The notes beneath the pieces were generated by a model. It made no database searches. It was not told the DNA's origin and was given only the letters and a program-made list of their open reading frames with translations. Positions 1-64,000 of a DNA stretch of 64,000 nt are shown piece after piece. Position 1 is the stretch's first letter; each line of letters starts with the position of its first letter. Source of the stretch: Planctomycetota bacterium. Its GTDB lineage: Bacteria; Planctomycetota; UBA1135. Where the stretch lies: assembly GCA_018671175.1 (NCBI GenBank), contig JABHIE010000018.1, forward strand, positions 62,001-126,000. The letters are read 5' to 3'. Both the position numbers and the translations under genes were made by a program.

Positions 1-385
1 CATCTATTAAAACTTGAAAGGCGGCTCTTGCTTCAAGGTAGCGACCACTTTCTAGTAGCGATTTAGCCGATGCAAGAGGAGCCTCGCGAGATGCGGCAAC
101 GGCTTCAAGGCCCATCTTGGACCACTTGTATTCTTCGTCACGCTCTAGTGCCGAACGGAAACCCTCTTCGGCTTCATCGAGCTCACCCAAATACCAATGA
201 CACCAGCCCAGCATGTCGTGGATGGCGGCCACATCGGGGTACATCCGTGCATGCTTTTCAAATTGCTCGAGAGCAGAGTTGTAATCGCGCTGGCGAAATA
301 AATCCCAGGGGTCGCTTTCTGGGCTTTGCGCAGCAAGCGGCAAAGTTATGAATAAAGCGAATAATAAAATGAAATACTTCATCAT
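1..385 (-). CDS. Secreted TPR-repeat protein, C-terminus cut off by the window start
   Basis: Reverse-strand reading gives MMKYFILLFALFITLPLAAQSPESDPWDLFRQRDYNSALEQFEKHARMYPDVAAIHDMLGWCHWYLGELDEAEEGFRSALERDEEYKW..., open to the window edge. It has a signal peptide and TPR-like repeats. Its start overlaps the stop of the ATP-grasp gene. Confidence 0.75.
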   Translation of the reverse strand, partial: MMKYFILLFALFITLPLAAQSPESDPWDLFRQRDYNSALEQFEKHARMYPDVAAIHDMLGWCHWYLGELDEAEEGFRSALERDEEYKWSKMGLEAVAASREAPLASAKSLLESGRYLEARAAFQVLID

Positions 386-1452
386 TTTTGTAATTCTAAT
401 TTACCGTTCGCCAAGAGGTCGCCCAAGTCTGTCACGCGGCCTAATTTGGTGTGCGTGCTACGCAAAAACATCGTACCCGCTGTCGGGGACGCAATGGTTT
501 CTGGGAGGTCTTCGCCTAAACCCAAACGCACTAAAAGATCAGGTAGGTTTAAGCCCGTACCGGGGCACATTCCGATCCAGGCCGGGAATCGAGCGTTAAC
601 CTCGACGAGGTGATATCGGCCGCTGGAATGTTCGCGCATCATTTCTAATTCAAGTGGGCCTTCCCAGTCAAGCTCGGCCAAGAATTTAAGCCCCGCGGCC
701 TCGGCTTCTGGGTCATCAACAACCACTGCGCCGATTGCCTTGCCTGCTGCCGACAAAACGGTTTTGCGAATGGTAATCATCGCGAGCGGGTCGCCACCTG
801 GCCGAACGACGGCGCAAATGTCGTATTCTTCGCCAACGACCTCTTTTTGCGCCAAGACAGGGTAGCCCCATTGATCGACAATTCGCTTAGCAACGATTTC
901 GGCCTCTTCTTGAGATTTAACCCGATATGCATCTGCAAGTGAGCCTTTGAGCCAGCACGGGAAATCCCAGTCTTCTTGTTTCCAAAAAGTCTTAGGGTCA
1001 GTTACGACCTCGGTCGCGGGGCTATGCAAACCGCGCTCAGCAGCCCAATGGGGCAAGCGTTGTTTGTAGCGATTTTTCACCGACTCAGGAGACGGGATCA
1101 CCATCTCGATACCCATGTCAGAAAGCTCTTGCCGGTGCAAAGAGAACAAGGCCAACTCGCTATCTAGAGCAGGGATTAATAAATCGATCGGGCACTCTTT
1201 ATTAATTTCGCGCAATCGCTTCATTAATGTTGCCGCCGGGTCGCCAGGAAGTGGTGTTAAATAAACGGTATCAAATAAGTCATCGCGAAAATTGCCGGTT
1301 AAAGTTGGCTCGTAAGCAAGCCCAATGATTTTGATTGCATCGCCGCGTGCATCACGCAAAGCTTTTGCGATAGATAAACCCGGATATGGGTTTTCGCGGC
1401 CTTCCAGGCCTGTTACAGCAACAACTGGTTTTTTAGAGGTCGACGAGGCCAT
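382..1452 (-). CDS. ATP-grasp domain protein (CarB/PylC-like fold)
   Basis: 356 aa. ATP-grasp-like features include YPVLAQKEVVGEEYDICAVV and LELEMMREHSSGRYHLVEVNARFPAW (ExN metal-binding motif). Confidence 0.8.
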   Translation of the reverse strand: MASSTSKKPVVAVTGLEGRENPYPGLSIAKALRDARGDAIKIIGLAYEPTLTGNFRDDLFDTVYLTPLPGDPAATLMKRLREINKECPIDLLIPALDSELALFSLHRQELSDMGIEMVIPSPESVKNRYKQRLPHWAAERGLHSPATEVVTDPKTFWKQEDWDFPCWLKGSLADAYRVKSQEEAEIVAKRIVDQWGYPVLAQKEVVGEEYDICAVVRPGGDPLAMITIRKTVLSAAGKAIGAVVVDDPEAEAAGLKFLAELDWEGPLELEMMREHSSGRYHLVEVNARFPAWIGMCPGTGLNLPDLLVRLGLGEDLPETIASPTAGTMFLRSTHTKLGRVTDLGDLLANGKLELQK

Positions 1453-1687
1453 GATCTTGGAGTATGTTCAAAAAGGCATCGACATCTGTGCGGGCAGATA
1501 AAGGGAAAATATCGAACTCAGCAACGACTGCTTCTATCAAAGCTGCCCGACCATCACCGGCCTCGATGCGCGTCAACAAAAAGGCGGCTGTGTCGTTGAG
1601 GCCATGCACATTGCCGCTGCGAGGGTCAAACAAATAGCCGGGCGCATCGCCTTCGCGGCGCCACTGAAGGTTGGATCGAAGTTTCAT
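1433..1687 (-). CDS. PqqD-like / RiPP-recognition-element-like small protein
   Basis: Internal ATG at 1687 gives MKLRSNLQWRREGDAPGYLFDPRSGNVHGLNDTAAFLLTRIEAGDGRAALIEAVVAEFDIFPLSARTDVDAFLNILQDHGLVDL, matching the PqqD pattern (x-LN-x-tAa-l...G...dv..fl..L...Glv). ATGA overlap with the upstream TPR gene. Confidence 0.82.
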   Translation of the reverse strand: MKLRSNLQWRREGDAPGYLFDPRSGNVHGLNDTAAFLLTRIEAGDGRAALIEAVVAEFDIFPLSARTDVDAFLNILQDHGLVDL

Positions 1688-3345
1688 GATGGGAGGTAGG
1701 AAGAAGCCGCCGTTTTCCATTTATGCGACAAGCGCAAGTCGCCGAGTTTTTCGGCGACTTGCGCGCCCAGTAAGAACCACGGAGAGGGCGTTAGGTTCCC
1801 TTTAATCTGAGATTGAATGAGCTCAAGTGTTGTTTCTAAATCGCCGAGACTTTGCGCTTGAATCGCGCGCACCCAAACGGCCTGAGCTGATTCATGTTGG
1901 CAATCAAAAGTGTGCTCTGAGCCACCACAGTGCTCACTGGCCAAATCATGCGCCAAGCCACCGAGCAGGTGATTTTCGAGGGCGTCCAAAACGCCTTTTT
2001 GCCCAGCTTGGGCGAGCCCTGCTAGCTCAGTTTGGGCGGTATTCGAGTGATCGGCTGAGCTCAACAGGGCTGTATACAACTCAAAAGCCTTGTCCTCAGA
2101 CCCCGTTTCCGCCCATAGGCGACCCATATCCAAGCGCAAGCCATCATGAGCACTATGCTTCATCGCAAGCTCCATGTGACCAAAAGCCGCTTCGTAATGC
2201 CCCTGCGCCTGAGCTGCAAGTGCTTTCAATTGGCGGGGCGTATGCCCCGTCTGGAGTAGCAAATCAAGTTCACTCGACTCAAGCCGCGACAAAGCGCTTT
2301 CGACTTCTCTTGGACGGCCATCCTGCAAAAAAGCAAAGGCGCGACCGCCCGCCCACTGCACGCGTGGCACTTTGCCGAAGGAGGCATCTAAAACTTCGAG
2401 CGCCGCTTTTGCTTGATTTGCCTTGAGCAAACTCATCGCAAAAGGCAGCAGCATTTCATTCCAGAGCGGGTCAGCCAAAAACCAGCGCAGGGTTTGCGAT
2501 CGAGTGGCGTGATCTGGCTCGAGCTCAAAGGCCTCGCGATAGGCCGCAAATGAGTCTTTGATGCGCCCCAAATTTGCGCAAGCCCACGCCAAGCCCCAGC
2601 AGGCGTCCCCCGACAACATGTTGATCTTGCGAGAGGCTTCGAAATGTTCGTGTGCCGATTCCCATTGGGCTTGCGAGCAGGCCACCCATCCGCGAAAAGC
2701 GCGCGCGTCATACAACTTTGGGTTTATGCGAAGGGCTTCCATGAGAGAGGCCTCGGCTGCGGCATGCTCTTGCATGCGAAAGAGGCACATCCCGAGCCCT
2801 TTGTGCGCGCTGGCTTTTTCGGGCGCCTCTCCTAATGCGTGGCGGAAATGTTCCGCGCCTTTTTCATAGGAGCCCGCTGCAAAAGAACTCAATTCCCAAG
2901 CACACCAACCCAGCGCCTCGTGTATTTCACCACGAAAAACCGCAGGCACGCGCTCGGGGATGAGCAGCAAGGCGGCTTCAAAAAGCTGGGCGGCCGACTC
3001 AAAACGGCCGGCGTGAAAGAGTTTCCAGCCTTGCATGACGGGTTGATACTGCCAGGCTCGAATCGCTAACAAAGCTTTTTCCGCACCTATATGGCGCGAA
3101 TCACAAGCAAGCGCGTGCATCAGCCAGCCTTCCTCTTCTGTCTTGTCTTCTCGCTGCTTCGCTAGGCGAGCCATCAAAAACCCAGCCTCGGCCCATTCTG
3201 GCGCGCGTTGGATGGCCTGATTTAACAAGGATTCAGCACCGTCATAATCGTGAGCGAGTAAACACTTCTCTGCCCGCTCAAGCAAAACAGCTGGCTTCCA
3301 TAAATGGAAGCGTGCAAAAAAGCGAAACAAAGTTTGGGGGGCCAC
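1684..3345 (-). CDS. Large TPR-repeat protein
   Basis: 553 aa with many TPR-like helical repeats (AGRFESAAQLFEAALLLIPE, YEKGAEHFRHALGEAPEKASAHKGLGMCLF...). Confidence 0.8.
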   Translation of the reverse strand: MAPQTLFRFFARFHLWKPAVLLERAEKCLLAHDYDGAESLLNQAIQRAPEWAEAGFLMARLAKQREDKTEEEGWLMHALACDSRHIGAEKALLAIRAWQYQPVMQGWKLFHAGRFESAAQLFEAALLLIPERVPAVFRGEIHEALGWCAWELSSFAAGSYEKGAEHFRHALGEAPEKASAHKGLGMCLFRMQEHAAAEASLMEALRINPKLYDARAFRGWVACSQAQWESAHEHFEASRKINMLSGDACWGLAWACANLGRIKDSFAAYREAFELEPDHATRSQTLRWFLADPLWNEMLLPFAMSLLKANQAKAALEVLDASFGKVPRVQWAGGRAFAFLQDGRPREVESALSRLESSELDLLLQTGHTPRQLKALAAQAQGHYEAAFGHMELAMKHSAHDGLRLDMGRLWAETGSEDKAFELYTALLSSADHSNTAQTELAGLAQAGQKGVLDALENHLLGGLAHDLASEHCGGSEHTFDCQHESAQAVWVRAIQAQSLGDLETTLELIQSQIKGNLTPSPWFLLGAQVAEKLGDLRLSHKWKTAASSYLPS

Positions 3346-3579
3346 GGCTTAGTTTAACCCTGCAACGAATCTAAGTTCTGCTTCTAGTTAGGGCGAGCTT
3401 CAATTCGGCGAGCAAGGCTTTCGCATGAAAATGCTCGCGAGGATGGTGCGGCAGGGAACCGTAACAAGGAGTCGCTCGAAAAGTGAGAGTTACACAACCA
3501 TCTTTTATGCCACTTCTATTTTAAGAAATAATGATATTCCCGTCCAAGACGCCCATTTTTCACTCTTACCGGGTAGCCC

Positions 3580-4074
3580 ATGAAATTCTTCTTCTCACTA
3601 GTCCTTACTTTCCTCGTCTTGACGAGCCCCGCCTGCTTTGAGTTGCCAAGCTTCGATTCGCTCATTGATGACGGCGACCATACCACTTACAGCGACTTTG
3701 ACTTAATCGGAACATGGGGTGTCACGGTTAGCACTATTGGCTATGAGTACCCAAGCCACTGGGTTTTAGAGTTCGACATCATTGACGGGTCTGTTGCCTT
3801 GACGGCTCTTTATGACGAAACTGGCTCTGATTGGATTGAATCTGGCTCACAGCCTAATTGGACCATTTCTGCAGCTGGTGAGCTAGATTTAACAATCGAC
3901 TCTAGCCTGTATGATGAATGGGCGAACCTAACATATACTCAAATCGATCATTTCACTGGTGAGATGGAGTCAAGCAAGCATTTCATAAATGGGACTCAAG
4001 TGACCCATCTCACCTTTGAAGCGAGTGGCGATGAATATTGGCTTTTGGGCAGCTTCGAAGCAGAGAAATATTAA
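3580..4074 (+). CDS. Secreted protein, possible lipoprotein, of unknown function
   Basis: N-terminal MKFFFSLVLTFLVLTSPACFE signal/lipobox-like sequence; 164 aa; no family recognised. Confidence 0.6.
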   Translation: MKFFFSLVLTFLVLTSPACFELPSFDSLIDDGDHTTYSDFDLIGTWGVTVSTIGYEYPSHWVLEFDIIDGSVALTALYDETGSDWIESGSQPNWTISAAGELDLTIDSSLYDEWANLTYTQIDHFTGEMESSKHFINGTQVTHLTFEASGDEYWLLGSFEAEKY

Positions 4075-4178
4075 TCTTGATCTCGTCTAGCGAGGCTCGC
4101 CACCTCTCAAACTAACGATCGCGGCAAATGGTGGCGGAAGAAACCCGGGTTTAGACTAACCTATTGGGGAAACCTGCC

Positions 4179-4757
4179 ATGAGACCCCTCTTCCTCTTAG
4201 CCCTTCCGCTGCTCTGCCTTTGCGCATCATGCAGTCAAACGATTGACCCTGGCGACATGACGCCGATTGGTTCGATTGATCAAATCCAGCTGGTCGACCA
4301 CGCGGGCGAGCCTTTCAGCGAAAATGATTTCGAGGGCTCTATCTGGGTTGTCGATTTTTTCTTCACGCGCTGCCCTTCGGTTTGCCCGCGGCTACAGCTT
4401 GAGATGAAAAAATTTGCCGAGCGATACGCGAATGAGCCACGAGTCCAATTCTTAAGTATCACGGTCGATACTGAATTCGATGAGCCAGAAGTGCTGGCTG
4501 CCTTTGCGGAAAAACTTGGCCTCCCACTCGACAACTGGCGGCTTACAACTGGCGACCCGCGAGCCATTCGCCAATTTTCGGAGCACACGCTAAAACTTGC
4601 GATGGGAACCGACATGGATGAAAACGGCGACATCGCCCATTCCACCAAGTTTGTTTTGATCGACGCCAAAGGCGATGTCCGCGGTTTTATTGATGGCCTA
4701 GAAGAGTCTGAGCACCCCCGCTTTGACGCCATGATTCAAACTCTGCTTGCGGAATGA
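4179..4757 (+). CDS. SCO1/SenC family copper chaperone lipoprotein
   Basis: FFFTRCPSVCPRLQLEM (CxxxC) plus MRPLFLLALPLLCLCASCSQ lipobox; ATG at 4179 preferred over TTG at 4164. Confidence 0.88.
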   Translation: MRPLFLLALPLLCLCASCSQTIDPGDMTPIGSIDQIQLVDHAGEPFSENDFEGSIWVVDFFFTRCPSVCPRLQLEMKKFAERYANEPRVQFLSITVDTEFDEPEVLAAFAEKLGLPLDNWRLTTGDPRAIRQFSEHTLKLAMGTDMDENGDIAHSTKFVLIDAKGDVRGFIDGLEESEHPRFDAMIQTLLAE

Positions 4758-5194
4758 ATTTACCTCTACTTAATGCATCGCTTAATGGCACGGCGGGCCT
4801 ACTTTTAATTGGCGGGTTCATTGCCATTCGCGCTGGCAAAGAAAAGTTGCACATCCGCTTGATGATGTTCGCATTATTAGCGAGCGCGGCCTTTTTGATT
4901 TCCTATGGCTTGCATCATTTAACGGGCGCCTTGACTGTCAAATACGCTGGCCCTGAATCTTGGAAGACCGCCTATCTTGTTTTGCTTTTGACGCATACGG
5001 TTTTGGCGGCGGTCGTGCCATTTTTGGCGATTCGAGTGGCCTTCTTGGGGATAAAAGGTCGGCGCGAGGCACACCGTAAACTGGCGCGAGTGACATTTCC
5101 GATTTGGATTTATGTTTCAATTACGGGTGTTTTGATTTACCTCGTTCTCTATGTCTGGACAAACTCCTGGGAGATTGCTCGTGCAGGCATCTGA
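4754..5194 (+). CDS. DUF420 family membrane protein (cytochrome oxidase assembly associated)
   Basis: 146 aa multi-TM; ...LISYGLHHLTG...AYLVLLLTHTVLAAVVPFLAIRVAFLGIKGRREAHRKLARVTFPIWIYVSITGVLIYLVLYVW; in an oxidase biogenesis cluster. Confidence 0.8.
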   Translation: MNLPLLNASLNGTAGLLLIGGFIAIRAGKEKLHIRLMMFALLASAAFLISYGLHHLTGALTVKYAGPESWKTAYLVLLLTHTVLAAVVPFLAIRVAFLGIKGRREAHRKLARVTFPIWIYVSITGVLIYLVLYVWTNSWEIARAGI

Positions 5195-6152
5195 TAAAAA
5201 GGGCATCCTTGCCGTTGTTGTTGTTTCGATTTTGGGCTTGGGTATTACTTTTACCGCCGGTGAATCGCTTTCGGATGCTGTGATTCATCCGATGCAATGG
5301 CTGCGTGGCCCTGGTTCAAATCTTGCTTTCGGAGCCGCAATAGATGACTCTTTTGGCACCTATGACTCGCCAAAGTTATTGGCCTCCTCCGTAGACCCCG
5401 CTGCCGCCCGACGACTCTGGATGCAAAAGTGCTCACAGTGCCACGGCGCAGATGGCCAAGCGAAGACGCCGACGGCCGACCTGCTCAATCCACGCCCCCG
5501 CGACTTTTCAGAGGGCGTTGTAAAATTTGTTTCGAGCCGTGCGACAACCGAGCACGCACCTCGCCCAAGCCAAGTCGATTTACGGCGCGTGATTCGCGAA
5601 GGCGCTCCGTTTACTTCCATGTCTGCCTTTGACGAGTTAAACGAAAATGAGCTTGATGCGATTGTGGCTTATACGCGATGGCTACTGATTCGTAATGCTT
5701 CTGGGCGCGCCATTCGTGGCGGCAAGATTGCCCACTACGCTAACGATATTGCACGCCTGCGAAAAATGGTGACGGCACAATTTGACGCCGCCGATTTGCC
5801 TGTCGTTGATTTGATTTCAAAAGGCCGCACCGGTGATGTTGTTCGCGGTAAAGACTTGTTTCAATCGACTCGGGCTGCGTGCTTTACTTGCCACGGCTCA
5901 AGTGGTGCCGGTGACGGTGCGGCGGCGACAGACGAAAACGGAAAAGCCCTTTTAATGGATATTTGGGGGCAACCTGCACCACCGCGTGATTTACGACTTG
6001 GGCAATTTCATGGCGGCTCGACAACGCGTGCTATTTTCTCGCGGATTCAAAACGGCATCCCCGGCACGCCGATGCCAGCGGCGACCGCGTTAACCGATAT
6101 TGAGATTCTCGATCTCACAGCCTATGTCTTGCAACTCAGAGGCAACCTATGA
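5151..6152 (+). CDS. Membrane-anchored dihaem cytochrome c
   Basis: Two CxxCH motifs (CSQCHGADGQ, CFTCHGSSGAGDG) after an N-terminal TM. Start uncertain; a GTG near 5181 is an alternative. Confidence 0.85.
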   Translation: MSGQTPGRLLVQASDKKGILAVVVVSILGLGITFTAGESLSDAVIHPMQWLRGPGSNLAFGAAIDDSFGTYDSPKLLASSVDPAAARRLWMQKCSQCHGADGQAKTPTADLLNPRPRDFSEGVVKFVSSRATTEHAPRPSQVDLRRVIREGAPFTSMSAFDELNENELDAIVAYTRWLLIRNASGRAIRGGKIAHYANDIARLRKMVTAQFDAADLPVVDLISKGRTGDVVRGKDLFQSTRAACFTCHGSSGAGDGAAATDENGKALLMDIWGQPAPPRDLRLGQFHGGSTTRAIFSRIQNGIPGTPMPAATALTDIEILDLTAYVLQLRGNL

Positions 6153-7078
6153 GCCAATACTCTCTCTCGCCTTGGCCGCAACGATGGGCCATCCTTTCGC
6201 TCATCGTCACGATTCTGCTAACGATTGGCATTGGTGGCGTTATCACTTCAACCGAAGTGGGCATGGCTTACCCCACTTGGCCCGACATCAACGGTGGCTC
6301 ACTTTTCGACTTTTTCTACGGAAGCCTGGCTGAGCAGTTTGGCATTGGGTCGACAATCGAACACACGCATCGGCAGGCAGGCACACTTTCTGGGCTGGCG
6401 ATTATGGCACTTGTTGCCGCTTGTTTCTTTAGCCGCGGCACAACATCGGCGCACAAAAAAATGTCGCTCATCGTTTTTGGCCTTGTTGTCGCGCAAGGTT
6501 TGCTTGGCGCGTTTCGTGTTTTGGCCAATAGCTATGGTGGCGCCATTATCCATGCCGTCGGCGCGCAACTTGTCATTGTTTCCATAGTCATCATCATCAA
6601 AATGACTGCTCGAAACCAAAGTTCTATCCCGAACAACTCTGCAATGAGCCGCCTGCAGCTCTGGAGTTTCATCGGCATCATTGTTTTATTTCTCAACCTC
6701 GTCACAGCTGCCGCGCTTCGACATAAAGAAGGCGCATTTTCAGGGCATCTCATTCTGGCAATTCTCGCGGCTGCGGTTTTAGGGTTTGTCGTGCGGCACG
6801 CTCTCATTCATTTTCGAGACATCCACGCCATCCGCCAGAGCGCGCGACGACTCCTCACTCTGCTAGGGCTGCAACTCGGGTTAGGGCTAGGCACTTGGTC
6901 TTATTTGCTGGGGCCGCTTCAAGGCACGATTCTAGAAGGGCAAAGCCGATTCTTGCTTGAGTCAAGCTTGGCAACGACGCACCTCTTATTTGGCGTCTTA
7001 GTGCTCGCGCAACTAACCGCTCTCTGGATGGACGCCCGTGCATCAAACCACTCAAACGCGGCCGCCAAAGAGCTTTAA
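6149..7078 (+). CDS. ctaA: Haem A synthase (COX15/CtaA)
   Basis: TSTEVGMAYPTWPDINGG..., EHTHRQAGTLSGL, second-half TTHLLFGVLVL; adjacent to ctaB. Confidence 0.9.
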   Translation: MSQYSLSPWPQRWAILSLIVTILLTIGIGGVITSTEVGMAYPTWPDINGGSLFDFFYGSLAEQFGIGSTIEHTHRQAGTLSGLAIMALVAACFFSRGTTSAHKKMSLIVFGLVVAQGLLGAFRVLANSYGGAIIHAVGAQLVIVSIVIIIKMTARNQSSIPNNSAMSRLQLWSFIGIIVLFLNLVTAAALRHKEGAFSGHLILAILAAAVLGFVVRHALIHFRDIHAIRQSARRLLTLLGLQLGLGLGTWSYLLGPLQGTILEGQSRFLLESSLATTHLLFGVLVLAQLTALWMDARASNHSNAAAKEL

Positions 7079-7081
7079 ATC

Positions 7082-7954
7082 ATGAAAGGCTCTTTAAGCG
7101 ACTGGGCGGTTCTATCGAAGGCGCGCCTACAGCTCATGTCGAGTGGCGCAGCCATTGCCTGTGCCTGGATGGCCGCGGATGGCCACCTCTCTTGGCCGAC
7201 TGCCTTACATTTATTCTTTGGGCTCACTTTAGCGAGCAATGCATCTGCTGCATTGAATCAAGTTTATGAAGCCGACGCTGATGCGCAGATGAATCGCACA
7301 AAAAACCGGCCCATCCCCGCAGGTCGAATTGATGCGCGCGATGCAAGCCGTTTTGCTTGGGTCTCTGGCGTTGTGGGTATTGCATGGCTAGGTTGGTTTT
7401 TGAACCCACTTACCGCATGGCTCGCCTTTGTTATGTTTGCTCTTTATGTATGGGTTTACACTCCACTCAAAAGAGTAACGACACTCAATACTTTAGTCGG
7501 TGCATTTCCTGGCGCACTGCCCTTGCTCGTTGGATGGGCCGCACCGGGCAATGGCCTATCGATGACTGCGGGCATTTTATTTGCCATCCTGTATTTGTGG
7601 CAACTCCCCCACTTTATGGCCATCGCCTGGATGTATCGCAAAGACTACGCTGACGGCGGAATGCGTATGCTTCCCGTTGACGACCCAAGTGGTGGCTCAA
7701 CGGCGCGGCAAGCGATTCAATATGCAATTGCACTTGTCCCCGTAAGTTTAGTGCCGACAGTTGTTGGCCTTGCTGGGTTAGTTTATTTTTATACGGCCCT
7801 GACCTTGTCGATTTTGTTTTTAGCCTTTGTGCTGCGCTTTGCACTGCAACGCACAGACAAGCGCGCACGCATTGTGCTTTGGGCTAGCTTGGTTTATTTA
7901 CCGCTCGTGCTCACCATGCTTGGCCTCGATTGGCAAGGCTTGCCTCAAAGCTAA
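7082..7954 (+). CDS. ctaB: Protohaem IX farnesyltransferase (COX10/CtaB)
   Basis: NQVYEADADAQMNRTKNRPIPAGRI and YTPLKRVTTLNTLVGAFPGALPLLVGWAA signatures of UbiA-type CtaB. Confidence 0.95.
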   Translation: MKGSLSDWAVLSKARLQLMSSGAAIACAWMAADGHLSWPTALHLFFGLTLASNASAALNQVYEADADAQMNRTKNRPIPAGRIDARDASRFAWVSGVVGIAWLGWFLNPLTAWLAFVMFALYVWVYTPLKRVTTLNTLVGAFPGALPLLVGWAAPGNGLSMTAGILFAILYLWQLPHFMAIAWMYRKDYADGGMRMLPVDDPSGGSTARQAIQYAIALVPVSLVPTVVGLAGLVYFYTALTLSILFLAFVLRFALQRTDKRARIVLWASLVYLPLVLTMLGLDWQGLPQS

Positions 7955-7986
7955 AGTCATTACGCTAGACCAGCGGGCTGGCTGAA

Positions 7987-8199
7987 TTAAAGCAAGAAAC
8001 CTTCGCTGTCATTCGATTGCAGCAAAACGAGTACAAGCCGACTCAATAGAGAAAGGGCGAGCGCAATCAGGGCCCAGTTCCACATTGCGCGCTGAGCGAT
8101 TGGGTCGCGACCGTTGGTTTTCAAAAACAGCCCCCGAGCGACACAGCACAAAAAGGCGAAGATGCTGATAAATGCTACAAATGAGAGGGGCAGAATCAT
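7987..8199 (-). CDS. Small two-TM membrane protein
   Basis: 70 aa hydrophobic ORF overlapping by 4 nt the upstream subunit III-like gene. Confidence 0.55.
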   Translation of the reverse strand: MILPLSFVAFISIFAFLCCVARGLFLKTNGRDPIAQRAMWNWALIALALSLLSRLVLVLLQSNDSEGFLL

Positions 8200-8996
8200 G
8201 AACTTACCATTGGGATAGCGGTGCGTAAAGCTTCAGCAACGGCGCTTCGAATCGAAAATGCTACGCCATGCCCAGCGATGATCAACACAGTTGAGAGGAA
8301 TGCTCGCAAAAGCCACAGATTGCGACGATCTCCTGATGATTTCATTGCTGCACCAAGAGCCATCAATAAAAGTGGCCCGCCCAATCGACCGACCCACAAA
8401 AAGAAAATGGCTCCTCCTTCGGCGTGGTCTGCACTTGCCAGCATGCTGCCAAACAAAATCACCCAAGTAAACAACAAGAAGTGCCAATACTTGGCCGCAT
8501 TACGCAAGCCGGGTGCGGTTCCGTGATCAAACGCACCCGCGCGATGGCGGCGAGTGACGACGATTTGATAAACCACGCCAGCTATAACATGCAGCGCATG
8601 CAAACCTGTCAGCGTATAAAAAGTAAAGGCATACAAATTTGCGGCATTCGGAGGTAAATCTGCAGCCGTCATTTCAGCCCAATTCCAATACTGCACCGCT
8701 AAAAATACAACTGACAAAACAAGCGCACTCACACTCAACAGGCGAGACAAAGCACTTGCAGACCGCTTGCGCCAAGCCACCTCTGCAACAGCGCTCAAAC
8801 AAACCAAGACTGCGCCCGCACCCCACATCCCGAATGGCATCGCTGGTAAACCTGAACCCCACTCAGGGTTTTTACCTCGGACAATCCAATAAGCCACCAA
8901 CAGTGCACCGAAAAGCATGCCGAGTGTGGCCATTAAAAAGGACATCCCCAAGGCGTTTGTGCCCTGGGGAAGTGTTTGTTGGCGCGAAGTATTCAC
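8196..8996 (-). CDS. Cytochrome c oxidase subunit III-like protein (paralogue 2)
   Basis: FYTLTGLHALHVIAGVVYQIVV and KYWHFLLFTWVILFG match subunit III; 266 aa with extra C-terminal TM segments. Confidence 0.82.
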   Translation of the reverse strand: MNTSRQQTLPQGTNALGMSFLMATLGMLFGALLVAYWIVRGKNPEWGSGLPAMPFGMWGAGAVLVCLSAVAEVAWRKRSASALSRLLSVSALVLSVVFLAVQYWNWAEMTAADLPPNAANLYAFTFYTLTGLHALHVIAGVVYQIVVTRRHRAGAFDHGTAPGLRNAAKYWHFLLFTWVILFGSMLASADHAEGGAIFFLWVGRLGGPLLLMALGAAMKSSGDRRNLWLLRAFLSTVLIIAGHGVAFSIRSAVAEALRTAIPMVSS

Positions 8997-9054
8997 GCCT
9001 CGATTTTAACGGCTAGCAGCCATCGCGTTTGAGCGCGTGGCGCAAGACGCTTGA

Positions 9055-9405
9055 CTATTTACCCATTGCCGCGCGCAAAGCTTGGTTTGCCGCGTCAATG
9101 TCAGGCTGATACTCATAGGAGTCAACCATTACGAAAGCCAGCATTAGACCGAGCATGCCAAGAGCCACCATAAAGATGAAACCATTAAACGGGCGGTCGT
9201 AGCGCAAATGCATGAAGAACAATGCGACCAGCGATGCTTTAACGGTTGCGATGACCATGGCAACGGCCAAGTCAAAGCCAGCGAAATCAATCGAAGCGGT
9301 GTAGACCGTCAAAGCGGTCAATGCCATGAGCGAGCCCCAAACCATGAGCAATTGCTTTGGTGAAGAGACATGTGTTCCGGCAGGATTATCAGGATGTGCA
9401 GACAT
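9055..9405 (-). CDS. Cytochrome c oxidase subunit IV (prokaryotic type)
   Basis: 116 aa; LTVYTASIDFAGFDLAVAMVIATVKASLVALFFMHLRYDRPFN is typical of subunit IV. Confidence 0.9.
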   Translation of the reverse strand: MSAHPDNPAGTHVSSPKQLLMVWGSLMALTALTVYTASIDFAGFDLAVAMVIATVKASLVALFFMHLRYDRPFNGFIFMVALGMLGLMLAFVMVDSYEYQPDIDAANQALRAAMGK

Positions 9406-9419
9406 TTGAAAAACTCCGG

Positions 9420-10145
9420 TTAGCTAATGAGGTAAAGAAGTGGGAAGAGGAAGATCCAGATGAGGTCAACCAAGTGCCAGTAAAGGCCCGAGAAATCGAC
9501 GGCGTTGAAATTTTTGGGGCCAAAATCGCCACGCCGAGCGCGGAAGATTAGCCAAAGAATCAGAATCATGCCAATCAAGACATGCACACCGTGCAGGCCT
9601 GTCATCACAAAGTAAATGCCAAAGAATAAACCCACGATGGTTTTGGTCTCTGGGTCGAGAGCGTCAATAGCCGCCGTCGCAGAACTATGCGCCCGCACCT
9701 CAGCGATAACCGCTGGGTCAGCATTTGGGTTAAACAAAGAATGCTCAGCAGAGGCCCAGAGCAAACCCTCATGGTATTTGTGCGAATACTCTTGTGACTT
9801 CACACCCATAAACGCCGCAGCGCAAACAAGTGTAATCACAAGATTGATAATAAGCGCCCGCGTTTGCCCCAACTGCGCATTGCGCACAGCCCAAGCCATC
9901 GACAGTGAGCTCAGAATCAAGACAGCCGTATTGATGGCGCCCCAAGTCGTATCGAGGAACTGTGCAGCAAATTGATAAGCCTCAGGGTGGTTGTTGCGAT
10001 ACATCGCATAAGCCACAAAGAGACCGCCAAAAAGCATGATCTCTGTCAGGAGGAATGTCCAGATGCCCAACTTGCCCGTCTCGAGCTGCTGCTCGGCTGA
10101 GTCAAAATGGTGCGCGACGTGTTCGTTTTGTGTGGTGGCGGTCAT
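9420..10145 (-). CDS. ctaE: Cytochrome c oxidase subunit III (paralogue 1)
   Basis: KLGIWTFLLTEIMLFGGLFVAYAMYR, FVMTGLHGVHVLIGM, YWHLVDLIWIFLFPLLYL. Confidence 0.93.
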   Translation of the reverse strand: MTATTQNEHVAHHFDSAEQQLETGKLGIWTFLLTEIMLFGGLFVAYAMYRNNHPEAYQFAAQFLDTTWGAINTAVLILSSLSMAWAVRNAQLGQTRALIINLVITLVCAAAFMGVKSQEYSHKYHEGLLWASAEHSLFNPNADPAVIAEVRAHSSATAAIDALDPETKTIVGLFFGIYFVMTGLHGVHVLIGMILILWLIFRARRGDFGPKNFNAVDFSGLYWHLVDLIWIFLFPLLYLIS

Positions 10146-10157
10146 GTCGTTGAATGT

Positions 10158-11837
10158 CTAGGAATTGTGCCCGCGCATATCGGCGAGATATGGGTTGCCT
10201 GGCATTGGGTTCACAGGAAGGTAACCCTGCTCTTCTTCGCTCCAGGCGACAAGATTCATGTCGTATGGGTCGCCAACTTCGGGAGCCTCATCAAAGTTAT
10301 GAGGCGCCGCTGGTGATTGACACTGCCACTCAAGAGTGACACCACCCCAAGGGTTAGCTGGGGCATCTTTACCGGAGCGCAATGATTTCAACAGAACCCA
10401 GCAAGTCCAGACCAAAGAGAGGCCGAGGAACATCGCACCAATGGTTGACCACTTGTTGTACATCTCAAACTGTGGACGATAGTCAAAGTAACGACGAGGC
10501 ATGCCTTGTGTACCCGCAAGAAATTGCGGAAGGAAAGTGAGGTTAAAGCCAACGAAAGCAAAAACCGCAGCCCAGCGAGCTTGCACATCGTTGTACATTT
10601 TGCCGAAGATTTTCGGCCACCAATAATGGACGCCGCCCAAGAATGAAAAGAGCGCAGATCCAACCATCACGAAATGGAAGTGAGCCACAACAAAGTAAGT
10701 GTCGTGCAGCTGCACATCAGTGCCGAGCGTTGCCAAGAACAAACCCGTCAAGCCTCCAATGCCGAAAAGCCAAATGACACTCAAGCCATAAACCATTGGT
10801 GCGGCGAGATTGATCGAGCCTTTGTAAAGGGTCGCAATCCAGTTAAACACTTTAATCGCTGACGGAATTGCCACCGTAAAGGTAAGCGCCGAGAAAATCA
10901 CCGACACCAAAACGGATTGACCGGAGACAAAGAGGTGGTGCCCCCAAACGAAAAAGCTCAGAAGAGCAATCGCAACAGAAGCCAACGCAATCGACTTGTA
11001 ACCGAAAATTGGCTTGCGGCTAAAGGTCGCAAACAACTCAGACAAAACGCCCATTGCGGGCAGAATCATCACATAGACCGCTGGGTGGCTGTAGAACCAA
11101 AACAGATGCTCAAAGAGAATCGGGTCACCGCCAAGGTCAGGGTTAAAAATGCCAATGCCCATCAACCGCTCAACGGCAACGAGCAATAGTGCAATACCCA
11201 AAACAGGTGTCGCCAAAATCTGAATCACTGAGGTGGCATACAAAGCCCAAAGCAGCAAAGGCATTTTAAAATACTCCATGCCTTTGGGCCGCATCTTGTG
11301 AATCGTCACAATGAAATTAAGCCCCGTGAAAATCGAGCTAAAGCCAAGAATGAAGCCGCCCAAAGCCGCCATAAACACAGAGGTCTGCGTTGTCGTGCTG
11401 TATGGGGCATAGAAAGTCCAGCCCGTGTCAAGGCCGCCCGTCAGAATTGCCGTCACTAAGCAGAGTGCGCCCACCAAGTAAAGGTGGTAACTCAAGCGGT
11501 TAATTCGCGGGAAAGCCACATCTTTTGCCCCCAACATCATCGGTACCACAAAGTTGCCGAGCGCTGCAGGAATCGATGGAATGATGACCAAGAAAATCAT
11601 CACCGCCCCGTGAAGCGTAAACAGCTGATTGTAAACATCAGCCGGCATCAAGCCAGGGCCGTCGCCGTTTGGCGCCCAAAGCTCTGCACGAATGAGAAGC
11701 GCGAAGATGCCACCCAAAAAGAGCGAAGCGATAATTGACCAAAGATACATCACGCCGATGCGCTTATGGTCAAGCGTCATGATCCAGGACTTAAAGCCCT
11801 TTTCACAATTCAGGTAATTCAAAGATGCGTCAGACAT
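10158..11837 (-). CDS. ctaD: Cytochrome c oxidase subunit I (caa3-like, A2-type)
   Basis: 559 aa; [17 protein letters not shown] (YSHPxV motif), [25 protein letters not shown]. Confidence 0.97.
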
Positions 11838-11840
11838 GAT

Positions 11841-12827
11841 CTACTTGCCCCCCAGGGACTGAATGTAAGCGGCAATCGCCAAAATCTCTTTCTCTTTTAG
11901 CTGACCTTGATAGGTCGGCATGGTCGGGCCGAAACCCTTAACCAGTTTTGCTTGAGGCTCAAGGATGGACTCGCGGATGTAATTCTCATCCATGACAACG
12001 GGCGGGCCGCCTTCGATAGGCCGCTCTGTTCCGTACATGTCTTTGAGCGAAGGCCCAACAAGGGTAATCCCGGCTGAAACATCGTGGCAGGCATTACAGC
12101 CCTTAAGCGTGAAGAACTTTGCGCCCGCCTCGACAGGTGACATCTTGGCGAGCAAATCGCCCGCTTCAAGCATCCATTTGTCAAACTCGGCTTGCGACTG
12201 AACAATAACTTTGGTGTTCATGCCAGAGTGCTCGGTGCCGCAATACTCGGTGCAGAGCAAGTTGAACTCACCCTCAAGAATCGGCTCAAACCACATCTCG
12301 GTGATGCGACCAGGCACGACATCTTTTTTAACACGGAACTCGGGGATCCAGACGCTGTGAATCACATCGCTTGATGTCATCACCAAACGCATGGGAGTAT
12401 TCACCGCGCATCGCAACTCACTTGTTTCAGTGCCGTCGGGGTACTTAAATGACCAAGACCACTTTTGACCCGAGACCTCAACGCGCATGGCATCGGCCGG
12501 AGCAATGGATTGATCGATATAGTTTTGCATGCCCCAATAAAACATCATAACCATCAAAGCCGTCGGAATGACCGACCAGACAATTTCAAGCATCGTGTTA
12601 TGAGTTGGGGAAGGCTGCGGCTCTGGGCAGCGGCTACGGCGGTACTTCACAACAAAGAACAGCGTTGCCAGATTAATCAATAAAAAGGCAATGCCGGAAA
12701 TGGTCAGAATGAAGTAGAACAGCCAATCGTGATCGGCAGCAACCGTCGAAGCCTGAACCGGAAAGAGAAAATCTCCTTGGTTGGCAGCCTCTTGGACGGC
12801 AGACATCATGAGTAAGGAAAGGGTCAT
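11841..12827 (-). CDS. ctaC: Cytochrome c oxidase subunit II with fused C-terminal cytochrome c domain
   Basis: CuA motif CTEYCGTEHSGM and haem c motif CNACHD. Confidence 0.95.
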   Translation of the reverse strand: MTLSLLMMSAVQEAANQGDFLFPVQASTVAADHDWLFYFILTISGIAFLLINLATLFFVVKYRRSRCPEPQPSPTHNTMLEIVWSVIPTALMVMMFYWGMQNYIDQSIAPADAMRVEVSGQKWSWSFKYPDGTETSELRCAVNTPMRLVMTSSDVIHSVWIPEFRVKKDVVPGRITEMWFEPILEGEFNLLCTEYCGTEHSGMNTKVIVQSQAEFDKWMLEAGDLLAKMSPVEAGAKFFTLKGCNACHDVSAGITLVGPSLKDMYGTERPIEGGPPVVMDENYIRESILEPQAKLVKGFGPTMPTYQGQLKEKEILAIAAYIQSLGGK

Positions 12828-13651
12828 GCAGTGTGACTCTGGTTGGGTGTGCGCCCACCTCGGAATAGTCGGTAAAAGAAACCGAGCAATCCAAGCGTAA
12901 GCAGTGCGCCAAAAACACGGACGAGATTCATCGCGGCGGGCGCGTATCGCCCCGTATTGGCGTCGTAAACAAAACAGTAAAGGAGGACTTTATCGAAAGA
13001 CGAAGTGACCTCGCCCTGCGCGCACTCAAGCAATGACATCTCGAGTGTGCGCGCAGGTATTTGAATCCCGTAGAGGTAGCGCGTAACGCGACCCTCTGGG
13101 GTAAGCAGCATGGCAACCGCTGCGTGTGCGTATTGGTCTTTGTCGGCTATGTATTGAAAACCAAAACCAACGGCATCTGCGAATTGACGAATCAAATCAG
13201 CGTCAGCCGAGACCAAGACTGGCCAAGCGTGGTCATCAACCTTTCGGCCATAACCCTCAAGCAAACTCTTGCGGAAGTCGGCAGCGTGCTCAGGTGTGTC
13301 GCGAGGGTCAATGCTGACCGTAACCACCTGGAACTGATCGCCCACGCGCCAAGTCGCCTCAGCTAGTGCATTCGAAAGCCCGTCAAGCTGCAAATTGCAA
13401 AGCATCGGGCAGTTGGCGTAATTAAGCGTGAGCAAAACGGGTTTGCCTTGACCAAGTAAATCGCCAATCCGTACATCTTTGCCCGTGTGGTCTGTAAAAA
13501 CCAAATCAAGCGGCAATTCAGCATTGAGGCGTTCGACAACCCCTGCGGCACGCAACTGATCGAGCTCTTCGCTCGCAAAAGTTTGCGCGTTTGCCGAAAC
13601 GCACGCTGCAAAAGCAACGCCCGTAATCAGCAATGCAGAGGACAAGCTCAT
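12824..13651 (-). CDS. SCO1/SenC family protein
   Basis: LTLNYANCPMLCNLQLDGL; VVTVSIDPRDTP; C-terminal TM. Confidence 0.9.
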   Translation of the reverse strand: MSLSSALLITGVAFAACVSANAQTFASEELDQLRAAGVVERLNAELPLDLVFTDHTGKDVRIGDLLGQGKPVLLTLNYANCPMLCNLQLDGLSNALAEATWRVGDQFQVVTVSIDPRDTPEHAADFRKSLLEGYGRKVDDHAWPVLVSADADLIRQFADAVGFGFQYIADKDQYAHAAVAMLLTPEGRVTRYLYGIQIPARTLEMSLLECAQGEVTSSFDKVLLYCFVYDANTGRYAPAAMNLVRVFGALLTLGLLGFFYRLFRGGRTPNQSHTA

Positions 13652-13653
13652 TG

Positions 13654-13902
13654 TTACTCGCCTTTGGTTTTGACGACTTCAGCCATCGCGGCGTCGATGT
13701 CGGCAAGGTCAGAAGCGTGCTCTTTTTGCATCGCCGCAAGCGGCTTATGCACAGCAGGATATTTGGCAGCCGTGTTATCGCGAATCTCAGTATTCATCAC
13801 GGCAATCGTGACATAAACCAAAACCAGCGTCAGGATGCTACCCACCACGGCAATTACGCCGAGGCTTGCAGCAGAAACATCGTCTTTTTTAGCAGCAGGC
13901 AT
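13654..13902 (-). CDS. Small single-TM protein within the ACIII/oxidase operon
   Basis: 82 aa: MPAAKKDDVSAASLGVIAVVGSILTLVLVYVTIAVMNTEIRDNTAAKYPAVHKPLAAMQKEHASDLADIDAAMAEVVKTKGE; 2 bp from SCO and 6 bp from actF. Confidence 0.7.
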   Translation of the reverse strand: MPAAKKDDVSAASLGVIAVVGSILTLVLVYVTIAVMNTEIRDNTAAKYPAVHKPLAAMQKEHASDLADIDAAMAEVVKTKGE

Positions 13903-13908
13903 ATCTTT

Positions 13909-15210
13909 TTAGATGTTGTGGAAGCCGAGGCATTTCGGCAGAAGCGGATCATTTTTGGCAAGCAAAGGGCGCTTGCCCGCTGTCGAAGCCACGCCTGCAA
14001 CAAACAGGCAGAACAAACCAACAGGGATCAAAACTTCCATGGCGCCGAGCGGCAGACTTGTGCCTGGCTCAGCAATCGGGATGTTTTGCATTTTGCCGTC
14101 AACCATGATGTCGACGCCATTGGCCGCTTTAGTGAATTGAGGCAAAATGAGGTAGTACAAGTCAAACAAGTGCGCAACGAGCATGTACCAAGCCCAAAAC
14201 TTAAGCGTCTTGCGGCTACGCTTGACATGGCGAGACAACAAACCCAAGAAAGGGATCACGAAAGTCAAGATGAGCAAAGCCCAAGATACATTTGTCCAGG
14301 GGTCAGATTGGCGCAGTAAGTACCAACCCGTTTCCTCAGGGATGTCGGCATACCACAGCAACATAAACTGTGAAAACGCGATGTAGCCCCAAAAGAAAAC
14401 AAACGCAAACAAGAATTTACCGAGGTCGTGGTAGTGCTCTTGATTGAACACGCCGACCATCAAGTTGCGGTCTTGTAGCCAATCCATTGTGATTGCCAAG
14501 AAGGCGAAAATCGCAATCACGCAACCCGAAAAGTAATACACACCAAAGATGGTGGAGAACCAAGCTGGGTCAAGGGACATCAGCAAATCAAACGATGCCG
14601 CAGTCAAAGTGATCGCAAACAAGATCATGCTAGGCGCGGCCACTTTGCGCATAGCAAATGTTGGGCGCACATCATCGCCAGAATTGTCTTGCTCGACCGA
14701 CTTCTTATTGAAGTAGCGCGCCATCAAAATCCAGACGCCGAAATAAAACACTTGGCGAATCAAAAAGAAGCTGACATTAAGGAAGGCGTGCTTGCCTTCA
14801 ATCAGCGATGCGTGCGCGCCATGCGGGTGCAGCCATGGCCACAGCAAACCGCCAAACTCATCTTGGCCGACATGGCTCAACAATGGGTAAAGCAGAGGCA
14901 AACCCATCAGCATGACAAGCGGGAATTGCGCCATCACGGTTTCTGCAACGCGGCGAACCGTCGTTGACCAAAACGAGCCCGTAATGTGCTGAATCAGAAC
15001 AAAGAACACAGAGCCGAGCGCGATGCTTAGCACAAAAGTGTAGCCCAATAGGTAGTCGTGAAAGAAGTGCCGCCAAGCATCGCCTTCGGCAAAACCGAGA
15101 TAGGCCGAAATCGCGAGAGCCAAGACGCCGACAGAGGTGGCATTGCGCTTGAGGCGCGCGCCGTGTTCGCCGAGCGTGTATGTGGCAGGATCGATGGTGT
15201 GATTTTCCAT
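13909..15210 (-). CDS. actF: Alternative complex III subunit ActF (polytopic quinol-binding-like)
   Basis: 433 aa polytopic; position in the act operon; FFWGYIAFSQFMLLWYADIPEETGWYLLR is typical of ActF. Confidence 0.9.
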   Translation of the reverse strand: MENHTIDPATYTLGEHGARLKRNATSVGVLALAISAYLGFAEGDAWRHFFHDYLLGYTFVLSIALGSVFFVLIQHITGSFWSTTVRRVAETVMAQFPLVMLMGLPLLYPLLSHVGQDEFGGLLWPWLHPHGAHASLIEGKHAFLNVSFFLIRQVFYFGVWILMARYFNKKSVEQDNSGDDVRPTFAMRKVAAPSMILFAITLTAASFDLLMSLDPAWFSTIFGVYYFSGCVIAIFAFLAITMDWLQDRNLMVGVFNQEHYHDLGKFLFAFVFFWGYIAFSQFMLLWYADIPEETGWYLLRQSDPWTNVSWALLILTFVIPFLGLLSRHVKRSRKTLKFWAWYMLVAHLFDLYYLILPQFTKAANGVDIMVDGKMQNIPIAEPGTSLPLGAMEVLIPVGLFCLFVAGVASTAGKRPLLAKNDPLLPKCLGFHNI

Positions 15211-15226
15211 TTTGTATTCCCCCTAT

Positions 15227-16411
15227 CTATTTAGCGGCTTGAGCTTTTTGCAAAGCCTTGAGGTAGAGGATGACATCCCAGCGATTAGCGGCAGACATTT
15301 GCGCCGCGTAGCCAGGCATCGTGTTTATGCCCTTGGTAATCGTTTCAAAAACTTTACCTGGAGTTTGCTCAACGATCCGTTCGTCAAGCAGATTGGTGAC
15401 CATCCATGTTTGCCCGATGGACGCCGCGCGGCGAGCCACCATGCCATCACCTTTGCCGCTATCACCATGGCAAGTGGCGCAGTAGATGTTGTATTGCTCG
15501 CGACCATTTTCGAGAGCGGCTTCGTCAATCACGACACCCTTAGGGAACTCGGTGACTGGCTTGCCGTCTCGCAAACCTGAGTAGGCTGCATTAGATGGGT
15601 CGGACTTACCCAAGTCGCCCTGAGCAATCGTGCCGTCAATTGGCTTGAGCGTTGCCGTGCCATCAGCAAACAGCGGATGATTCTCAAGACCCAACGGGGC
15701 TGTTTGCGCCTTAAACTTTTGCTGGAAGTCCATGTTGGGCACAAGGTGGAAACGCGTTTCTTCGGTCGTTGAGCTGCGCGAAGCCGCGATCATTGCAGGC
15801 GGCAGCAAAACCAATGCCGTCATGATTGCGGCGACAGCCTTAAAGCCGAATGGAGGTGAAGTTGGCTCATCAGGAACATCGACTAGCTCAACCGCACTCG
15901 CGCCAGTTGATGTCAAAAACTCAGCCGTTTTCTTTGGATCAAACTGAGCGTCTTTGGCCTCAATCACAACAAAGAAACGGTCGGATGTTGCCCGCGAAAA
16001 ACGCTCTTTGCGGAACAACGGGTTGTACCACTGTGGCAGCTTATTCAGGATGAACATGCCAAACAGCGCGGCAAACGCCGAGAACAAAACTGTAGTCTCA
16101 AAGGCCACAGGAATGTTAGCCGGGATTGACCAGTCAGGCTTGCCAGAGATGACATACGGATAATCAACCGCGTTCATCCACCATTGCATGAGCATGCCCG
16201 CGACTAAACCCGTGATGCCGCCAGCCAAAACAATCCAGGGCAGAATTGTGGGCTTGACATCCATGGCGTCGTCGAGGCCGTGAACTGGAAACGGCGTATG
16301 GCAATCCCAGTGCCTGAAGCCGCTATCGCGAACCTGCTCGGCCGCATGCATGATGCCGTCAACCGTTTCATATTCAGCAAGGATGCCGTGAATTTCGTTT
16401 TGATGAGTCAT
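15227..16411 (-). CDS. ActD (DUF3341)-ActE (monohaem cytochrome c) fusion of alternative complex III
   Basis: N-terminal ILAEYETVDGIMHAAEQVRDSGFRHWDCHTPFPVHGLDDAM (ActD) continuous with a C-terminal cytochrome c domain YNIYCATCHGDSGKGDGMVA (ActE). Confidence 0.9.
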   Translation of the reverse strand: MTHQNEIHGILAEYETVDGIMHAAEQVRDSGFRHWDCHTPFPVHGLDDAMDVKPTILPWIVLAGGITGLVAGMLMQWWMNAVDYPYVISGKPDWSIPANIPVAFETTVLFSAFAALFGMFILNKLPQWYNPLFRKERFSRATSDRFFVVIEAKDAQFDPKKTAEFLTSTGASAVELVDVPDEPTSPPFGFKAVAAIMTALVLLPPAMIAASRSSTTEETRFHLVPNMDFQQKFKAQTAPLGLENHPLFADGTATLKPIDGTIAQGDLGKSDPSNAAYSGLRDGKPVTEFPKGVVIDEAALENGREQYNIYCATCHGDSGKGDGMVARRAASIGQTWMVTNLLDERIVEQTPGKVFETITKGINTMPGYAAQMSAANRWDVILYLKALQKAQAAK

Positions 16412-17815
16412 CTATTCGCCCTCCTCTTTTTTGTGGCCGTGAGCGTGAGCTGTTGGCAAAACGGTCTTGACTTCAGCAACTGCAATCATCGGCAAGAAGC
16501 GGACGAACAGCAGGAACAAGGTCGCGAACAAACCAAAACTGCCAAGGAATGTCAGCATGTCAATCGCGGTTGGTTTGAAGTATTGCCAACTCGATGGCAC
16601 GAAATCGCGGCTTAGCGAAGTGACGGTAATCACGAAACGCTCGAACCACATGCCAACATTGACGAGCAACACGATTGGGTACATCACCCAAAGGTTGCGG
16701 CGCAACTTACGGAACCAGAACAACTGCGGAAACAAAACATTGCAGCTAACCATCGTCCAGTAAGCCCAAGCGTAAGGGCCGAACGCGCGGTTTACGAAAG
16801 CGAATGCTTCGTATTGATTACCCGAATACCAAGCCATAAAGAACTCGGTCATGTAGGCGTAACCCACAATCATGCCCGTGGTCAAAATGACCTTATTCAT
16901 GTTTTCGAGGTGGCGCATCGTGACGATGTGCTTCAACCCGAAAAACTGGCGCGCGGGAACCATCAAGGTCACCACCATCGCAAAGCCAGAGAACACCGCA
17001 CCCGCTACAAAGTAGGGCGGGAAAATCGTCGTGTGCCAACCAGGTGTTTGCGCGACAGCAAAGTCAAAAGACACAACCGAGTGCACCGAAAGCACAAGCG
17101 GCGTAGCCAAAGCGGCCAACAACAAGTAAGCGCGCTCATAACGATGCCAGTGGCGGTTAGAACCCGACCAACCCAGCGAGAAAACCCCGTAGGCCATACG
17201 GCGAATCTTGGTGTTAGCGCGGTCGCGAATCGTCGCGAGGTCAGGGATCATGCCCATGTACCAGAACAGCAAAGAAACCGTCGCGTAAGTTGAAACCGCA
17301 AAAACATCCCAGAGAAGAGGTGAGCGGAAGTTAGGCCACATCGACATCTGGTTTGGAATCGGGAACAACCAATAGGCGAACCAAATTCGGCCTACATGGA
17401 CGGCAGGGAACAAGCCCGCGCAAGCCACAGCGAAAATCGTCATGGCCTCAGCAAAGCGGTTAATGGATGTGCGCCAATCTTGTCGGAACAAAAACAAAAC
17501 CGCCGAGATCAGCGTGCCTGCGTGGCCAATACCAACCCAGAACACAAAGTTAACAATCGGCCAACCCCAAGCGACAGGCTGGTTGTTGCCCCAAACGCCA
17601 ACACCAGTAACCACAAGATAGGTGAGGCAAGCGCCAAGGATGCCAAGCAAAGTCAAGGCGATGGCAAAGGCGATATACCAAGCACGCGGTGGCTTGGGCC
17701 ACTCGGTGATGCCGGCCACCTCTTGCGTGACTTGCGTGAAAGAAGGATCGCCCTCGATTAAATTTGCAGGGTAGATTGCTTCAACATCAAGTTGCGTCAA
17801 TTCGGCTTTAGCCAT
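16412..17815 (-). CDS. actC: Alternative complex III subunit ActC (NrfD-like)
   Basis: Polytopic NrfD-like ([47 protein letters not shown]). MAKAELTQ start at 17815 overlaps the actB stop. Confidence 0.92.
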
Positions 17816-20800
17816 GGTGCACCTCCGGGGTAGCTGCGTGCGCGTTGTGATCGGCTGTTTCTGCGACAGCAAGATCAGGGTGCGGGTTGCGAATGCGCGC
17901 CAAGTAGTGCGTGCGCATCTGCAAATTTAATTCAGACAACAACTCGTAGTTACGCGGGTTGCTGTACATCTTGTTAACCTCGCTTTCGGGGTCGTTAAGA
18001 TCACCGAAGACAATCGCGTCGGTTGGGCAAACCTGCGCGCAAGCCGGCACAATGTCGCCATCACGCAATTCGCGCCCCTCGTTACGAGCGTCGTGCTTAC
18101 CAGTATGAATCCGTTGCACGCAGTAGGTGCACTTTTCCATGACGCCACGACTACGGACGGTCACCTCTGGGTTTTGCATCAAGTGCAGGGTTTCATTACC
18201 TGGCTTGCTGAGCGCCTCGGTATTGTCAAAGAAGTTAAAGCGACGGACTTTAACCGGGCAGTTGTTGGCGCAATAGCGCGTGCCAATGCAACGGTTGTAA
18301 GCCATATCGTTTAGGCCTTCAGAGCTGTGCGTCGTCGCGCCAGCAGGGCAAACCTCTTCGCAAGGAGCCATCTCACACTGGGTGCAACTCACAGGCATCG
18401 TAATCGCCTGCGGGTCATCGGCATCGCCAGAATAGTAGCGGTCCATGCGAATCCAGTGCATCTCACGACCAGCAATCACCTGCTCTTTACCCACAACAGG
18501 GATGTTGTTTTCAGACTGACAAGCAATCGTGCAACCGTTGCAACCATTACAAGTTGCGAGGTCAATGGTCATCCCCCATTTGTGGCCCGTGTCATAAAGG
18601 CGCTTATCGAAAAGCGAAACATTGGCCGGGTGGTGGACGCGATGCGATGCGAAATCTGGGTGGTCGTTGAACTCGGTCAATGAACCCTCGCGCGCAATGG
18701 CGGGCAGACGCTGCTCGCGCCCTTGCATGCCCGTTTGATCGATGAGGTGGTGCTCTTGTGTTTGAGCAAGCTCATAGGTCGCACCCGTTGCAAGAATCGT
18801 TGCCGACGACCAACTCATGCCTTTGCTTGAGCGAATCGCGCTTGCATTAAAGCCTAGGTCGCGGATATCTGCATCAAGCAGACCGCCCACATGACCCGCA
18901 GCCGTGCGCCCATAACCCAAAGTTAGAGTCGCAGCGTTTTGCGCGTGGCCAGGTAAAACATAAACCGCGGCATCAAGAGTCTTGCCGGCAGTTGTAATCG
19001 TAACCATCGAACCGGTAGTCACGCCCTCAGCCTCAGCCGTTTTCGGCGCGAGCATCAGAGCGTTATCCCAAGTCATTTTGGTCATGCTGTCAGGTAGCTC
19101 TTGCAACCAACCTGAGTTCGCAAAGCGGCCATCCCAAACAGATGCATCTGCGCGGAAAGCAATCTCAAGACCTTCGCCTTGAAGCGTTGCTGCATCAAAC
19201 TGAGGAGCCGCCAATGGAACGGCCGTAACAGGGACGCCCTTGGCTTTGGGTGCGACGAAACCGTCATGCACGGCCTTGCGCCATGCCGAATCAGACCGAG
19301 AAACGGATTCTGAAAAAGTTTCGCGGACGAGCGTGAAGGCCATCTTGGCTTCACCTATTAGTGAGGAGAGCAACTCTATGGAAGAACGGCCACCCCAAAG
19401 AGGGTGAATCGCCGGCTGCGCGACAGTCATGGAGCCGTCCCAACCGCGGGTGTCTGCCCATGCCTCGAGGAAATGGGCGCGCGGCACATGCCAACCACAA
19501 GAGAGCGAAGTCTCGTCGCGGTAGAGCGAAAGGTGCGCCGTGTTGCCCTTTAGCTCAGCGAGCAAACCCGCAAAATCGGCGTCGGCTGGGGCGTTGTAGA
19601 CCGGGTTGCCGCCAAGAATCATCAGACTCTTAACCGCGCCAGACTTAACGGCCTTAGCTAGAGAAGCAATTTCGCCAGCGCCGGAATAAACCAGCTCAAC
19701 GGGGCGATACTCGACCGTGTGGCCAACCGCACCCAACGCAACATTGAGTAACTGAGCGCGCGCATGCACGCCCGCTGGCTGGTCGGGGCCGACCGAAATC
19801 ATGGCCGCGCCTTTGTTGGCAAGCAGGTCTTTCGCCAAAGCCTTAATGAAAGCCTGGCTCTTTTTTTCACCAAGGAAGCCGCCCTTTGGCGCAGCAACCT
19901 GACTCAAGCCCATCTCGGCCTCAAGCGCAGCCAAGAAAGCACCAATTTGAGATGCACGAATCGGCAAGCGCTGATCCGCCTGACCGCCAGTTGGTGAGAA
20001 GGTTGACTCAACCGACCACAAGCGATTCATGCCATGGCCGTCTTCGGGACGCCGCCCTTTTGCGAAACCGCGCGCATTGCGCAAAGCCGCAGGGTGCATA
20101 TGAAAAAGGTCGTCATCAAGCGCAAGGATGACTTTTGCCGCGCCAGTGTTGTAATCGGGTCGGACGGGCATCTTGAACGCCAACTCACAACCCATGCGCT
20201 CATTGTCACGATTGACCGGCTCGTAAGTGAACCACTTTGCGTTGGGGTTCGCGGCGAGCCATGCGGCCTTCATGCGCATAAAAGATGGTGAAGCAGATGC
20301 CTCGGAAAGGATGGCCGCGCCAGCGCCTTTGAGGTTTGCCGAAGCCCAAGCATCGAAAGCAGCCCAGTCAGACTCGGTCTCGTTGCCGTTTTCGAATTGA
20401 GCCACACCACGCGAGCGGTCTGGGTCATAAAGCTCAAGCATCGCAGCTTGCGCCCAAGTGCTGGTCGCACCATTTGAGTTGGGGTCAAGCTTGTTGCCCT
20501 CAACCTTGACCGGGCGGCCATCGTAACTCGTGATGTTTAAGCCCTGGCCATATCCGCCAAGCTCAAACGAAGAAGCGTAAGTCTTTGATGTGCCGGGCAC
20601 CCAGCCCTCTGGGCGGTCGGCAAGTGGCGCGATGTTTTCTTTTTTCCAGGTACAGCTCGTTGCACCCGCCAACGCGACGGATGCGCCCATCAACTGCAAG
20701 AATCGACGGCGTGAAGAAGTCGTCCAGGCCTCTTCGTCGCCCGCTTCGAACTCAGCGCCGAGCTTTTCAAGAAACTCAGGTGTGGCCTCAAGCTCAGCGA

Positions 20801-20849
20801 GCGAACGCCAATGCTTTTGCATATTTTCAGAACGGTTTAGCGATGACAT
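17808..20849 (-). CDS. actB: Alternative complex III subunit ActB (molybdopterin-like domain plus Fe-S domain)
   Basis: About 1013 aa; Tat-like [17 protein letters not shown]; Fe-S motifs [50 protein letters not shown]...[13 protein letters not shown] at 20858 is an alternative start. Confidence 0.95.
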
Positions 20850-21487
20850 GTTGAGCAATCCTCTTGGGGGTTTACGCCATATTCTTTGCGCAACTTAGCG
20901 CCCAAAATGTGAGGAGCCTCGTCGGCCTGCCAAGCAAGGTTAAAAACCTCGCTCTTGGGGCGGATGTTTGGCTCAGGGTTACGGTGACAATCAAGGCACC
21001 AACCCATGGAAAGTGGCTCGACCTGCTCGACGACTTCCATTTGGTCGACTCGGCCGTGACAACTCACGCAAGAAATACCTGCGTGAAGGTGAGCGCTGTG
21101 ATCGAAACGCACATAATCTGGCAGGTCGTGCACGCGCACCCACTGAATGGGCTTGCCCGTTGCAGCCGACTCGCGCACCAGAGCCAGAGCGTCACTTTCT
21201 TTGTGAAGCTGCGTATGGCAATTCATGCAAGTCGCCGTTGGCGGGATGGCTGCGTGGTTGGCCTCTTGCACAGTATTGTGGCAATAACGGCAATCCATGC
21301 CGAGCTCACCTGCGTGCAATGCATGACTAAACGGCACAGGTTGCACCGGCTTATAGCCAACATTGAGGTTTTCGGGAGAGGCACCAAAAGCAAACAGACC
21401 CGTCAAGTAGACAGGTGCTGCGATGGAAGTGATGCCCAGAATTGGTCGAAAAATGTTCGACCACCTTGGGAAGTGGAACACGCTCAT
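20837..21487 (-). CDS. actA: Alternative complex III subunit ActA (pentahaem cytochrome c)
   Basis: Five CxxCH motifs (CRYCH, CMNCH, CVSCH, CLDCH, CSTCH) in 216 aa with an N-terminal TM; first gene of the act operon. Confidence 0.93.
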   Translation of the reverse strand: MSVFHFPRWSNIFRPILGITSIAAPVYLTGLFAFGASPENLNVGYKPVQPVPFSHALHAGELGMDCRYCHNTVQEANHAAIPPTATCMNCHTQLHKESDALALVRESAATGKPIQWVRVHDLPDYVRFDHSAHLHAGISCVSCHGRVDQMEVVEQVEPLSMGWCLDCHRNPEPNIRPKSEVFNLAWQADEAPHILGAKLRKEYGVNPQEDCSTCHR

Positions 21488-21599
21488 GGAGGGTTCTGGA
21501 TTTGGACGAATCAGGCCTTGAAGTGGGGGGCGGCCTGAATTAACTCACACATTCTAGGGCTGTTAAGCCCGTGGGGCTAGAGAAGTATCCTGCCCTACT

Positions 21600-22781
21600 T
21601 TATAGGGGGAATTTACCCGCAATAGCCTCGGCCTCGCCTTTTTCGGCGACGAGCTTGAGAGCCTCAACAACTTGCTTGCGTAAGTGCCGTGGCGGGTCCG
21701 CAAAGACATCGGTAACCAGCGTTTCTAGGGATGGCGCGCCCACCTTTTCGGCCCGCGCAACACCCTGAAGGATTTCCTCTTCGCGAGTCTCACGATAACA
21801 CTGCAGCTCAGCTTTGGCTGCGATGTCGCCCGCGTAAATGTATTGCTCAAAGCGACTTACGGGGTCGCGGCCGGCCCAGTGTGCGACTTCAGCATCTTGA
21901 CGGTAGCGCGAGGGATCGTCTGAACTAGAGTGCCCACCCATACGGTAGGTGCGTAACGCAATCAAACTTGGGCCTTCGCCGCGTCGTGCGCGATCCGCTG
22001 CCATTTTGACCGCACTCCAGCAAGCTAGTGGGTCGTTGCCGTCAACATCAAGACCGGGCAAACCATAAGCCTTGGCTTTGGTCGCGTAGGAGCGAGACTT
22101 GGTCTGATTCGCGCTCGGCACCGAGATCGCCCAGCCATTATCGATAATGCAAAAAACAACCGGCGCTTTTGTGACCGCGGCAAAATTAACCGCAGAATGA
22201 AAGCCGCAGGATGATGTCGCGCCATCGCCAGTATAAGCCAGGCAAATGTTGTCTTCGCCGCGCTGCTTCATGGCAAGTGCCGCCCCCACTGCGTGCGGAA
22301 GCTGAGTGCCAAGGACGGAACCCCAAGATGGGAAATTCACATCTTTACATTGAAAGTGATTGGGCATCTGGCGACCTTTCGCAGTGTCATTTGCGTTGCC
22401 AAACATATGTGATATATATTCATCAATTGGCATGCCGCGCTGAATGGCCACACCGCCTTCGCGGAGTGCAGAAAACACCCAGTCGTCTTGACCAGGCACT
22501 GCGCCCGACCCATGAATGGCGGCCTCTTGCCCGGTGGAAGTGCCAACAAATGCGACACGACCTTGACGCTGGAGCTTCATCATGCGGTCGTCCATAATGC
22601 GGGTGGTTGTCATGGCGCGCCAAATCGCAAGACACTCTTCTGGTGGCGGGAGCGGCGGATTTAAAGTCGAGAAGCCCTCAATGCCTAATTCTTTCTGGGG
22701 CGGCGAAAGGGTTTGATTTCCGTCGTCTGAAAGCAAACGGAAAACATCTAACCCATCTGGGAAGGCGACTCGATAACTCAT
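21600..22781 (-). CDS. 2-oxoacid dehydrogenase E1 component alpha subunit (paralogue 2)
   Basis: TPP motif YTGDGATSSCGFHSAVNFAAV...; MGGHSSSDDPSRYR; 393 aa. Confidence 0.9.
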   Translation of the reverse strand: MSYRVAFPDGLDVFRLLSDDGNQTLSPPQKELGIEGFSTLNPPLPPPEECLAIWRAMTTTRIMDDRMMKLQRQGRVAFVGTSTGQEAAIHGSGAVPGQDDWVFSALREGGVAIQRGMPIDEYISHMFGNANDTAKGRQMPNHFQCKDVNFPSWGSVLGTQLPHAVGAALAMKQRGEDNICLAYTGDGATSSCGFHSAVNFAAVTKAPVVFCIIDNGWAISVPSANQTKSRSYATKAKAYGLPGLDVDGNDPLACWSAVKMAADRARRGEGPSLIALRTYRMGGHSSSDDPSRYRQDAEVAHWAGRDPVSRFEQYIYAGDIAAKAELQCYRETREEEILQGVARAEKVGAPSLETLVTDVFADPPRHLRKQVVEALKLVAEKGEAEAIAGKFPL

Positions 22782-22791
22782 GCTGAAATGC

Positions 22792-24015
22792 CTAAATCAG
22801 CATCAAAGTCGGGTTTTCAAGCAAATCGCGCATTCGCACCATAAAGCGAGCGCCATCAGCGCCGTCAACAATTCGGTGGTCAATGCTGATCGAAAGATTC
22901 ATCACATCACGAGCAACGATGTCATTGCCAACGCAGCGTGGCATTTTGCGCATAGAGTGAACGCCCATAATGGCAACCTCTGGGAAGTTGATAATTGGCG
23001 TTGCCAAAATGCCCCCGATATTGCCTGCGTTTGAAATAGTGAATGTCGAATCTTTGAAATCTGCTGGGGTCAACTTACCGCCTCGCGCGCGAGTTGCAAT
23101 GTCAACGAGGTCGCTTGCGATTTGCAAAAGACCCTTTGATTGAACATCATGAACGACAGGCACAACAAGACCATTAGGTGTGTCAACGGCTACGCCTAAG
23201 TTGACATACTTCTTAATGATGATTTCTTGCGCCTCTTCATCTAACTCTGCATTCAGCTGAGGGAATTCCATCAATGCTTTGGCGGTGGCCTTCATGATGT
23301 AGGCCATGTAAGTCACCTTGACACCTTGCTCTTCACCGACCGCTTTGGCACCATTTCGCGAGATGACGAGCTGAGTGCAATCGACCTCTTCGATGAGTGA
23401 AAAGTGCGTCGCAGTAAATTTAGACCGCGACATGGCCTCGGCCGTCTTCCGCCGGATGCCGCGGAATGGCACACGCTCGACTTCACGCACGCCCAAAACA
23501 GGTGGGGCTTGGCTTGATGGCCCAGTTGCCGGGCGTTCGCCCGCTCGCACATCAGCGGGGCGAATGCGACCATTGGGGCCAGTCCCGGCAATGCGACTCA
23601 GATCAAGGCCTAGCTCGCGAGCGAGTCGACGAGTGGCTGGAGCCGCAAGGACTTTGCCGTTTGTTTCTGCAACAGGCGAAGCCGCTGGCTGTGGTGAAAC
23701 AGCTGGCGTTTCTGCCGCAGAGGCTGCAACAGGCTTGCCAGAACTTGTTTCTGGTGAAGAACTTACAGCATTTCCGTCGGTAGTAATGACGAATAAAATC
23801 TCGCCGACATCCGCGGTATCGCCCTCTGCATACATATGCTTGGCGATTGTCCCGGCAGACGGGGATGGGATCTCGACGGTCGCCTTGTCGGTCATCACCT
23901 CAACGACCAAATCATCAGCCGCCACGACCGCCCCTTCGGGGACAATCCAACGAACCACCTCGCCCTCATGGACGCCTTCCCCGATGTCGGGCAATCGAAA
24001 ATCAAGTTGAGTCAT
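22792..24015 (-). CDS. Dihydrolipoamide acyltransferase (E2)
   Basis: Lipoyl domain VEVMTDKATVEIPSP; E3-binding LAAPATRRLARELGLDLSRIAGTGPNGRI; catalytic SIDHRIVDGADGARF. Confidence 0.95.
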   Translation of the reverse strand: MTQLDFRLPDIGEGVHEGEVVRWIVPEGAVVAADDLVVEVMTDKATVEIPSPSAGTIAKHMYAEGDTADVGEILFVITTDGNAVSSSPETSSGKPVAASAAETPAVSPQPAASPVAETNGKVLAAPATRRLARELGLDLSRIAGTGPNGRIRPADVRAGERPATGPSSQAPPVLGVREVERVPFRGIRRKTAEAMSRSKFTATHFSLIEEVDCTQLVISRNGAKAVGEEQGVKVTYMAYIMKATAKALMEFPQLNAELDEEAQEIIIKKYVNLGVAVDTPNGLVVPVVHDVQSKGLLQIASDLVDIATRARGGKLTPADFKDSTFTISNAGNIGGILATPIINFPEVAIMGVHSMRKMPRCVGNDIVARDVMNLSISIDHRIVDGADGARFMVRMRDLLENPTLMLI

Positions 24016-24017
24016 GG

Positions 24018-25010
24018 CTAAAAATCTAGGGCTTCTTCGATGGCGTCGACCACGCGGCGCGTGTCGGGCATGTAGTAGTGCTCAAGCGTGTTGGGGAACG
24101 GTGTGTCAAAACCAGTCACGCGCTTTACGGGGGCTTCGAGATACTCAATGGCATGCTCGGCGGCAAGGGCAGAAATTTCAGCACCGAAACCACAAAAGCG
24201 TGGTGCCTCGTGCACCGTCACAACGCGACCGCATTCACGGATGGCATCAAGGACCGCCTCTTCATCAAGCGGCATAAGCGTGCGCAAATCAACCACGCGG
24301 ATGGATGCACCACGCGATTCTTTTACGCGCTCGGCAGCTTTTGTACACACAGGAACCATTGCGCCGTAACAGAAGACGACCAATTCATCGCCGTCGATAA
24401 CAGTTGCAACTTTTGAAAGAGGAATGATGTATTCCTCGTCAGGTACTTCCATTTTGGACGAACGGTAAAGCGCCTTGGGCTCAAGAAACAAAACGGGGTC
24501 TGGGTCGGCAATTGCAGCCGCGAGCAAACCTTTTGCATCATAAGGGTTGGATGGGACAACGACCTTCAAGCCTGGCGTGTGGCAAAAATATGCCTCGCCT
24601 GACTGTGAGTGATAAAGCCCACCTCGGATGCCTCCGCCGTATGGAGTACGAATCACCATTGGCACCGTATATTGACCGCCTGAGCGATAACGCATTTTTG
24701 CGGCCTCGCTTACGATTTGATCAAAGGCCGGGAAAATGAAGTCTTGGAATTGAATCTCGCAAACGGGCTTCATGCCATTCATGGCCATGCCGATACCCAC
24801 TCCAATAATGCCATCTTCTGAAAGCGGTGTGTCAAAACAACGCTCTTCACCAAACTCGGCCGTCAAGCCGTCGGTCGCCAAGAAGACGCCACCCTTGGGG
24901 CCAACATCTTCGCCAAGCACTAGGACGGAATCATCTGCGCGCATCGCGCACTTGAGGCTGTCATTTACAGCCTGTACCAAAGTCATTTTCGTTTTTGTAG
25001 CTGTGGTCAT
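24018..25010 (-). CDS. 2-oxoacid dehydrogenase E1 component beta subunit
   Basis: VLGEDVGPKGGVFLATDGL; DTPLSEDGIIGVGIGMAMNG; transketolase-like beta. Confidence 0.95.
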   Translation of the reverse strand: MTTATKTKMTLVQAVNDSLKCAMRADDSVLVLGEDVGPKGGVFLATDGLTAEFGEERCFDTPLSEDGIIGVGIGMAMNGMKPVCEIQFQDFIFPAFDQIVSEAAKMRYRSGGQYTVPMVIRTPYGGGIRGGLYHSQSGEAYFCHTPGLKVVVPSNPYDAKGLLAAAIADPDPVLFLEPKALYRSSKMEVPDEEYIIPLSKVATVIDGDELVVFCYGAMVPVCTKAAERVKESRGASIRVVDLRTLMPLDEEAVLDAIRECGRVVTVHEAPRFCGFGAEISALAAEHAIEYLEAPVKRVTGFDTPFPNTLEHYYMPDTRRVVDAIEEALDF

Positions 25011-26113
25011 AGTGGGAATTCTCCCTTTTCGTTTACGCTTTCATCGCGTGAAGAGTAGTGGCTGATGCACCAATCTCGCTGGGCTTTAAGATGCTCTGGC
25101 ATATCCTTAAATGTATCTGAAAATATCGTCTCAAGAGCTGGGCGCGCTTTCCCTTCAGCCACCTCAGATGCCTCTTTCATAACGGCAGCAAATTCTTCTT
25201 GGATGTCATCCGCATCGCCTGGATGCAGGATGCCCTCTCTCTCAAGATAGACTCTAAATCGGGCAATCGGGTCTTTTGCAGCCCATTCATCCATGACAGA
25301 CGCTTCGATATATCGGCGAGGATCATCTGATGTCGAGTGCCCGCCCATGCGAAAAGTCAAGGCCTCGATCAAAGTCGGGCCGCCGCCATTGCGCGCACGG
25401 TCAACCGCTTTTTTCACAGCGTCATAAACGGCAAGGACATCGTTTCCGTCAACCTTAACACCTGGAATTCCGTAAGCTTCGCCCTTGATTGCAAAGGATG
25501 AACTCGCCGTCTGTTTTTCGACGGGGCACGAAATTGCGTATTGATTATTTTGACACAAAAACACGACAGGCGCTTGCGTCACGCCGGCAAAGTTCATGCC
25601 GGAATGAAAGCCGGATGTACTTGTTGACCCATCACCAAAGCTAGTCAGCACAACGCCGTCTTCGCCACGCTTTTGCATGGCCATGGCAATGCCCACAGCA
25701 TTAGGAACTTGAGTGCCCAGCGGTGAAGATATCGAAAGCCAACGAATCGGCTCAGTGAAAGTAAAGTGCACCGGCATCTGGCGACCACGCGCGTGGTCAT
25801 CTTGATTGCCAAACATGTTATCCATCATTTCCTGAGGCTTGACCCCGTGAAAAAGCGCCATTGCAAAGTCACGGTAATGCGGCGCGATCCAGTCTTTGCT
25901 GGCATCAAGTGCAGCAGCGGCGCCAGCGGAAACAGCCTCAATGCCTTCGTTTGGGATGGAGAAACCCACCTTGCCTGTACGCTGCAACTTCATTGCGCGG
26001 TCGTCAAATTGGCGCGTTGCCACCATTGCGCGATACATGCGTATCACCACTTTTGGGTCAACATTTGGCGGCGTGCCTACCTGATTCCCTTTCGGGTCTA
26101 AAATTTGAATCAT
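25007..26113 (-). CDS. 2-oxoacid dehydrogenase E1 component alpha subunit (paralogue 1)
   Basis: SFGDGSTSTSGFHSGMNFAGV; MGGHSTSDDPRRYI. Internal start MIQILDPKG at 26113 avoids overlap with lipA. Confidence 0.92.
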   Translation of the reverse strand: MIQILDPKGNQVGTPPNVDPKVVIRMYRAMVATRQFDDRAMKLQRTGKVGFSIPNEGIEAVSAGAAAALDASKDWIAPHYRDFAMALFHGVKPQEMMDNMFGNQDDHARGRQMPVHFTFTEPIRWLSISSPLGTQVPNAVGIAMAMQKRGEDGVVLTSFGDGSTSTSGFHSGMNFAGVTQAPVVFLCQNNQYAISCPVEKQTASSSFAIKGEAYGIPGVKVDGNDVLAVYDAVKKAVDRARNGGGPTLIEALTFRMGGHSTSDDPRRYIEASVMDEWAAKDPIARFRVYLEREGILHPGDADDIQEEFAAVMKEASEVAEGKARPALETIFSDTFKDMPEHLKAQRDWCISHYSSRDESVNEKGEFPL

Positions 26114-26127
26114 TAATTTGTTTTTGG

Positions 26128-27009
26128 TTAAACAGCCAAGCGACTCGAAAGAAAATGCTCGGCGGCTTTGTAGGAGGAGCGCACTAAAGGGCCAGATGCG
26201 CAAAAGGCAAAACCGAACTCTTGCTCGGCCTCGATACGCCATTTTTCGAAAGCGGCTGGAGTGTAAAACTGCTCGACTGGCAAATGCTTTTTGCTCGGCG
26301 CCAAATACTGGCCAAGCGTAAGGATTTCAACGCCGACTTCACGCAAGTGCCGCATGGTGAGCCGTATTTCATCATCAGTTTCTCCAAGGCCAAGCATCAA
26401 GCTCGACTTGGTTACAACATCAGGGCGGTATCGCTTGGCTTCTTTCAAAACAAAAAGCGACTGCTCATAAGTTGCACGCACATCGCGCACACGACGGTGC
26501 AAACGATTGACGGTTTCGATGTTGTGCGAAAAAACATCGACGCCCGAATCACAAACCATTGAGATGCAATCGGCGCGCCCCTGAAAGTCAGGAACGAGGG
26601 CTTCGACGAGCAAATCAGAGCGTCGGTCTTTCAATGCCGCAATAGTGGCCGCGTAATGACCCGCTCCCAAATCGGTGAGGTCATCTCGATCAACTGAGGT
26701 CAAAACCAAATAGCGCAGGCGCGGCACATCAGCCATCTCAGCGACTTTTTGCGGCTCTTGAGCATCGAGCCAGCCTCGCGGGTTGCCTGTTTTCACGGCG
26801 CAAAAACGACATCCTCTGGTGCAAACATCGCCCATCAGCATGACCGTGGCCGTTCCGGCTTCCCAGCATTCGCCCTGGTTGGGACAATGCGCCTCTTCGC
26901 AGACCGTATACAACCCCTTTGACCGCAGCTCTTTACGCAACTCAGAGACGACTTCCCCAGAGGGCAGTCGCACTTTCAACCAGTCTGGTTTGCGTGTTTC
27001 GTTAACCAT
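26128..27009 (-). CDS. lipA: Lipoyl synthase
   Basis: Radical SAM CTRGCRFCAVKTG plus N-terminal CEEAHCPNQGECW cluster; 293 aa. Confidence 0.97.
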   Translation of the reverse strand: MVNETRKPDWLKVRLPSGEVVSELRKELRSKGLYTVCEEAHCPNQGECWEAGTATVMLMGDVCTRGCRFCAVKTGNPRGWLDAQEPQKVAEMADVPRLRYLVLTSVDRDDLTDLGAGHYAATIAALKDRRSDLLVEALVPDFQGRADCISMVCDSGVDVFSHNIETVNRLHRRVRDVRATYEQSLFVLKEAKRYRPDVVTKSSLMLGLGETDDEIRLTMRHLREVGVEILTLGQYLAPSKKHLPVEQFYTPAAFEKWRIEAEQEFGFAFCASGPLVRSSYKAAEHFLSSRLAV

Positions 27010-27033
27010 AGAATTTAAAATTATATGTGAGCC

Positions 27034-28236
27034 CTAAACAAACTGCTGAAGGGATTGAGATTGATCGCCCGCTCGCATTTTTTCGAGCGAAATGCGCTGA
27101 ATTTGACGGACGCGCTCAAGTGAAATACCAAGGGCAGCTCCGACTTCAGCCAAAGTGCATGCGGGTGCACTGCCTAGACCAAAACGCATACTCACCACCG
27201 ACTGCTCGCGCTCAGTAAGTCGGCCCATCGCTTCCCCGAGATGACGCAACATCAAAACATTTTCATGGAAGTCAGGCGAATCAGCTGCGTCGCCGCCATC
27301 AAACAAATCAAGCATCTCACTGCTGCCGTCAGCATCTATTTTGCGATGGATGCTCTGAGTGTAGCGGTTGCCTTTTAGTGCGGTCTTGACAAGCTCTTCC
27401 GTCATTCCTGCCCGCGCAGCCAAATCGCGCGGTTTGAAAAACAAACTATCATCACCCGCTGCAAGCACAGCATCGCGCATTTTCTTCATCGCCTTCTGGA
27501 TGTAAGCCGGCACTCGCACCGTGCGTGATTGATTGTATATCGCGTTTAAGAAGGCTTGATTAATCCAATAACCAGCGTAAGTTTTAAAGCGAAACCCGCG
27601 CTGAAAGTCAAAGCCCTGAACGGCCTTAAACAACGAATGATTGGCCTCTTGGACCATATCCTCTACAGGAACGCCAACCCTAGAGTATCGCTCAAGGAGT
27701 CGAAAAACGATATGTAAATTTCGTTCCATCAACTCGTTTCTTGCCGAGATGAATTCATGTGTTCGCGCCCTCAATCGTTCTCGCTTCCCCGGTGACAAAT
27801 TTCTCGGAGCGCATCCTTGGCAAATCAACTCGCGACCAGGCGGGCAACTCGTGCAACGATCTGTATCAACGCCTGGGTAGAGCTCAACCTCGGTCTTTGA
27901 AAAACCGCATGCTCGCCGTGCTGTTTTTAAACGCCGCCACAGGAACTCAACCATCATGGTGAATGCCAACTCATCGGCTCGATCCATAATCGGCACTCGC
28001 TTAACTTGCCCGCGGAACCACGCCAGTCGGCCGCGGCCAACCGGTTGAGCGCTCTCGGACTTGCGCGCGAAAGTCATATCGATAGACAGACGATTCTTGT
28101 CTAGCCGACGCGCCATTCGCTTGCAGCTGGCGTCAAAATCATCAAAATCAAGGCCTGCGGCCACGGCCAGAAAGGCCATGTTTCTAACAGGGGCTGCTGC
28201 CCCCGGCTGTAAGGATGGATCAAAGTAACCAGACAT
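27034..28236 (-). CDS. RNA polymerase sigma-70 family factor with a four-cysteine insert
   Basis: Region 2 (VEDMVQEANHSLFKAVQGFDFQRGFRFKTYAGYWINQAFLNAI) and region 4 (LTEREQSVVSMRFGL...LAEVGAALGISLERVRQIQ); CTSCPPGRELICQGC upstream of region 2. Start MSGYFDP at 28236 is a guess. Confidence 0.88.
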   Translation of the reverse strand: MSGYFDPSLQPGAAAPVRNMAFLAVAAGLDFDDFDASCKRMARRLDKNRLSIDMTFARKSESAQPVGRGRLAWFRGQVKRVPIMDRADELAFTMMVEFLWRRLKTARRACGFSKTEVELYPGVDTDRCTSCPPGRELICQGCAPRNLSPGKRERLRARTHEFISARNELMERNLHIVFRLLERYSRVGVPVEDMVQEANHSLFKAVQGFDFQRGFRFKTYAGYWINQAFLNAIYNQSRTVRVPAYIQKAMKKMRDAVLAAGDDSLFFKPRDLAARAGMTEELVKTALKGNRYTQSIHRKIDADGSSEMLDLFDGGDAADSPDFHENVLMLRHLGEAMGRLTEREQSVVSMRFGLGSAPACTLAEVGAALGISLERVRQIQRISLEKMRAGDQSQSLQQFV

Positions 28237-28334
28237 GCAGTCTCTCCTGTGAACGGAACGCTTAGAGTATAGCACCTTTTTAGTGCTAAACAGGGGCGCG
28301 GATTCAGATTTCAATAAATCCTTATGAGAGCAGC

Positions 28335-29177
28335 CTATTCCGCCTCTAAGCGAGCAATTCTTTGCAGGACGCCCTTCATGACGATGTCGAGAAAGCTGCC
28401 TTCGCAGTAATCACCCGGAGCGGCGTGGCTGATGCGGTCTTCGGCAATTAGGCGGTGAACCTTTTCTTGGCAGGACGATTCGCCCCACAAAGCCGGGTCA
28501 AAAACCGCAAAAGCATAGCCGCCCTCCGCACGCACCAACTCCATCGATGGTATATCAGAGTCGCCATCGCCAAGGAAAATCATCCGTGAAAACGGGAAGG
28601 CTTTCTCCTCTTTTGGCATCCAGCGATTTAATGTTTTGTGATCCCAATAATTATGAATCCCTTTACTGATGCGAAAGAGAAACTGTGTCTTGGTTGTGTA
28701 ATTTAAACCCACTGCCGGCCATACGGCGCGGCCGTCTTCATCAAAAATATATTTGCACGCAAACACTTCTTTGAAGCTGTCATAAATCGGTGTGCCTTTC
28801 ACAATCTCTTCATTGCCCGACGAAACGACAAAATGCTGTAGCTCTAAATTGAAATGCTCAAGCGCGTAAGCATTGATGCGATCAAACCATTTGAGCACGC
28901 CTGGGAAAAATGGAACCTTTGCACCATGCTGCCTCAACATCGCCTGGGTTATTGGCACCCCCCGTCGCTCGGCCGCTTTCAAAATGTGGCGCATGTACAT
29001 CAAGATGCCATCTGCGTTAGCGCTTTCGGTGTCAGCCTCAACCATTGGCCAAAACTCTTGCGGCACTACACCTAAAGCTGGGAAAAGCGAATGCTCTTGC
29101 ATCGAACCCTCGGCCAATGTGCCGTCGAAATCGTAAACAAGAGCTACGGTCAAAGGAGCAGTTTTTTCAGACATCAT
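28335..29177 (-). CDS. HAD-superfamily phosphatase
   Basis: VALVYDFDGTLAEGS (motif I DxDGT), VVSSGNEE, FLGDGDSDIPSM (motif IV). Confidence 0.85.
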   Translation of the reverse strand: MMSEKTAPLTVALVYDFDGTLAEGSMQEHSLFPALGVVPQEFWPMVEADTESANADGILMYMRHILKAAERRGVPITQAMLRQHGAKVPFFPGVLKWFDRINAYALEHFNLELQHFVVSSGNEEIVKGTPIYDSFKEVFACKYIFDEDGRAVWPAVGLNYTTKTQFLFRISKGIHNYWDHKTLNRWMPKEEKAFPFSRMIFLGDGDSDIPSMELVRAEGGYAFAVFDPALWGESSCQEKVHRLIAEDRISHAAPGDYCEGSFLDIVMKGVLQRIARLEAE

Positions 29178-31906
29178 GATTTTGATTTAATCGCGCGCAA
29201 AACGCGGTCGAGGGTGCGCCATGCATCCATGGGCGAAACTTCATTTAATTCCATTTCGTTTAATTCATCGAGCAAAGCTTTATCGCCGTCTTCATTAGCG
29301 AGTAAGTCAAAAAGGGAGTGCTGCAAAACCAGCAACTCATCAGCCGCGGGAGCATCTTTCTCGGCAACCGGTGAATCAGGTTCGGCGACCGCCTGCAAAA
29401 TGCGGCGCGACAAATCTTCTTCGTCTCGCTCAAGGCGGACAAGCACATTGCGCGCTCGATCAAGCACTCCCGTTGGCAGACCAGCCAACTGAGCAACATG
29501 GATTCCGTAGCTGCGGTCGGTTCCGCCCTCTTCGATGCGATGCAAGAAAACAATCTCGTCGCCCCACTCGCGCACGGCGACATTGAGATTGACCGCATTG
29601 ACCAAACTCGCAGCCAAATCGGTCAATTGGTGGTAATGCGTGGCAAACAAACATCGCGCGCCCAGCTCATTGTGCACATGTTCACAAACCGCCCAAGCGA
29701 TAGCCAGGCCATCAAAAGTAGAAGTTCCACGCCCAACCTCGTCAAGCAGCAAAAGTGAACGGCCTGTCGCGTTACGCAAAATATTAGCCGTCTCAACCAT
29801 CTCAACCATGAAGGTCGATTGCCCGCGCGCGATGTCATCGCCTGAGCCAAGTCGTGTAAAAATGCGATCAACCAAAGACAGTTTCGCGGATTCTGCTGGC
29901 ACAAAACTGCCCATCTGGGCCATCAAAACAATGAGTGCGCTTTGCCGCAACCAAGTAGATTTACCACTCATATTGGGGCCGGTCAAAACAGCCAAGCGAC
30001 GGTCAACGCCAAAACTTGTGTTATTCGGCACAAAAGGGTCGCCAAGAAGCGCCGCCTCAACCACAGGATGCCGCCCACCAACAATTTCTAACTCGACCTC
30101 TCCGTCGACAAATTCAGGCTGGACAAAACGGCGCTCAACCGCAACGGTAGCCAACCCGTTCAAGGCGTCAAGCCTCGCAAGAGCTGAAGCCGTCATCAAC
30201 AGCCTTTCGACCACTTTTGCTACCACGCCGCGAAGGTCAGAAAAAATCTGGTATTCAAGCTCTTTCGCTTTTTCTTCCGCGCCCAAAACTTTGGCTTCAT
30301 ATTCTTTCAACTCTGGGGTGATATACCTCTCAGAATTTTTTAGCGTTTGCTTGCGGATGTAATCATCAGGCACACGATCTGATTGCAATCGAGAGACCTC
30401 AATGTAATAACCAAATACACGATTAAACCCCACCTTCAATGTCGGGATGCCCGTGCGTTCAAGCTCGCGCTGCTGCAGCTGAACAAGATACGCTTTGCCA
30501 CCAGCCGCCAGCTCACGATACTCGTCAAGCTCAGCGGAATAACCGTCGCGCACCAAGCCGCCTTCATTTAACGCAAGCGGCGGGCTGCTGACCAAAGTGG
30601 CAGCAAGCCTTTGCTGCACCGTTGCGCAAGGGTCAAGCTCGCCATTGAGCTGAATCAAACGCGCGGCAATGGCGCCCCCAAGTGAGCTTTTTAACGATGG
30701 GACTCGACCGAGTGCTTTACCTAAACCGACGAGATCTCTTGCATTGGAGCGCCCTGCAGCCACTTTAGCCGACAAACGCTCAAGGTCGCCAAGCCCGTCG
30801 AGCTGGCTAATCAAAGCCTGTCTCGTCTCGGAGGCCGCAACCAACTCACCCACTGCTTCATGGCGAGACCGAATCGCAACCACATCAACAAGAGGCTCAA
30901 GTAGCCATTCTCGTAAGAGCCGCGCCCCCATCGGAGTGGCCGTGCGATCTATGACGGACAGTAAAGTGCCGGCACGCGAACCGTCTTGCTGATTTGCAGT
31001 CAGCTCAAGCGTGCGTCGCGTCGCGCCATCAATTACAAGGTGCTCACTCGCGCGATGTAGTTGCAAATCACGAAAGTGAGAAAGAGATGACTTCTGAGTA
31101 TCTTTCAGAAAATCAAGCAACCCGCCACAGGCCGAGACGATTTCAAGTTGTTCGGCAACGCCGAAAGCTTCAAGGGTTGAAACTTTTAATTGCTCACACA
31201 AATCGCGCGTACCACGCTCGGCATCAAAACCCCAAGATGGGCGTAATGTAAAAGAAATGTCTTCTCGATTAACCACTTCACTTAAACGCAAAATAACTTC
31301 TGCACGAGCATCAGATTCAGGGTAATCCGCAAAAACGACTTCCGCCGGCAACACGCGCGCGAGCTCTTCAGAAAAATGTGCAACCGTCGTTGAGGAACAG
31401 CGAAAAGTTCCTGTGGTCAAATCAGCCCAAGCCAATCCAACGGGCCACTCGCTAGATGGCAAATCAGCCGCTCCGCGCCCCCTTGGCTGCTCAAGATGCA
31501 CCCCCATCACGAACAGAGGCGCGTCACCGCTCAAATTCTCATCTTCGATCAAAGTACCCGGTGAAACAACGCGCACGACATCGCGATCGACGATGCCCTT
31601 GGCCTCACGCGGGTCTTGCATCTGCTCGCAAATCGCAACGGTGTAGCCCGCCTGCACCAAACGCACCAAATAGCCGGGCATCGATTTAACAGGGACCCCC
31701 GCCATCGGGATTTCTTTTTCTTTGGAGCGCGAAACCACGGACAACCCCAACACTTTGCCAGCCGTGTGAGCGTCATCAAAAAACATCTCGTAAAAGTCAC
31801 CCATGCGAAAGAACAACAACGCATGCGGATACCGATTTTTTGCGGCATGGAATTGCCGCATCATCGGGGTTTCTTCGGGACGCTTTTTGGCTTTAGAGGA
31901 TGCCAT
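29174..31906 (-). CDS. mutS: DNA mismatch repair protein MutS
   Basis: 910 aa; FFRMGDFYEMFFDDA mismatch-binding motif; GPNMSGKSTWLRQ Walker A; LLLDEVGRGTSTFDG. Confidence 0.98.
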   Translation of the reverse strand: MASSKAKKRPEETPMMRQFHAAKNRYPHALLFFRMGDFYEMFFDDAHTAGKVLGLSVVSRSKEKEIPMAGVPVKSMPGYLVRLVQAGYTVAICEQMQDPREAKGIVDRDVVRVVSPGTLIEDENLSGDAPLFVMGVHLEQPRGRGAADLPSSEWPVGLAWADLTTGTFRCSSTTVAHFSEELARVLPAEVVFADYPESDARAEVILRLSEVVNREDISFTLRPSWGFDAERGTRDLCEQLKVSTLEAFGVAEQLEIVSACGGLLDFLKDTQKSSLSHFRDLQLHRASEHLVIDGATRRTLELTANQQDGSRAGTLLSVIDRTATPMGARLLREWLLEPLVDVVAIRSRHEAVGELVAASETRQALISQLDGLGDLERLSAKVAAGRSNARDLVGLGKALGRVPSLKSSLGGAIAARLIQLNGELDPCATVQQRLAATLVSSPPLALNEGGLVRDGYSAELDEYRELAAGGKAYLVQLQQRELERTGIPTLKVGFNRVFGYYIEVSRLQSDRVPDDYIRKQTLKNSERYITPELKEYEAKVLGAEEKAKELEYQIFSDLRGVVAKVVERLLMTASALARLDALNGLATVAVERRFVQPEFVDGEVELEIVGGRHPVVEAALLGDPFVPNNTSFGVDRRLAVLTGPNMSGKSTWLRQSALIVLMAQMGSFVPAESAKLSLVDRIFTRLGSGDDIARGQSTFMVEMVETANILRNATGRSLLLLDEVGRGTSTFDGLAIAWAVCEHVHNELGARCLFATHYHQLTDLAASLVNAVNLNVAVREWGDEIVFLHRIEEGGTDRSYGIHVAQLAGLPTGVLDRARNVLVRLERDEEDLSRRILQAVAEPDSPVAEKDAPAADELLVLQHSLFDLLANEDGDKALLDELNEMELNEVSPMDAWRTLDRVLRAIKSKS

Positions 31907-31965
31907 AGAAGTTCCGATTCTACTCTGTCCGCTATGATTTTTTTCGGGACTGGTATCCTTTCGTC

Positions 31966-33279
31966 ATGTTTGCTTCTCTTGCCCGATTCGCGACTCTTCT
32001 CTCACTAGCCATGCTGGCCGCAAGCTGTAGCTCAACGGTGTTTACTTCTTGGCCTCAAGACTCTTTTGGCGCAAGAGACGCATTAGATCACGGCGAATTC
32101 GATTGGGCCGCCGAAGAATATCAAAACCTCCACGGCACGCTTGAAAGCAATGAAATGCTCGCGCTTATCGAAGAGGGCATGGCCTGGCATCTCGCTGGCG
32201 CACCTGAGTTGGCTTGTGAGGCCTGGATTGAAGCCGAGCAAGCGCTCGATGGCTTCGCTGACCGCCCCACCATTAGCGGTCGCAGCCTCACCGAAGGCGC
32301 ACTTTCGATGGCCGTAAATGATGCGACTTTGCCCTATGACGGCGAAGGTTTTGAGGTCGCGCTGCTTCACGGGTTTATGGCTTACGATTATCTCCGCCAG
32401 GGCAACCTCGACGACGCCATGGTCGAGGTCAAACGCGGCTACGCCATCCAGCGCCGTGAGGAAGAGCGATATGAAACCGAATACGGCATGAGTCATTTTG
32501 CGCGATTTATCGCCAGCATCGCCCAAGGCAAAGACGGTCGATGGGATGAAGCCGAAATGGACTTAAAACAGCTGGCGGCAGCTCTACCTGACAACCAAGC
32601 CATCAAACATTTTCTTGAATATACGCGCAAAATGCAGACATCCGAAGCTGTTGACGCAGACGAAGAAGTCGAAGTTTATCTCATTTTCGAGCGCGGCCGC
32701 ATGCCTGAGAAGCAAGAGGAAACCGTCCGTTACCAGCTTGATTCAGGCTTTGGGACTTTTTCCATGCCTCTGCTAAGCGAGCCACCAAAGGGCGGCCCAC
32801 GCAAAGTCGGGCTCATTGTCGACGGCAAAGGCAGGGCGCGCACTTTTCTATTGCAAGAAATCATGCTGCTCGGTCAGCGCAACCTCGAGGATCGGCTCGA
32901 CTGGATGATTGTCAAGGGTCTCGCACGCTCCGTTATGAAGTCAGTTTTGATTGAAACAACAGCAGGCGCCGTTGCCGAAGAGCATGGCGAAGCAGCGGGT
33001 ATCCTGGCTGGTTTAGCAACCAGTTTTCTGCTGGGCGAAACCGAACGGGCTGATTGCCGCAGCTGGACATCCCTGCCGCAAGAAATCCAGATTGCTCGCG
33101 TGGTGGTCAAACCGGGCAAGCACCATTTTGCCGTTCGCGACAAAAAGGGCAACGAGCTCAATCTTGGCTCGTATTCGTGCGAGCCAGGTGAGCCGGTTTT
33201 GCTAGGCGTGCGCTCCCTTGGCTCAAAACTTTACTCACTCACTCCAACCTCTTCTGCGCCGATTCAGGCTCAACTTTAA
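31966..33279 (+). CDS. Lipoprotein, COG3014-like (TPR-containing)
   Basis: Lipobox LAMLAASCSS; AKDGRWDEAEMDLKQLAAALPDN; first gene of a lipoprotein cluster ending in LpoB-like. Confidence 0.7.
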   Translation: MFASLARFATLLSLAMLAASCSSTVFTSWPQDSFGARDALDHGEFDWAAEEYQNLHGTLESNEMLALIEEGMAWHLAGAPELACEAWIEAEQALDGFADRPTISGRSLTEGALSMAVNDATLPYDGEGFEVALLHGFMAYDYLRQGNLDDAMVEVKRGYAIQRREEERYETEYGMSHFARFIASIAQGKDGRWDEAEMDLKQLAAALPDNQAIKHFLEYTRKMQTSEAVDADEEVEVYLIFERGRMPEKQEETVRYQLDSGFGTFSMPLLSEPPKGGPRKVGLIVDGKGRARTFLLQEIMLLGQRNLEDRLDWMIVKGLARSVMKSVLIETTAGAVAEEHGEAAGILAGLATSFLLGETERADCRSWTSLPQEIQIARVVVKPGKHHFAVRDKKGNELNLGSYSCEPGEPVLLGVRSLGSKLYSLTPTSSAPIQAQL

Positions 33280-33317
33280 TCAACCACTTTCGGCCACAAA
33301 GGCACTAAACTCAATCC

Positions 33318-33713
33318 ATGAAAACACTCCAACTCACCGCGCTTGCCCTCGTTTTGGCTCTTGGCGCTTGCAGTAGCTACGAAGCCGAAAACGGCTCGCT
33401 TTTCGGCACGACCACTTGGGCCGGCGCCGACATCGACGACTTAATTAATCGTGAAAATGGCCGCGTATTTTTCGACAAAGACGATCTCGCTGTTTATCAA
33501 GTTGAGCTTACGACAAGCCAAGAAGACCTCACCGTCGAGTGGCGCGCAAGATGGTTTGACGACCAAGGCATGGAAATAAAAGATGTCACTCGCGCTTGGC
33601 GCATCATCCACATGAACCCTTACGCGGCCACACCCGTGCGCAGCATCGCGCCATCCATGTCTGGCGTATCGTGCCGCGTGGAAGTCCGCAAACACAAATC
33701 TCTGGGGCGTTAA
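33318..33713 (+). CDS. Small lipoprotein, YcfL/DUF1425-like
   Basis: LALGACSS lipobox; LTVEWRARWFDDQGMEI typical of YcfL-like beta-sandwich proteins. Confidence 0.65.
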   Translation: MKTLQLTALALVLALGACSSYEAENGSLFGTTTWAGADIDDLINRENGRVFFDKDDLAVYQVELTTSQEDLTVEWRARWFDDQGMEIKDVTRAWRIIHMNPYAATPVRSIAPSMSGVSCRVEVRKHKSLGR

Positions 33714-33716
33714 GTC

Positions 33717-34130
33717 ATGCGTTATTTCATTCCTGCCATTTCCATCGCCCTCTTTGCGCTTACCGCGTGCAGCGGCCCTGACATTTACGAAGCTGACGAC
33801 ATCCTCCATGGCACGGGCGATATTGAAGTCGAGGTTCACTCCTTTATCGAGCTTGATCTTGAAGTCGATGATGTCATCGGTCGCAACAAACTCGAGCGAG
33901 TATCGGCTCAGTTCATGCTCACAAACGACGAAGACACGCCCATGCGGCTTCGCATCACATGGTCTTGGCGCGACGCCGATGGCATGCAACTGCGAGCAGC
34001 CGCTGGCCCCAAAGCCGAGCAAGAAATCGTCTTGCGCGCCGATGAATCGCGCACCTTTACTTTTACTTCACCCTCCGCACTTGCCGTGAAGTTCACCGCT
34101 GAAATCAATCAAAACTCTGCACTGCGTTAA
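33717..34130 (+). CDS. Small lipoprotein, YcfL/DUF1425-like (second copy)
   Basis: FALTACSG lipobox; RLRITWSWRDADGMQL parallels the preceding gene. Confidence 0.6.
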   Translation: MRYFIPAISIALFALTACSGPDIYEADDILHGTGDIEVEVHSFIELDLEVDDVIGRNKLERVSAQFMLTNDEDTPMRLRITWSWRDADGMQLRAAAGPKAEQEIVLRADESRTFTFTSPSALAVKFTAEINQNSALR

Positions 34131-34145
34131 ACGCAAAAGTTAATC

Positions 34146-34724
34146 ATGAAAAATTCTCTACTTCTACTTGCCTTGACGGCTGCGTTGGCAGCTTCATGCT
34201 CCACAAAGGTCACCTACGAAGACCCTGAGCAAATCGAAACCATCAACTCTGATTTTGGTTACAGCGATCTCGAAAACATTGCCGCTGAGATGACACAGTC
34301 CTTCCTCGGATCTGGCGCTTGGGGCGGCGAAAAGCCACGCATCGTTTTTGGGGGCGTTCAAAACCGTACCGAGCAGCACCTCGACACGGTGAACATTACT
34401 GACACCATCCGCACTGCACTTTTGCAATCGGGCAAATTCCGCGTTTTGGCTGGTGATCAAGGCATTGCCGAGCTCTCAAAAGAAACTGACTACCAAACAA
34501 GTGGTGCCGTCGATCAAGAGATGGCCGTCAAAATGGGCGCGCAACTTGGCGCCGAATATGTCTTCTATGGCCGCTTCACCGAAATTCGCAAATCGGCAGG
34601 CGACACCAAATCGAGCTTCCTCAAGTTCACCATGAATGCCGTCAATGTTCAAACGCGCGAGCTCGTCTGGGCCGATGAAGCACGCATTTCAAAGCGCGAA
34701 GAGAAATCGCTCTTCGGTTGGTAA
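34146..34724 (+). CDS. LpoB-like penicillin-binding protein activator lipoprotein
   Basis: LAASCSTK lipobox; PRIVFGGVQNRTEQHLDTVNITDTIRTALLQSGKFRVL; LGAEYVFYGRFTEI; WADEARISKREEKSLFGW. Confidence 0.82.
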   Translation: MKNSLLLLALTAALAASCSTKVTYEDPEQIETINSDFGYSDLENIAAEMTQSFLGSGAWGGEKPRIVFGGVQNRTEQHLDTVNITDTIRTALLQSGKFRVLAGDQGIAELSKETDYQTSGAVDQEMAVKMGAQLGAEYVFYGRFTEIRKSAGDTKSSFLKFTMNAVNVQTRELVWADEARISKREEKSLFGW

Positions 34725-34769
34725 ACTTCCGCACCCCAAACCCAAACATTCCCTTCCCCCCTTCGGAAC

Positions 34770-36008
34770 ATGCATAACATTACCTTCACTGACGCGCAGA
34801 TCGCTTGGCAAGCAAAGGCCAAAGAAATTGCCATCACTCACCTTCTGCCTAACGCGGCCAGGCACGACAAAGAGCAGTCTTTCAACGAGGCCGCCTTCAC
34901 CGCTGCTGCCGAATCTGGCATGCTCGGCATCTGGATTCCAAAAGAATACGGCGGGGGCGATGACGGCATCGCGGCCCTCGCGCTTTGCGTCGAAGAGTTT
35001 TCCAAGGCTGACCCCGCTTTTGGTGTTGCCTTTGCGGTTAACGCCCTTGGCTCTCTACCTATCGTGCTTGGCGGCACGCATGAGCAAAAGGCTAAATACC
35101 TCCCGCAGGTTGCTAGCGGAAAAGCCGCTTGCGCTTTTGCGCTCAGCGAAAAATTCGCCGGCTCTGATGCGGGTGGTTTGTCTGTACGCGCCATTGACCA
35201 GGGCGATGGCACCTGGAAAATCCACGGTGAAAAAAAATGGACCACTAACGGTTCACGAGCGACAATCATTACCGTTTTTGCTGTGAGTGATCCTGAGTCG
35301 CGCTCACGCCGGCTCTCTGGCTTCATTGTCGAAAACACCGACCCTGGTTTTTCCATTGGCAAAGTCGAAGACAAAATGGGCATCCGCTCGGTCCCTGTAA
35401 ATGAAACCATCTTCGACGGCATCCAGCTTGGCGAAGACCGTCTTTTGGGTGGCAAACTCGGCATGGGTTTCAAGCACGCCATGATGACGCTCGACTTTGC
35501 GCGACCTGGTGTTGCAGCTCAGGCTGTCGGCACAGCGGCGGGCGCACTTGAGTTGGCGACTACTTACGCAACCAAGCGTCGCCAGTTCCAAAAGCCAATC
35601 AGCAGCTTCCAGATGGTGCAAAAAATGCTCGCCGACATGGCCATGAAGACGGAAGCCGCGCGGTGGCTCGTACACGCTTGCGCTGCTGCAGCCGACCAAG
35701 GCGACATGAAAGCCGTCAACAAGCTCGCTGCCATGGCCAAGTGCTATGCCACTGATGTTGCCGTTGAGGTCGCGACTGACGCCGTCCAAATCTTTGGTGG
35801 CTACGGTTTCATGGAAGACTACCCCGTCGCCAAGTTCTATCGTGATGCCAAGATTTTGCAGATCTACGAAGGCACCAACGAGGTTCAGCGCATGGTTGTT
35901 GCCCGCAACATGGTCAAGAGTGCTCGTGACTTCGACTACCTTAACTCAGTCATTCCGCAAGAAGAGCAAAAGACTTTTGGTGTCGATTACGACATCCTGA
36001 ACGCATAA
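34770..36008 (+). CDS. Acyl-CoA dehydrogenase
   Basis: FALSEKFAGSDAGG, WKIHGEKKWTTNGSRA, QIFGGYGFMEDYPVAKFYRDAKILQIYEGTNEVQR. Confidence 0.95.
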   Translation: MHNITFTDAQIAWQAKAKEIAITHLLPNAARHDKEQSFNEAAFTAAAESGMLGIWIPKEYGGGDDGIAALALCVEEFSKADPAFGVAFAVNALGSLPIVLGGTHEQKAKYLPQVASGKAACAFALSEKFAGSDAGGLSVRAIDQGDGTWKIHGEKKWTTNGSRATIITVFAVSDPESRSRRLSGFIVENTDPGFSIGKVEDKMGIRSVPVNETIFDGIQLGEDRLLGGKLGMGFKHAMMTLDFARPGVAAQAVGTAAGALELATTYATKRRQFQKPISSFQMVQKMLADMAMKTEAARWLVHACAAAADQGDMKAVNKLAAMAKCYATDVAVEVATDAVQIFGGYGFMEDYPVAKFYRDAKILQIYEGTNEVQRMVVARNMVKSARDFDYLNSVIPQEEQKTFGVDYDILNA

Positions 36009-36030
36009 CGGCTAAGCCATTCATGCAAGC

Positions 36031-36069
36031 AACGCCAACCTCCCCGCGAGGTTGGCGTTTTGCGTTTTA
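36031..36069 (+). terminator. Rho-independent terminator downstream of the acyl-CoA dehydrogenase gene
   Basis: Perfect 12-bp stem AACGCCAACCTC-(CCCGC)-GAGGTTGGCGTT followed by a T-rich tail. Confidence 0.85.
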
Positions 36070-36708
36070 AGCTAAGCTTTCTTTCGCCTCGTCGGCCAAA
36101 CGCCACATATACCAAGCCGCGACGCTCGATAACGGAGCCCAAGCCGCACCACGAGCCGCAAGCTCTTTGGGCGTTGGGCGCTTGCTTAGGCCATCTAAAA
36201 TCCGTGCGCCTTCCTGCACGCCCAAATCAGCAATCGGTAAAACATCAAGCCGACCCAGCTTAAAAATCAAAAACATTTGTGCCGTCCAGGGGCCAATTCC
36301 ACGGACGGCAACCAGGCGCTCAATAATCTCATCATTGCCTAGTCGAGAAAGCCCTCGCGTTTTGAGTCGGCCATCTAACACTCGCTCAGACAAATCGCGA
36401 AGTGCGGCAAGTTTGGCTCGCGAAAGCCCCGCACCTCGGAGAGTGTCGTCGCTCAATGACAGCAAGGCTTGAGGGGTTGGAAAATCGCAACCGCGCGTCA
36501 AAGCGCAGACTCGACCAAAAATCGTGGCGGCGGCTTTGCCTGCAAGTTGCTGATAAACAATCGAACGAGCCAAATAGGCAAAGGTCGACATCCGCCGCTG
36601 TGCGGGCTGTGGAAACGCCGGGAGTGGCCCCAAGCGTTTCATGACTGCACCTAATGCGCGATCGCGCTGAGCCAATGCGCGAAGACCAGTAGTCGTGGCG
36701 ACAGGCAC
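36067..36708 (-). CDS. DNA-3-methyladenine glycosylase II (AlkA/HhH-GPD family)
   Basis: LVAVRGIGPWTAQMFLIFKLGRLDVLPIADLGVQEG (HhH-GPD motif with catalytic Asp). Confidence 0.92.
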   Translation of the reverse strand: MPVATTTGLRALAQRDRALGAVMKRLGPLPAFPQPAQRRMSTFAYLARSIVYQQLAGKAAATIFGRVCALTRGCDFPTPQALLSLSDDTLRGAGLSRAKLAALRDLSERVLDGRLKTRGLSRLGNDEIIERLVAVRGIGPWTAQMFLIFKLGRLDVLPIADLGVQEGARILDGLSKRPTPKELAARGAAWAPLSSVAAWYMWRLADEAKESLA

Positions 36709-36723
36709 CGCGGCCGAAGTGAA

Positions 36724-38199
36724 TTAAGCTTTTGCCGACTCTTCGGCGTCATCTGGCTCAACCTTTTTCGGTGGAGCAGGTGGCTCAAGGATGCCTTCCC
36801 ACCAGCCTGAAAGGACACCGCCCTGGCCGTTGCAAGGGAACACCTGACAGCGAGTGTTAGCCTCTTTTGCAAACTCAGCGGCCAATTCGCGCACGCGCAA
36901 AGGGCCTGTCGCGTGAGCGAAAACCAAAACAATCGACGACTCGCCGGCCTCAGCCATGCGAGAGCCAAACAGGCCACCCTTACGGCCAACATCTGTAATT
37001 TTTTTCTGGAAGGCGGCGACACCATCGTGGGTGATGGAGCACTTCTCACGCAACGAGCGGTGCGAACTATTCAGCACGCGACCCGACTCGGCAAGCAACT
37101 CTTCACGCTTGGTGCGCGCGTGCTCACTGAAATGCAAAACCAACCGCCGCGCGCGACCCGCCTCACGACACTGATGCTCACTCAAAGCGCGCTCGCGATA
37201 ACCGTGCTCACTATCGACAGCTTCGCGAACCAACTCATCGACCTTGGGGAATTTCTTGAGCCATTCGCGACCATTTTCTTTGGTCGGCACATGGTTACGC
37301 AAGCCACCCTCAAATTTGCTCGGAGCAATCATGCCCCAACCGCCGACCTCGTCTTCCTTGGCTGCCTTAAGTGCCTTGTTGAGGTGCTCAAGACCCATCG
37401 CAGCGCCAGCCTCGGCAGCCGCGCGATCTTGCTCAGGGACGGCAACGCCAAACCCCGTATCAATCGCAACCATCTGACTCTGGTCAGGAAGCGGCACCCA
37501 GTGCATCTTTGGGTCAAGGCCATGCTCGATATGCAGCACCGTGCCCGGCTGAGCCAAAGCGCAAGTCAGCGTTTTAGTCATCGGCAATGACACACCAAAA
37601 ACTTCTTTCTCGCCATAACTCACGGCACGCGCGACACGGATGCCATCTACCCGCTTAATGTCAAGGCCAGTCGAAGCCTTAAAGGCCATCGCCGTCGAAA
37701 CGGAAACCGCCTCGCGCCCACCCATGCCGGGGATGTCAGGCAAATTATCCCACACGATTAAAACAAAGCCCACCTTAGGGGTGTTGAGCTGGTGAGTGCG
37801 GCGAAGGCCAATCATGGTGGCCATCATTTTCATCATCCAGGGGGCATCTGCCGTTTCGAACATATCGCGGAGTACGGCCAAGCTGCGAGGAGGGCCTTTT
37901 TTCGTGTAAATATCAGACAACACGCCCGACCACTCTTGGTCTCCGCCATGAGACTTGGGCCGAATAAAGCGAATAAAAATTTTATCGTCTTCTCGGTTCT
38001 GAATTCCTGAAAAGACCGCACGAGTGGTCGCCACCGTAATGGATGCCGAACCGAAGGCCTCACCTGGGCCACCGACGGCATCTAGGCAGCCTGGTGCGCG
38101 TGTAACCCATAGCGGGGCATCGACTTGCAACAAATCGCGGGCTGATGTACGAAGGAGATTCCCGAAGGGAAGAAGAGGAGCTGGGAGCGAAAGTGGCAT
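36724..38199 (-). CDS. Galactokinase-like GHMP-superfamily protein with degenerate motifs
   Basis: 491 aa; N-terminal VTRAPGCLDAVGGPGEAFGSASITVAT resembles the GHMP motif 1 region; central DIPGMGGREAVSVSTAMAFKA resembles a degenerate motif 2; C-terminal GGLFGSRMAEAGESSIVLVF resembles motif 3. Confidence 0.6.
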   Translation of the reverse strand: MPLSLPAPLLPFGNLLRTSARDLLQVDAPLWVTRAPGCLDAVGGPGEAFGSASITVATTRAVFSGIQNREDDKIFIRFIRPKSHGGDQEWSGVLSDIYTKKGPPRSLAVLRDMFETADAPWMMKMMATMIGLRRTHQLNTPKVGFVLIVWDNLPDIPGMGGREAVSVSTAMAFKASTGLDIKRVDGIRVARAVSYGEKEVFGVSLPMTKTLTCALAQPGTVLHIEHGLDPKMHWVPLPDQSQMVAIDTGFGVAVPEQDRAAAEAGAAMGLEHLNKALKAAKEDEVGGWGMIAPSKFEGGLRNHVPTKENGREWLKKFPKVDELVREAVDSEHGYRERALSEHQCREAGRARRLVLHFSEHARTKREELLAESGRVLNSSHRSLREKCSITHDGVAAFQKKITDVGRKGGLFGSRMAEAGESSIVLVFAHATGPLRVRELAAEFAKEANTRCQVFPCNGQGGVLSGWWEGILEPPAPPKKVEPDDAEESAKA

Positions 38200-38355
38200 G
38201 TTTTATCCTGAAAAACCCGCAAAACTGGGGTTCTGCCCCTAGTTATGCACTTTTCTTACTAAAAACGCAACCCACCTTTCCGAGAAACATAGGGTATGAT
38301 TGAAATACTGCCGGACATTCCCCCTTGTTATTGGCATCTAGACTCTCGAAAAATC

Positions 38356-39681
38356 ATGCATTCTGCCCTTCGCAACATCACGCTGATTCTTGTCACCGCT
38401 CCTATGGTGGCCTGTTTCCAATCCGATCCTGTAGCCGGCACTGGCTCGGCTGCCTCTGGCGCCACCGGCGGCGCAGCTTCTGGCGACCCCATTCTTTTCG
38501 CAGGTATTGGTTCAGCCGACGCACTGTCTCCAACCGAGGTCGCCATGTCCTGGATGGCCGCTACCGAGTTTGACGGCTCTGGTGCCCGAAGCATGACCTA
38601 CCACATCTACCGCAGCTACACGAGCGCGGCAGACACACAAATCGGTGAGCCTATCTTCACGACAGGCCCAGGCGACACTTCCTATGTTGATGGCGATTTG
38701 TCGATTCCACTCAACCCTGATGTCGACGACATCGACGGAGACGGCGACTTCACTGAGCTTACCGTTCCTTACTCGCGCACGGTCTACTATCGAGTCGTAG
38801 CCGAAAACGCATTCGGCCAACTTGGCGCGACAACAACCGTGGCCAGCGCTCGCACGCCAATGCCTTACAGTCTCGACAACCCGCTTGTCTACGCGGAAGA
38901 TATCGAGAAAAAATGGAATGGCTTTGACCCAGTCTCTGGCGTCGATCATTTCTATACCGATACAAACGGCGACACCTGCCTTGATTGCCACAGCAATGGC
39001 CTTTCGCAAACCAGTCTCGAGAGCTGGGAAGATGTCATGGTTGGCCGCGGCGACAAGAGCTCGCAAACACCTAATTCTTTCGTCATCCCGTTCGATGGCC
39101 AGAGCACCTGGATTAACATGATTGGCCGCATGACCGCAAGCCCAATCCACCACTTTGCGTACTTGGGCTCATCCATAAGTGTCACTTACATGGAGCACTC
39201 AATCGTCGACTGGGCAAACAACGGCGCACTTGAGTTCCCAGACACCGAACGCCCCGTCTTCCGTTTTGACGACATCCGCAATGTGGGCAAATACAACTCA
39301 GAATGGCTCGGCTTCGACACCATTCGCGTCTCTTGGTTCCAGGCCGAAGACCTCGAAAGCCTCCCTTATGGCGCTCGCGATAATTTTGCAGCCAACCAGC
39401 TTAACTACCAAATCTTCGCTGGCCCGACTTCAAACGATATCGACTGGGACAACCCAATCATCCCGATTGGCGCGACTGACAGCCTCATCCCAAGCACCAG
39501 CGATGCGACTATGTCAGCTGACATCTTTTGGTCTGGCGGCCCTGAAGCCATCATTGTTGTCCGCGCACTCGACGCTGCTGGCCGGGCATCCTTAACCCCA
39601 TCCGATGCAAACGCCACGCCAACCGAAGCTGACCGTAGCAACCTCGATGTCAACGAGCGCGAGATTTACCTCGAGCGCTAA
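38356..39681 (+). CDS. Lipoprotein with Fn3-like region and a single CxxCH motif
   Basis: MHSALRNITLILVTAPMVACFQSDP lipobox; VAMSWMAATEFDGSGARSMTYHIYRS Fn3-like; NGDTCLDCHSNGLSQTSLESWEDVMVG haem c-like motif. Confidence 0.65.
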   Translation: MHSALRNITLILVTAPMVACFQSDPVAGTGSAASGATGGAASGDPILFAGIGSADALSPTEVAMSWMAATEFDGSGARSMTYHIYRSYTSAADTQIGEPIFTTGPGDTSYVDGDLSIPLNPDVDDIDGDGDFTELTVPYSRTVYYRVVAENAFGQLGATTTVASARTPMPYSLDNPLVYAEDIEKKWNGFDPVSGVDHFYTDTNGDTCLDCHSNGLSQTSLESWEDVMVGRGDKSSQTPNSFVIPFDGQSTWINMIGRMTASPIHHFAYLGSSISVTYMEHSIVDWANNGALEFPDTERPVFRFDDIRNVGKYNSEWLGFDTIRVSWFQAEDLESLPYGARDNFAANQLNYQIFAGPTSNDIDWDNPIIPIGATDSLIPSTSDATMSADIFWSGGPEAIIVVRALDAAGRASLTPSDANATPTEADRSNLDVNEREIYLER

Positions 39682-39709
39682 ACTGCGAATTCCTCCCTCA
39701 TCGCATCCC

Positions 39710-39745
39710 AAAGAGTCTCCTTTTCAGGGGGCTCTTTTTGCGTTT
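39710..39745 (+). terminator. Rho-independent terminator
   Basis: Stem AAAGAGTCTCC-(TTTTCA)-GGGGGCTCTTT with two G-T pairs, then TTG CGTTT. Confidence 0.75.
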
Positions 39746-39753
39746 AAGGTCGG

Positions 39754-41199
39754 CTAGTCGCTCGTTGAATCGCTGTACCCGAGCTGCCCCAAAATCGCGG
39801 CGGCAGCGGGGTCAATTTCAATCTCAATCGGCTGAGCGCGGTGCCCAAAACCAAGCTCACGATGATCTTTCAAAAGCTTACGCGCAGTCTGCGAAGTACG
39901 CGGCTTCTTGCTCTGGATGTTCTCCGCCTCAAGCGGGTCTTTCATGATGTCAAAAAACCAAGACACGCCAGCCTCTTGCATGAATCGGTAATGCTTGTAA
40001 TTCGATGCCCAGACATGAGCCAACGAAGGCCGCGTGCGACTGCGGTGCGCGAAAACGGCACGCTCCTTCCAAAACTTATCTTTGGATGGCGCGGGGTCAC
40101 GCAATAAAGGCATCAGCGACAAACCACTGCCCTCTTCCGGCTCACCGATACCCGCCGCACCCATCAAAGTCGGCAAGACATCATGAATCGCAACGACCTC
40201 GGTTGCCTTTTGCGGCTCAACGCCAGGCCCCCGGAACATCGTCAAGATCTGATTGGTCTCACGATAAATCGGCCCGTAACGGTGCCCCTGCTGCCCATGC
40301 TCGCCAAACTCTTCGCCGTGATCAGACAGAATCACCATCAGCGTCTCGTCGCCCCACGCCCACTCATCAAAAAGCGTTTTTAGGTGGCCATCAAGATAAG
40401 CCAGCTCACTGTCGTAGCGATTCCGGATGTCTTGCATCTCGTCTTCTGACTTCTCATACCAAGGCGCGCGCGCGTGATAGGGCTTGTGCACATCCATGTA
40501 GTGCAAATACAAAAAGTACGGCTTACCGTCTGCATTGCTCTGACGGATTTCAGGCGCCCATTCAGCAAGCGTCTCAGCGAGCACGGGCGCGGTACCGTCG
40601 TCTATTGATTTGAATTGGTCAAAGCCACGGTCAAAGCCAATTTCGGAGCCGATGTTGAGGTTTGTAGCAATACCAAAAGTGCGATAACCAGCGTCTTTGA
40701 AATACTCTGGCATGAGTTTCATGTCGTCGGCAAAACGATTCAAAGTAATCGTTTGGGTGCGACGCTTTTTCTCTTCCATGGTCAAAACCCGCCCCTGAAA
40801 ATCGTCTGCCTTTTCGATACGGCGCTGATACGCAAAAAAGCCCTCGGTAACTCCGTGGGCTGGCGGGTAATGCCCAGTAAAAAGAGATGCGCAAGCGGGA
40901 GCCGTCCAGGAACTTGTGCTGTAGGCAAAATCCATCACGGCAAACTCGCCGGCGATACTGTCTAAAAATGGTGTGTGCGCGTTTTCGTAGCCGTTAAAAC
41001 CAAGAGCATCAGGCCGCAAAGTGTCAACAAGGATGACCACCACATTGGGGTGCGCATCAACCTCAGAATGCGCGGCCGACGACGCATCGCTCGAAAGACT
41101 ATCGATAGGTGTGGTCGTTGTGTCGCCTGAGCAAGCCGTAAAAGCCCCAGTCGCCATCACAGCGCTTGAGAGGAGAAGAATGCGTCCTGTTTTCAGCAT
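39754..41199 (-). CDS. Sulfatase-superfamily (alkaline phosphatase fold) lipoprotein
   Basis: [51 protein letters not shown]; lipobox GAFTACSG. Confidence 0.88.
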
Positions 41200-41278
41200 G
41201 AATGTTTATCGTAACGCAATGAGGGCGCTTGCCCCAACCCAGAGCCAAGTAGAATGTAGGGTTGCACCCCCCCGCATA

Positions 41279-42835
41279 ATGTTTAATCTTCAAAGTAATC
41301 CGCAGGCTCGCCTTGGCACTGACCTGCTCTCAGGCCTCACCGTCGCACTCGCACTTGTCCCCGAAGCCGTGGCATTTGCCTTTGTGGCGGGCGTTGACCC
41401 AATCGTCGGCCTCCACGCCGCTTTTATGGTGGGCATCATTACCGCCCTCCTTGGCGGGCGACCCGGAATGATTTCGGGCGCGACAGGCGCAATTGCGGTC
41501 GTGCTTGTGGCGCTTGTTGCCGAGCACGGCATCGAATACATGTTTGCCGCGATTGTGCTGATGGGTGTCATTCAAGTTGGTGCCGGGGTTTTGAGGCTTG
41601 GCAAGTTCATCCGAATGGTGCCGCACCCAGTGATGCTTGGCTTTGTAAATGGCTTGGCGATTGTGATTTTTCTCGCGCAGTTAGGGCAATTCAAAACAAT
41701 CGACGCGGCAGGCGCAATGAACTGGATGCAGGGCTCCCAGCTTTACACAATGCTCGGCTTGGTTGCGGCCACGATGGCAATCATTCACTTTTTGCCTAAA
41801 TTGACCAAAGCGATTCCAGCGTCTCTGGCGGCCATTGTGGCGATAACACTCACCACCGTCTGGATGGGCCTCGACGCGCCAACGATCGTTGACTACTTGC
41901 GCTCAATGACCGGTGATGCGGCAGCAACGCTACATGGCGGATGGCCTGAATTTTCAATCCCGATGGTTCCTTTCAACCTTGAGAGCATCATGATTATCCT
42001 GCCTTACGCCGTTGTATTAGCCGCGGTTGGCTTGATTGAGTCTCTGCTAACTCTCACCCTTGTTGATGAGCTAACTGACACTCGAGGGCGTGGCAATAAA
42101 GAGTGTGTCGCACAAGGCCTCGCCAATGTCACCTGCGGGTTCTTCGGCGGGATGGGCGGTTGCGCGATGATCGGCCAAAGCATGATTAACATCAACTCGG
42201 GTGGCCGGGGTCGTACATCCGGCGTGACGGCTGCACTTGTATTGCTAGCCTTTGTTCTCTTTGCTTCAGGGCTCATCGAGATGGTGCCCGTCGCCGCACT
42301 CGTAGGCGTGATGTTCATGGTTGTGCTCGGCACCTTCGAGTGGTCGAGTTTCCGAGTGTTGAGCAAAGTGCCGATATCCGACGCTTTCGTCATCATTTTG
42401 GTTTCAGCCGTTACTGTTTTCACCGATCTCGCCGTCGCCGTTTTTGTTGGCGTGATTGTTTCGGCACTCGATTTTGCATGGAAGCACGCAAAGATCATTC
42501 ATGTTTCGGCTGAGCGCGACGCCACAGGCACAAAAACCTACACAATCAACGGCCCGTTGTTTTTTGGCTCAACCAAAAACTTCATTGAGCTCTTCGACCC
42601 TAAAAACGACCCCGATGATGTCGTCCTTGAGTTTCAGCATGCGCGCGTGGCCGACCACTCGGCGATTGAGGCCATCGACAATCTAGCCGAGCGCTATTTA
42701 CGACTGGGCAAAACGCTGCACTTGCGACACCTCAGCCACGATTGTCAGCAGCTGCTGCACAAAGCGGGCAACCTAATCGAGGTCAATGTTATCGAAGACC
42801 CCCACTACCATGTGGCAGACGACGCGCTTGCTTAA
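41279..42835 (+). CDS. SulP family anion permease with C-terminal STAS-like domain
   Basis: [65 protein letters not shown]-like tail [39 protein letters not shown]. Start set to ATG at 41279; the ORF-track extension overlaps the sulfatase N-terminus. Confidence 0.92.
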
Positions 42836-42864
42836 CCCCAAAACAGGGCTAATCAAAATTTAGG

Positions 42865-43932
42865 TTAAAGCCCGCGCTCGGCTTTCCAGGCCTGAATCTC
42901 TTCAAACAAAGCGTCAACCATTTCGCTCTCAGGGACGACACGCACTTGCTCGCCATTGCGATACAAGATGCCCTTGCCGCCACCGCCCGCAATGCCGATG
43001 TCGGCTTCGCGCGCCTCACCTGGGCCATTGACGACACAACCCAAAACCGCGATTTTGACGGGGCAAGTTTCGCCGTCAAGCCGCTCTTCGAGTTTGTCCA
43101 TGAGGTCGTCAAGATCGATTTCAATGCGACCACAAGTTGGGCATGAAATGAGCTCAGGGCTGGTCACTCGCGCGCCTGCCGCTTTTAAAATATCAAAAGC
43201 AACCGGTATTTCAGGGACCGGGTCGCCCGTCAGCGAAACACGAATCGTATCGCCAATACCCTCAAGCAAGAGCGAGCCAAGCCCGACCGCCGATTTCAGC
43301 GAACCATACCCTGGGCGACCTGCCTCAGTCACGCCAAGATGCAACGGGACATCGGTTTGTTCCGCAAACAAACGATTCGCGTGAAGCACCGTTTTCGTAT
43401 CGGTTGACTTCAGCGAAACAACAAAATTTGAAAACCCCATGTCTTCGATTGTCATGCAATGGCGCATGGCCGAAGCCACCAACGCCTCGGGGCAGGGGTA
43501 GCCGTACTTGTCGAGCAAATCGGCCTCGACCGACCCGGAATTCACGCCAATACGCAACGCTACATTTGCATCAGCCGCCGCACGGACGACTTCCTTGACG
43601 CGCTCGACTGAACCAATATTGCCTGGGTTAAGGCGCACCTTATCAACGCCAGCCTCAATCGAACGCAAAGCCAAGCGGTGCGTAAAATGAATATCAGCCA
43701 CGAGCGGCACGGGGCAGGCGGCGCGAATGGCGGGAAGGGCATCAGCGGCGGCGTCATTGTTAACCGTCACGCGGACGATTTCGCAGCCCGCAGCAACAAG
43801 TCGCTGAATTTGGTCGAGAGTGGCGGCTACATCATCTGTATCGGTCGAAGTCATCGACTGCACCCAGATAGGGTGCGCCGAACCAATTTCAAGATTACCC
43901 ACTTGAACCGAACGAGTTTCGCGGCGTGTCAT
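42865..43932 (-). CDS. ispG: 4-hydroxy-3-methylbut-2-enyl-diphosphate synthase (IspG/GcpE)
   Basis: VQSMTSTDTDDVAATLDQI; ELISCPTCGRIEIDL; AVLGCVVNGPGEAREADIGIAGG. Confidence 0.97.
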   Translation of the reverse strand: MTRRETRSVQVGNLEIGSAHPIWVQSMTSTDTDDVAATLDQIQRLVAAGCEIVRVTVNNDAAADALPAIRAACPVPLVADIHFTHRLALRSIEAGVDKVRLNPGNIGSVERVKEVVRAAADANVALRIGVNSGSVEADLLDKYGYPCPEALVASAMRHCMTIEDMGFSNFVVSLKSTDTKTVLHANRLFAEQTDVPLHLGVTEAGRPGYGSLKSAVGLGSLLLEGIGDTIRVSLTGDPVPEIPVAFDILKAAGARVTSPELISCPTCGRIEIDLDDLMDKLEERLDGETCPVKIAVLGCVVNGPGEAREADIGIAGGGGKGILYRNGEQVRVVPESEMVDALFEEIQAWKAERGL

Positions 43933-43991
43933 GCCCTATATCTTAAGGCAGGAACGCTTCCATTCACGCAAAGCACTAAACTAATACGCAT

Positions 43992-44774
43992 ATGGCACCC
44001 ATCCCTCTCCAAGCTGGTTGGCTCTACGGGCCGGTCGATTCGCGGCGATACGGTCGCTCGTTGGGCATCAACCCCTTGCCCGTTGATCGCAAATTGTGCT
44101 CGCTAGATTGCCTTTATTGCCAATATGGTTTTACTAAGGCGCAGCAAGTGGCGGGGCGAGCCGAAGTGCCGTCGGCCTCTGATTTGGCAAGCGCGATTGA
44201 AGCAAAGTTTGCAGCGCTGGTCGCAGCGGACGACCCCCCTGACCGCATTACGGTCGCCGGAAATGGTGAGCCGACACTGCACCCTGAGTTTGAGAAATTC
44301 AGTGCTGATTTAGCGAAAGCCCGCGATCAATATTTCCCTAACGCACAACTCGGGATTTTATGCAACGGCATGCATCTCGACCGACCAGGTGTTTTGTCTG
44401 CGCTCAATAAAATTTACGATGAGCCAGCGATGAAGCTCGAATGGGGCAATGCGGCCTGTTTCGCGGCAATGAATCAGGTTGGCGAAAATGGGTTTGAGAA
44501 AATCCTGACGGGTTTGCAGCAGATTGATTCTTTTGTCGTGCAGGCCTTGTTCATGCAATCACCACTTGCCGACAACTCAAGTGATGCTGAAGTCGCGAGC
44601 TGGGTAGAGGTCTTGCGCTCACTAAAAAGTCGCATCCGCCATGTCGAGATTTACAGTCTCGATCGCCCACCCGCTGATGCAGCACAAGCAACGGCCGTCC
44701 CGCGTGTGCGACTTGATGCAATTGCCGACTGCGCGCGTGCGATTGGTTTGAGTGTTGAGGTTTTCACTCGATAG
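43992..44774 (+). CDS. Radical SAM protein (COG0731-like Fe-S oxidoreductase)
   Basis: LCSLDCLYCQYGF radical SAM motif; ITVAGNGEPTLHPEF; 260 aa. Confidence 0.85.
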   Translation: MAPIPLQAGWLYGPVDSRRYGRSLGINPLPVDRKLCSLDCLYCQYGFTKAQQVAGRAEVPSASDLASAIEAKFAALVAADDPPDRITVAGNGEPTLHPEFEKFSADLAKARDQYFPNAQLGILCNGMHLDRPGVLSALNKIYDEPAMKLEWGNAACFAAMNQVGENGFEKILTGLQQIDSFVVQALFMQSPLADNSSDAEVASWVEVLRSLKSRIRHVEIYSLDRPPADAAQATAVPRVRLDAIADCARAIGLSVEVFTR

Positions 44775-45147
44775 GCGTCGCGTTTCGGTCGGCATCGACA
44801 GCCACATAAGTAACGACGGCCTCTGTTACCTGCAATTCGCCCGTCGACATATCGCCACCTCGGATGGCCGTGACATCAACTTGGATTTTGATCGAAGTGC
44901 GGCCAACTTCAAGCACCGTCGTGTAAAGAGAAACAAGATCCCCCACGAAAACGGGCTCGTGGAAAACGACCTTGTCCATGGCCACCGTGACGAATTGCTT
45001 CTTCGGCGCCAACTTACGAGCTGGGACGACACCCGCCATGTCGATATGGCTCAAAATAATTCCACCGAATATCGACCCCGACGAGTTGGTGTCGCGCGGC
45101 AACAGGATGGTACGCAGAGCTAATTCACAGGCTTTTCCGGGTGTCAT
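44764..45147 (-). CDS. Hotdog-fold acyl-CoA thioesterase (YciA-like)
   Basis: LRTILLPRDTNSSGSIFGGIILSHIDMAGVVPARKLAPKKQFVTVAMDKVVFHEPVFVGDLVSLYTTV. Confidence 0.92.
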   Translation of the reverse strand: MTPGKACELALRTILLPRDTNSSGSIFGGIILSHIDMAGVVPARKLAPKKQFVTVAMDKVVFHEPVFVGDLVSLYTTVLEVGRTSIKIQVDVTAIRGGDMSTGELQVTEAVVTYVAVDADRNATPIE

Positions 45148-45197
45148 ACACTCATTATGCCCGATACCACCGCGGATTTCTTAAGCACCCGCCGTTT

Positions 45198-45331
45198 GTG
45201 CGATTTCGCACCCAGCCAGGTTCGTGAATCTTGGCACGCGATTTGTATCTAAACCATGTCCGCCCAAGGAGGGGGACATCAACACGGCGATGATTCATTA
45301 GGGGGACCGTTGCTGTGTTGATTCTTTTTTT
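45198..45331 (+). ncRNA. Putative structured RNA or attenuator ending in a strong intrinsic terminator
   Basis: Hairpin GTGCGA-TT-TCGCAC (45198-45211); ATGTCC...GGACAT near 45256-45279; 15-bp stem with three G-T pairs, 45278-45292 with 45308-45322, followed by TCTTTTTTT. No ORF explains it. Confidence 0.35.
45278..45331 (+). terminator. Rho-independent terminator
   Basis: ATCAACACGGCGATG pairs with CGTTGCTGTGTTGAT (G-T pairs allowed), then a TCTTTTTTT tract. Confidence 0.7.
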
Positions 45332-45453
45332 ATGCTGAGCGTATGCCGTAAAGGTGGCGTGCACCCCAAATTAGGGCCAAGCACAAAGAGACTACCAGTG
45401 TATCAAGTCAATGTGGTTTGAGTTAAAGAAACGCGGGTATTACCTACACTGGA

Positions 45454-45479
45454 TTAGAGGAGGGGTACCCCTCCTCTAA
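45454..45479. repeat. Perfect 26-bp palindrome TTAGAGGAGGGGTACCCCTCCTCTAA
   Basis: Direct reading: the sequence equals its own reverse complement. Confidence 0.97.
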
Positions 45480-45818
45480 ATTATCTGCAAATTCTTGCGG
45501 AGTTAAATATTTCAAAGAGCTGTGCGGACGCACAGTGTTGTAGTCACGCTGCCAATCGTCAATTATTTCTCGTGCTTCTGACATACTAAAAAAAACAATG
45601 CTGATTTAAAGATTATGTAGATGCACTCGAGAATTAAAGGATTCAGCGAATGCGTTTTCGGTAGGTTTACCCGGAGCAATGAAATGCAATTCTATACCAT
45701 TTTTATAAGCCCAAGCATCGTGTGCATTACTCGTAAACCTGGCGTGCCATCCAAAAAAAAAACAGGGCCAATCACAAAGAAATAAAGCAGTCAAACTACC
45801 AACGACTCCCATGCGCAA
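45470..45818 (-). pseudogene. Decayed IS3-family transposase (OrfB integrase-core remnants)
   Basis: ARFTSNAHDAWAYKNGIELHFIAPGKPTENAFAESFNSRVHLHNL* (from 45606..45818) and, in a second piece, MSEAREIIDDWQRDYNTVRPHSSLKYLTPQEFADNL. Both are classic IS3 OrfB C-terminal sequence, interrupted and lacking the N-terminal half. Confidence 0.85.
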
Positions 45819-45826
45819 ATCAGGCT

Positions 45827-46552
45827 TTAGAGTTTAATCTCCAAGCCACTTTTCGCCCACCCGCGCACATCCGCCAACTCATTTAAAAAGAAATGGTCGG
45901 CCGTTGGAAGTAAGGTGATAGCCGCACCGTTTCTACGCGGGGCATCCATCGCGCGGATGTCGGCTAGCTCGTCTTTTTCACCAAGCAGAAATGCGGATTT
46001 CGCGGGCCAGGCGCCGTCGGTATCTTTGGGCCACTCGTAAAAGTTGGTGGGGTAGGCGATGCCGAGAAAACGGCTGGCGGCGGATGGATTGCGCATAAGA
46101 AAACGCAACCCAACTCGACATCCGAATGAGTAGCCACAAATCGCCGTGGGCAGATTAGCCAGCTCGGATTTCAGCCAATCCAGCGCGGCGGCCGCGTCAG
46201 CCATCTCGCCCTCTCCTTCGTCGTAGACCCCCTCGCTATCGCCGGCACCGCGGAAATCTATACGCAAGGCCGCCCAACCAGCCTCGAGCGCGCCCAATGC
46301 CGCATGCCGCACCACATTGTTTTTCCGCGTGCCACCATGCTGCGGATGTGGGTGCAGCAGCAACATCGCACCTTTGGGTCGGTTGTCGGGCAAGCTCGTG
46401 AGGTCGGGCATCTCGAAAGTGCCGGCAATCAAGCCAGCGGGGCCAGGTATTTGCACGATTTGCGGCGGAGGAGTGTTGAGGTCGCGGACCATGTGAGGTA
46501 ATTTTGGCACATCCATGCGCACCATTGCTACCCTCGTGACCGACATCCCCAT
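45827..46552 (-). CDS. Alpha/beta hydrolase
   Basis: MLLLHPHPQHGGTRKNNVV; ALRIDFRGAGDSEG; AICGYSFGCRVGL. Start uncertain, probably near 46492 because the ORF overlaps a divergent ORF. Confidence 0.82.
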   Translation of the reverse strand: MGMSVTRVAMVRMDVPKLPHMVRDLNTPPPQIVQIPGPAGLIAGTFEMPDLTSLPDNRPKGAMLLLHPHPQHGGTRKNNVVRHAALGALEAGWAALRIDFRGAGDSEGVYDEGEGEMADAAAALDWLKSELANLPTAICGYSFGCRVGLRFLMRNPSAASRFLGIAYPTNFYEWPKDTDGAWPAKSAFLLGEKDELADIRAMDAPRRNGAAITLLPTADHFFLNELADVRGWAKSGLEIKL

Positions 46553-46994
46553 AAGCGAGCCTGCTTTTCACGGTTTGTTGCGCGCGATTGCCGAGTCTTC
46601 GCTCGCGGGCGCGATTTCGCCGCACGGTTTTGAGGCGCGCCACAGTTTCGGCGAAGCGGCCCTAGATTTAAGCGTGCGCGATATCGTGGTGCGATGCCGC
46701 CCCGCCAACACTGTGACTCGCGCCGCTCTGCACGAGCTCAAAAAGGTGGGCTTTCGCGGGCAAACTGCTTTTGTCTTCGAGAGCGATGGCTCCCCGCCTA
46801 GCAACGAAGACGCCTGGCAATTGGTTTTCCTTTACGCCGCCGAGATGTCGGGCTGGGTCGCCACAAATTATCTAGATTTCGAGGAAGCCACTCTTCTCGC
46901 CGGCACAAGCGAGGGGTTAATCCACGCACCCATCGGCGGACGGCATCATGGCGTGCTCATTGCCGCGAGCACCTTGCGGTTGTTGGCGCATTAG
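46515..46994 (+). CDS. Hypothetical protein
   Basis: 159 aa ORF with coherent composition, preceding the addB-like gene; no family recognised. Confidence 0.5.
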   Translation: MRTIATLVTDIPISEPAFHGLLRAIAESSLAGAISPHGFEARHSFGEAALDLSVRDIVVRCRPANTVTRAALHELKKVGFRGQTAFVFESDGSPPSNEDAWQLVFLYAAEMSGWVATNYLDFEEATLLAGTSEGLIHAPIGGRHHGVLIAASTLRLLAH

Positions 46995-47062
46995 TTTTTC
47001 GGGTTTTTTCACGGTCAGTGACAGAATCTGACAAAGTGCCGTTTATCCTGTGGGGGCAAGTC

Positions 47063-49909
47063 ATGATTTCCCTACCTATATCCCCCACTTTTCAGCGGCA
47101 TGATTTGCCGATACAAAAGCCTCTGCTCGACGAGGCTTGTGATTGGCTGTTTACCGAGCAGCCTAATGGTGATTTTTCGGGTTATGTGATTGCGAGCACC
47201 GGCAGCCGAGCGGGGCGTTTCCTTGAAGAGCGGCTGGCATTGCGCGCAGAGACTGACGGCCTGCTTCAGTCATTTCAAGCCCCCGATTTCTGCACAGCCG
47301 CCGAGCTGGCAGACCGCGCCTTGGGTTTGGCGCCTGGAGTCGTCGCCGATGCACCTTTGCGCGGTTTACTCTGGAAAGATGCGCTGCAGTCGGTTGGCGA
47401 CCTGGGCTTAGCTGGCCTAATGAGCCACCCTCCTAAATTATGCGATTTTTCAGGGCTGGCTGATTTGGCTGAGCTTGTGCAAAACCTGCATCGCGATTTG
47501 GCCGCCCAAGGCTTGTTGTTCGCCGATGTCCTGAGCCATGATGCTTTCGATGACTCAAAGACTGAGCGCTGGCGAATCTTGGTTGAAATCCAATCGCACT
47601 ATCGCCACTCCCTTGATGAGTTGGGGCGAGTCGACATTCATCTAGCCCGCCTCGGAGCGGCAGCTAGTGAAATTGGGTTGGCCGATTTAAAGCAACGCGC
47701 CGTTTTGCTTTGCGTCCCTGAATTGCCCCTGATTCAAAAATGCTTGTTCGCCAAATTGGCTGGGCAAATCACGCTTGTGCAGGCGAAGCCACAAGACTTG
47801 GCCGAGTCCTTCGACGCTTGGGGCTGCGTGCAACCTGAGGTCGTCCCCCACTCGACTGGGCTTTCTTTGCCAACAGCGATCTGTCGTTTTGGCGAAAACC
47901 CACGCGAGATGGTTGAGCTTGGTCTGCGTGCTTTGCGCGAGCGCGACGAGCCTTTGCCGCCTGAGCAGGTTTCATTTGGCTTGCTTGAAGCAGAGTGCGG
48001 CCCCTTTCTTGAGCAAGCGTTGGCGGCGTGTGGTCAAGATTTGCACCGGCCTTCGGGCGTTAAAATGACGCAAACACTGCCGTTTACTTTATTGAGCGAC
48101 TTACTCAATTGGCTGAGTAGCCCCAGTTTTACGCATTGGGTTGATTTGCTCACGCATCCTCATTTTGAAAGTTGGCTCGTGAAGCACCCTGCTCTTGATT
48201 TAGTCAAAACACAACTGGGTGAGGCTTTTGATTGCTACCACGCGGCTCACTTGCCGGCGCGGCGGCCGCAGTCTTGGCTTGATCTGAAATACGACAACTG
48301 GGCACCTCCACTGTTGCGCGAGGCGAGCGATGTGGCTCAACAATGCCTAAGTTGTTTTACCGATGGCGACGCAGCAATGCCCATTTTGGCGGGGCGGCTG
48401 CGCGCATTCATGTCCAAAATTTGTGGCGATGAATCGATTGTGCCTGATGCCACTCTGCGGAATCACCGCAAGGCTGGTGCTTTGCAAAAACTCGTTTCCA
48501 TTCTCGAGTCTCTTGAAAATGTACCCGCTGCGGCTGTGTCTCAAAGCGCGTTATACATGCAAATGCAACCCGCCGATTTTTTGCGACTCGTGCAACAATA
48601 CGCTCAGCGGCGCGATTTGCCCGACCCTTATAAGTTAGGCGCAATCGAAAGCTTGGGCTGGCTTGAGCTGCCGCTTGACCCGGCGGCCAGCGTCATCATC
48701 CTCGGCTTTAATGAAGAGAGGGTCACTTCTGCCCCCAAAGGCCATCCTTTTTTGCCACAAGAGTTGGCCGATGCCATTGGCTTGCCCAGCGACCCTGAGC
48801 GATTGGCTCGCGATGCCTGGGTTTTAGCCGTGCTGCAAGCTACGCGATCCGGTGCTGGCGATTTGGTTTTAATCGGCGGGCGCACCAACAATGACGGCGA
48901 CCCACTGCGTCCGAGTCGTTTGCTATTTTTCGATGACGCCACACGCTCATTAGACCGCATGAAGCAATATGTGGCTGAATCTCCTAAACCAGAATTGGCC
49001 CAAACGAGCGCAGTTGATGTATTTGTTCCACCGCTCGCGCCAACTGCGCCAGAGGTCAAGCGGGTTTCGGTTACTTCCTTCAAAGCTTTCCTTGATTCTC
49101 CCTATCATTTTTATATCAATCGCCTTTTAGGGTTAGGCGAAAGTGAACGCAGCGCCATCGAGATGGACGCCCTGCTCTACGGCAATTTTGTTCACGACAT
49201 TACTGAGCGCTTTGGTCGATGCGATTCCAAAGACAGCCAAGATGCCGACGAAATATTTGCCGCGCTCTGCCAAATGGCCACTCAAAGCGAGGCCGAGTTT
49301 TTCGGCAAAGAAATGAGTTTCGCCGTCAAATTGCAAACAGAACTAATCCAGAAACGCTTGCGCGCTTTTGCCGATGCCCAAGCCGCTTGGCGCGGCTTGG
49401 GCTGGCGCATCGACAAGGTCGAAGAAAAAATCGAAATCGATTTCGAGGGCGTTGAATTAGTCGGCAAAATTGACCGCATCGACTACCACAACAAATTGGG
49501 TAAATACGCTGTGTTCGACTACAAAACGGGCAATAAGCCCAATACCGTCAAGAAAGTGTTCTACAAAAAGCGGGGCACCGATGAAGCAAAGTGGTTTGAT
49601 TTACAGCTACCTCTCTATGTCAAACTTGCAGAAGAATCACTTTTCAAGCATGGCGCCGTCGGAGTCGCCGGCTATATCAACCTGTCAGAACAACCAACAA
49701 AAGACACCTTCTCTGTTGTTGATTTACGCGCGCCGATGGCCACCGGCTCAAAACATGAGTGGTCCGATGATGAGCTCGCCGCAGCAAACGAATACACTGC
49801 CGAGCTTATCCAACAAATGAAAAACTCCAACTGGCATGATGAAGTCGGCGGCGGTCAGTGGGATTCACTCACCATGGACACCCTCACGGGTCGGGGGTTA
49901 TTGAAATGA
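47063..49909 (+). CDS. AddB-like protein with C-terminal PD-(D/E)XK nuclease domain
   Basis: VTSFKAFLDSPYHFYINRLLGLGESE; NFVHDITERFG; KIDRIDYHNKLGKYAVFDYKTGNKP nuclease motif; overlaps the addA-like gene. Start at 47018 or 47063. Confidence 0.8.
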   Translation: MISLPISPTFQRHDLPIQKPLLDEACDWLFTEQPNGDFSGYVIASTGSRAGRFLEERLALRAETDGLLQSFQAPDFCTAAELADRALGLAPGVVADAPLRGLLWKDALQSVGDLGLAGLMSHPPKLCDFSGLADLAELVQNLHRDLAAQGLLFADVLSHDAFDDSKTERWRILVEIQSHYRHSLDELGRVDIHLARLGAAASEIGLADLKQRAVLLCVPELPLIQKCLFAKLAGQITLVQAKPQDLAESFDAWGCVQPEVVPHSTGLSLPTAICRFGENPREMVELGLRALRERDEPLPPEQVSFGLLEAECGPFLEQALAACGQDLHRPSGVKMTQTLPFTLLSDLLNWLSSPSFTHWVDLLTHPHFESWLVKHPALDLVKTQLGEAFDCYHAAHLPARRPQSWLDLKYDNWAPPLLREASDVAQQCLSCFTDGDAAMPILAGRLRAFMSKICGDESIVPDATLRNHRKAGALQKLVSILESLENVPAAAVSQSALYMQMQPADFLRLVQQYAQRRDLPDPYKLGAIESLGWLELPLDPAASVIILGFNEERVTSAPKGHPFLPQELADAIGLPSDPERLARDAWVLAVLQATRSGAGDLVLIGGRTNNDGDPLRPSRLLFFDDATRSLDRMKQYVAESPKPELAQTSAVDVFVPPLAPTAPEVKRVSVTSFKAFLDSPYHFYINRLLGLGESERSAIEMDALLYGNFVHDITERFGRCDSKDSQDADEIFAALCQMATQSEAEFFGKEMSFAVKLQTELIQKRLRAFADAQAAWRGLGWRIDKVEEKIEIDFEGVELVGKIDRIDYHNKLGKYAVFDYKTGNKPNTVKKVFYKKRGTDEAKWFDLQLPLYVKLAEESLFKHGAVGVAGYINLSEQPTKDTFSVVDLRAPMATGSKHEWSDDELAAANEYTAELIQQMKNSNWHDEVGGGQWDSLTMDTLTGRGLLK

Positions 49910-52900
49910 GTCAGCTCATCCACGAAGTCGCGCTTGCATCTGCTGGCACCGGCAAAACTTTTGATTTGTCTGGCCGATATTTGGCTCTTGCGATTGCCGC
50001 ACCTGGCGAGCTAAAAGATATCTTAGCGACAACATTTACGCGCGCAGCCGCTGGCGAGATTTTGCAGCGCATCCTTGAGCGATTGGTTGAGGCGAGCCTG
50101 CATGAAAGCAAATTGATTGAGTTAATTGATCACAATTTTGCACCGGCTGGTTGGTCGGCCAATGATGCTCGTGCTCTGGCCTTGCATTTAGGGCAGCAAA
50201 TTAATTTCCTGCAAGTGCGCACTCTAGATTCGTTTTTTCACCAATCCGTTAAAGCAAATGGCCTAGATTTGGGTTTGCCAACCAAGTGGGGCATTGCCGA
50301 AGAGCATCAAAACAATGAGTTGTGTGCAAATGTTTTAGCGCAAACCTGCGATGATCGTGGGCTCGACAAAATGATGGATGTCGTCAATGGTTTACATGGC
50401 GAAAAAGCCTTGCGTCAACCACTCGAAAAACTGCAAGAGCTCGTCAGCCATGGGCTTGAGATTTTTCAAGACGCACCCGCTGAAGCTTGGCAATGCGTTG
50501 CTGAGCAGCCTGGGCCATCTCAACAAACATGTCTCGATTTGTTTCAGCAAGCCGCGATTCCTCAAAAGAAAAGTGGTGGCGACGATTCGCGGTGGTCCAA
50601 ACTCAAAGCCCTACTTATCGATACCTTGAGCGGCTCGACAAGCGATGCTTTTTCGTTAGTCGAGCACACTGTTGTCCTTAAATTTGCAAGCAGCGGCACG
50701 CGCGAAAAATACTACAACCACTCTCTTGAGATCTGGGCTTCCGAGCTTGGGCATTTAGTGAGTTATCTCCGGGGTCTGGTTTCCAAATCAGTTGCGGCAA
50801 AAAACAAAGAGTCCTTCCAGTTGCTTCGAGATTACGACAAGGCCTTGCTTGAGTCGCGGGCGCGGTCGGGGCTATACGGCTTCCAAGATATCTCAGCCCT
50901 TTTAGGCCGGGCGGTTGCGTCAGGCACGATTTCTATCACTCCACCGCAGCACTTACTGCTCGATGAATTTCAAGACACCGCCGTGCCACAGTGGCGTGTT
51001 CTTGAGCCACTACTTCATGATGTGCTTCAAAAAGACGGCAAGTTGTTTTGCGTGGGCGATGTCAAACAGGCCATTTACGGCTGGCGTTCGGGCGAGTCTA
51101 AATTACTTTCTGGCTTACCGGGTTGGGCAAAAAACACCGCCAAGAAAACGGTCACCACAACTCCCAAAAACACAAACTACCGTTCCTCGCAAATCATTTT
51201 GTCTACGGTTGACCAAGTTTTTCAGGGCGTTAAAAGAGCAACATTCAGCGACGATGATCGTTCAGAGGCTTGCTTGGCAGGTCCTGCCGAGCGTGCAGCA
51301 CTCGCCACCTGGATGAGTGGCTACAAAAAGCACAAAGCCCATCACAACAAGTTGCAAGGTGCTGCCGTATTGGCCTTAGTCGAAAGCCACGACACAGATG
51401 AGTTAAAAGAAAAAGATGCCGTCCTGATTGCTGCGGCGGATCGCGCGGCGGCCATACTTGATGACAACCCCCATGCTTCGATTGCGATTCTATGCCGCAC
51501 GAATAAGCCCATTCCGGTTTTGCAAGATCGGCTGAGCAAACACGGGATTGCTTCATCCGGCGTGGGTGGTAGCTTGCTGACCGACTCGACTGTGGTGCGA
51601 CTCTTTTTATCACTTTGTCGTTGGCTAGATCACAAGGGCAATTCGCTGGCTGCTTTTGCCGTGCAGAGTTCACCTCTTGCCAAAGCCCTCAATGTGAGCC
51701 TGGGTATACATGATTCAAAACTGCGCACTCACCTCGCTTACCTGCGAGAGACGATTCTTGCCGAAGGCATGGGGCCATTCCTCAATGGCTTTGCTGAAGC
51801 GACACACAAAAACTGGCACTCTCATCACGAGCGGCGGCGATTCCGGCAGCTCATTGATTTAGCCTTCCGCTGGGATGCCATGCCCCCTGATTCGGTTAGC
51901 GCTTTTGCTGATTTCGTAGACAGCAAACGATTGTCCGACCCAGAGGCCGCTTCGGTTGAGGTCTTAACCGTGCATGCATCCAAGGGCCTTGAATACGATG
52001 TGGTGATTCTGCCGCAGCTAAAAGAGTCTTTGCTCAAGACGGGCAGCAACAGCTTGATGGGCGTGCGCCCCGATCCATATTCATCTTATGACCTGGTTTC
52101 CTGGCGACCGAGTGGCGCTCAGGTGACTTTACTGCCCAAGTTGCACGAAATGGCCTTGACGGTCGACACCCATGCCGTGCGCGATTCGCTTTCTTTGCTT
52201 TATGTGGCGATGACTCGCGCTGTGCATTGGGTCGAAATGCTTCTGCCACCGCCGCCAAAAAAACGGGGCAAAGATACCTACGCCAATATGTTGCGTGGTG
52301 CGCTGATAGGTAATCCGAAAAACAAACGCGATTTCGTCATTGCTCCAAAAGAAATTGCCGGCCTTGATGCTGGTTACGCTTTTGAGTTGTTGTGGGCTCA
52401 TCCTAATTCACAATCTACTTTCGAGCCAAAGGCCGCAGACAAAAAAGTCATTCGCGCACTTCCGACCGCCGATTTTGCACGCCCGCTGTTTTCCGAGGTC
52501 ATTCAACCACGGTCCTTGCGCACTTGGAGCCCCTCTTCCGCTGAAGGTGGTGGCCAAATCGAGTTGGGTTTCCTCTTGGCTGAAAATGGTCGGCAGGCCA
52601 AGCAAAAAGGCACGCTGGTGCATGCTTTGTTTGAGCAGATTAAGTGGCTTGAAGATGGCTTACCAAATGATGAAACTCTCCTAGCTAAATTGCCCGAGAT
52701 CTGTCAATTTATACCTAGCCCAAATGAGGCCCAGGAAGCGCTTGCTGTTTTTCATCGCGGCCTAGCGCGGGCAGAAATCCATGCCGCGCTCACTCAACCT
52801 GAGCAACCAACAACGGTTTGGCCGGAAAAGAAATTCTCACTGCCCGTTTTCGATGACGACGGCAATAAAACCATCCTTCGCGGCACGATTGATAGGGCGG

Positions 52901-53082
52901 TCTTGTTTCTCAAAGACAATGGCGACATTGAGCGCATCGTTATCCAAGACTGGAAAACAGGCGAGCGTGCTGATGAGCGATATGCGCCGCAACTCGAGGC
53001 TTATCGCAAAGCCGTCATGATAATGACGGGTCTGCCATCAGAGGCTATCGAGACTGAGCTGCTCTATCTCGAGGCCGACTAA
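49906..53082 (+). CDS. UvrD-family helicase, AddA-like, with C-terminal nuclease motif
   Basis: Walker A ASAGTGKTFDLSGRYLALA; LLLDEFQDTAVPQWRVLEPLL; VGDVKQAIYGWRSGE; VLTVHASKGLEYDVVILP; LLYVAMTRAVHWVEML; IVIQDWKTGERADERYAPQLEAYRKAV. Confidence 0.92.
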   Translation: MSQLIHEVALASAGTGKTFDLSGRYLALAIAAPGELKDILATTFTRAAAGEILQRILERLVEASLHESKLIELIDHNFAPAGWSANDARALALHLGQQINFLQVRTLDSFFHQSVKANGLDLGLPTKWGIAEEHQNNELCANVLAQTCDDRGLDKMMDVVNGLHGEKALRQPLEKLQELVSHGLEIFQDAPAEAWQCVAEQPGPSQQTCLDLFQQAAIPQKKSGGDDSRWSKLKALLIDTLSGSTSDAFSLVEHTVVLKFASSGTREKYYNHSLEIWASELGHLVSYLRGLVSKSVAAKNKESFQLLRDYDKALLESRARSGLYGFQDISALLGRAVASGTISITPPQHLLLDEFQDTAVPQWRVLEPLLHDVLQKDGKLFCVGDVKQAIYGWRSGESKLLSGLPGWAKNTAKKTVTTTPKNTNYRSSQIILSTVDQVFQGVKRATFSDDDRSEACLAGPAERAALATWMSGYKKHKAHHNKLQGAAVLALVESHDTDELKEKDAVLIAAADRAAAILDDNPHASIAILCRTNKPIPVLQDRLSKHGIASSGVGGSLLTDSTVVRLFLSLCRWLDHKGNSLAAFAVQSSPLAKALNVSLGIHDSKLRTHLAYLRETILAEGMGPFLNGFAEATHKNWHSHHERRRFRQLIDLAFRWDAMPPDSVSAFADFVDSKRLSDPEAASVEVLTVHASKGLEYDVVILPQLKESLLKTGSNSLMGVRPDPYSSYDLVSWRPSGAQVTLLPKLHEMALTVDTHAVRDSLSLLYVAMTRAVHWVEMLLPPPPKKRGKDTYANMLRGALIGNPKNKRDFVIAPKEIAGLDAGYAFELLWAHPNSQSTFEPKAADKKVIRALPTADFARPLFSEVIQPRSLRTWSPSSAEGGGQIELGFLLAENGRQAKQKGTLVHALFEQIKWLEDGLPNDETLLAKLPEICQFIPSPNEAQEALAVFHRGLARAEIHAALTQPEQPTTVWPEKKFSLPVFDDDGNKTILRGTIDRAVLFLKDNGDIERIVIQDWKTGERADERYAPQLEAYRKAVMIMTGLPSEAIETELLYLEAD

Positions 53083-54119
53083 AACTCGGCCATATCCGGC
53101 CAAAGCGGCGCAACGAGCTCTAAATCGCGGCCCGTCATGGGGTGCTCGACTGTGAGCTTCCATGAATGCAACGCTTGGCGGCCAAGGATTAAAAGCTCAC
53201 GGTCGGCGTCGGTTAACTCATTGTGGACATTACGCAAAAACACATCATTGCCGCCCATGTACAGCTTGTCGCCCACAATTGGGTAGCCGAGATGAGCTAA
53301 ATGCACCCGCAACTGATGCGTGCGACCCGTTTTGGGGTAGAGCTCGACTAAGCTAAAGCCATGCTCGCGACGAGCGACTTTCCATTCGGTTTGTGAAGGG
53401 AGGCCGTCTTCGTCTGTGCGCACACACATACGCAAACGCACTTCGCTTTCGAGATCTTTGCCGATGGGCAAATCAACAAAGCCGCTGTCTTCAGGGATCT
53501 CGCCAATAACGAGCGCTTGATACGCTTTTTTGACTGTGCGCGCCTCAAATTGCTGGCCGATGCGCGACCGCGAGAGCTGATCTTTTGCGCACAAAACCAA
53601 GCCGCTCGTTTCACGGTCGAGACGATGACAAAGCGTCGGCATATCTTGTGTCGTGCCGTACATTTCGCGATGCCGCTCATGCACTAAATGAATCATCGAA
53701 CCCGTCAAATGCCCGTGACTTGGGTGCACATTAATGCCAGCTGGTTTGTTGACGGCGATGAGGTAATCGTCTTCGAAGATGACCTGCAACTCGCCGGGGT
53801 CATCGCCAATTTGATCTGGCGCAGGCTGAGGGTTTTCGAGCGTGACGATAATTTTTTGACCACGCAGCAGCTTTAAGCCAACTTTCATTGCACCGATTGT
53901 CGCGTTGGTGCGGTCTTTGTGCGTCTCGACTCGCACACGCCCTTCGGTGATTAATCGTTGCACGCCCGCGCGCGAATACCACGACATTTGACTTGTCAAA
54001 AAGGAATCAATGCGCCGACCCGAAATCGTCTCGCCCACTTCAAATTCAACTTCGTGAATTGGAATGCTCATATCTCGCTGACCGCGGCGGCGTTTGCGAG
54101 GGCGTTTGGGAGTCGGCAT
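53079..54119 (-). CDS. RluA/RluD family pseudouridine synthase with S4 domain
   Basis: S4-like [30 protein letters not shown]; catalytic [43 protein letters not shown]-like. Confidence 0.93.
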   Translation of the reverse strand: [346 protein letters not shown]

Positions 54120-54212
54120 GAGTGTGATGTTGTTTACAGATGGAATGTCTGCGTAGGCATGGAAAAACCCCGGCGCGCAAAAACGCACCGAGGCTTTGTA
54201 TTTGGACCGCTT

Positions 54213-54419
54213 TTAGAAGCGGGCGTTACGACGCATCCGCTCAGAGCGGCGGACGAGACGATAGCGCTCGATGCCTGCAAGACGACGCACGGTGGTCGGC
54301 TTGGTGAAGAAACTGCGATCTTTCATCTCTGCGAAGAGACCAGAACGGTTGCAGTTGCGCTTAAAGCGACGGAGGGCAGCCTCGAGAGACTCGTTAGGAC
54401 GAACTTGAACCTTAATCAT
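54213..54419 (-). CDS. rpsU: 30S ribosomal protein S21
   Basis: MIKVQVRPNESLEAALRRFKRNCNRSGLFAEMKDRSFFTKPTTVRRL... Confidence 0.93.
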   Translation of the reverse strand: MIKVQVRPNESLEAALRRFKRNCNRSGLFAEMKDRSFFTKPTTVRRLAGIERYRLVRRSERMRRNARF

Positions 54420-54551
54420 GATGATTGCTATTTTCCGCGGGCGACAGCGCTAAACGGGCCGAGTAGTCTACCCCCCCCGCCGCAATCCGTCCATATCTCG
54501 CTGCCATATCTTCACAAAAGCGACTTGCAGCCAAGCCTATACTTTTGCATC

Positions 54552-56744
54552 GTGCCACGCCCCCCTGCCTTCGACTCAAGCTCCCGCCGTTTTGGCGGCG
54601 ACGAAAAAGACGATGCGCACGAAACCCTTGAAGGCACAATAGGTTATGTCGTCTACGCCTCTGACGACTCTGATTATCTAGTCGCCCGATTTGAGACGGA
54701 TGAGGGTTTGACCACCATCGCGGGTTCGATTGGGCCGCTTGAAGGCGGCGAAAATTTGCGCCTACATGGTCGCTGGACCGAGCATCCTAAGTTCGGGAAG
54801 CAATTTCAGGCAACTTGGTCTGAGGTGGCGACACCCACAACCCTTACCGGGATGAAAAAATATCTCGGCTCTGGCGTCTTCCCTGGTATTGGGCCAGACC
54901 TCGCGAGCAAGCTGGTTGATCATTTTGGCATCGACACGCTTGACGCACTCGATGAGGGCAAGGCACGCCTCCGCGAGGTCGAAGGCATTGGGCCCAAGCG
55001 CGCTCAAACTCTAATGGATGGCTTTTCTGACGGGCGCGATCGACACCGCGTTTTTTCAGAATTGCGCGGGCTGGGCCTTAATGCCATGCAAAGCAACTCG
55101 CTTTATGAAAAATGGCAGGCGGGCGCAATCGACCGGGTGCGGGAAGACCCCTACGCGCTTTGCGATATGTTGCGCGGTTTTGGTTTTCGCACTGCTGAGC
55201 GCATTGCCGAGCAAGTCGGCATTGAGCGCGACTCGGTTGTGCGAGCTCGCGGCGTTTTGCAGCACCTCCTGCGCGAGGGCATGCAGCAGGGGCACGCTTG
55301 TATGCCCGAAGATGATTTGCTTCAGCAAATGCAAGAAGTCGGAATGGAGATTGAAACCATCCTTGAGGCCATTAAGGGGCTGGTTGATGCCGACCGCTTG
55401 CGCATCGGTGGCGAGCCACGCATGCACTACCTCCCCGAGATGTGGAATGCCGAAATTGGCGTGGCGGACAATATCCTTCGACTACTTGACGGTGAAGCCA
55501 GCTGCCCCGCTACGGCAGATCAAATTGAGTCGGCGGTTCGTCGGGCAACATTCACCCCAGACGAAAGTCAGCGCCGCGCCGTGGAAATGGCGCTTGAATC
55601 GCCATTCGCCGTGATGACGGGTGGCCCAGGCACAGGCAAAACCACAACCCTGCGATTGCTGCTCGAAATTTACGATGCCGCTGGTTTTGGCCCAGTCGAA
55701 TTGGCCTCCCCGACGGGCCGGGCGGCGAAGCGGCTCCAAGAAGCAACGGGGCGCAAGGCTTCAACGATTCATCGGCTGTTGGGCTTTGACCCAATGGAAA
55801 ACGGGTTTCGCCACAACGAAGACAACCCGATTGACGCAAGGGTGCTTGTCCTTGACGAAGTCTCGATGCTTGACCTGCCCCTGGCTCATGCACTTTTACG
55901 CGCAACCGCTGATGGGTGCCGCGTTCTTTTTGTCGGAGATGCCGATCAATTACCTTCGGTTGGCCCAGGCTCCGTTTTGCGCGATTTGGTGGCCTCTGCT
56001 GCAATTCCGACCACTCGCCTTGCGCGCATTCATCGCCAAGACCAAGGTTCTGGAATCATTGAAGCTGCTCATGCCATCCTTGAGGGGTGCTTGCCTGAGA
56101 CAGCGACATCCGGGGGGAGCGGCGATTTCTTTTTGAGCATTCAAGATGACGCGGAACAAGCCGCAACGATGGTTGAAAAAATTGTGTGCGAGCGCATCCC
56201 TGGTAAATACGACATCGACCCCATGCAAGATGTACTTGTATTGGCTCCGATGTATCGAGGCGCTCTGGGCGTTGATGCACTCAATGATCGGCTCGCCGCA
56301 TCTCTTAACCCAGACGGCGCCGCTGGCCCTGAATGGGCAAATGGCTTGCGTGTCGGTGACCGTATTATGATTGTTAGAAATGATTATGATCGTGAAGTTT
56401 TTAACGGCGACACGGGCATTGTTTTAGCAATCGGCACAAACAATGTGAGCCTCGAAGTCGGTGGCTATATTTTGGAATACAAAGCCAACGAGATGCATGA
56501 TTTTATTCGGTCTTATTGTGTGACCGTGCATCGCTCGCAAGGCTCAGAAGCCAAAGCGGTTGTTGTCGTTTTAGGCAGTAGCCACTACATGATGCTGCGT
56601 CGCAATTTGCTTTATACAGCAGTCACGCGCGGCAAAGATTTGGTAGTCGTCGTCGCAAATCGACAAGCCTTGCGACAAGCTGTAAGCAACGCAACCGAAA
56701 ATTTACGCCACGGTCAATTGCAGCAGCGCCTCGCGGTGCATTAA
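54552..56744 (+). CDS. RecD2-like SF1B helicase
   Basis: TLEGTIGYVVYASDDSDYLVARFETDEG; GIGPDLASKLVDHFG HhH; Walker A MTGGPGTGKTTTLRLLLEIY; LVLDEVSMLDLPLA; DFIRSYCVTVHRSQGSEAKAVVVVL. Start probably GTG at 54552. Confidence 0.93.
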   Translation: MPRPPAFDSSSRRFGGDEKDDAHETLEGTIGYVVYASDDSDYLVARFETDEGLTTIAGSIGPLEGGENLRLHGRWTEHPKFGKQFQATWSEVATPTTLTGMKKYLGSGVFPGIGPDLASKLVDHFGIDTLDALDEGKARLREVEGIGPKRAQTLMDGFSDGRDRHRVFSELRGLGLNAMQSNSLYEKWQAGAIDRVREDPYALCDMLRGFGFRTAERIAEQVGIERDSVVRARGVLQHLLREGMQQGHACMPEDDLLQQMQEVGMEIETILEAIKGLVDADRLRIGGEPRMHYLPEMWNAEIGVADNILRLLDGEASCPATADQIESAVRRATFTPDESQRRAVEMALESPFAVMTGGPGTGKTTTLRLLLEIYDAAGFGPVELASPTGRAAKRLQEATGRKASTIHRLLGFDPMENGFRHNEDNPIDARVLVLDEVSMLDLPLAHALLRATADGCRVLFVGDADQLPSVGPGSVLRDLVASAAIPTTRLARIHRQDQGSGIIEAAHAILEGCLPETATSGGSGDFFLSIQDDAEQAATMVEKIVCERIPGKYDIDPMQDVLVLAPMYRGALGVDALNDRLAASLNPDGAAGPEWANGLRVGDRIMIVRNDYDREVFNGDTGIVLAIGTNNVSLEVGGYILEYKANEMHDFIRSYCVTVHRSQGSEAKAVVVVLGSSHYMMLRRNLLYTAVTRGKDLVVVVANRQALRQAVSNATENLRHGQLQQRLAVH

Positions 56745-56750
56745 CCAATC

Positions 56751-56786
56751 AAAGCAAAACCATGGTTTGCTTTTAAGGCAAACCAT
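56751..56786. terminator. Intergenic hairpins between convergent genes (probable bidirectional terminator)
   Basis: AAAGCAAAACCATGGTTTGCTTTT and the overlapping ATGGTTTGC-TTTTAAG-GCAAACCAT (perfect 9-bp stem). Confidence 0.55.
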
Positions 56787-58857
56787 TCACACTGCGATAA
56801 GGACGCCGCGCGTGATACTCAACTAGGTGGCGCTGAATGATCGCAACCTGGTCTTGCTGACCCGCTTTTTGTGCGAGACTTAGTGCCTCTTTGGCGGTAG
56901 AAATCGCCTGGCTAAAATCACCTTGCGATGCAAAAGCCGCTGCGCCCAAATCTAAAAGCTCGGCAATAGGCTTGCCGCCCGTTGCTTGAATCACACGCGG
57001 AATCAACTGTTGCGCCGCCACAGCAGCGCCTGGTCGCCGCGCATCTTCGTTTTGATGACTGATGCGAATCCAGAGGCGATCCACCTCGGCTGGCCAATAA
57101 TCAGGACGCCACCGCATGGCACCTTTAAGCGTCATAACGGCCTCTTCCGTGCGACCCGACTTAGCCAATGCAAGCCCCTCTTCGTGTTGCGCGCGCGCCA
57201 GATTTGCACGCATTGGTGTAAGCGCTGTTTTTTGCAAATTTTCAACAGCCAACTTTGGCAAATCACTCTCAAGGACAAAACGAGTGGCTGCTTCAAAATG
57301 ATGAATGGACTTTTGCAAATTACGGTATTGCGGACGAACATAAACCTCTGCAAGCGTAATGTGAAACAATGGATAATCCGGCCATTGCTCAAGAGCCTCA
57401 AGTAAATCGGTCTCAGCAGAACGCAACAATTCAACATTGCCGCCCATCTTGTCAGAGTCGGTTAGAGCAAGTGTTGCCCGCGCGCGTAACACCTTGGGGT
57501 CGCGGCGGTCGCGCAAAGCCAACTCATATTCTTTAGCCGCCTCGCCGGGGTTGCCCTCGTTGATGTGAATGACACCTAGATTATGATGCGCCACCCAACA
57601 ATGCGGGTTGTCTGCGACCGTTGTTTCCCAGAGTACTTTTTCATTTGCGTACATATGCCCTTGCCCCATCGTGAGCAAGCTCAAGCCAATCAGCAAACCG
57701 GCTGCTAACACCTTTGACACACCAAACGAAAATTGAGGCACGGCAGAATCTAATCGCGGCGCAACCCAGCGCGTTAAACCAACAGCAATCAAAGCGTAAA
57801 TCGCCAAACTTGCGTGATACTGAAAGTGGTCGGCAACAAAACTAAATTTCATTGGGTAGACATTTAGAAAGCCCAGCACCGGGAAAAGAACGCCGCCGTA
57901 AATCAAGAATGCAATCAATGCGCCAACCCCCCATTGCTTTCGTTTTACAAACAAAAGTATGGGTAAACCAAAAGCAGTGATTGGCCAAAGCCATGCGAGT
58001 AGCGCGCCTGTGTCTAATTCCCAGCGTGGGTAGAAAAACATTAGGTCACTTGGCCACAAGATTTTAGATAGGTAAACCCAAATCACTTTGCCAGCGAGCA
58101 AAAAGCGTTGGCCGATTGTCCAGTCCCAGTCGGCACCCGATGCGCCAACTTGAGTCACTTCCATCATGGCTGTGCGCCAACCCGCGTAAGCGCCCATTAC
58201 GAGCAATAGCCCAAGTGGAGCTAGGTGCGCCTTCCAGTCTCGCGGCCTCTTCCAGAGCAAAATCAAAAATAAGACGGCAGGCAAAGAGGCAATCACTGAT
58301 TTAGACAACAGTCCTATGGCGAAGAAAAATACACACCAAACCAGCTTGCTCAAACGCGTGCGATCTAATGCCCAGCTCCACCACATGTGGGCGGTCGCCA
58401 TTGCAAACAACAATGACAAAACATTTTTGCGCTCGGTTACCCAAGCTACCGACTCAACACTAACGGGATGCAATGCAAAAAGCGCCGCTGCAAACCAAGC
58501 TCCTGAAACTCGCAGTCGCACAAGAAAACGCCAAAACAATAGCGCCGCAAGAAAATGCGCTAAGACATTTACAAAATGAAAACCCGCCGTTGGAATTTCT
58601 GCGACCGGCGTGGTTGGGCTCATGCCATAGAGCCGCGCTTCCAGCCAAAAGGTCGAATGCACAATTGGGTAATACTGAGGCGTTGCACTTGGATCTAGCC
58701 AAATATCAATCAACCCACCCGGCTCGCGCAAAACAGCATTTTGAGTGACATACTCGGTGTCGTCCCAGATCCAGGCGGCGTCGGAAATGACGCCTGAATA
58801 GGCTGTCAAGACGAGTAAGAAAAGAAGGGTCGCCCATTTCCAGTCTTTAATGTTCAT
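56773..58857 (-). CDS. GT-C-fold glycosyltransferase-like membrane protein with C-terminal TPRs (TMTC-like)
   Basis: IWDDTEYVTQN...; ALHPVSVESVAWVTERKNVLSLLFAMA; multi-TM then TPR repeats (CWVAHHNLGVIHINEGNPGEAAKEYELAL). Confidence 0.85.
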   Translation of the reverse strand: MNIKDWKWATLLFLLVLTAYSGVISDAAWIWDDTEYVTQNAVLREPGGLIDIWLDPSATPQYYPIVHSTFWLEARLYGMSPTTPVAEIPTAGFHFVNVLAHFLAALLFWRFLVRLRVSGAWFAAALFALHPVSVESVAWVTERKNVLSLLFAMATAHMWWSWALDRTRLSKLVWCVFFFAIGLLSKSVIASLPAVLFLILLWKRPRDWKAHLAPLGLLLVMGAYAGWRTAMMEVTQVGASGADWDWTIGQRFLLAGKVIWVYLSKILWPSDLMFFYPRWELDTGALLAWLWPITAFGLPILLFVKRKQWGVGALIAFLIYGGVLFPVLGFLNVYPMKFSFVADHFQYHASLAIYALIAVGLTRWVAPRLDSAVPQFSFGVSKVLAAGLLIGLSLLTMGQGHMYANEKVLWETTVADNPHCWVAHHNLGVIHINEGNPGEAAKEYELALRDRRDPKVLRARATLALTDSDKMGGNVELLRSAETDLLEALEQWPDYPLFHITLAEVYVRPQYRNLQKSIHHFEAATRFVLESDLPKLAVENLQKTALTPMRANLARAQHEEGLALAKSGRTEEAVMTLKGAMRWRPDYWPAEVDRLWIRISHQNEDARRPGAAVAAQQLIPRVIQATGGKPIAELLDLGAAAFASQGDFSQAISTAKEALSLAQKAGQQDQVAIIQRHLVEYHARRPYRSVNGLP

Positions 58858-60787
58858 CGTCGCCTCCTGCATAACCGAGGGCGTCGAGCTGCTGTTGCTC
58901 AATTCGAGATAAGACGCGCTCTTCGATAGATGGCCTTAAATCTAACTTTAAGCGATCAACGAGAATGCTGCGCAATCGGCGCGCCTGCTCGACTTCTTTT
59001 GCAAGCAAATCGTCTTTCTCAAAAGGGTCGACTGAAATGTGAAACAACTGCTCCATTTGCAATTCATACTCACCGACTTTGGGAGCGTTTCCGTAATCAA
59101 CGGATGCAACTAATTTCCATTCTGTGTCTTCGACAGAAAACCTTTTCACCATTGTGGCTAGAGCAACACGGGGCTGATAGCCCGACAACACATTCTGTCC
59201 ATCAACTCGATTTGCCGGTAAACCAGCCAATTCAAGCAAAGTTCGCGCTGTGTCAACGACCTCTACACGATTGGGTAGCAAGCCCGTCGATGGCACATTT
59301 GCGCCGGCCAACACAAAGGGCACATGAATCTCTTCCGTGTAAACCGTTGAGCCATGGTTAATATTGCCGTGCTCACCAAAAGCTTCGCCGTGATCGGAAG
59401 TAAACAAGACAATCGTTGGCCGGCCGCCTTTTTCAATGGCGCCAAACAAGCGCCCCAACTGCGTATCTAGGGCCATGATTTCTTCCCTGTACAAATGGTG
59501 AAGCCAAGTCGCAAGGCTCAGGGTTGAACCGTTCATCATGACTTCGCCGGCATCTATCATTGCGTGCAAACCTTCGCGGAAGGCAAGGCGCATACTCATT
59601 TCGCTCGACTCACTTGTGTCAAAACCAGCTGGTCGCAACTCTTCTTTGCTTAGCGTGCCACGGACTGCATCATCTGGCATATATGGAGTATGAGGGTCTA
59701 AATATTGAGCCAAGAAAAAGTAAGGTCGCTCGCCTTGGGTCAACTGCTGAATGTAACGCACACTCGCATCAGTCGTGAAGACGCCTTCGTTTTTATGGAA
59801 GCGCAAACCACGCACCGATTTGTCACCAGCAATATGCGATAGCACAAAAGCAGAATACTTATGCCAGCCAAGCGTTTTAGGAAGGAACCAGCCAAGCCAA
59901 GTGCAGTTCTGTGACCATTTAAGGTAGCCCTTCCATGGGTCGTCGCGCTCCATGCCATTCCAGAGCTCAAAGCCATCACGGTAGCCTTGGTAACCTTTTG
60001 ACTCATCGACGCGGCTCAACAAAGTATTTGAAGCCACCGCCGCTGTGCGCCATCCGCCATCGTAAAACCGTTCGGCAAGAGTTTGCATACCCCATGCTTC
60101 ACGAAGTTGCGCACCTTGTGGCCAAGGAGATGGGTTGCCGCGCATGCCGATTTTTTCGATGTCTAAGCCGCACAAAATCGATAAATGGCTGGGCAAAGTT
60201 TGGTTAGCAGGCGCGACCGCATAACTCGCCCAAACGCCACGATTGCGCAGGGCATCAATATGAGGCGTAGGAACCGCGTCTTCGAGAATTGCGTCAGCTC
60301 GCAATGTGTCAATAATGACCAACACCACATCAGGGCCTTGACCCATCTTTTGCTCAACTGCAGCCGCTGGCAACTCGGGCTCAACAACTCTTGGTGTTGA
60401 ATCAAGGGAGTGGGGCACCCCAAAATAAACCACCAGAGGGAGAATATGAACAACCACGCCAAGTGCTTTGCAGAGTTTCCCCACGCCTGCCATCGATGCT
60501 GGCAAACGATTGCGTAGCAAAAAGCCAACCGCAATCACCAAAAGCGCCACCACTAAATATGTGGGCAGTAGAGCCACGCCAAACCCCAAGAGCGAGGCAC
60601 TTAGCCCTGGCAGCGACAAGCGCATCGCTAAAAGGCCAGAAAGCCAGCCAACTGGAATCACGCAAAGCGACAAGACCATCGCTCGCTCACGAAACATCTC
60701 GATTGGCAAACCCCAGCCCGCGTCAATAAACAACACGAACAAAGCGGCGAACAAAGCGCCAGTCAAAGTAGCAAGGTAACGAGACAC
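58847..60787 (-). CDS. Membrane-anchored sulfatase-superfamily enzyme
   Basis: VLVIIDTLRADAIL; ANQTLPSHLSILCGLD; IVLFTSDHGEAFGEHGNINHG; several N-terminal TMs. GTG start at 60787 proposed. Confidence 0.87.
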   Translation of the reverse strand: MSRYLATLTGALFAALFVLFIDAGWGLPIEMFRERAMVLSLCVIPVGWLSGLLAMRLSLPGLSASLLGFGVALLPTYLVVALLVIAVGFLLRNRLPASMAGVGKLCKALGVVVHILPLVVYFGVPHSLDSTPRVVEPELPAAAVEQKMGQGPDVVLVIIDTLRADAILEDAVPTPHIDALRNRGVWASYAVAPANQTLPSHLSILCGLDIEKIGMRGNPSPWPQGAQLREAWGMQTLAERFYDGGWRTAAVASNTLLSRVDESKGYQGYRDGFELWNGMERDDPWKGYLKWSQNCTWLGWFLPKTLGWHKYSAFVLSHIAGDKSVRGLRFHKNEGVFTTDASVRYIQQLTQGERPYFFLAQYLDPHTPYMPDDAVRGTLSKEELRPAGFDTSESSEMSMRLAFREGLHAMIDAGEVMMNGSTLSLATWLHHLYREEIMALDTQLGRLFGAIEKGGRPTIVLFTSDHGEAFGEHGNINHGSTVYTEEIHVPFVLAGANVPSTGLLPNRVEVVDTARTLLELAGLPANRVDGQNVLSGYQPRVALATMVKRFSVEDTEWKLVASVDYGNAPKVGEYELQMEQLFHISVDPFEKDDLLAKEVEQARRLRSILVDRLKLDLRPSIEERVLSRIEQQQLDALGYAGGDDEH

Positions 60788-60791
60788 GAAT

Positions 60792-62024
60792 CTAAGGTTG
60801 GGTAAGGACGACACTCGCGTTGTGGCCACCAAAGCCAAACGCATTAACAAGTACAGCACGCAATGGTGTGTGGATGGGTTGACCTAAAACAGGTGTAATA
60901 CCGCATGCTGGGTCAGGTTGATCGCAGGGCAAATTGGCGGGCACGATGCCTTCTTGAAGGGCGCGCAAAGCAAAGGCGGCATTCAGCGGGCCACTTGCCC
61001 CCATCGCATGACCGTATTGCCCCTTGGTTGAGACCACATGGATGCCATCCGAAAAGATGCGGGCAATCGCTTGGCCTTCCATGGCGTCGTTTAATTGTGT
61101 GCCGGTGCCATGTGCGAAAACGGCATCGGCGCCCGAGGGGTCAAGGCCAGCTTGGGCTAAGGCGAGGCGCATGACTTCTTCTGCTCCAGAGCCATCTGGG
61201 CGTGGAGCCGTGATGTGGTGAGCATCAGCGCCGCATCCATAACCAGAGAGCCGCCCGAGAATGGTTGCGCCTCGACGAGCGGCAAGCTCAGGAGTCTCGA
61301 GCACGAAAACCGCCGCTCCTTCGCCGACGGCAGTGGCCGCTCGCGTTTGGTCAAACGGCTTGAGGACGGGTGCGCCGTCGTCGTCGACAGGTTTAAGCGC
61401 GCGGGCGGCGGCCATGCCACCAATGCCCATAGAATCGGCGATGGCCTCGGAGCCACCGACCAAAACACGCTCGGCTTGGCCGCTCTGAAGTAGCCAGAGG
61501 CCCATCCCCATAGCGTCCAGCCCCGACGCACAAGCCGTAGAGGTTGTCCAGGAAGGCCCGCGTGCGCCAAATTTGAGCGAAACATTGCAGGCCGCCGCAT
61601 TGGGCATCGAAGCGGGAATCGTAAAGGGCGACAGGCGAGCGGCACGGCCAGCGTCAATTTGTCGCACAGTTGTCATGTGAGTCGTGGTTGCGCCATAACC
61701 CACGCCAAGGATGACCGCCGTGCGCGCATCATCAAGCGGCGCCTCAAGCCCAGCATCGCGGATGGCTTCAGCCGCAGCGCATAACGCCTGAACCGAAACG
61801 GGGTCAAGACGGCGCAGCTCAGGCTTGGTCATTTGCTCGCGATCGGCCGCCGCAGCTCGTTGGGCTGGGCCGACTGGATAGCCCAGTAATGCTTCGGCGA
61901 CATCGGTAGCCCCAGGGCGCAAAGCCATCTCGCCCGCCAACAAGGCGCGCCAAGAAGACTCAAGATCTGGCCCGAGCGGAGTCACCGCACCGGCGCCCGT
62001 AATACATGCTGCTTCCGTCATCAT
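60792..62024 (-). CDS. Beta-ketoacyl-ACP synthase II-like (KAS, FabF-like)
   Basis: Catalytic STACASGLDAMGMGLWLLQSG; VFAHGTGTQLNDAMEGQAI; NAFGFGGHNASVVL. Confidence 0.92.
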   Translation of the reverse strand: MMTEAACITGAGAVTPLGPDLESSWRALLAGEMALRPGATDVAEALLGYPVGPAQRAAAADREQMTKPELRRLDPVSVQALCAAAEAIRDAGLEAPLDDARTAVILGVGYGATTTHMTTVRQIDAGRAARLSPFTIPASMPNAAACNVSLKFGARGPSWTTSTACASGLDAMGMGLWLLQSGQAERVLVGGSEAIADSMGIGGMAAARALKPVDDDGAPVLKPFDQTRAATAVGEGAAVFVLETPELAARRGATILGRLSGYGCGADAHHITAPRPDGSGAEEVMRLALAQAGLDPSGADAVFAHGTGTQLNDAMEGQAIARIFSDGIHVVSTKGQYGHAMGASGPLNAAFALRALQEGIVPANLPCDQPDPACGITPVLGQPIHTPLRAVLVNAFGFGGHNASVVLTQP

Positions 62025-62069
62025 TTACTGCATTCTCCCATGACGGCGGCCGCTAGCAAAGAAGGAAAA

Positions 62070-63479
62070 TTAATCTGCAAAGGCCTCCGCGCGCATCGAT
62101 TCAATTTCGTCAATGTCGCGGGGGACGGATGACGAGACAAGATCAAAGCCACTCTCTGTAATCACGACAATATCTTCGAGCCGCACGCCGATACCCTCAT
62201 CGGGCAGGTAAACCCCTGGCTCAACGGTGAACATCATGCCCGGCTTAAACCTCGCCCCGCCTCGACCCACATCATGAGTCGCCATTCCGAGCCAATGCGA
62301 AACGCCGTGGTTACATTTTCCTTGGAAGCCGCGCTTGGCCAGCTCGCCCATAGCAGCTTGATGCACTTGGCTTAGGTTTGACCCCGGCTTGCATTCGGCG
62401 AATGCGGCCTCTTGGGCGGCATAAACCGCCTCATAGACCTCTCGCTGCCGCGCCGTAAACTTTGCACTTGTGGGCCATGATCTTGAAATGTCGGCAACGG
62501 TGTAGCGAAACTCCGGGCCGTAGTCGATCATGACGACCTCGTCTTTAAGCAGCTTTCGATTGTTGAGATTGTAATGCAAAATAATCGCGTTTGGCCCCGA
62601 ACCAACGATAGCCTCATAACCTGCGCCCATCGCGCCCTCGGTGCGAAAATGCCCCAACATTCGCGCGGCTTGCTGCCACTCGTATTCGCCAGGCCGAGCG
62701 GTACGCATCACCTCATTGTGGGCAACGGCGGCAATCTCGCAAGCTCGACGCATGGCTTGGATTTCAGGCTCGGTTTTGGTCACGCGGAGGGCGTCGATGG
62801 CCACAGTGAAATCTTTGACTTCGACCCCATGCTTTTCAGCCAAGCGTGCCATGAATTGCGCCTCGCGAGAAACGCGGCCGTCGTAAGGGTCGCTGTCGAT
62901 TTCGCGTTGCGCGCTTTGTAGATTGTCGCGTGACATCATCCAATTTTCAGCGGGCTGGCCTTGCGTGTAAAAAGTTTTATGGTCTTGCGAAAGCTCGTCC
63001 AGCAACTGCTCCAGGCCAAACCAGCTCGTGCCACCCCAGCGCGACTCTGGCCCAAGCGGCAAACAATTTTCGATGCCCGTAACCTGCATCGCCTCAGCAG
63101 GGTCTTTTAAATCTCCGACCCAAATCTCATTGGCCGGGTTGCTTGGCGGGACGAGCAGCCACTCTTCGCCCGTCTTCGGGACGGTCACATAAACCGCATT
63201 GGGCGTTTCTAGCCCCGTCAAATACCAAAAGTTATTACTCTGGCGAAACTCCTTGTAGTCGTCTGGCTTGCCCGCCCCTCGCAAAAGGATGACGCCATCT
63301 TTATCTTTCGCGTACTTCATAAAATGCTCGCGCAGAGCAGCTCGACGCCCGGCGTGCCATGCCTGCGTAAACAAGCCCTGCCCGCGACCGTCTTCAGGGT
63401 TTTGCTGCGCGGGCAACACATCGACCAGACCAAAAGCTACAGCCACGAGGCACGCGCAAACCTTTACCGTTTTCTTCAT
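62070..63479 (-). CDS. Secreted M24B Xaa-Pro aminopeptidase-like metallopeptidase
   Basis: Signal peptide; EVVMIDYGPEFRYTVADISRSWP; GVSHWLGMATHDVG; MFTVEPGVYLPDEGIGVRLEDIVVITESG. Confidence 0.93.
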   Translation of the reverse strand: MKKTVKVCACLVAVAFGLVDVLPAQQNPEDGRGQGLFTQAWHAGRRAALREHFMKYAKDKDGVILLRGAGKPDDYKEFRQSNNFWYLTGLETPNAVYVTVPKTGEEWLLVPPSNPANEIWVGDLKDPAEAMQVTGIENCLPLGPESRWGGTSWFGLEQLLDELSQDHKTFYTQGQPAENWMMSRDNLQSAQREIDSDPYDGRVSREAQFMARLAEKHGVEVKDFTVAIDALRVTKTEPEIQAMRRACEIAAVAHNEVMRTARPGEYEWQQAARMLGHFRTEGAMGAGYEAIVGSGPNAIILHYNLNNRKLLKDEVVMIDYGPEFRYTVADISRSWPTSAKFTARQREVYEAVYAAQEAAFAECKPGSNLSQVHQAAMGELAKRGFQGKCNHGVSHWLGMATHDVGRGGARFKPGMMFTVEPGVYLPDEGIGVRLEDIVVITESGFDLVSSSVPRDIDEIESMRAEAFAD

Positions 63480-63535
63480 GGGTCAATTCTATGCGCACGC
63501 GCCGCGAGAAGGCAAAATAGCCTCAAGCGAAAACC

Positions 63536-64000
63536 ATGGAATCCCTTTACCTCGACCACGCGGCCACCGCGCCTGTTTTGCCCGACGCACTTTCTGCATT
63601 CGAAAGTGCCGCGCGTGAGCATTTTGCAAACCCCGGTTCTTTACACCAAGCAGGTGCTGATGCCGCACGCCTCCTCGAAAAATCTCGCGCCAGTCTGCAA
63701 AAATCCATGGGCGCAGAGCGTTATCAAATCGTTTTCGTCGGCACTGGCACCGAGGCCAATTTTCTAGGCATTCAAGGTTTGGCGCGATCTGCGGCTCAAG
63801 CGGCGGCAGGCAACGGGTCAGCAAAGCCAAATCGCATCCTCTATGGGGCGGCCGAACATCCGGCTGCGCGTGAAGCCGCCTGCCGACTGCGAGCCGAGGG
63901 CTTCCAAGTCGAGAGCATCCCTGTTGATTCTCAGGGTTTGATTTCCGCTGACTCACTCGCTCAACAACTCAGCAATGATGTCGCGCTCGTCACCATTCAA
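63536..64000 (+). CDS. Cysteine desulfurase (class V aminotransferase), truncated by the window end
   Basis: MESLYLDHAATAPVLPDALSAFESAAREHFANPGSLHQAGADAARLLEKSRASL...FVGTGTEANFLGI...AAEHPAAREA. Confidence 0.88.
   Translation, partial: MESLYLDHAATAPVLPDALSAFESAAREHFANPGSLHQAGADAARLLEKSRASLQKSMGAERYQIVFVGTGTEANFLGIQGLARSAAQAAAGNGSAKPNRILYGAAEHPAAREAACRLRAEGFQVESIPVDSQGLISADSLAQQLSNDVALVTIQ

Follow-up and report, generated by a model that had tools for sequence, protein, structure and literature searches.

The window, the whole 64,000-nucleotide stretch of Planctomycetota DNA analysed here, begins within a seven-gene example of a widespread and apparently undescribed operon. In this operon a stand-alone RRE, the PqqD-like protein, probably docks an enzyme instead of a precursor peptide. 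Its likely ligand is the N-terminal tail of a PLP-dependent decarboxylase (DEC) encoded a few genes away: the lasso-leader recognition motif [YW]xxPx[ILVM] occurs in 87 of 89 such tails, compared with 2.5 expected from shuffling.

Organization of the operon

The initial annotation described four packed minus-strand genes, and all four ORFs were found at the places given within positions 1-3345 of the window. The three overlaps that it reported were also borne out: TPR1 and PqqD overlap at ATGA, PqqD and GRASP1 by 20 nt, and GRASP1 and SECTPR at ATGATG. Three further genes (GRASP2, DEC and UT-Sir2), still overlapping, lie past the window start, so that only four of the seven genes had been covered; DEC and the channel-hydrolase were missing because both are outside the window. 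The seven genes are translationally coupled, in the order TPR, PqqD, ATP-grasp, secreted TPR, pseudo-ATP-grasp, DEC and urea-channel–Sir2. They are listed below, where L002 coordinates equal the window coordinates plus 17001.

1684..3345, minus strand: TPR1, 553 aa, GTG start, without signal peptide; Pfam TPR matches
1433..1687, minus strand: PqqD-like stand-alone RRE, 84 aa; passes the gathering score of Pfam PqqD (E=4e-14)
382..1452, minus strand: GRASP1, ATP-grasp ligase, 356 aa, CPSase/PRK12767-like, catalytic residues intact
1..385 in the window (whole gene L002:14954-17386), minus strand: SECTPR, secreted TPR protein, 810 aa
L002:13866-14957, minus strand: GRASP2, degenerate (pseudo-)ATP-grasp; outside the window
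L002:12481-13869, minus strand: DEC, LysA/FslC-like PLP decarboxylase; outside the window
L002:13834-13851, minus strand: RRE-recognition motif of DEC, Y7-S-S-P10-E-L12
L002:10641-12476, minus strand: UT-Sir2, fusion of a urea channel with a Sir2 deacylase; outside the window

The third gene had been called an ATP-grasp, and this rests on a match to NCBIfam PRK12767 (E=7e-19; 67.9 bits against an equivalog cut-off of 218, which it does not reach) and on an intact set of ATP-grasp residues, invariant across the family. GRASP1 resembles the PRK12767 'carbamoyl phosphate synthase-like' proteins (PDB 2pn1) in fold family and in these residues but forms a separate, tightly linked subfamily. Its NCBIfam matches were to PRK12767-type models and included neither a graspetide model nor, at E<=0.1, a GAK-type ATP-grasp. 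The operon was therefore not assigned to the graspetides, for which a precursor ORF is also missing nearby, or to the GAK (ATP-grasp/amphi-Trp/kinase) system.

By full-length homology (195 bits to 3k3f) the channel is a member of the urea transporter family. It is like dvUT and UT-A/UT-B over the full channel length and differs from them in its place in an operon and in its C-terminal fusion, usually to an M23 metallopeptidase or a Sir2 domain, both of which cut amides. The catalytic residues of both domains are invariant, and the NAD-dependent Sir2 stands in for M23 in a whole clade. No helix is predicted between the channel and M23 domains and, together with the homology to urea transporters, this predicts that M23 lies on the cytosolic face. 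Sir2 is an NAD-dependent deacylase and M23 a metallopeptidase, and they cleave different amides, so that a single common reaction would be a guess.

SECTPR carries a Sec-like signal (MMKYFILLFALFITLPLAAQS). The suggestion that the TPR proteins serve as scaffold or target was not upheld: they are the most variable part of the operon and the core also occurs without them. TPR1 is an accessory seen in Sir2-type operons, and envelope TPR/outer-membrane-barrel proteins accompany the core in the same capacity. The TPR proteins are probably envelope-export accessories. Their C-terminus was also considered as a carrier or modification site and rejected, since it is not conserved.

Distribution and linkage

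Loci were collected by a profile scan of genome contigs (a single-sequence scan gave no match). The core, consisting of PqqD, ATP-grasp, DEC and a urea channel fused to M23 or Sir2, recurs in at least eight phyla, and all host phyla identified are diderm. The operon is present in 6% of the sampled Planctomycetota genomes and 9% of the sampled Pseudomonadota genomes. The comparison of gene neighbourhoods proposed initially showed that the linkage of PqqD to the ATP-grasp is kept across phyla. When loci were picked by the ATP-grasp motif alone, PqqD lay upstream of GRASP1 in 77 of 80, and DEC followed wherever the contig runs on, save in one orphan; the same pattern was repeated in Planctomycetota and Pseudomonadota. 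The carriers include the cultivated Mariprofundus sp. EBB-1. A search for plasmid carriage with one Mariprofundus ATP-grasp gave no match.

As the initial annotation had stated for the cassette in view, the recurrent operon genes include no radical SAM enzyme and no HprK-rel-A kinase, and a search beside the operon found no separate short precursor. The sequence beyond window position 1, to which it had pointed for missing partners, supplied DEC and the urea-channel-hydrolase, both of them core genes, but not a conserved precursor-like short ORF such as a RiPP cluster would have nearby. Lasso cyclase and leader peptidase families were not found among the recurrent neighbours. No named system with these parts was matched and no open-access paper combines them (preprints and subscription journals were outside the scope of this search, and labels may differ).

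The RRE and the tail of the decarboxylase

Identification of the 84-aa protein as a PqqD/RRE is supported by its sequence and by its predicted fold. The AF2 model (pLDDT 94) is a winged helix with the order bbb-aaa and matches TbiB1 in its leader complex with a TM of 0.90, that is, a lasso-type RRE fold. PqqD residues N31 and D68 align with N33 and D70 of LppB, which grip YxxP leaders; experimentally, N33A nearly abolished binding and D70A reduced it. N31 is kept in 82 of 85 RREs and D68 in 52 of 53 Y-type loci. The association of D68 with the motif Y/W gave a Fisher p=5e-5 uncorrected for phylogeny and is not significant over the just three independent pairs; the D68 column follows the predicted direction, and phylogeny leaves too few independent events. 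Covariation between the motif Y/W and PqqD, taken over all columns, was not above the GRASP1-column background.

The motif was also present in 19 of 20 tails of a second DEC set. It was found in none of 18 LysA paralogues, and among the remaining proteins of the operon its rate within the terminal 60 aa was 0-5%. The fuller tail consensus is [K/R]xx[YW]xxPx[IL]...G..NKFG, in which G..NK[F]G is a further conserved block. One genome (G167) has a DEC without the motif and no PqqD at all; another (G314) has the motif with no adjoining PqqD but with three PqqD elsewhere. The motif corresponds to the lasso RRE recognition class [Y/W]xxPx[LVIFA] (PMC13381572) and to KPxWxxP of StsA/StsC (PMC12710340). 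The lasso pairs (TbiB1/TbiA, TfuB1 = FusB1/FusA, LppB/LppA) and StsC/StsA are like PqqD and DEC in RRE fold, in the [Y/W]xxPx[hydrophobic] sequence and in the RRE Asn and Asp that contact it. In those systems, however, the motif is on a precursor peptide, whereas here it belongs to a PLP enzyme of 450 aa, as its N-terminal tail. The substrate that the initial annotation expected the PqqD adaptor to choose is most likely this leader-like tail. The tail lysine was rejected as a swinging arm or acceptor, since Arg replaces it in most Sir2-type systems.

Judged by its signature residues, DEC is a PLP AR-fold decarboxylase: the PLP lysine, GGG, [EP]GR and the catalytic Cys are invariant or nearly so across 19 sequences, one of which (L052) is without the lysine. 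It shares this fold with FigC/FslC N-citrylornithine decarboxylase, BtrK (carrier BtrI) and MccE, which work on conjugated or carrier-bound amino acids. FigC is the closest match (PDB 7kh2, 339 bits) and has the same CM[NQ]xD loop where LysA has CE[ST]xD. DEC (CM[NQ]ID) has Ile at the position of the citryl-contacting His357 of FigC, so that citrate is an unlikely substrate. The operon core includes no NIS synthetase or acyl carrier, and the tail motif is specific to the DEC family. We rejected both a FslC/FigC identity (221 against the NCBIfam FslC cut-off of 500, with Ile for His357) and a LysA identity (below the TIGR01048 cut-off, without the CE[ST]xD substrate loop).

The possibility of an already named NCBIfam system was realised only in name. 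PqqD scores 41 against a cut-off of 35 for the HPr-rel-A model TIGR04353, but the defining HprK-rel-A kinase (TIGR04352) exceeds its cut-off in 0 of 14 operon-carrying genomes. The match is therefore a label and not an identity.

Proposed mechanism and alternatives

We lean towards reading the operon as an RRE-scaffolded system for small-molecule assembly and export. The RRE would grip the DEC tail, for which our confidence is high, and keep DEC and the ATP-grasp ligase together; a ternary complex of the three seems reasonably probable. The ligase might then build an amide-linked amino-acid conjugate with its alpha-amino and alpha-carboxyl groups left free, a step we hold slightly more doubtful than not. 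Docked DEC would strip that carboxylate, by analogy with FslC/FigC on N-citrylornithine and BtrK on carrier-bound glutamate; here we see the chances as balanced. More tentatively, the cytosolic-face hydrolase could cut an amide and the small product leave through the channel in the inner membrane and the barrel/TPR proteins in the outer one. Substrate, product and transport direction are all inferred.

RiPP systems modify the chain that bears the leader, and the PqqD and ATP-grasp genes overlap. The RRE might accordingly present DEC to the ATP-grasp so that DEC itself is tagged or activated, and the second conserved tail block would suit this. We consider such protein modification unlikely: the DEC C-terminus is not conserved, the conserved tail Lys is replaced by Arg in most Sir2-type systems, and the two types share no acceptor residue. 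Slightly less likely still is a classical RiPP pathway, where PqqD would recruit an unlinked precursor for modification by the ATP-grasp and decarboxylase, the DEC tail being a competing or regulatory mimic. An RRE is present, and ATP-grasp and AR-fold decarboxylases (MccE) are known from peptide natural-product pathways, but the lack of a conserved short ORF nearby, the near confinement of the motif to DEC within the operon and the absence of graspetide matches for GRASP1 all speak against it.

The family names (M23, DAP-decarboxylase-like, D-Ala-ligase-like) and the diderm character of every host phylum identified would fit recycling or remodelling of muropeptides. This is improbable, as Sir2 replaces M23 in a whole clade, M23 is predicted to be cytosolic, DEC has no LysA CE[ST] loop, and the RRE-tail pairing would be left unexplained. 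We give least credence to DEC being a plain lysine-biosynthesis LysA in an operon of amino-acid or urea metabolism. It is the sole TIGR01048-like protein found in the window's genome (89% complete), but it scores below that cut-off, differs from LysA in loop and tail, and is accompanied by a separate above-cut-off TIGR01048 match in 19 of 29 operon genomes.

Implications

On the assembly and export reading, the operon has perhaps an even chance of representing a new class of RRE-dependent pathway that has spread horizontally and whose leader is part of a metabolic enzyme. The RRE would join ligase and leader-tagged DEC, the intermediate would be processed within their complex, and the channel-hydrolase would release a small product and export it by a dedicated outer-membrane route. 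The occurrence of the operon in 6-9% of sampled genomes, including a cultivated Mariprofundus, makes the metabolite and transport route directly testable, and the tail-RRE pairing is a prediction that can be checked by point mutation. Genome mining for peptide natural products uses RRE domains and takes their ligands to be precursor peptides. For the large stand-alone RRE family described here the ligand is very probably an enzyme, so that listing its members as orphan RiPP loci or as 'HPr-rel-A PqqD' would mislead. If this is true, RREs would be general docking adaptors, with a role beyond the binding of RiPP precursors.

Operon organisation

The four overlapping minus-strand genes of the initial annotation were found in the window sequence exactly as claimed, and the same operon continues without a gap beyond window position 1. 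The window occupies G000:C27:62001-126000 of a Planctomycetota genome of 2.39 Mb; coordinates in the extended locus, L002, are window coordinates plus 17001. The genes, all on the minus strand, are:

Window 1684-3345: TPR1, a 553-aa TPR protein
Window 1433-1687: PqqD, an 84-aa predicted RRE
Window 382-1452: GRASP1, an intact ATP-grasp ligase
Window 1-385 (start of gene): SECTPR, a secreted TPR protein of 810 aa
L002:13866-14957, just outside the window start: GRASP2, a pseudo-ATP-grasp that has lost its ATP/Mg ligands, found only in the Sir2-type clade
Outside the window: DEC, a PLP decarboxylase
Outside the window: UT-Sir2, a urea-transporter domain and a Sir2 domain in one protein

SECTPR overlaps GRASP2, and GRASP2 overlaps DEC, at ATGA; UT-Sir2 starts 4 nt past DEC. 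Upstream of the operon, window 3580-9000 includes a haem/cytochrome-oxidase-like region, judged by eye to be SCO1-, CtaA- and CtaB-like, and a gene for a small putative lipoprotein.

The suggestion that the 84-aa protein is PqqD-like was upheld by its match to Pfam PqqD (E=4e-14) and by an AF2 model (pLDDT 94; strands 8-10, 17-21 and 26-30; helices 32-42, 47-58 and 62-78). Among solved structures, the nearest are complexes of the lasso RREs TbiB1 and TfuB1 with leader peptides (TM 0.81-0.90). By its modelled fold, the protein is an RRE. In Zetaproteobacteria and relatives (L071:9213-10004, L113:9168-9989) PqqD forms the C-terminus of a longer protein. That of L071 has a weak N-terminal TetR_N match and would be an RRE-regulator fusion.

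Conservation of the core

The survey used GRASP1 alone as bait. Strong matches (>200 bits) occur in 18 of 294 Planctomycetota and 36 of 399 Pseudomonadota genomes. Genome contigs scanned with a profile yielded at least 583 relatives. The best 80 were kept as the locus set, and in 77 of these PqqD lies upstream of GRASP1. The other three are L131 (contig end), L069 (PqqD-less genome) and L133 (orphan ATP-grasp, cyanobacterium). In these 80 loci DEC and the channel follow GRASP1 wherever the contig extends, with L133 the sole exception; this orphan (L133:9959-11038, Oscillatoriales) has no PqqD, DEC or channel. When the neighbours were clustered without supervision, the same core emerged, accompanied by a TPR protein in 55 loci and a beta-barrel-like family in 18.

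The hosts identified (Planctomycetota, Pseudomonadota, Myxococcota, Cloacimonadota, Bacteroidota, Fidelibacterota, Cyanobacteriota, Armatimonadota and Thermodesulfobacteriota) are all diderm phyla. In several phyla a domain of about 140 aa (AW[LI]G[IL]SLYP...C..C..C), without a Pfam match, stands upstream of the core in one or three copies (L090:9306-9734; L070:9246-9671; L055, L056, L078, L114); in L090 and L070 it is secreted.

The GRASP1 tree separates, by a single change (SH-aLRT 95), a Sir2 clade (14 rows, including the window's operon) from an M23 clade (66 rows), named after the domain fused to the urea channel. Because phyla are intermixed within the M23 clade, horizontal transfer of that operon type is suggested. 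Extra TPR genes are a feature of Sir2-type operons. Of the 14 Sir2-type loci, 11 allowed comparison of a GRASP1 paralogue, which has lost ATP/Mg ligands. GRASP1 has invariant K169, K230, K238, E268, E270, E284, N286 and R288; in the window's paralogue E284/N286/R288 are D/R/G.

A probable recognition motif on the decarboxylase

DEC has an N-terminal extension that precedes the region it has in common with LysA, and this extension contains the motif [K/R]-x-x-[Y/W]-x-x-P-x-[I/L]...G-x-x-N-K-F-G. It is present in 87 of 89 distinct tails (shuffling expectation 2.5). One miss, L050, belongs to a genome (G167) devoid of PqqD; in the other, Legionella moravica L098, the operon is present and a stop breaks the DEC frame, the first fragment of which does contain the motif. 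In genome G314 the motif is present and GRASP1 has no adjoining PqqD, yet three PqqD genes lie elsewhere. Further Pseudomonadota genomes yielded the motif in 19 of 20 new tails, the remaining one having Phe at the last position. It is absent from all 18 LysA paralogues examined, nearly all from the same genomes, and in other operon proteins does not rise above background, being present in 0-5% of the stretches at either terminus.

The DEC motif corresponds to the published recognition sequence of lasso-type RREs, [Y/W]xxPx[L/V/I/F/A] (PMC13381572), and to KPxWxxP, that of StsA/StsC (PMC12710340). In LppB, N33 and D70 bond to the Pro kink and Tyr, and either mutation weakens binding; alignment to 9x8z gives N31 and D68 as equivalents in the window's PqqD. 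Of 85 PqqD proteins, 82 retain N31. D68 is kept in 52 of 53 Tyr-type against 21 of 32 Trp-type loci (counts that ignore phylogeny), as expected if Asp serves the Tyr hydroxyl; a sign test had three independent pairs, too few for significance. From these sequences, the PqqD RRE probably docks leader-tagged DEC, the best-supported part of our proposal.

The decarboxylase and its partners

The nearest solved relative of DEC is the N-citrylornithine decarboxylase 7kh2 (339 bits), followed by DAP decarboxylases, D-ornithine/lysine decarboxylase and BtrK. FigC carries Met355 where an acid would otherwise bind a free side-chain amine; DEC has this Met in a CM[NQ]xD loop, against CE[ST]xD in LysA. The citrate-contacting His of FigC is Ile in DEC. 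These two features suggest a substrate that is amide-linked or otherwise enlarged, and not citrate. Tethered substrates are normal for this fold: that of BtrK is a carrier-bound glutamate and that of MccE a peptidyl-nucleotide. That DEC is simply the cell's LysA does not hold in most hosts, since 19 of 29 operon-bearing genomes hold a separate match above the LysA cut-off. The window's genome (89% complete) has only DEC and no LysA above the TIGR01048 cut-off, which would reflect lysine auxotrophy, a missing contig or double duty of DEC. One planctomycete DEC (L052:5123-6472) has lost the PLP lysine (SAVANPL versus S.KTNYL) in an operon that otherwise looks complete.

Over its full length, the channel domain can be aligned to dvUT and to the urea transporters of mammals. 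Given this homology and the absence of a hydrophobic segment between the UT and M23 domains, the fused domain should be on the cytosolic side; the NAD-dependent Sir2 domain must be cytosolic. The M23 His/Asp/His/HxH set is intact (H372, D381, H456, H489, H491), as are the NAD residues, catalytic His and Cys4 of Sir2, and the AF2 model of UT-Sir2 (pLDDT 85) has a Sir2 part similar to solved sirtuins. The proteins encoded downstream frequently have both a signal peptide and a barrel-like aromatic C-terminus, and in some cases N-terminal TPRs too (L110, L101, L116). This layout is that of envelope export machines, and transport may be outward.

Proposed function

Every single part of the operon belongs to a known family. 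RiPP cluster, graspetide, HPr-rel-A, GAK, LysA and FslC were each rejected, at least one defining feature being missing. Pfam, NCBIfam and PDB contain no named system with this combination, or with an RRE recognition sequence built into a metabolic enzyme, and we found no paper on either in the part of the open-access literature that was covered.

We propose that the RRE would hold leader-tagged DEC by its tail and that the ATP-grasp would join the complex, a step that gene overlap and RRE precedent make reasonably likely. Amide ligation, decarboxylation, amide cleavage and passage through the channel would follow, a more tentative chemistry suggested by the protein families.
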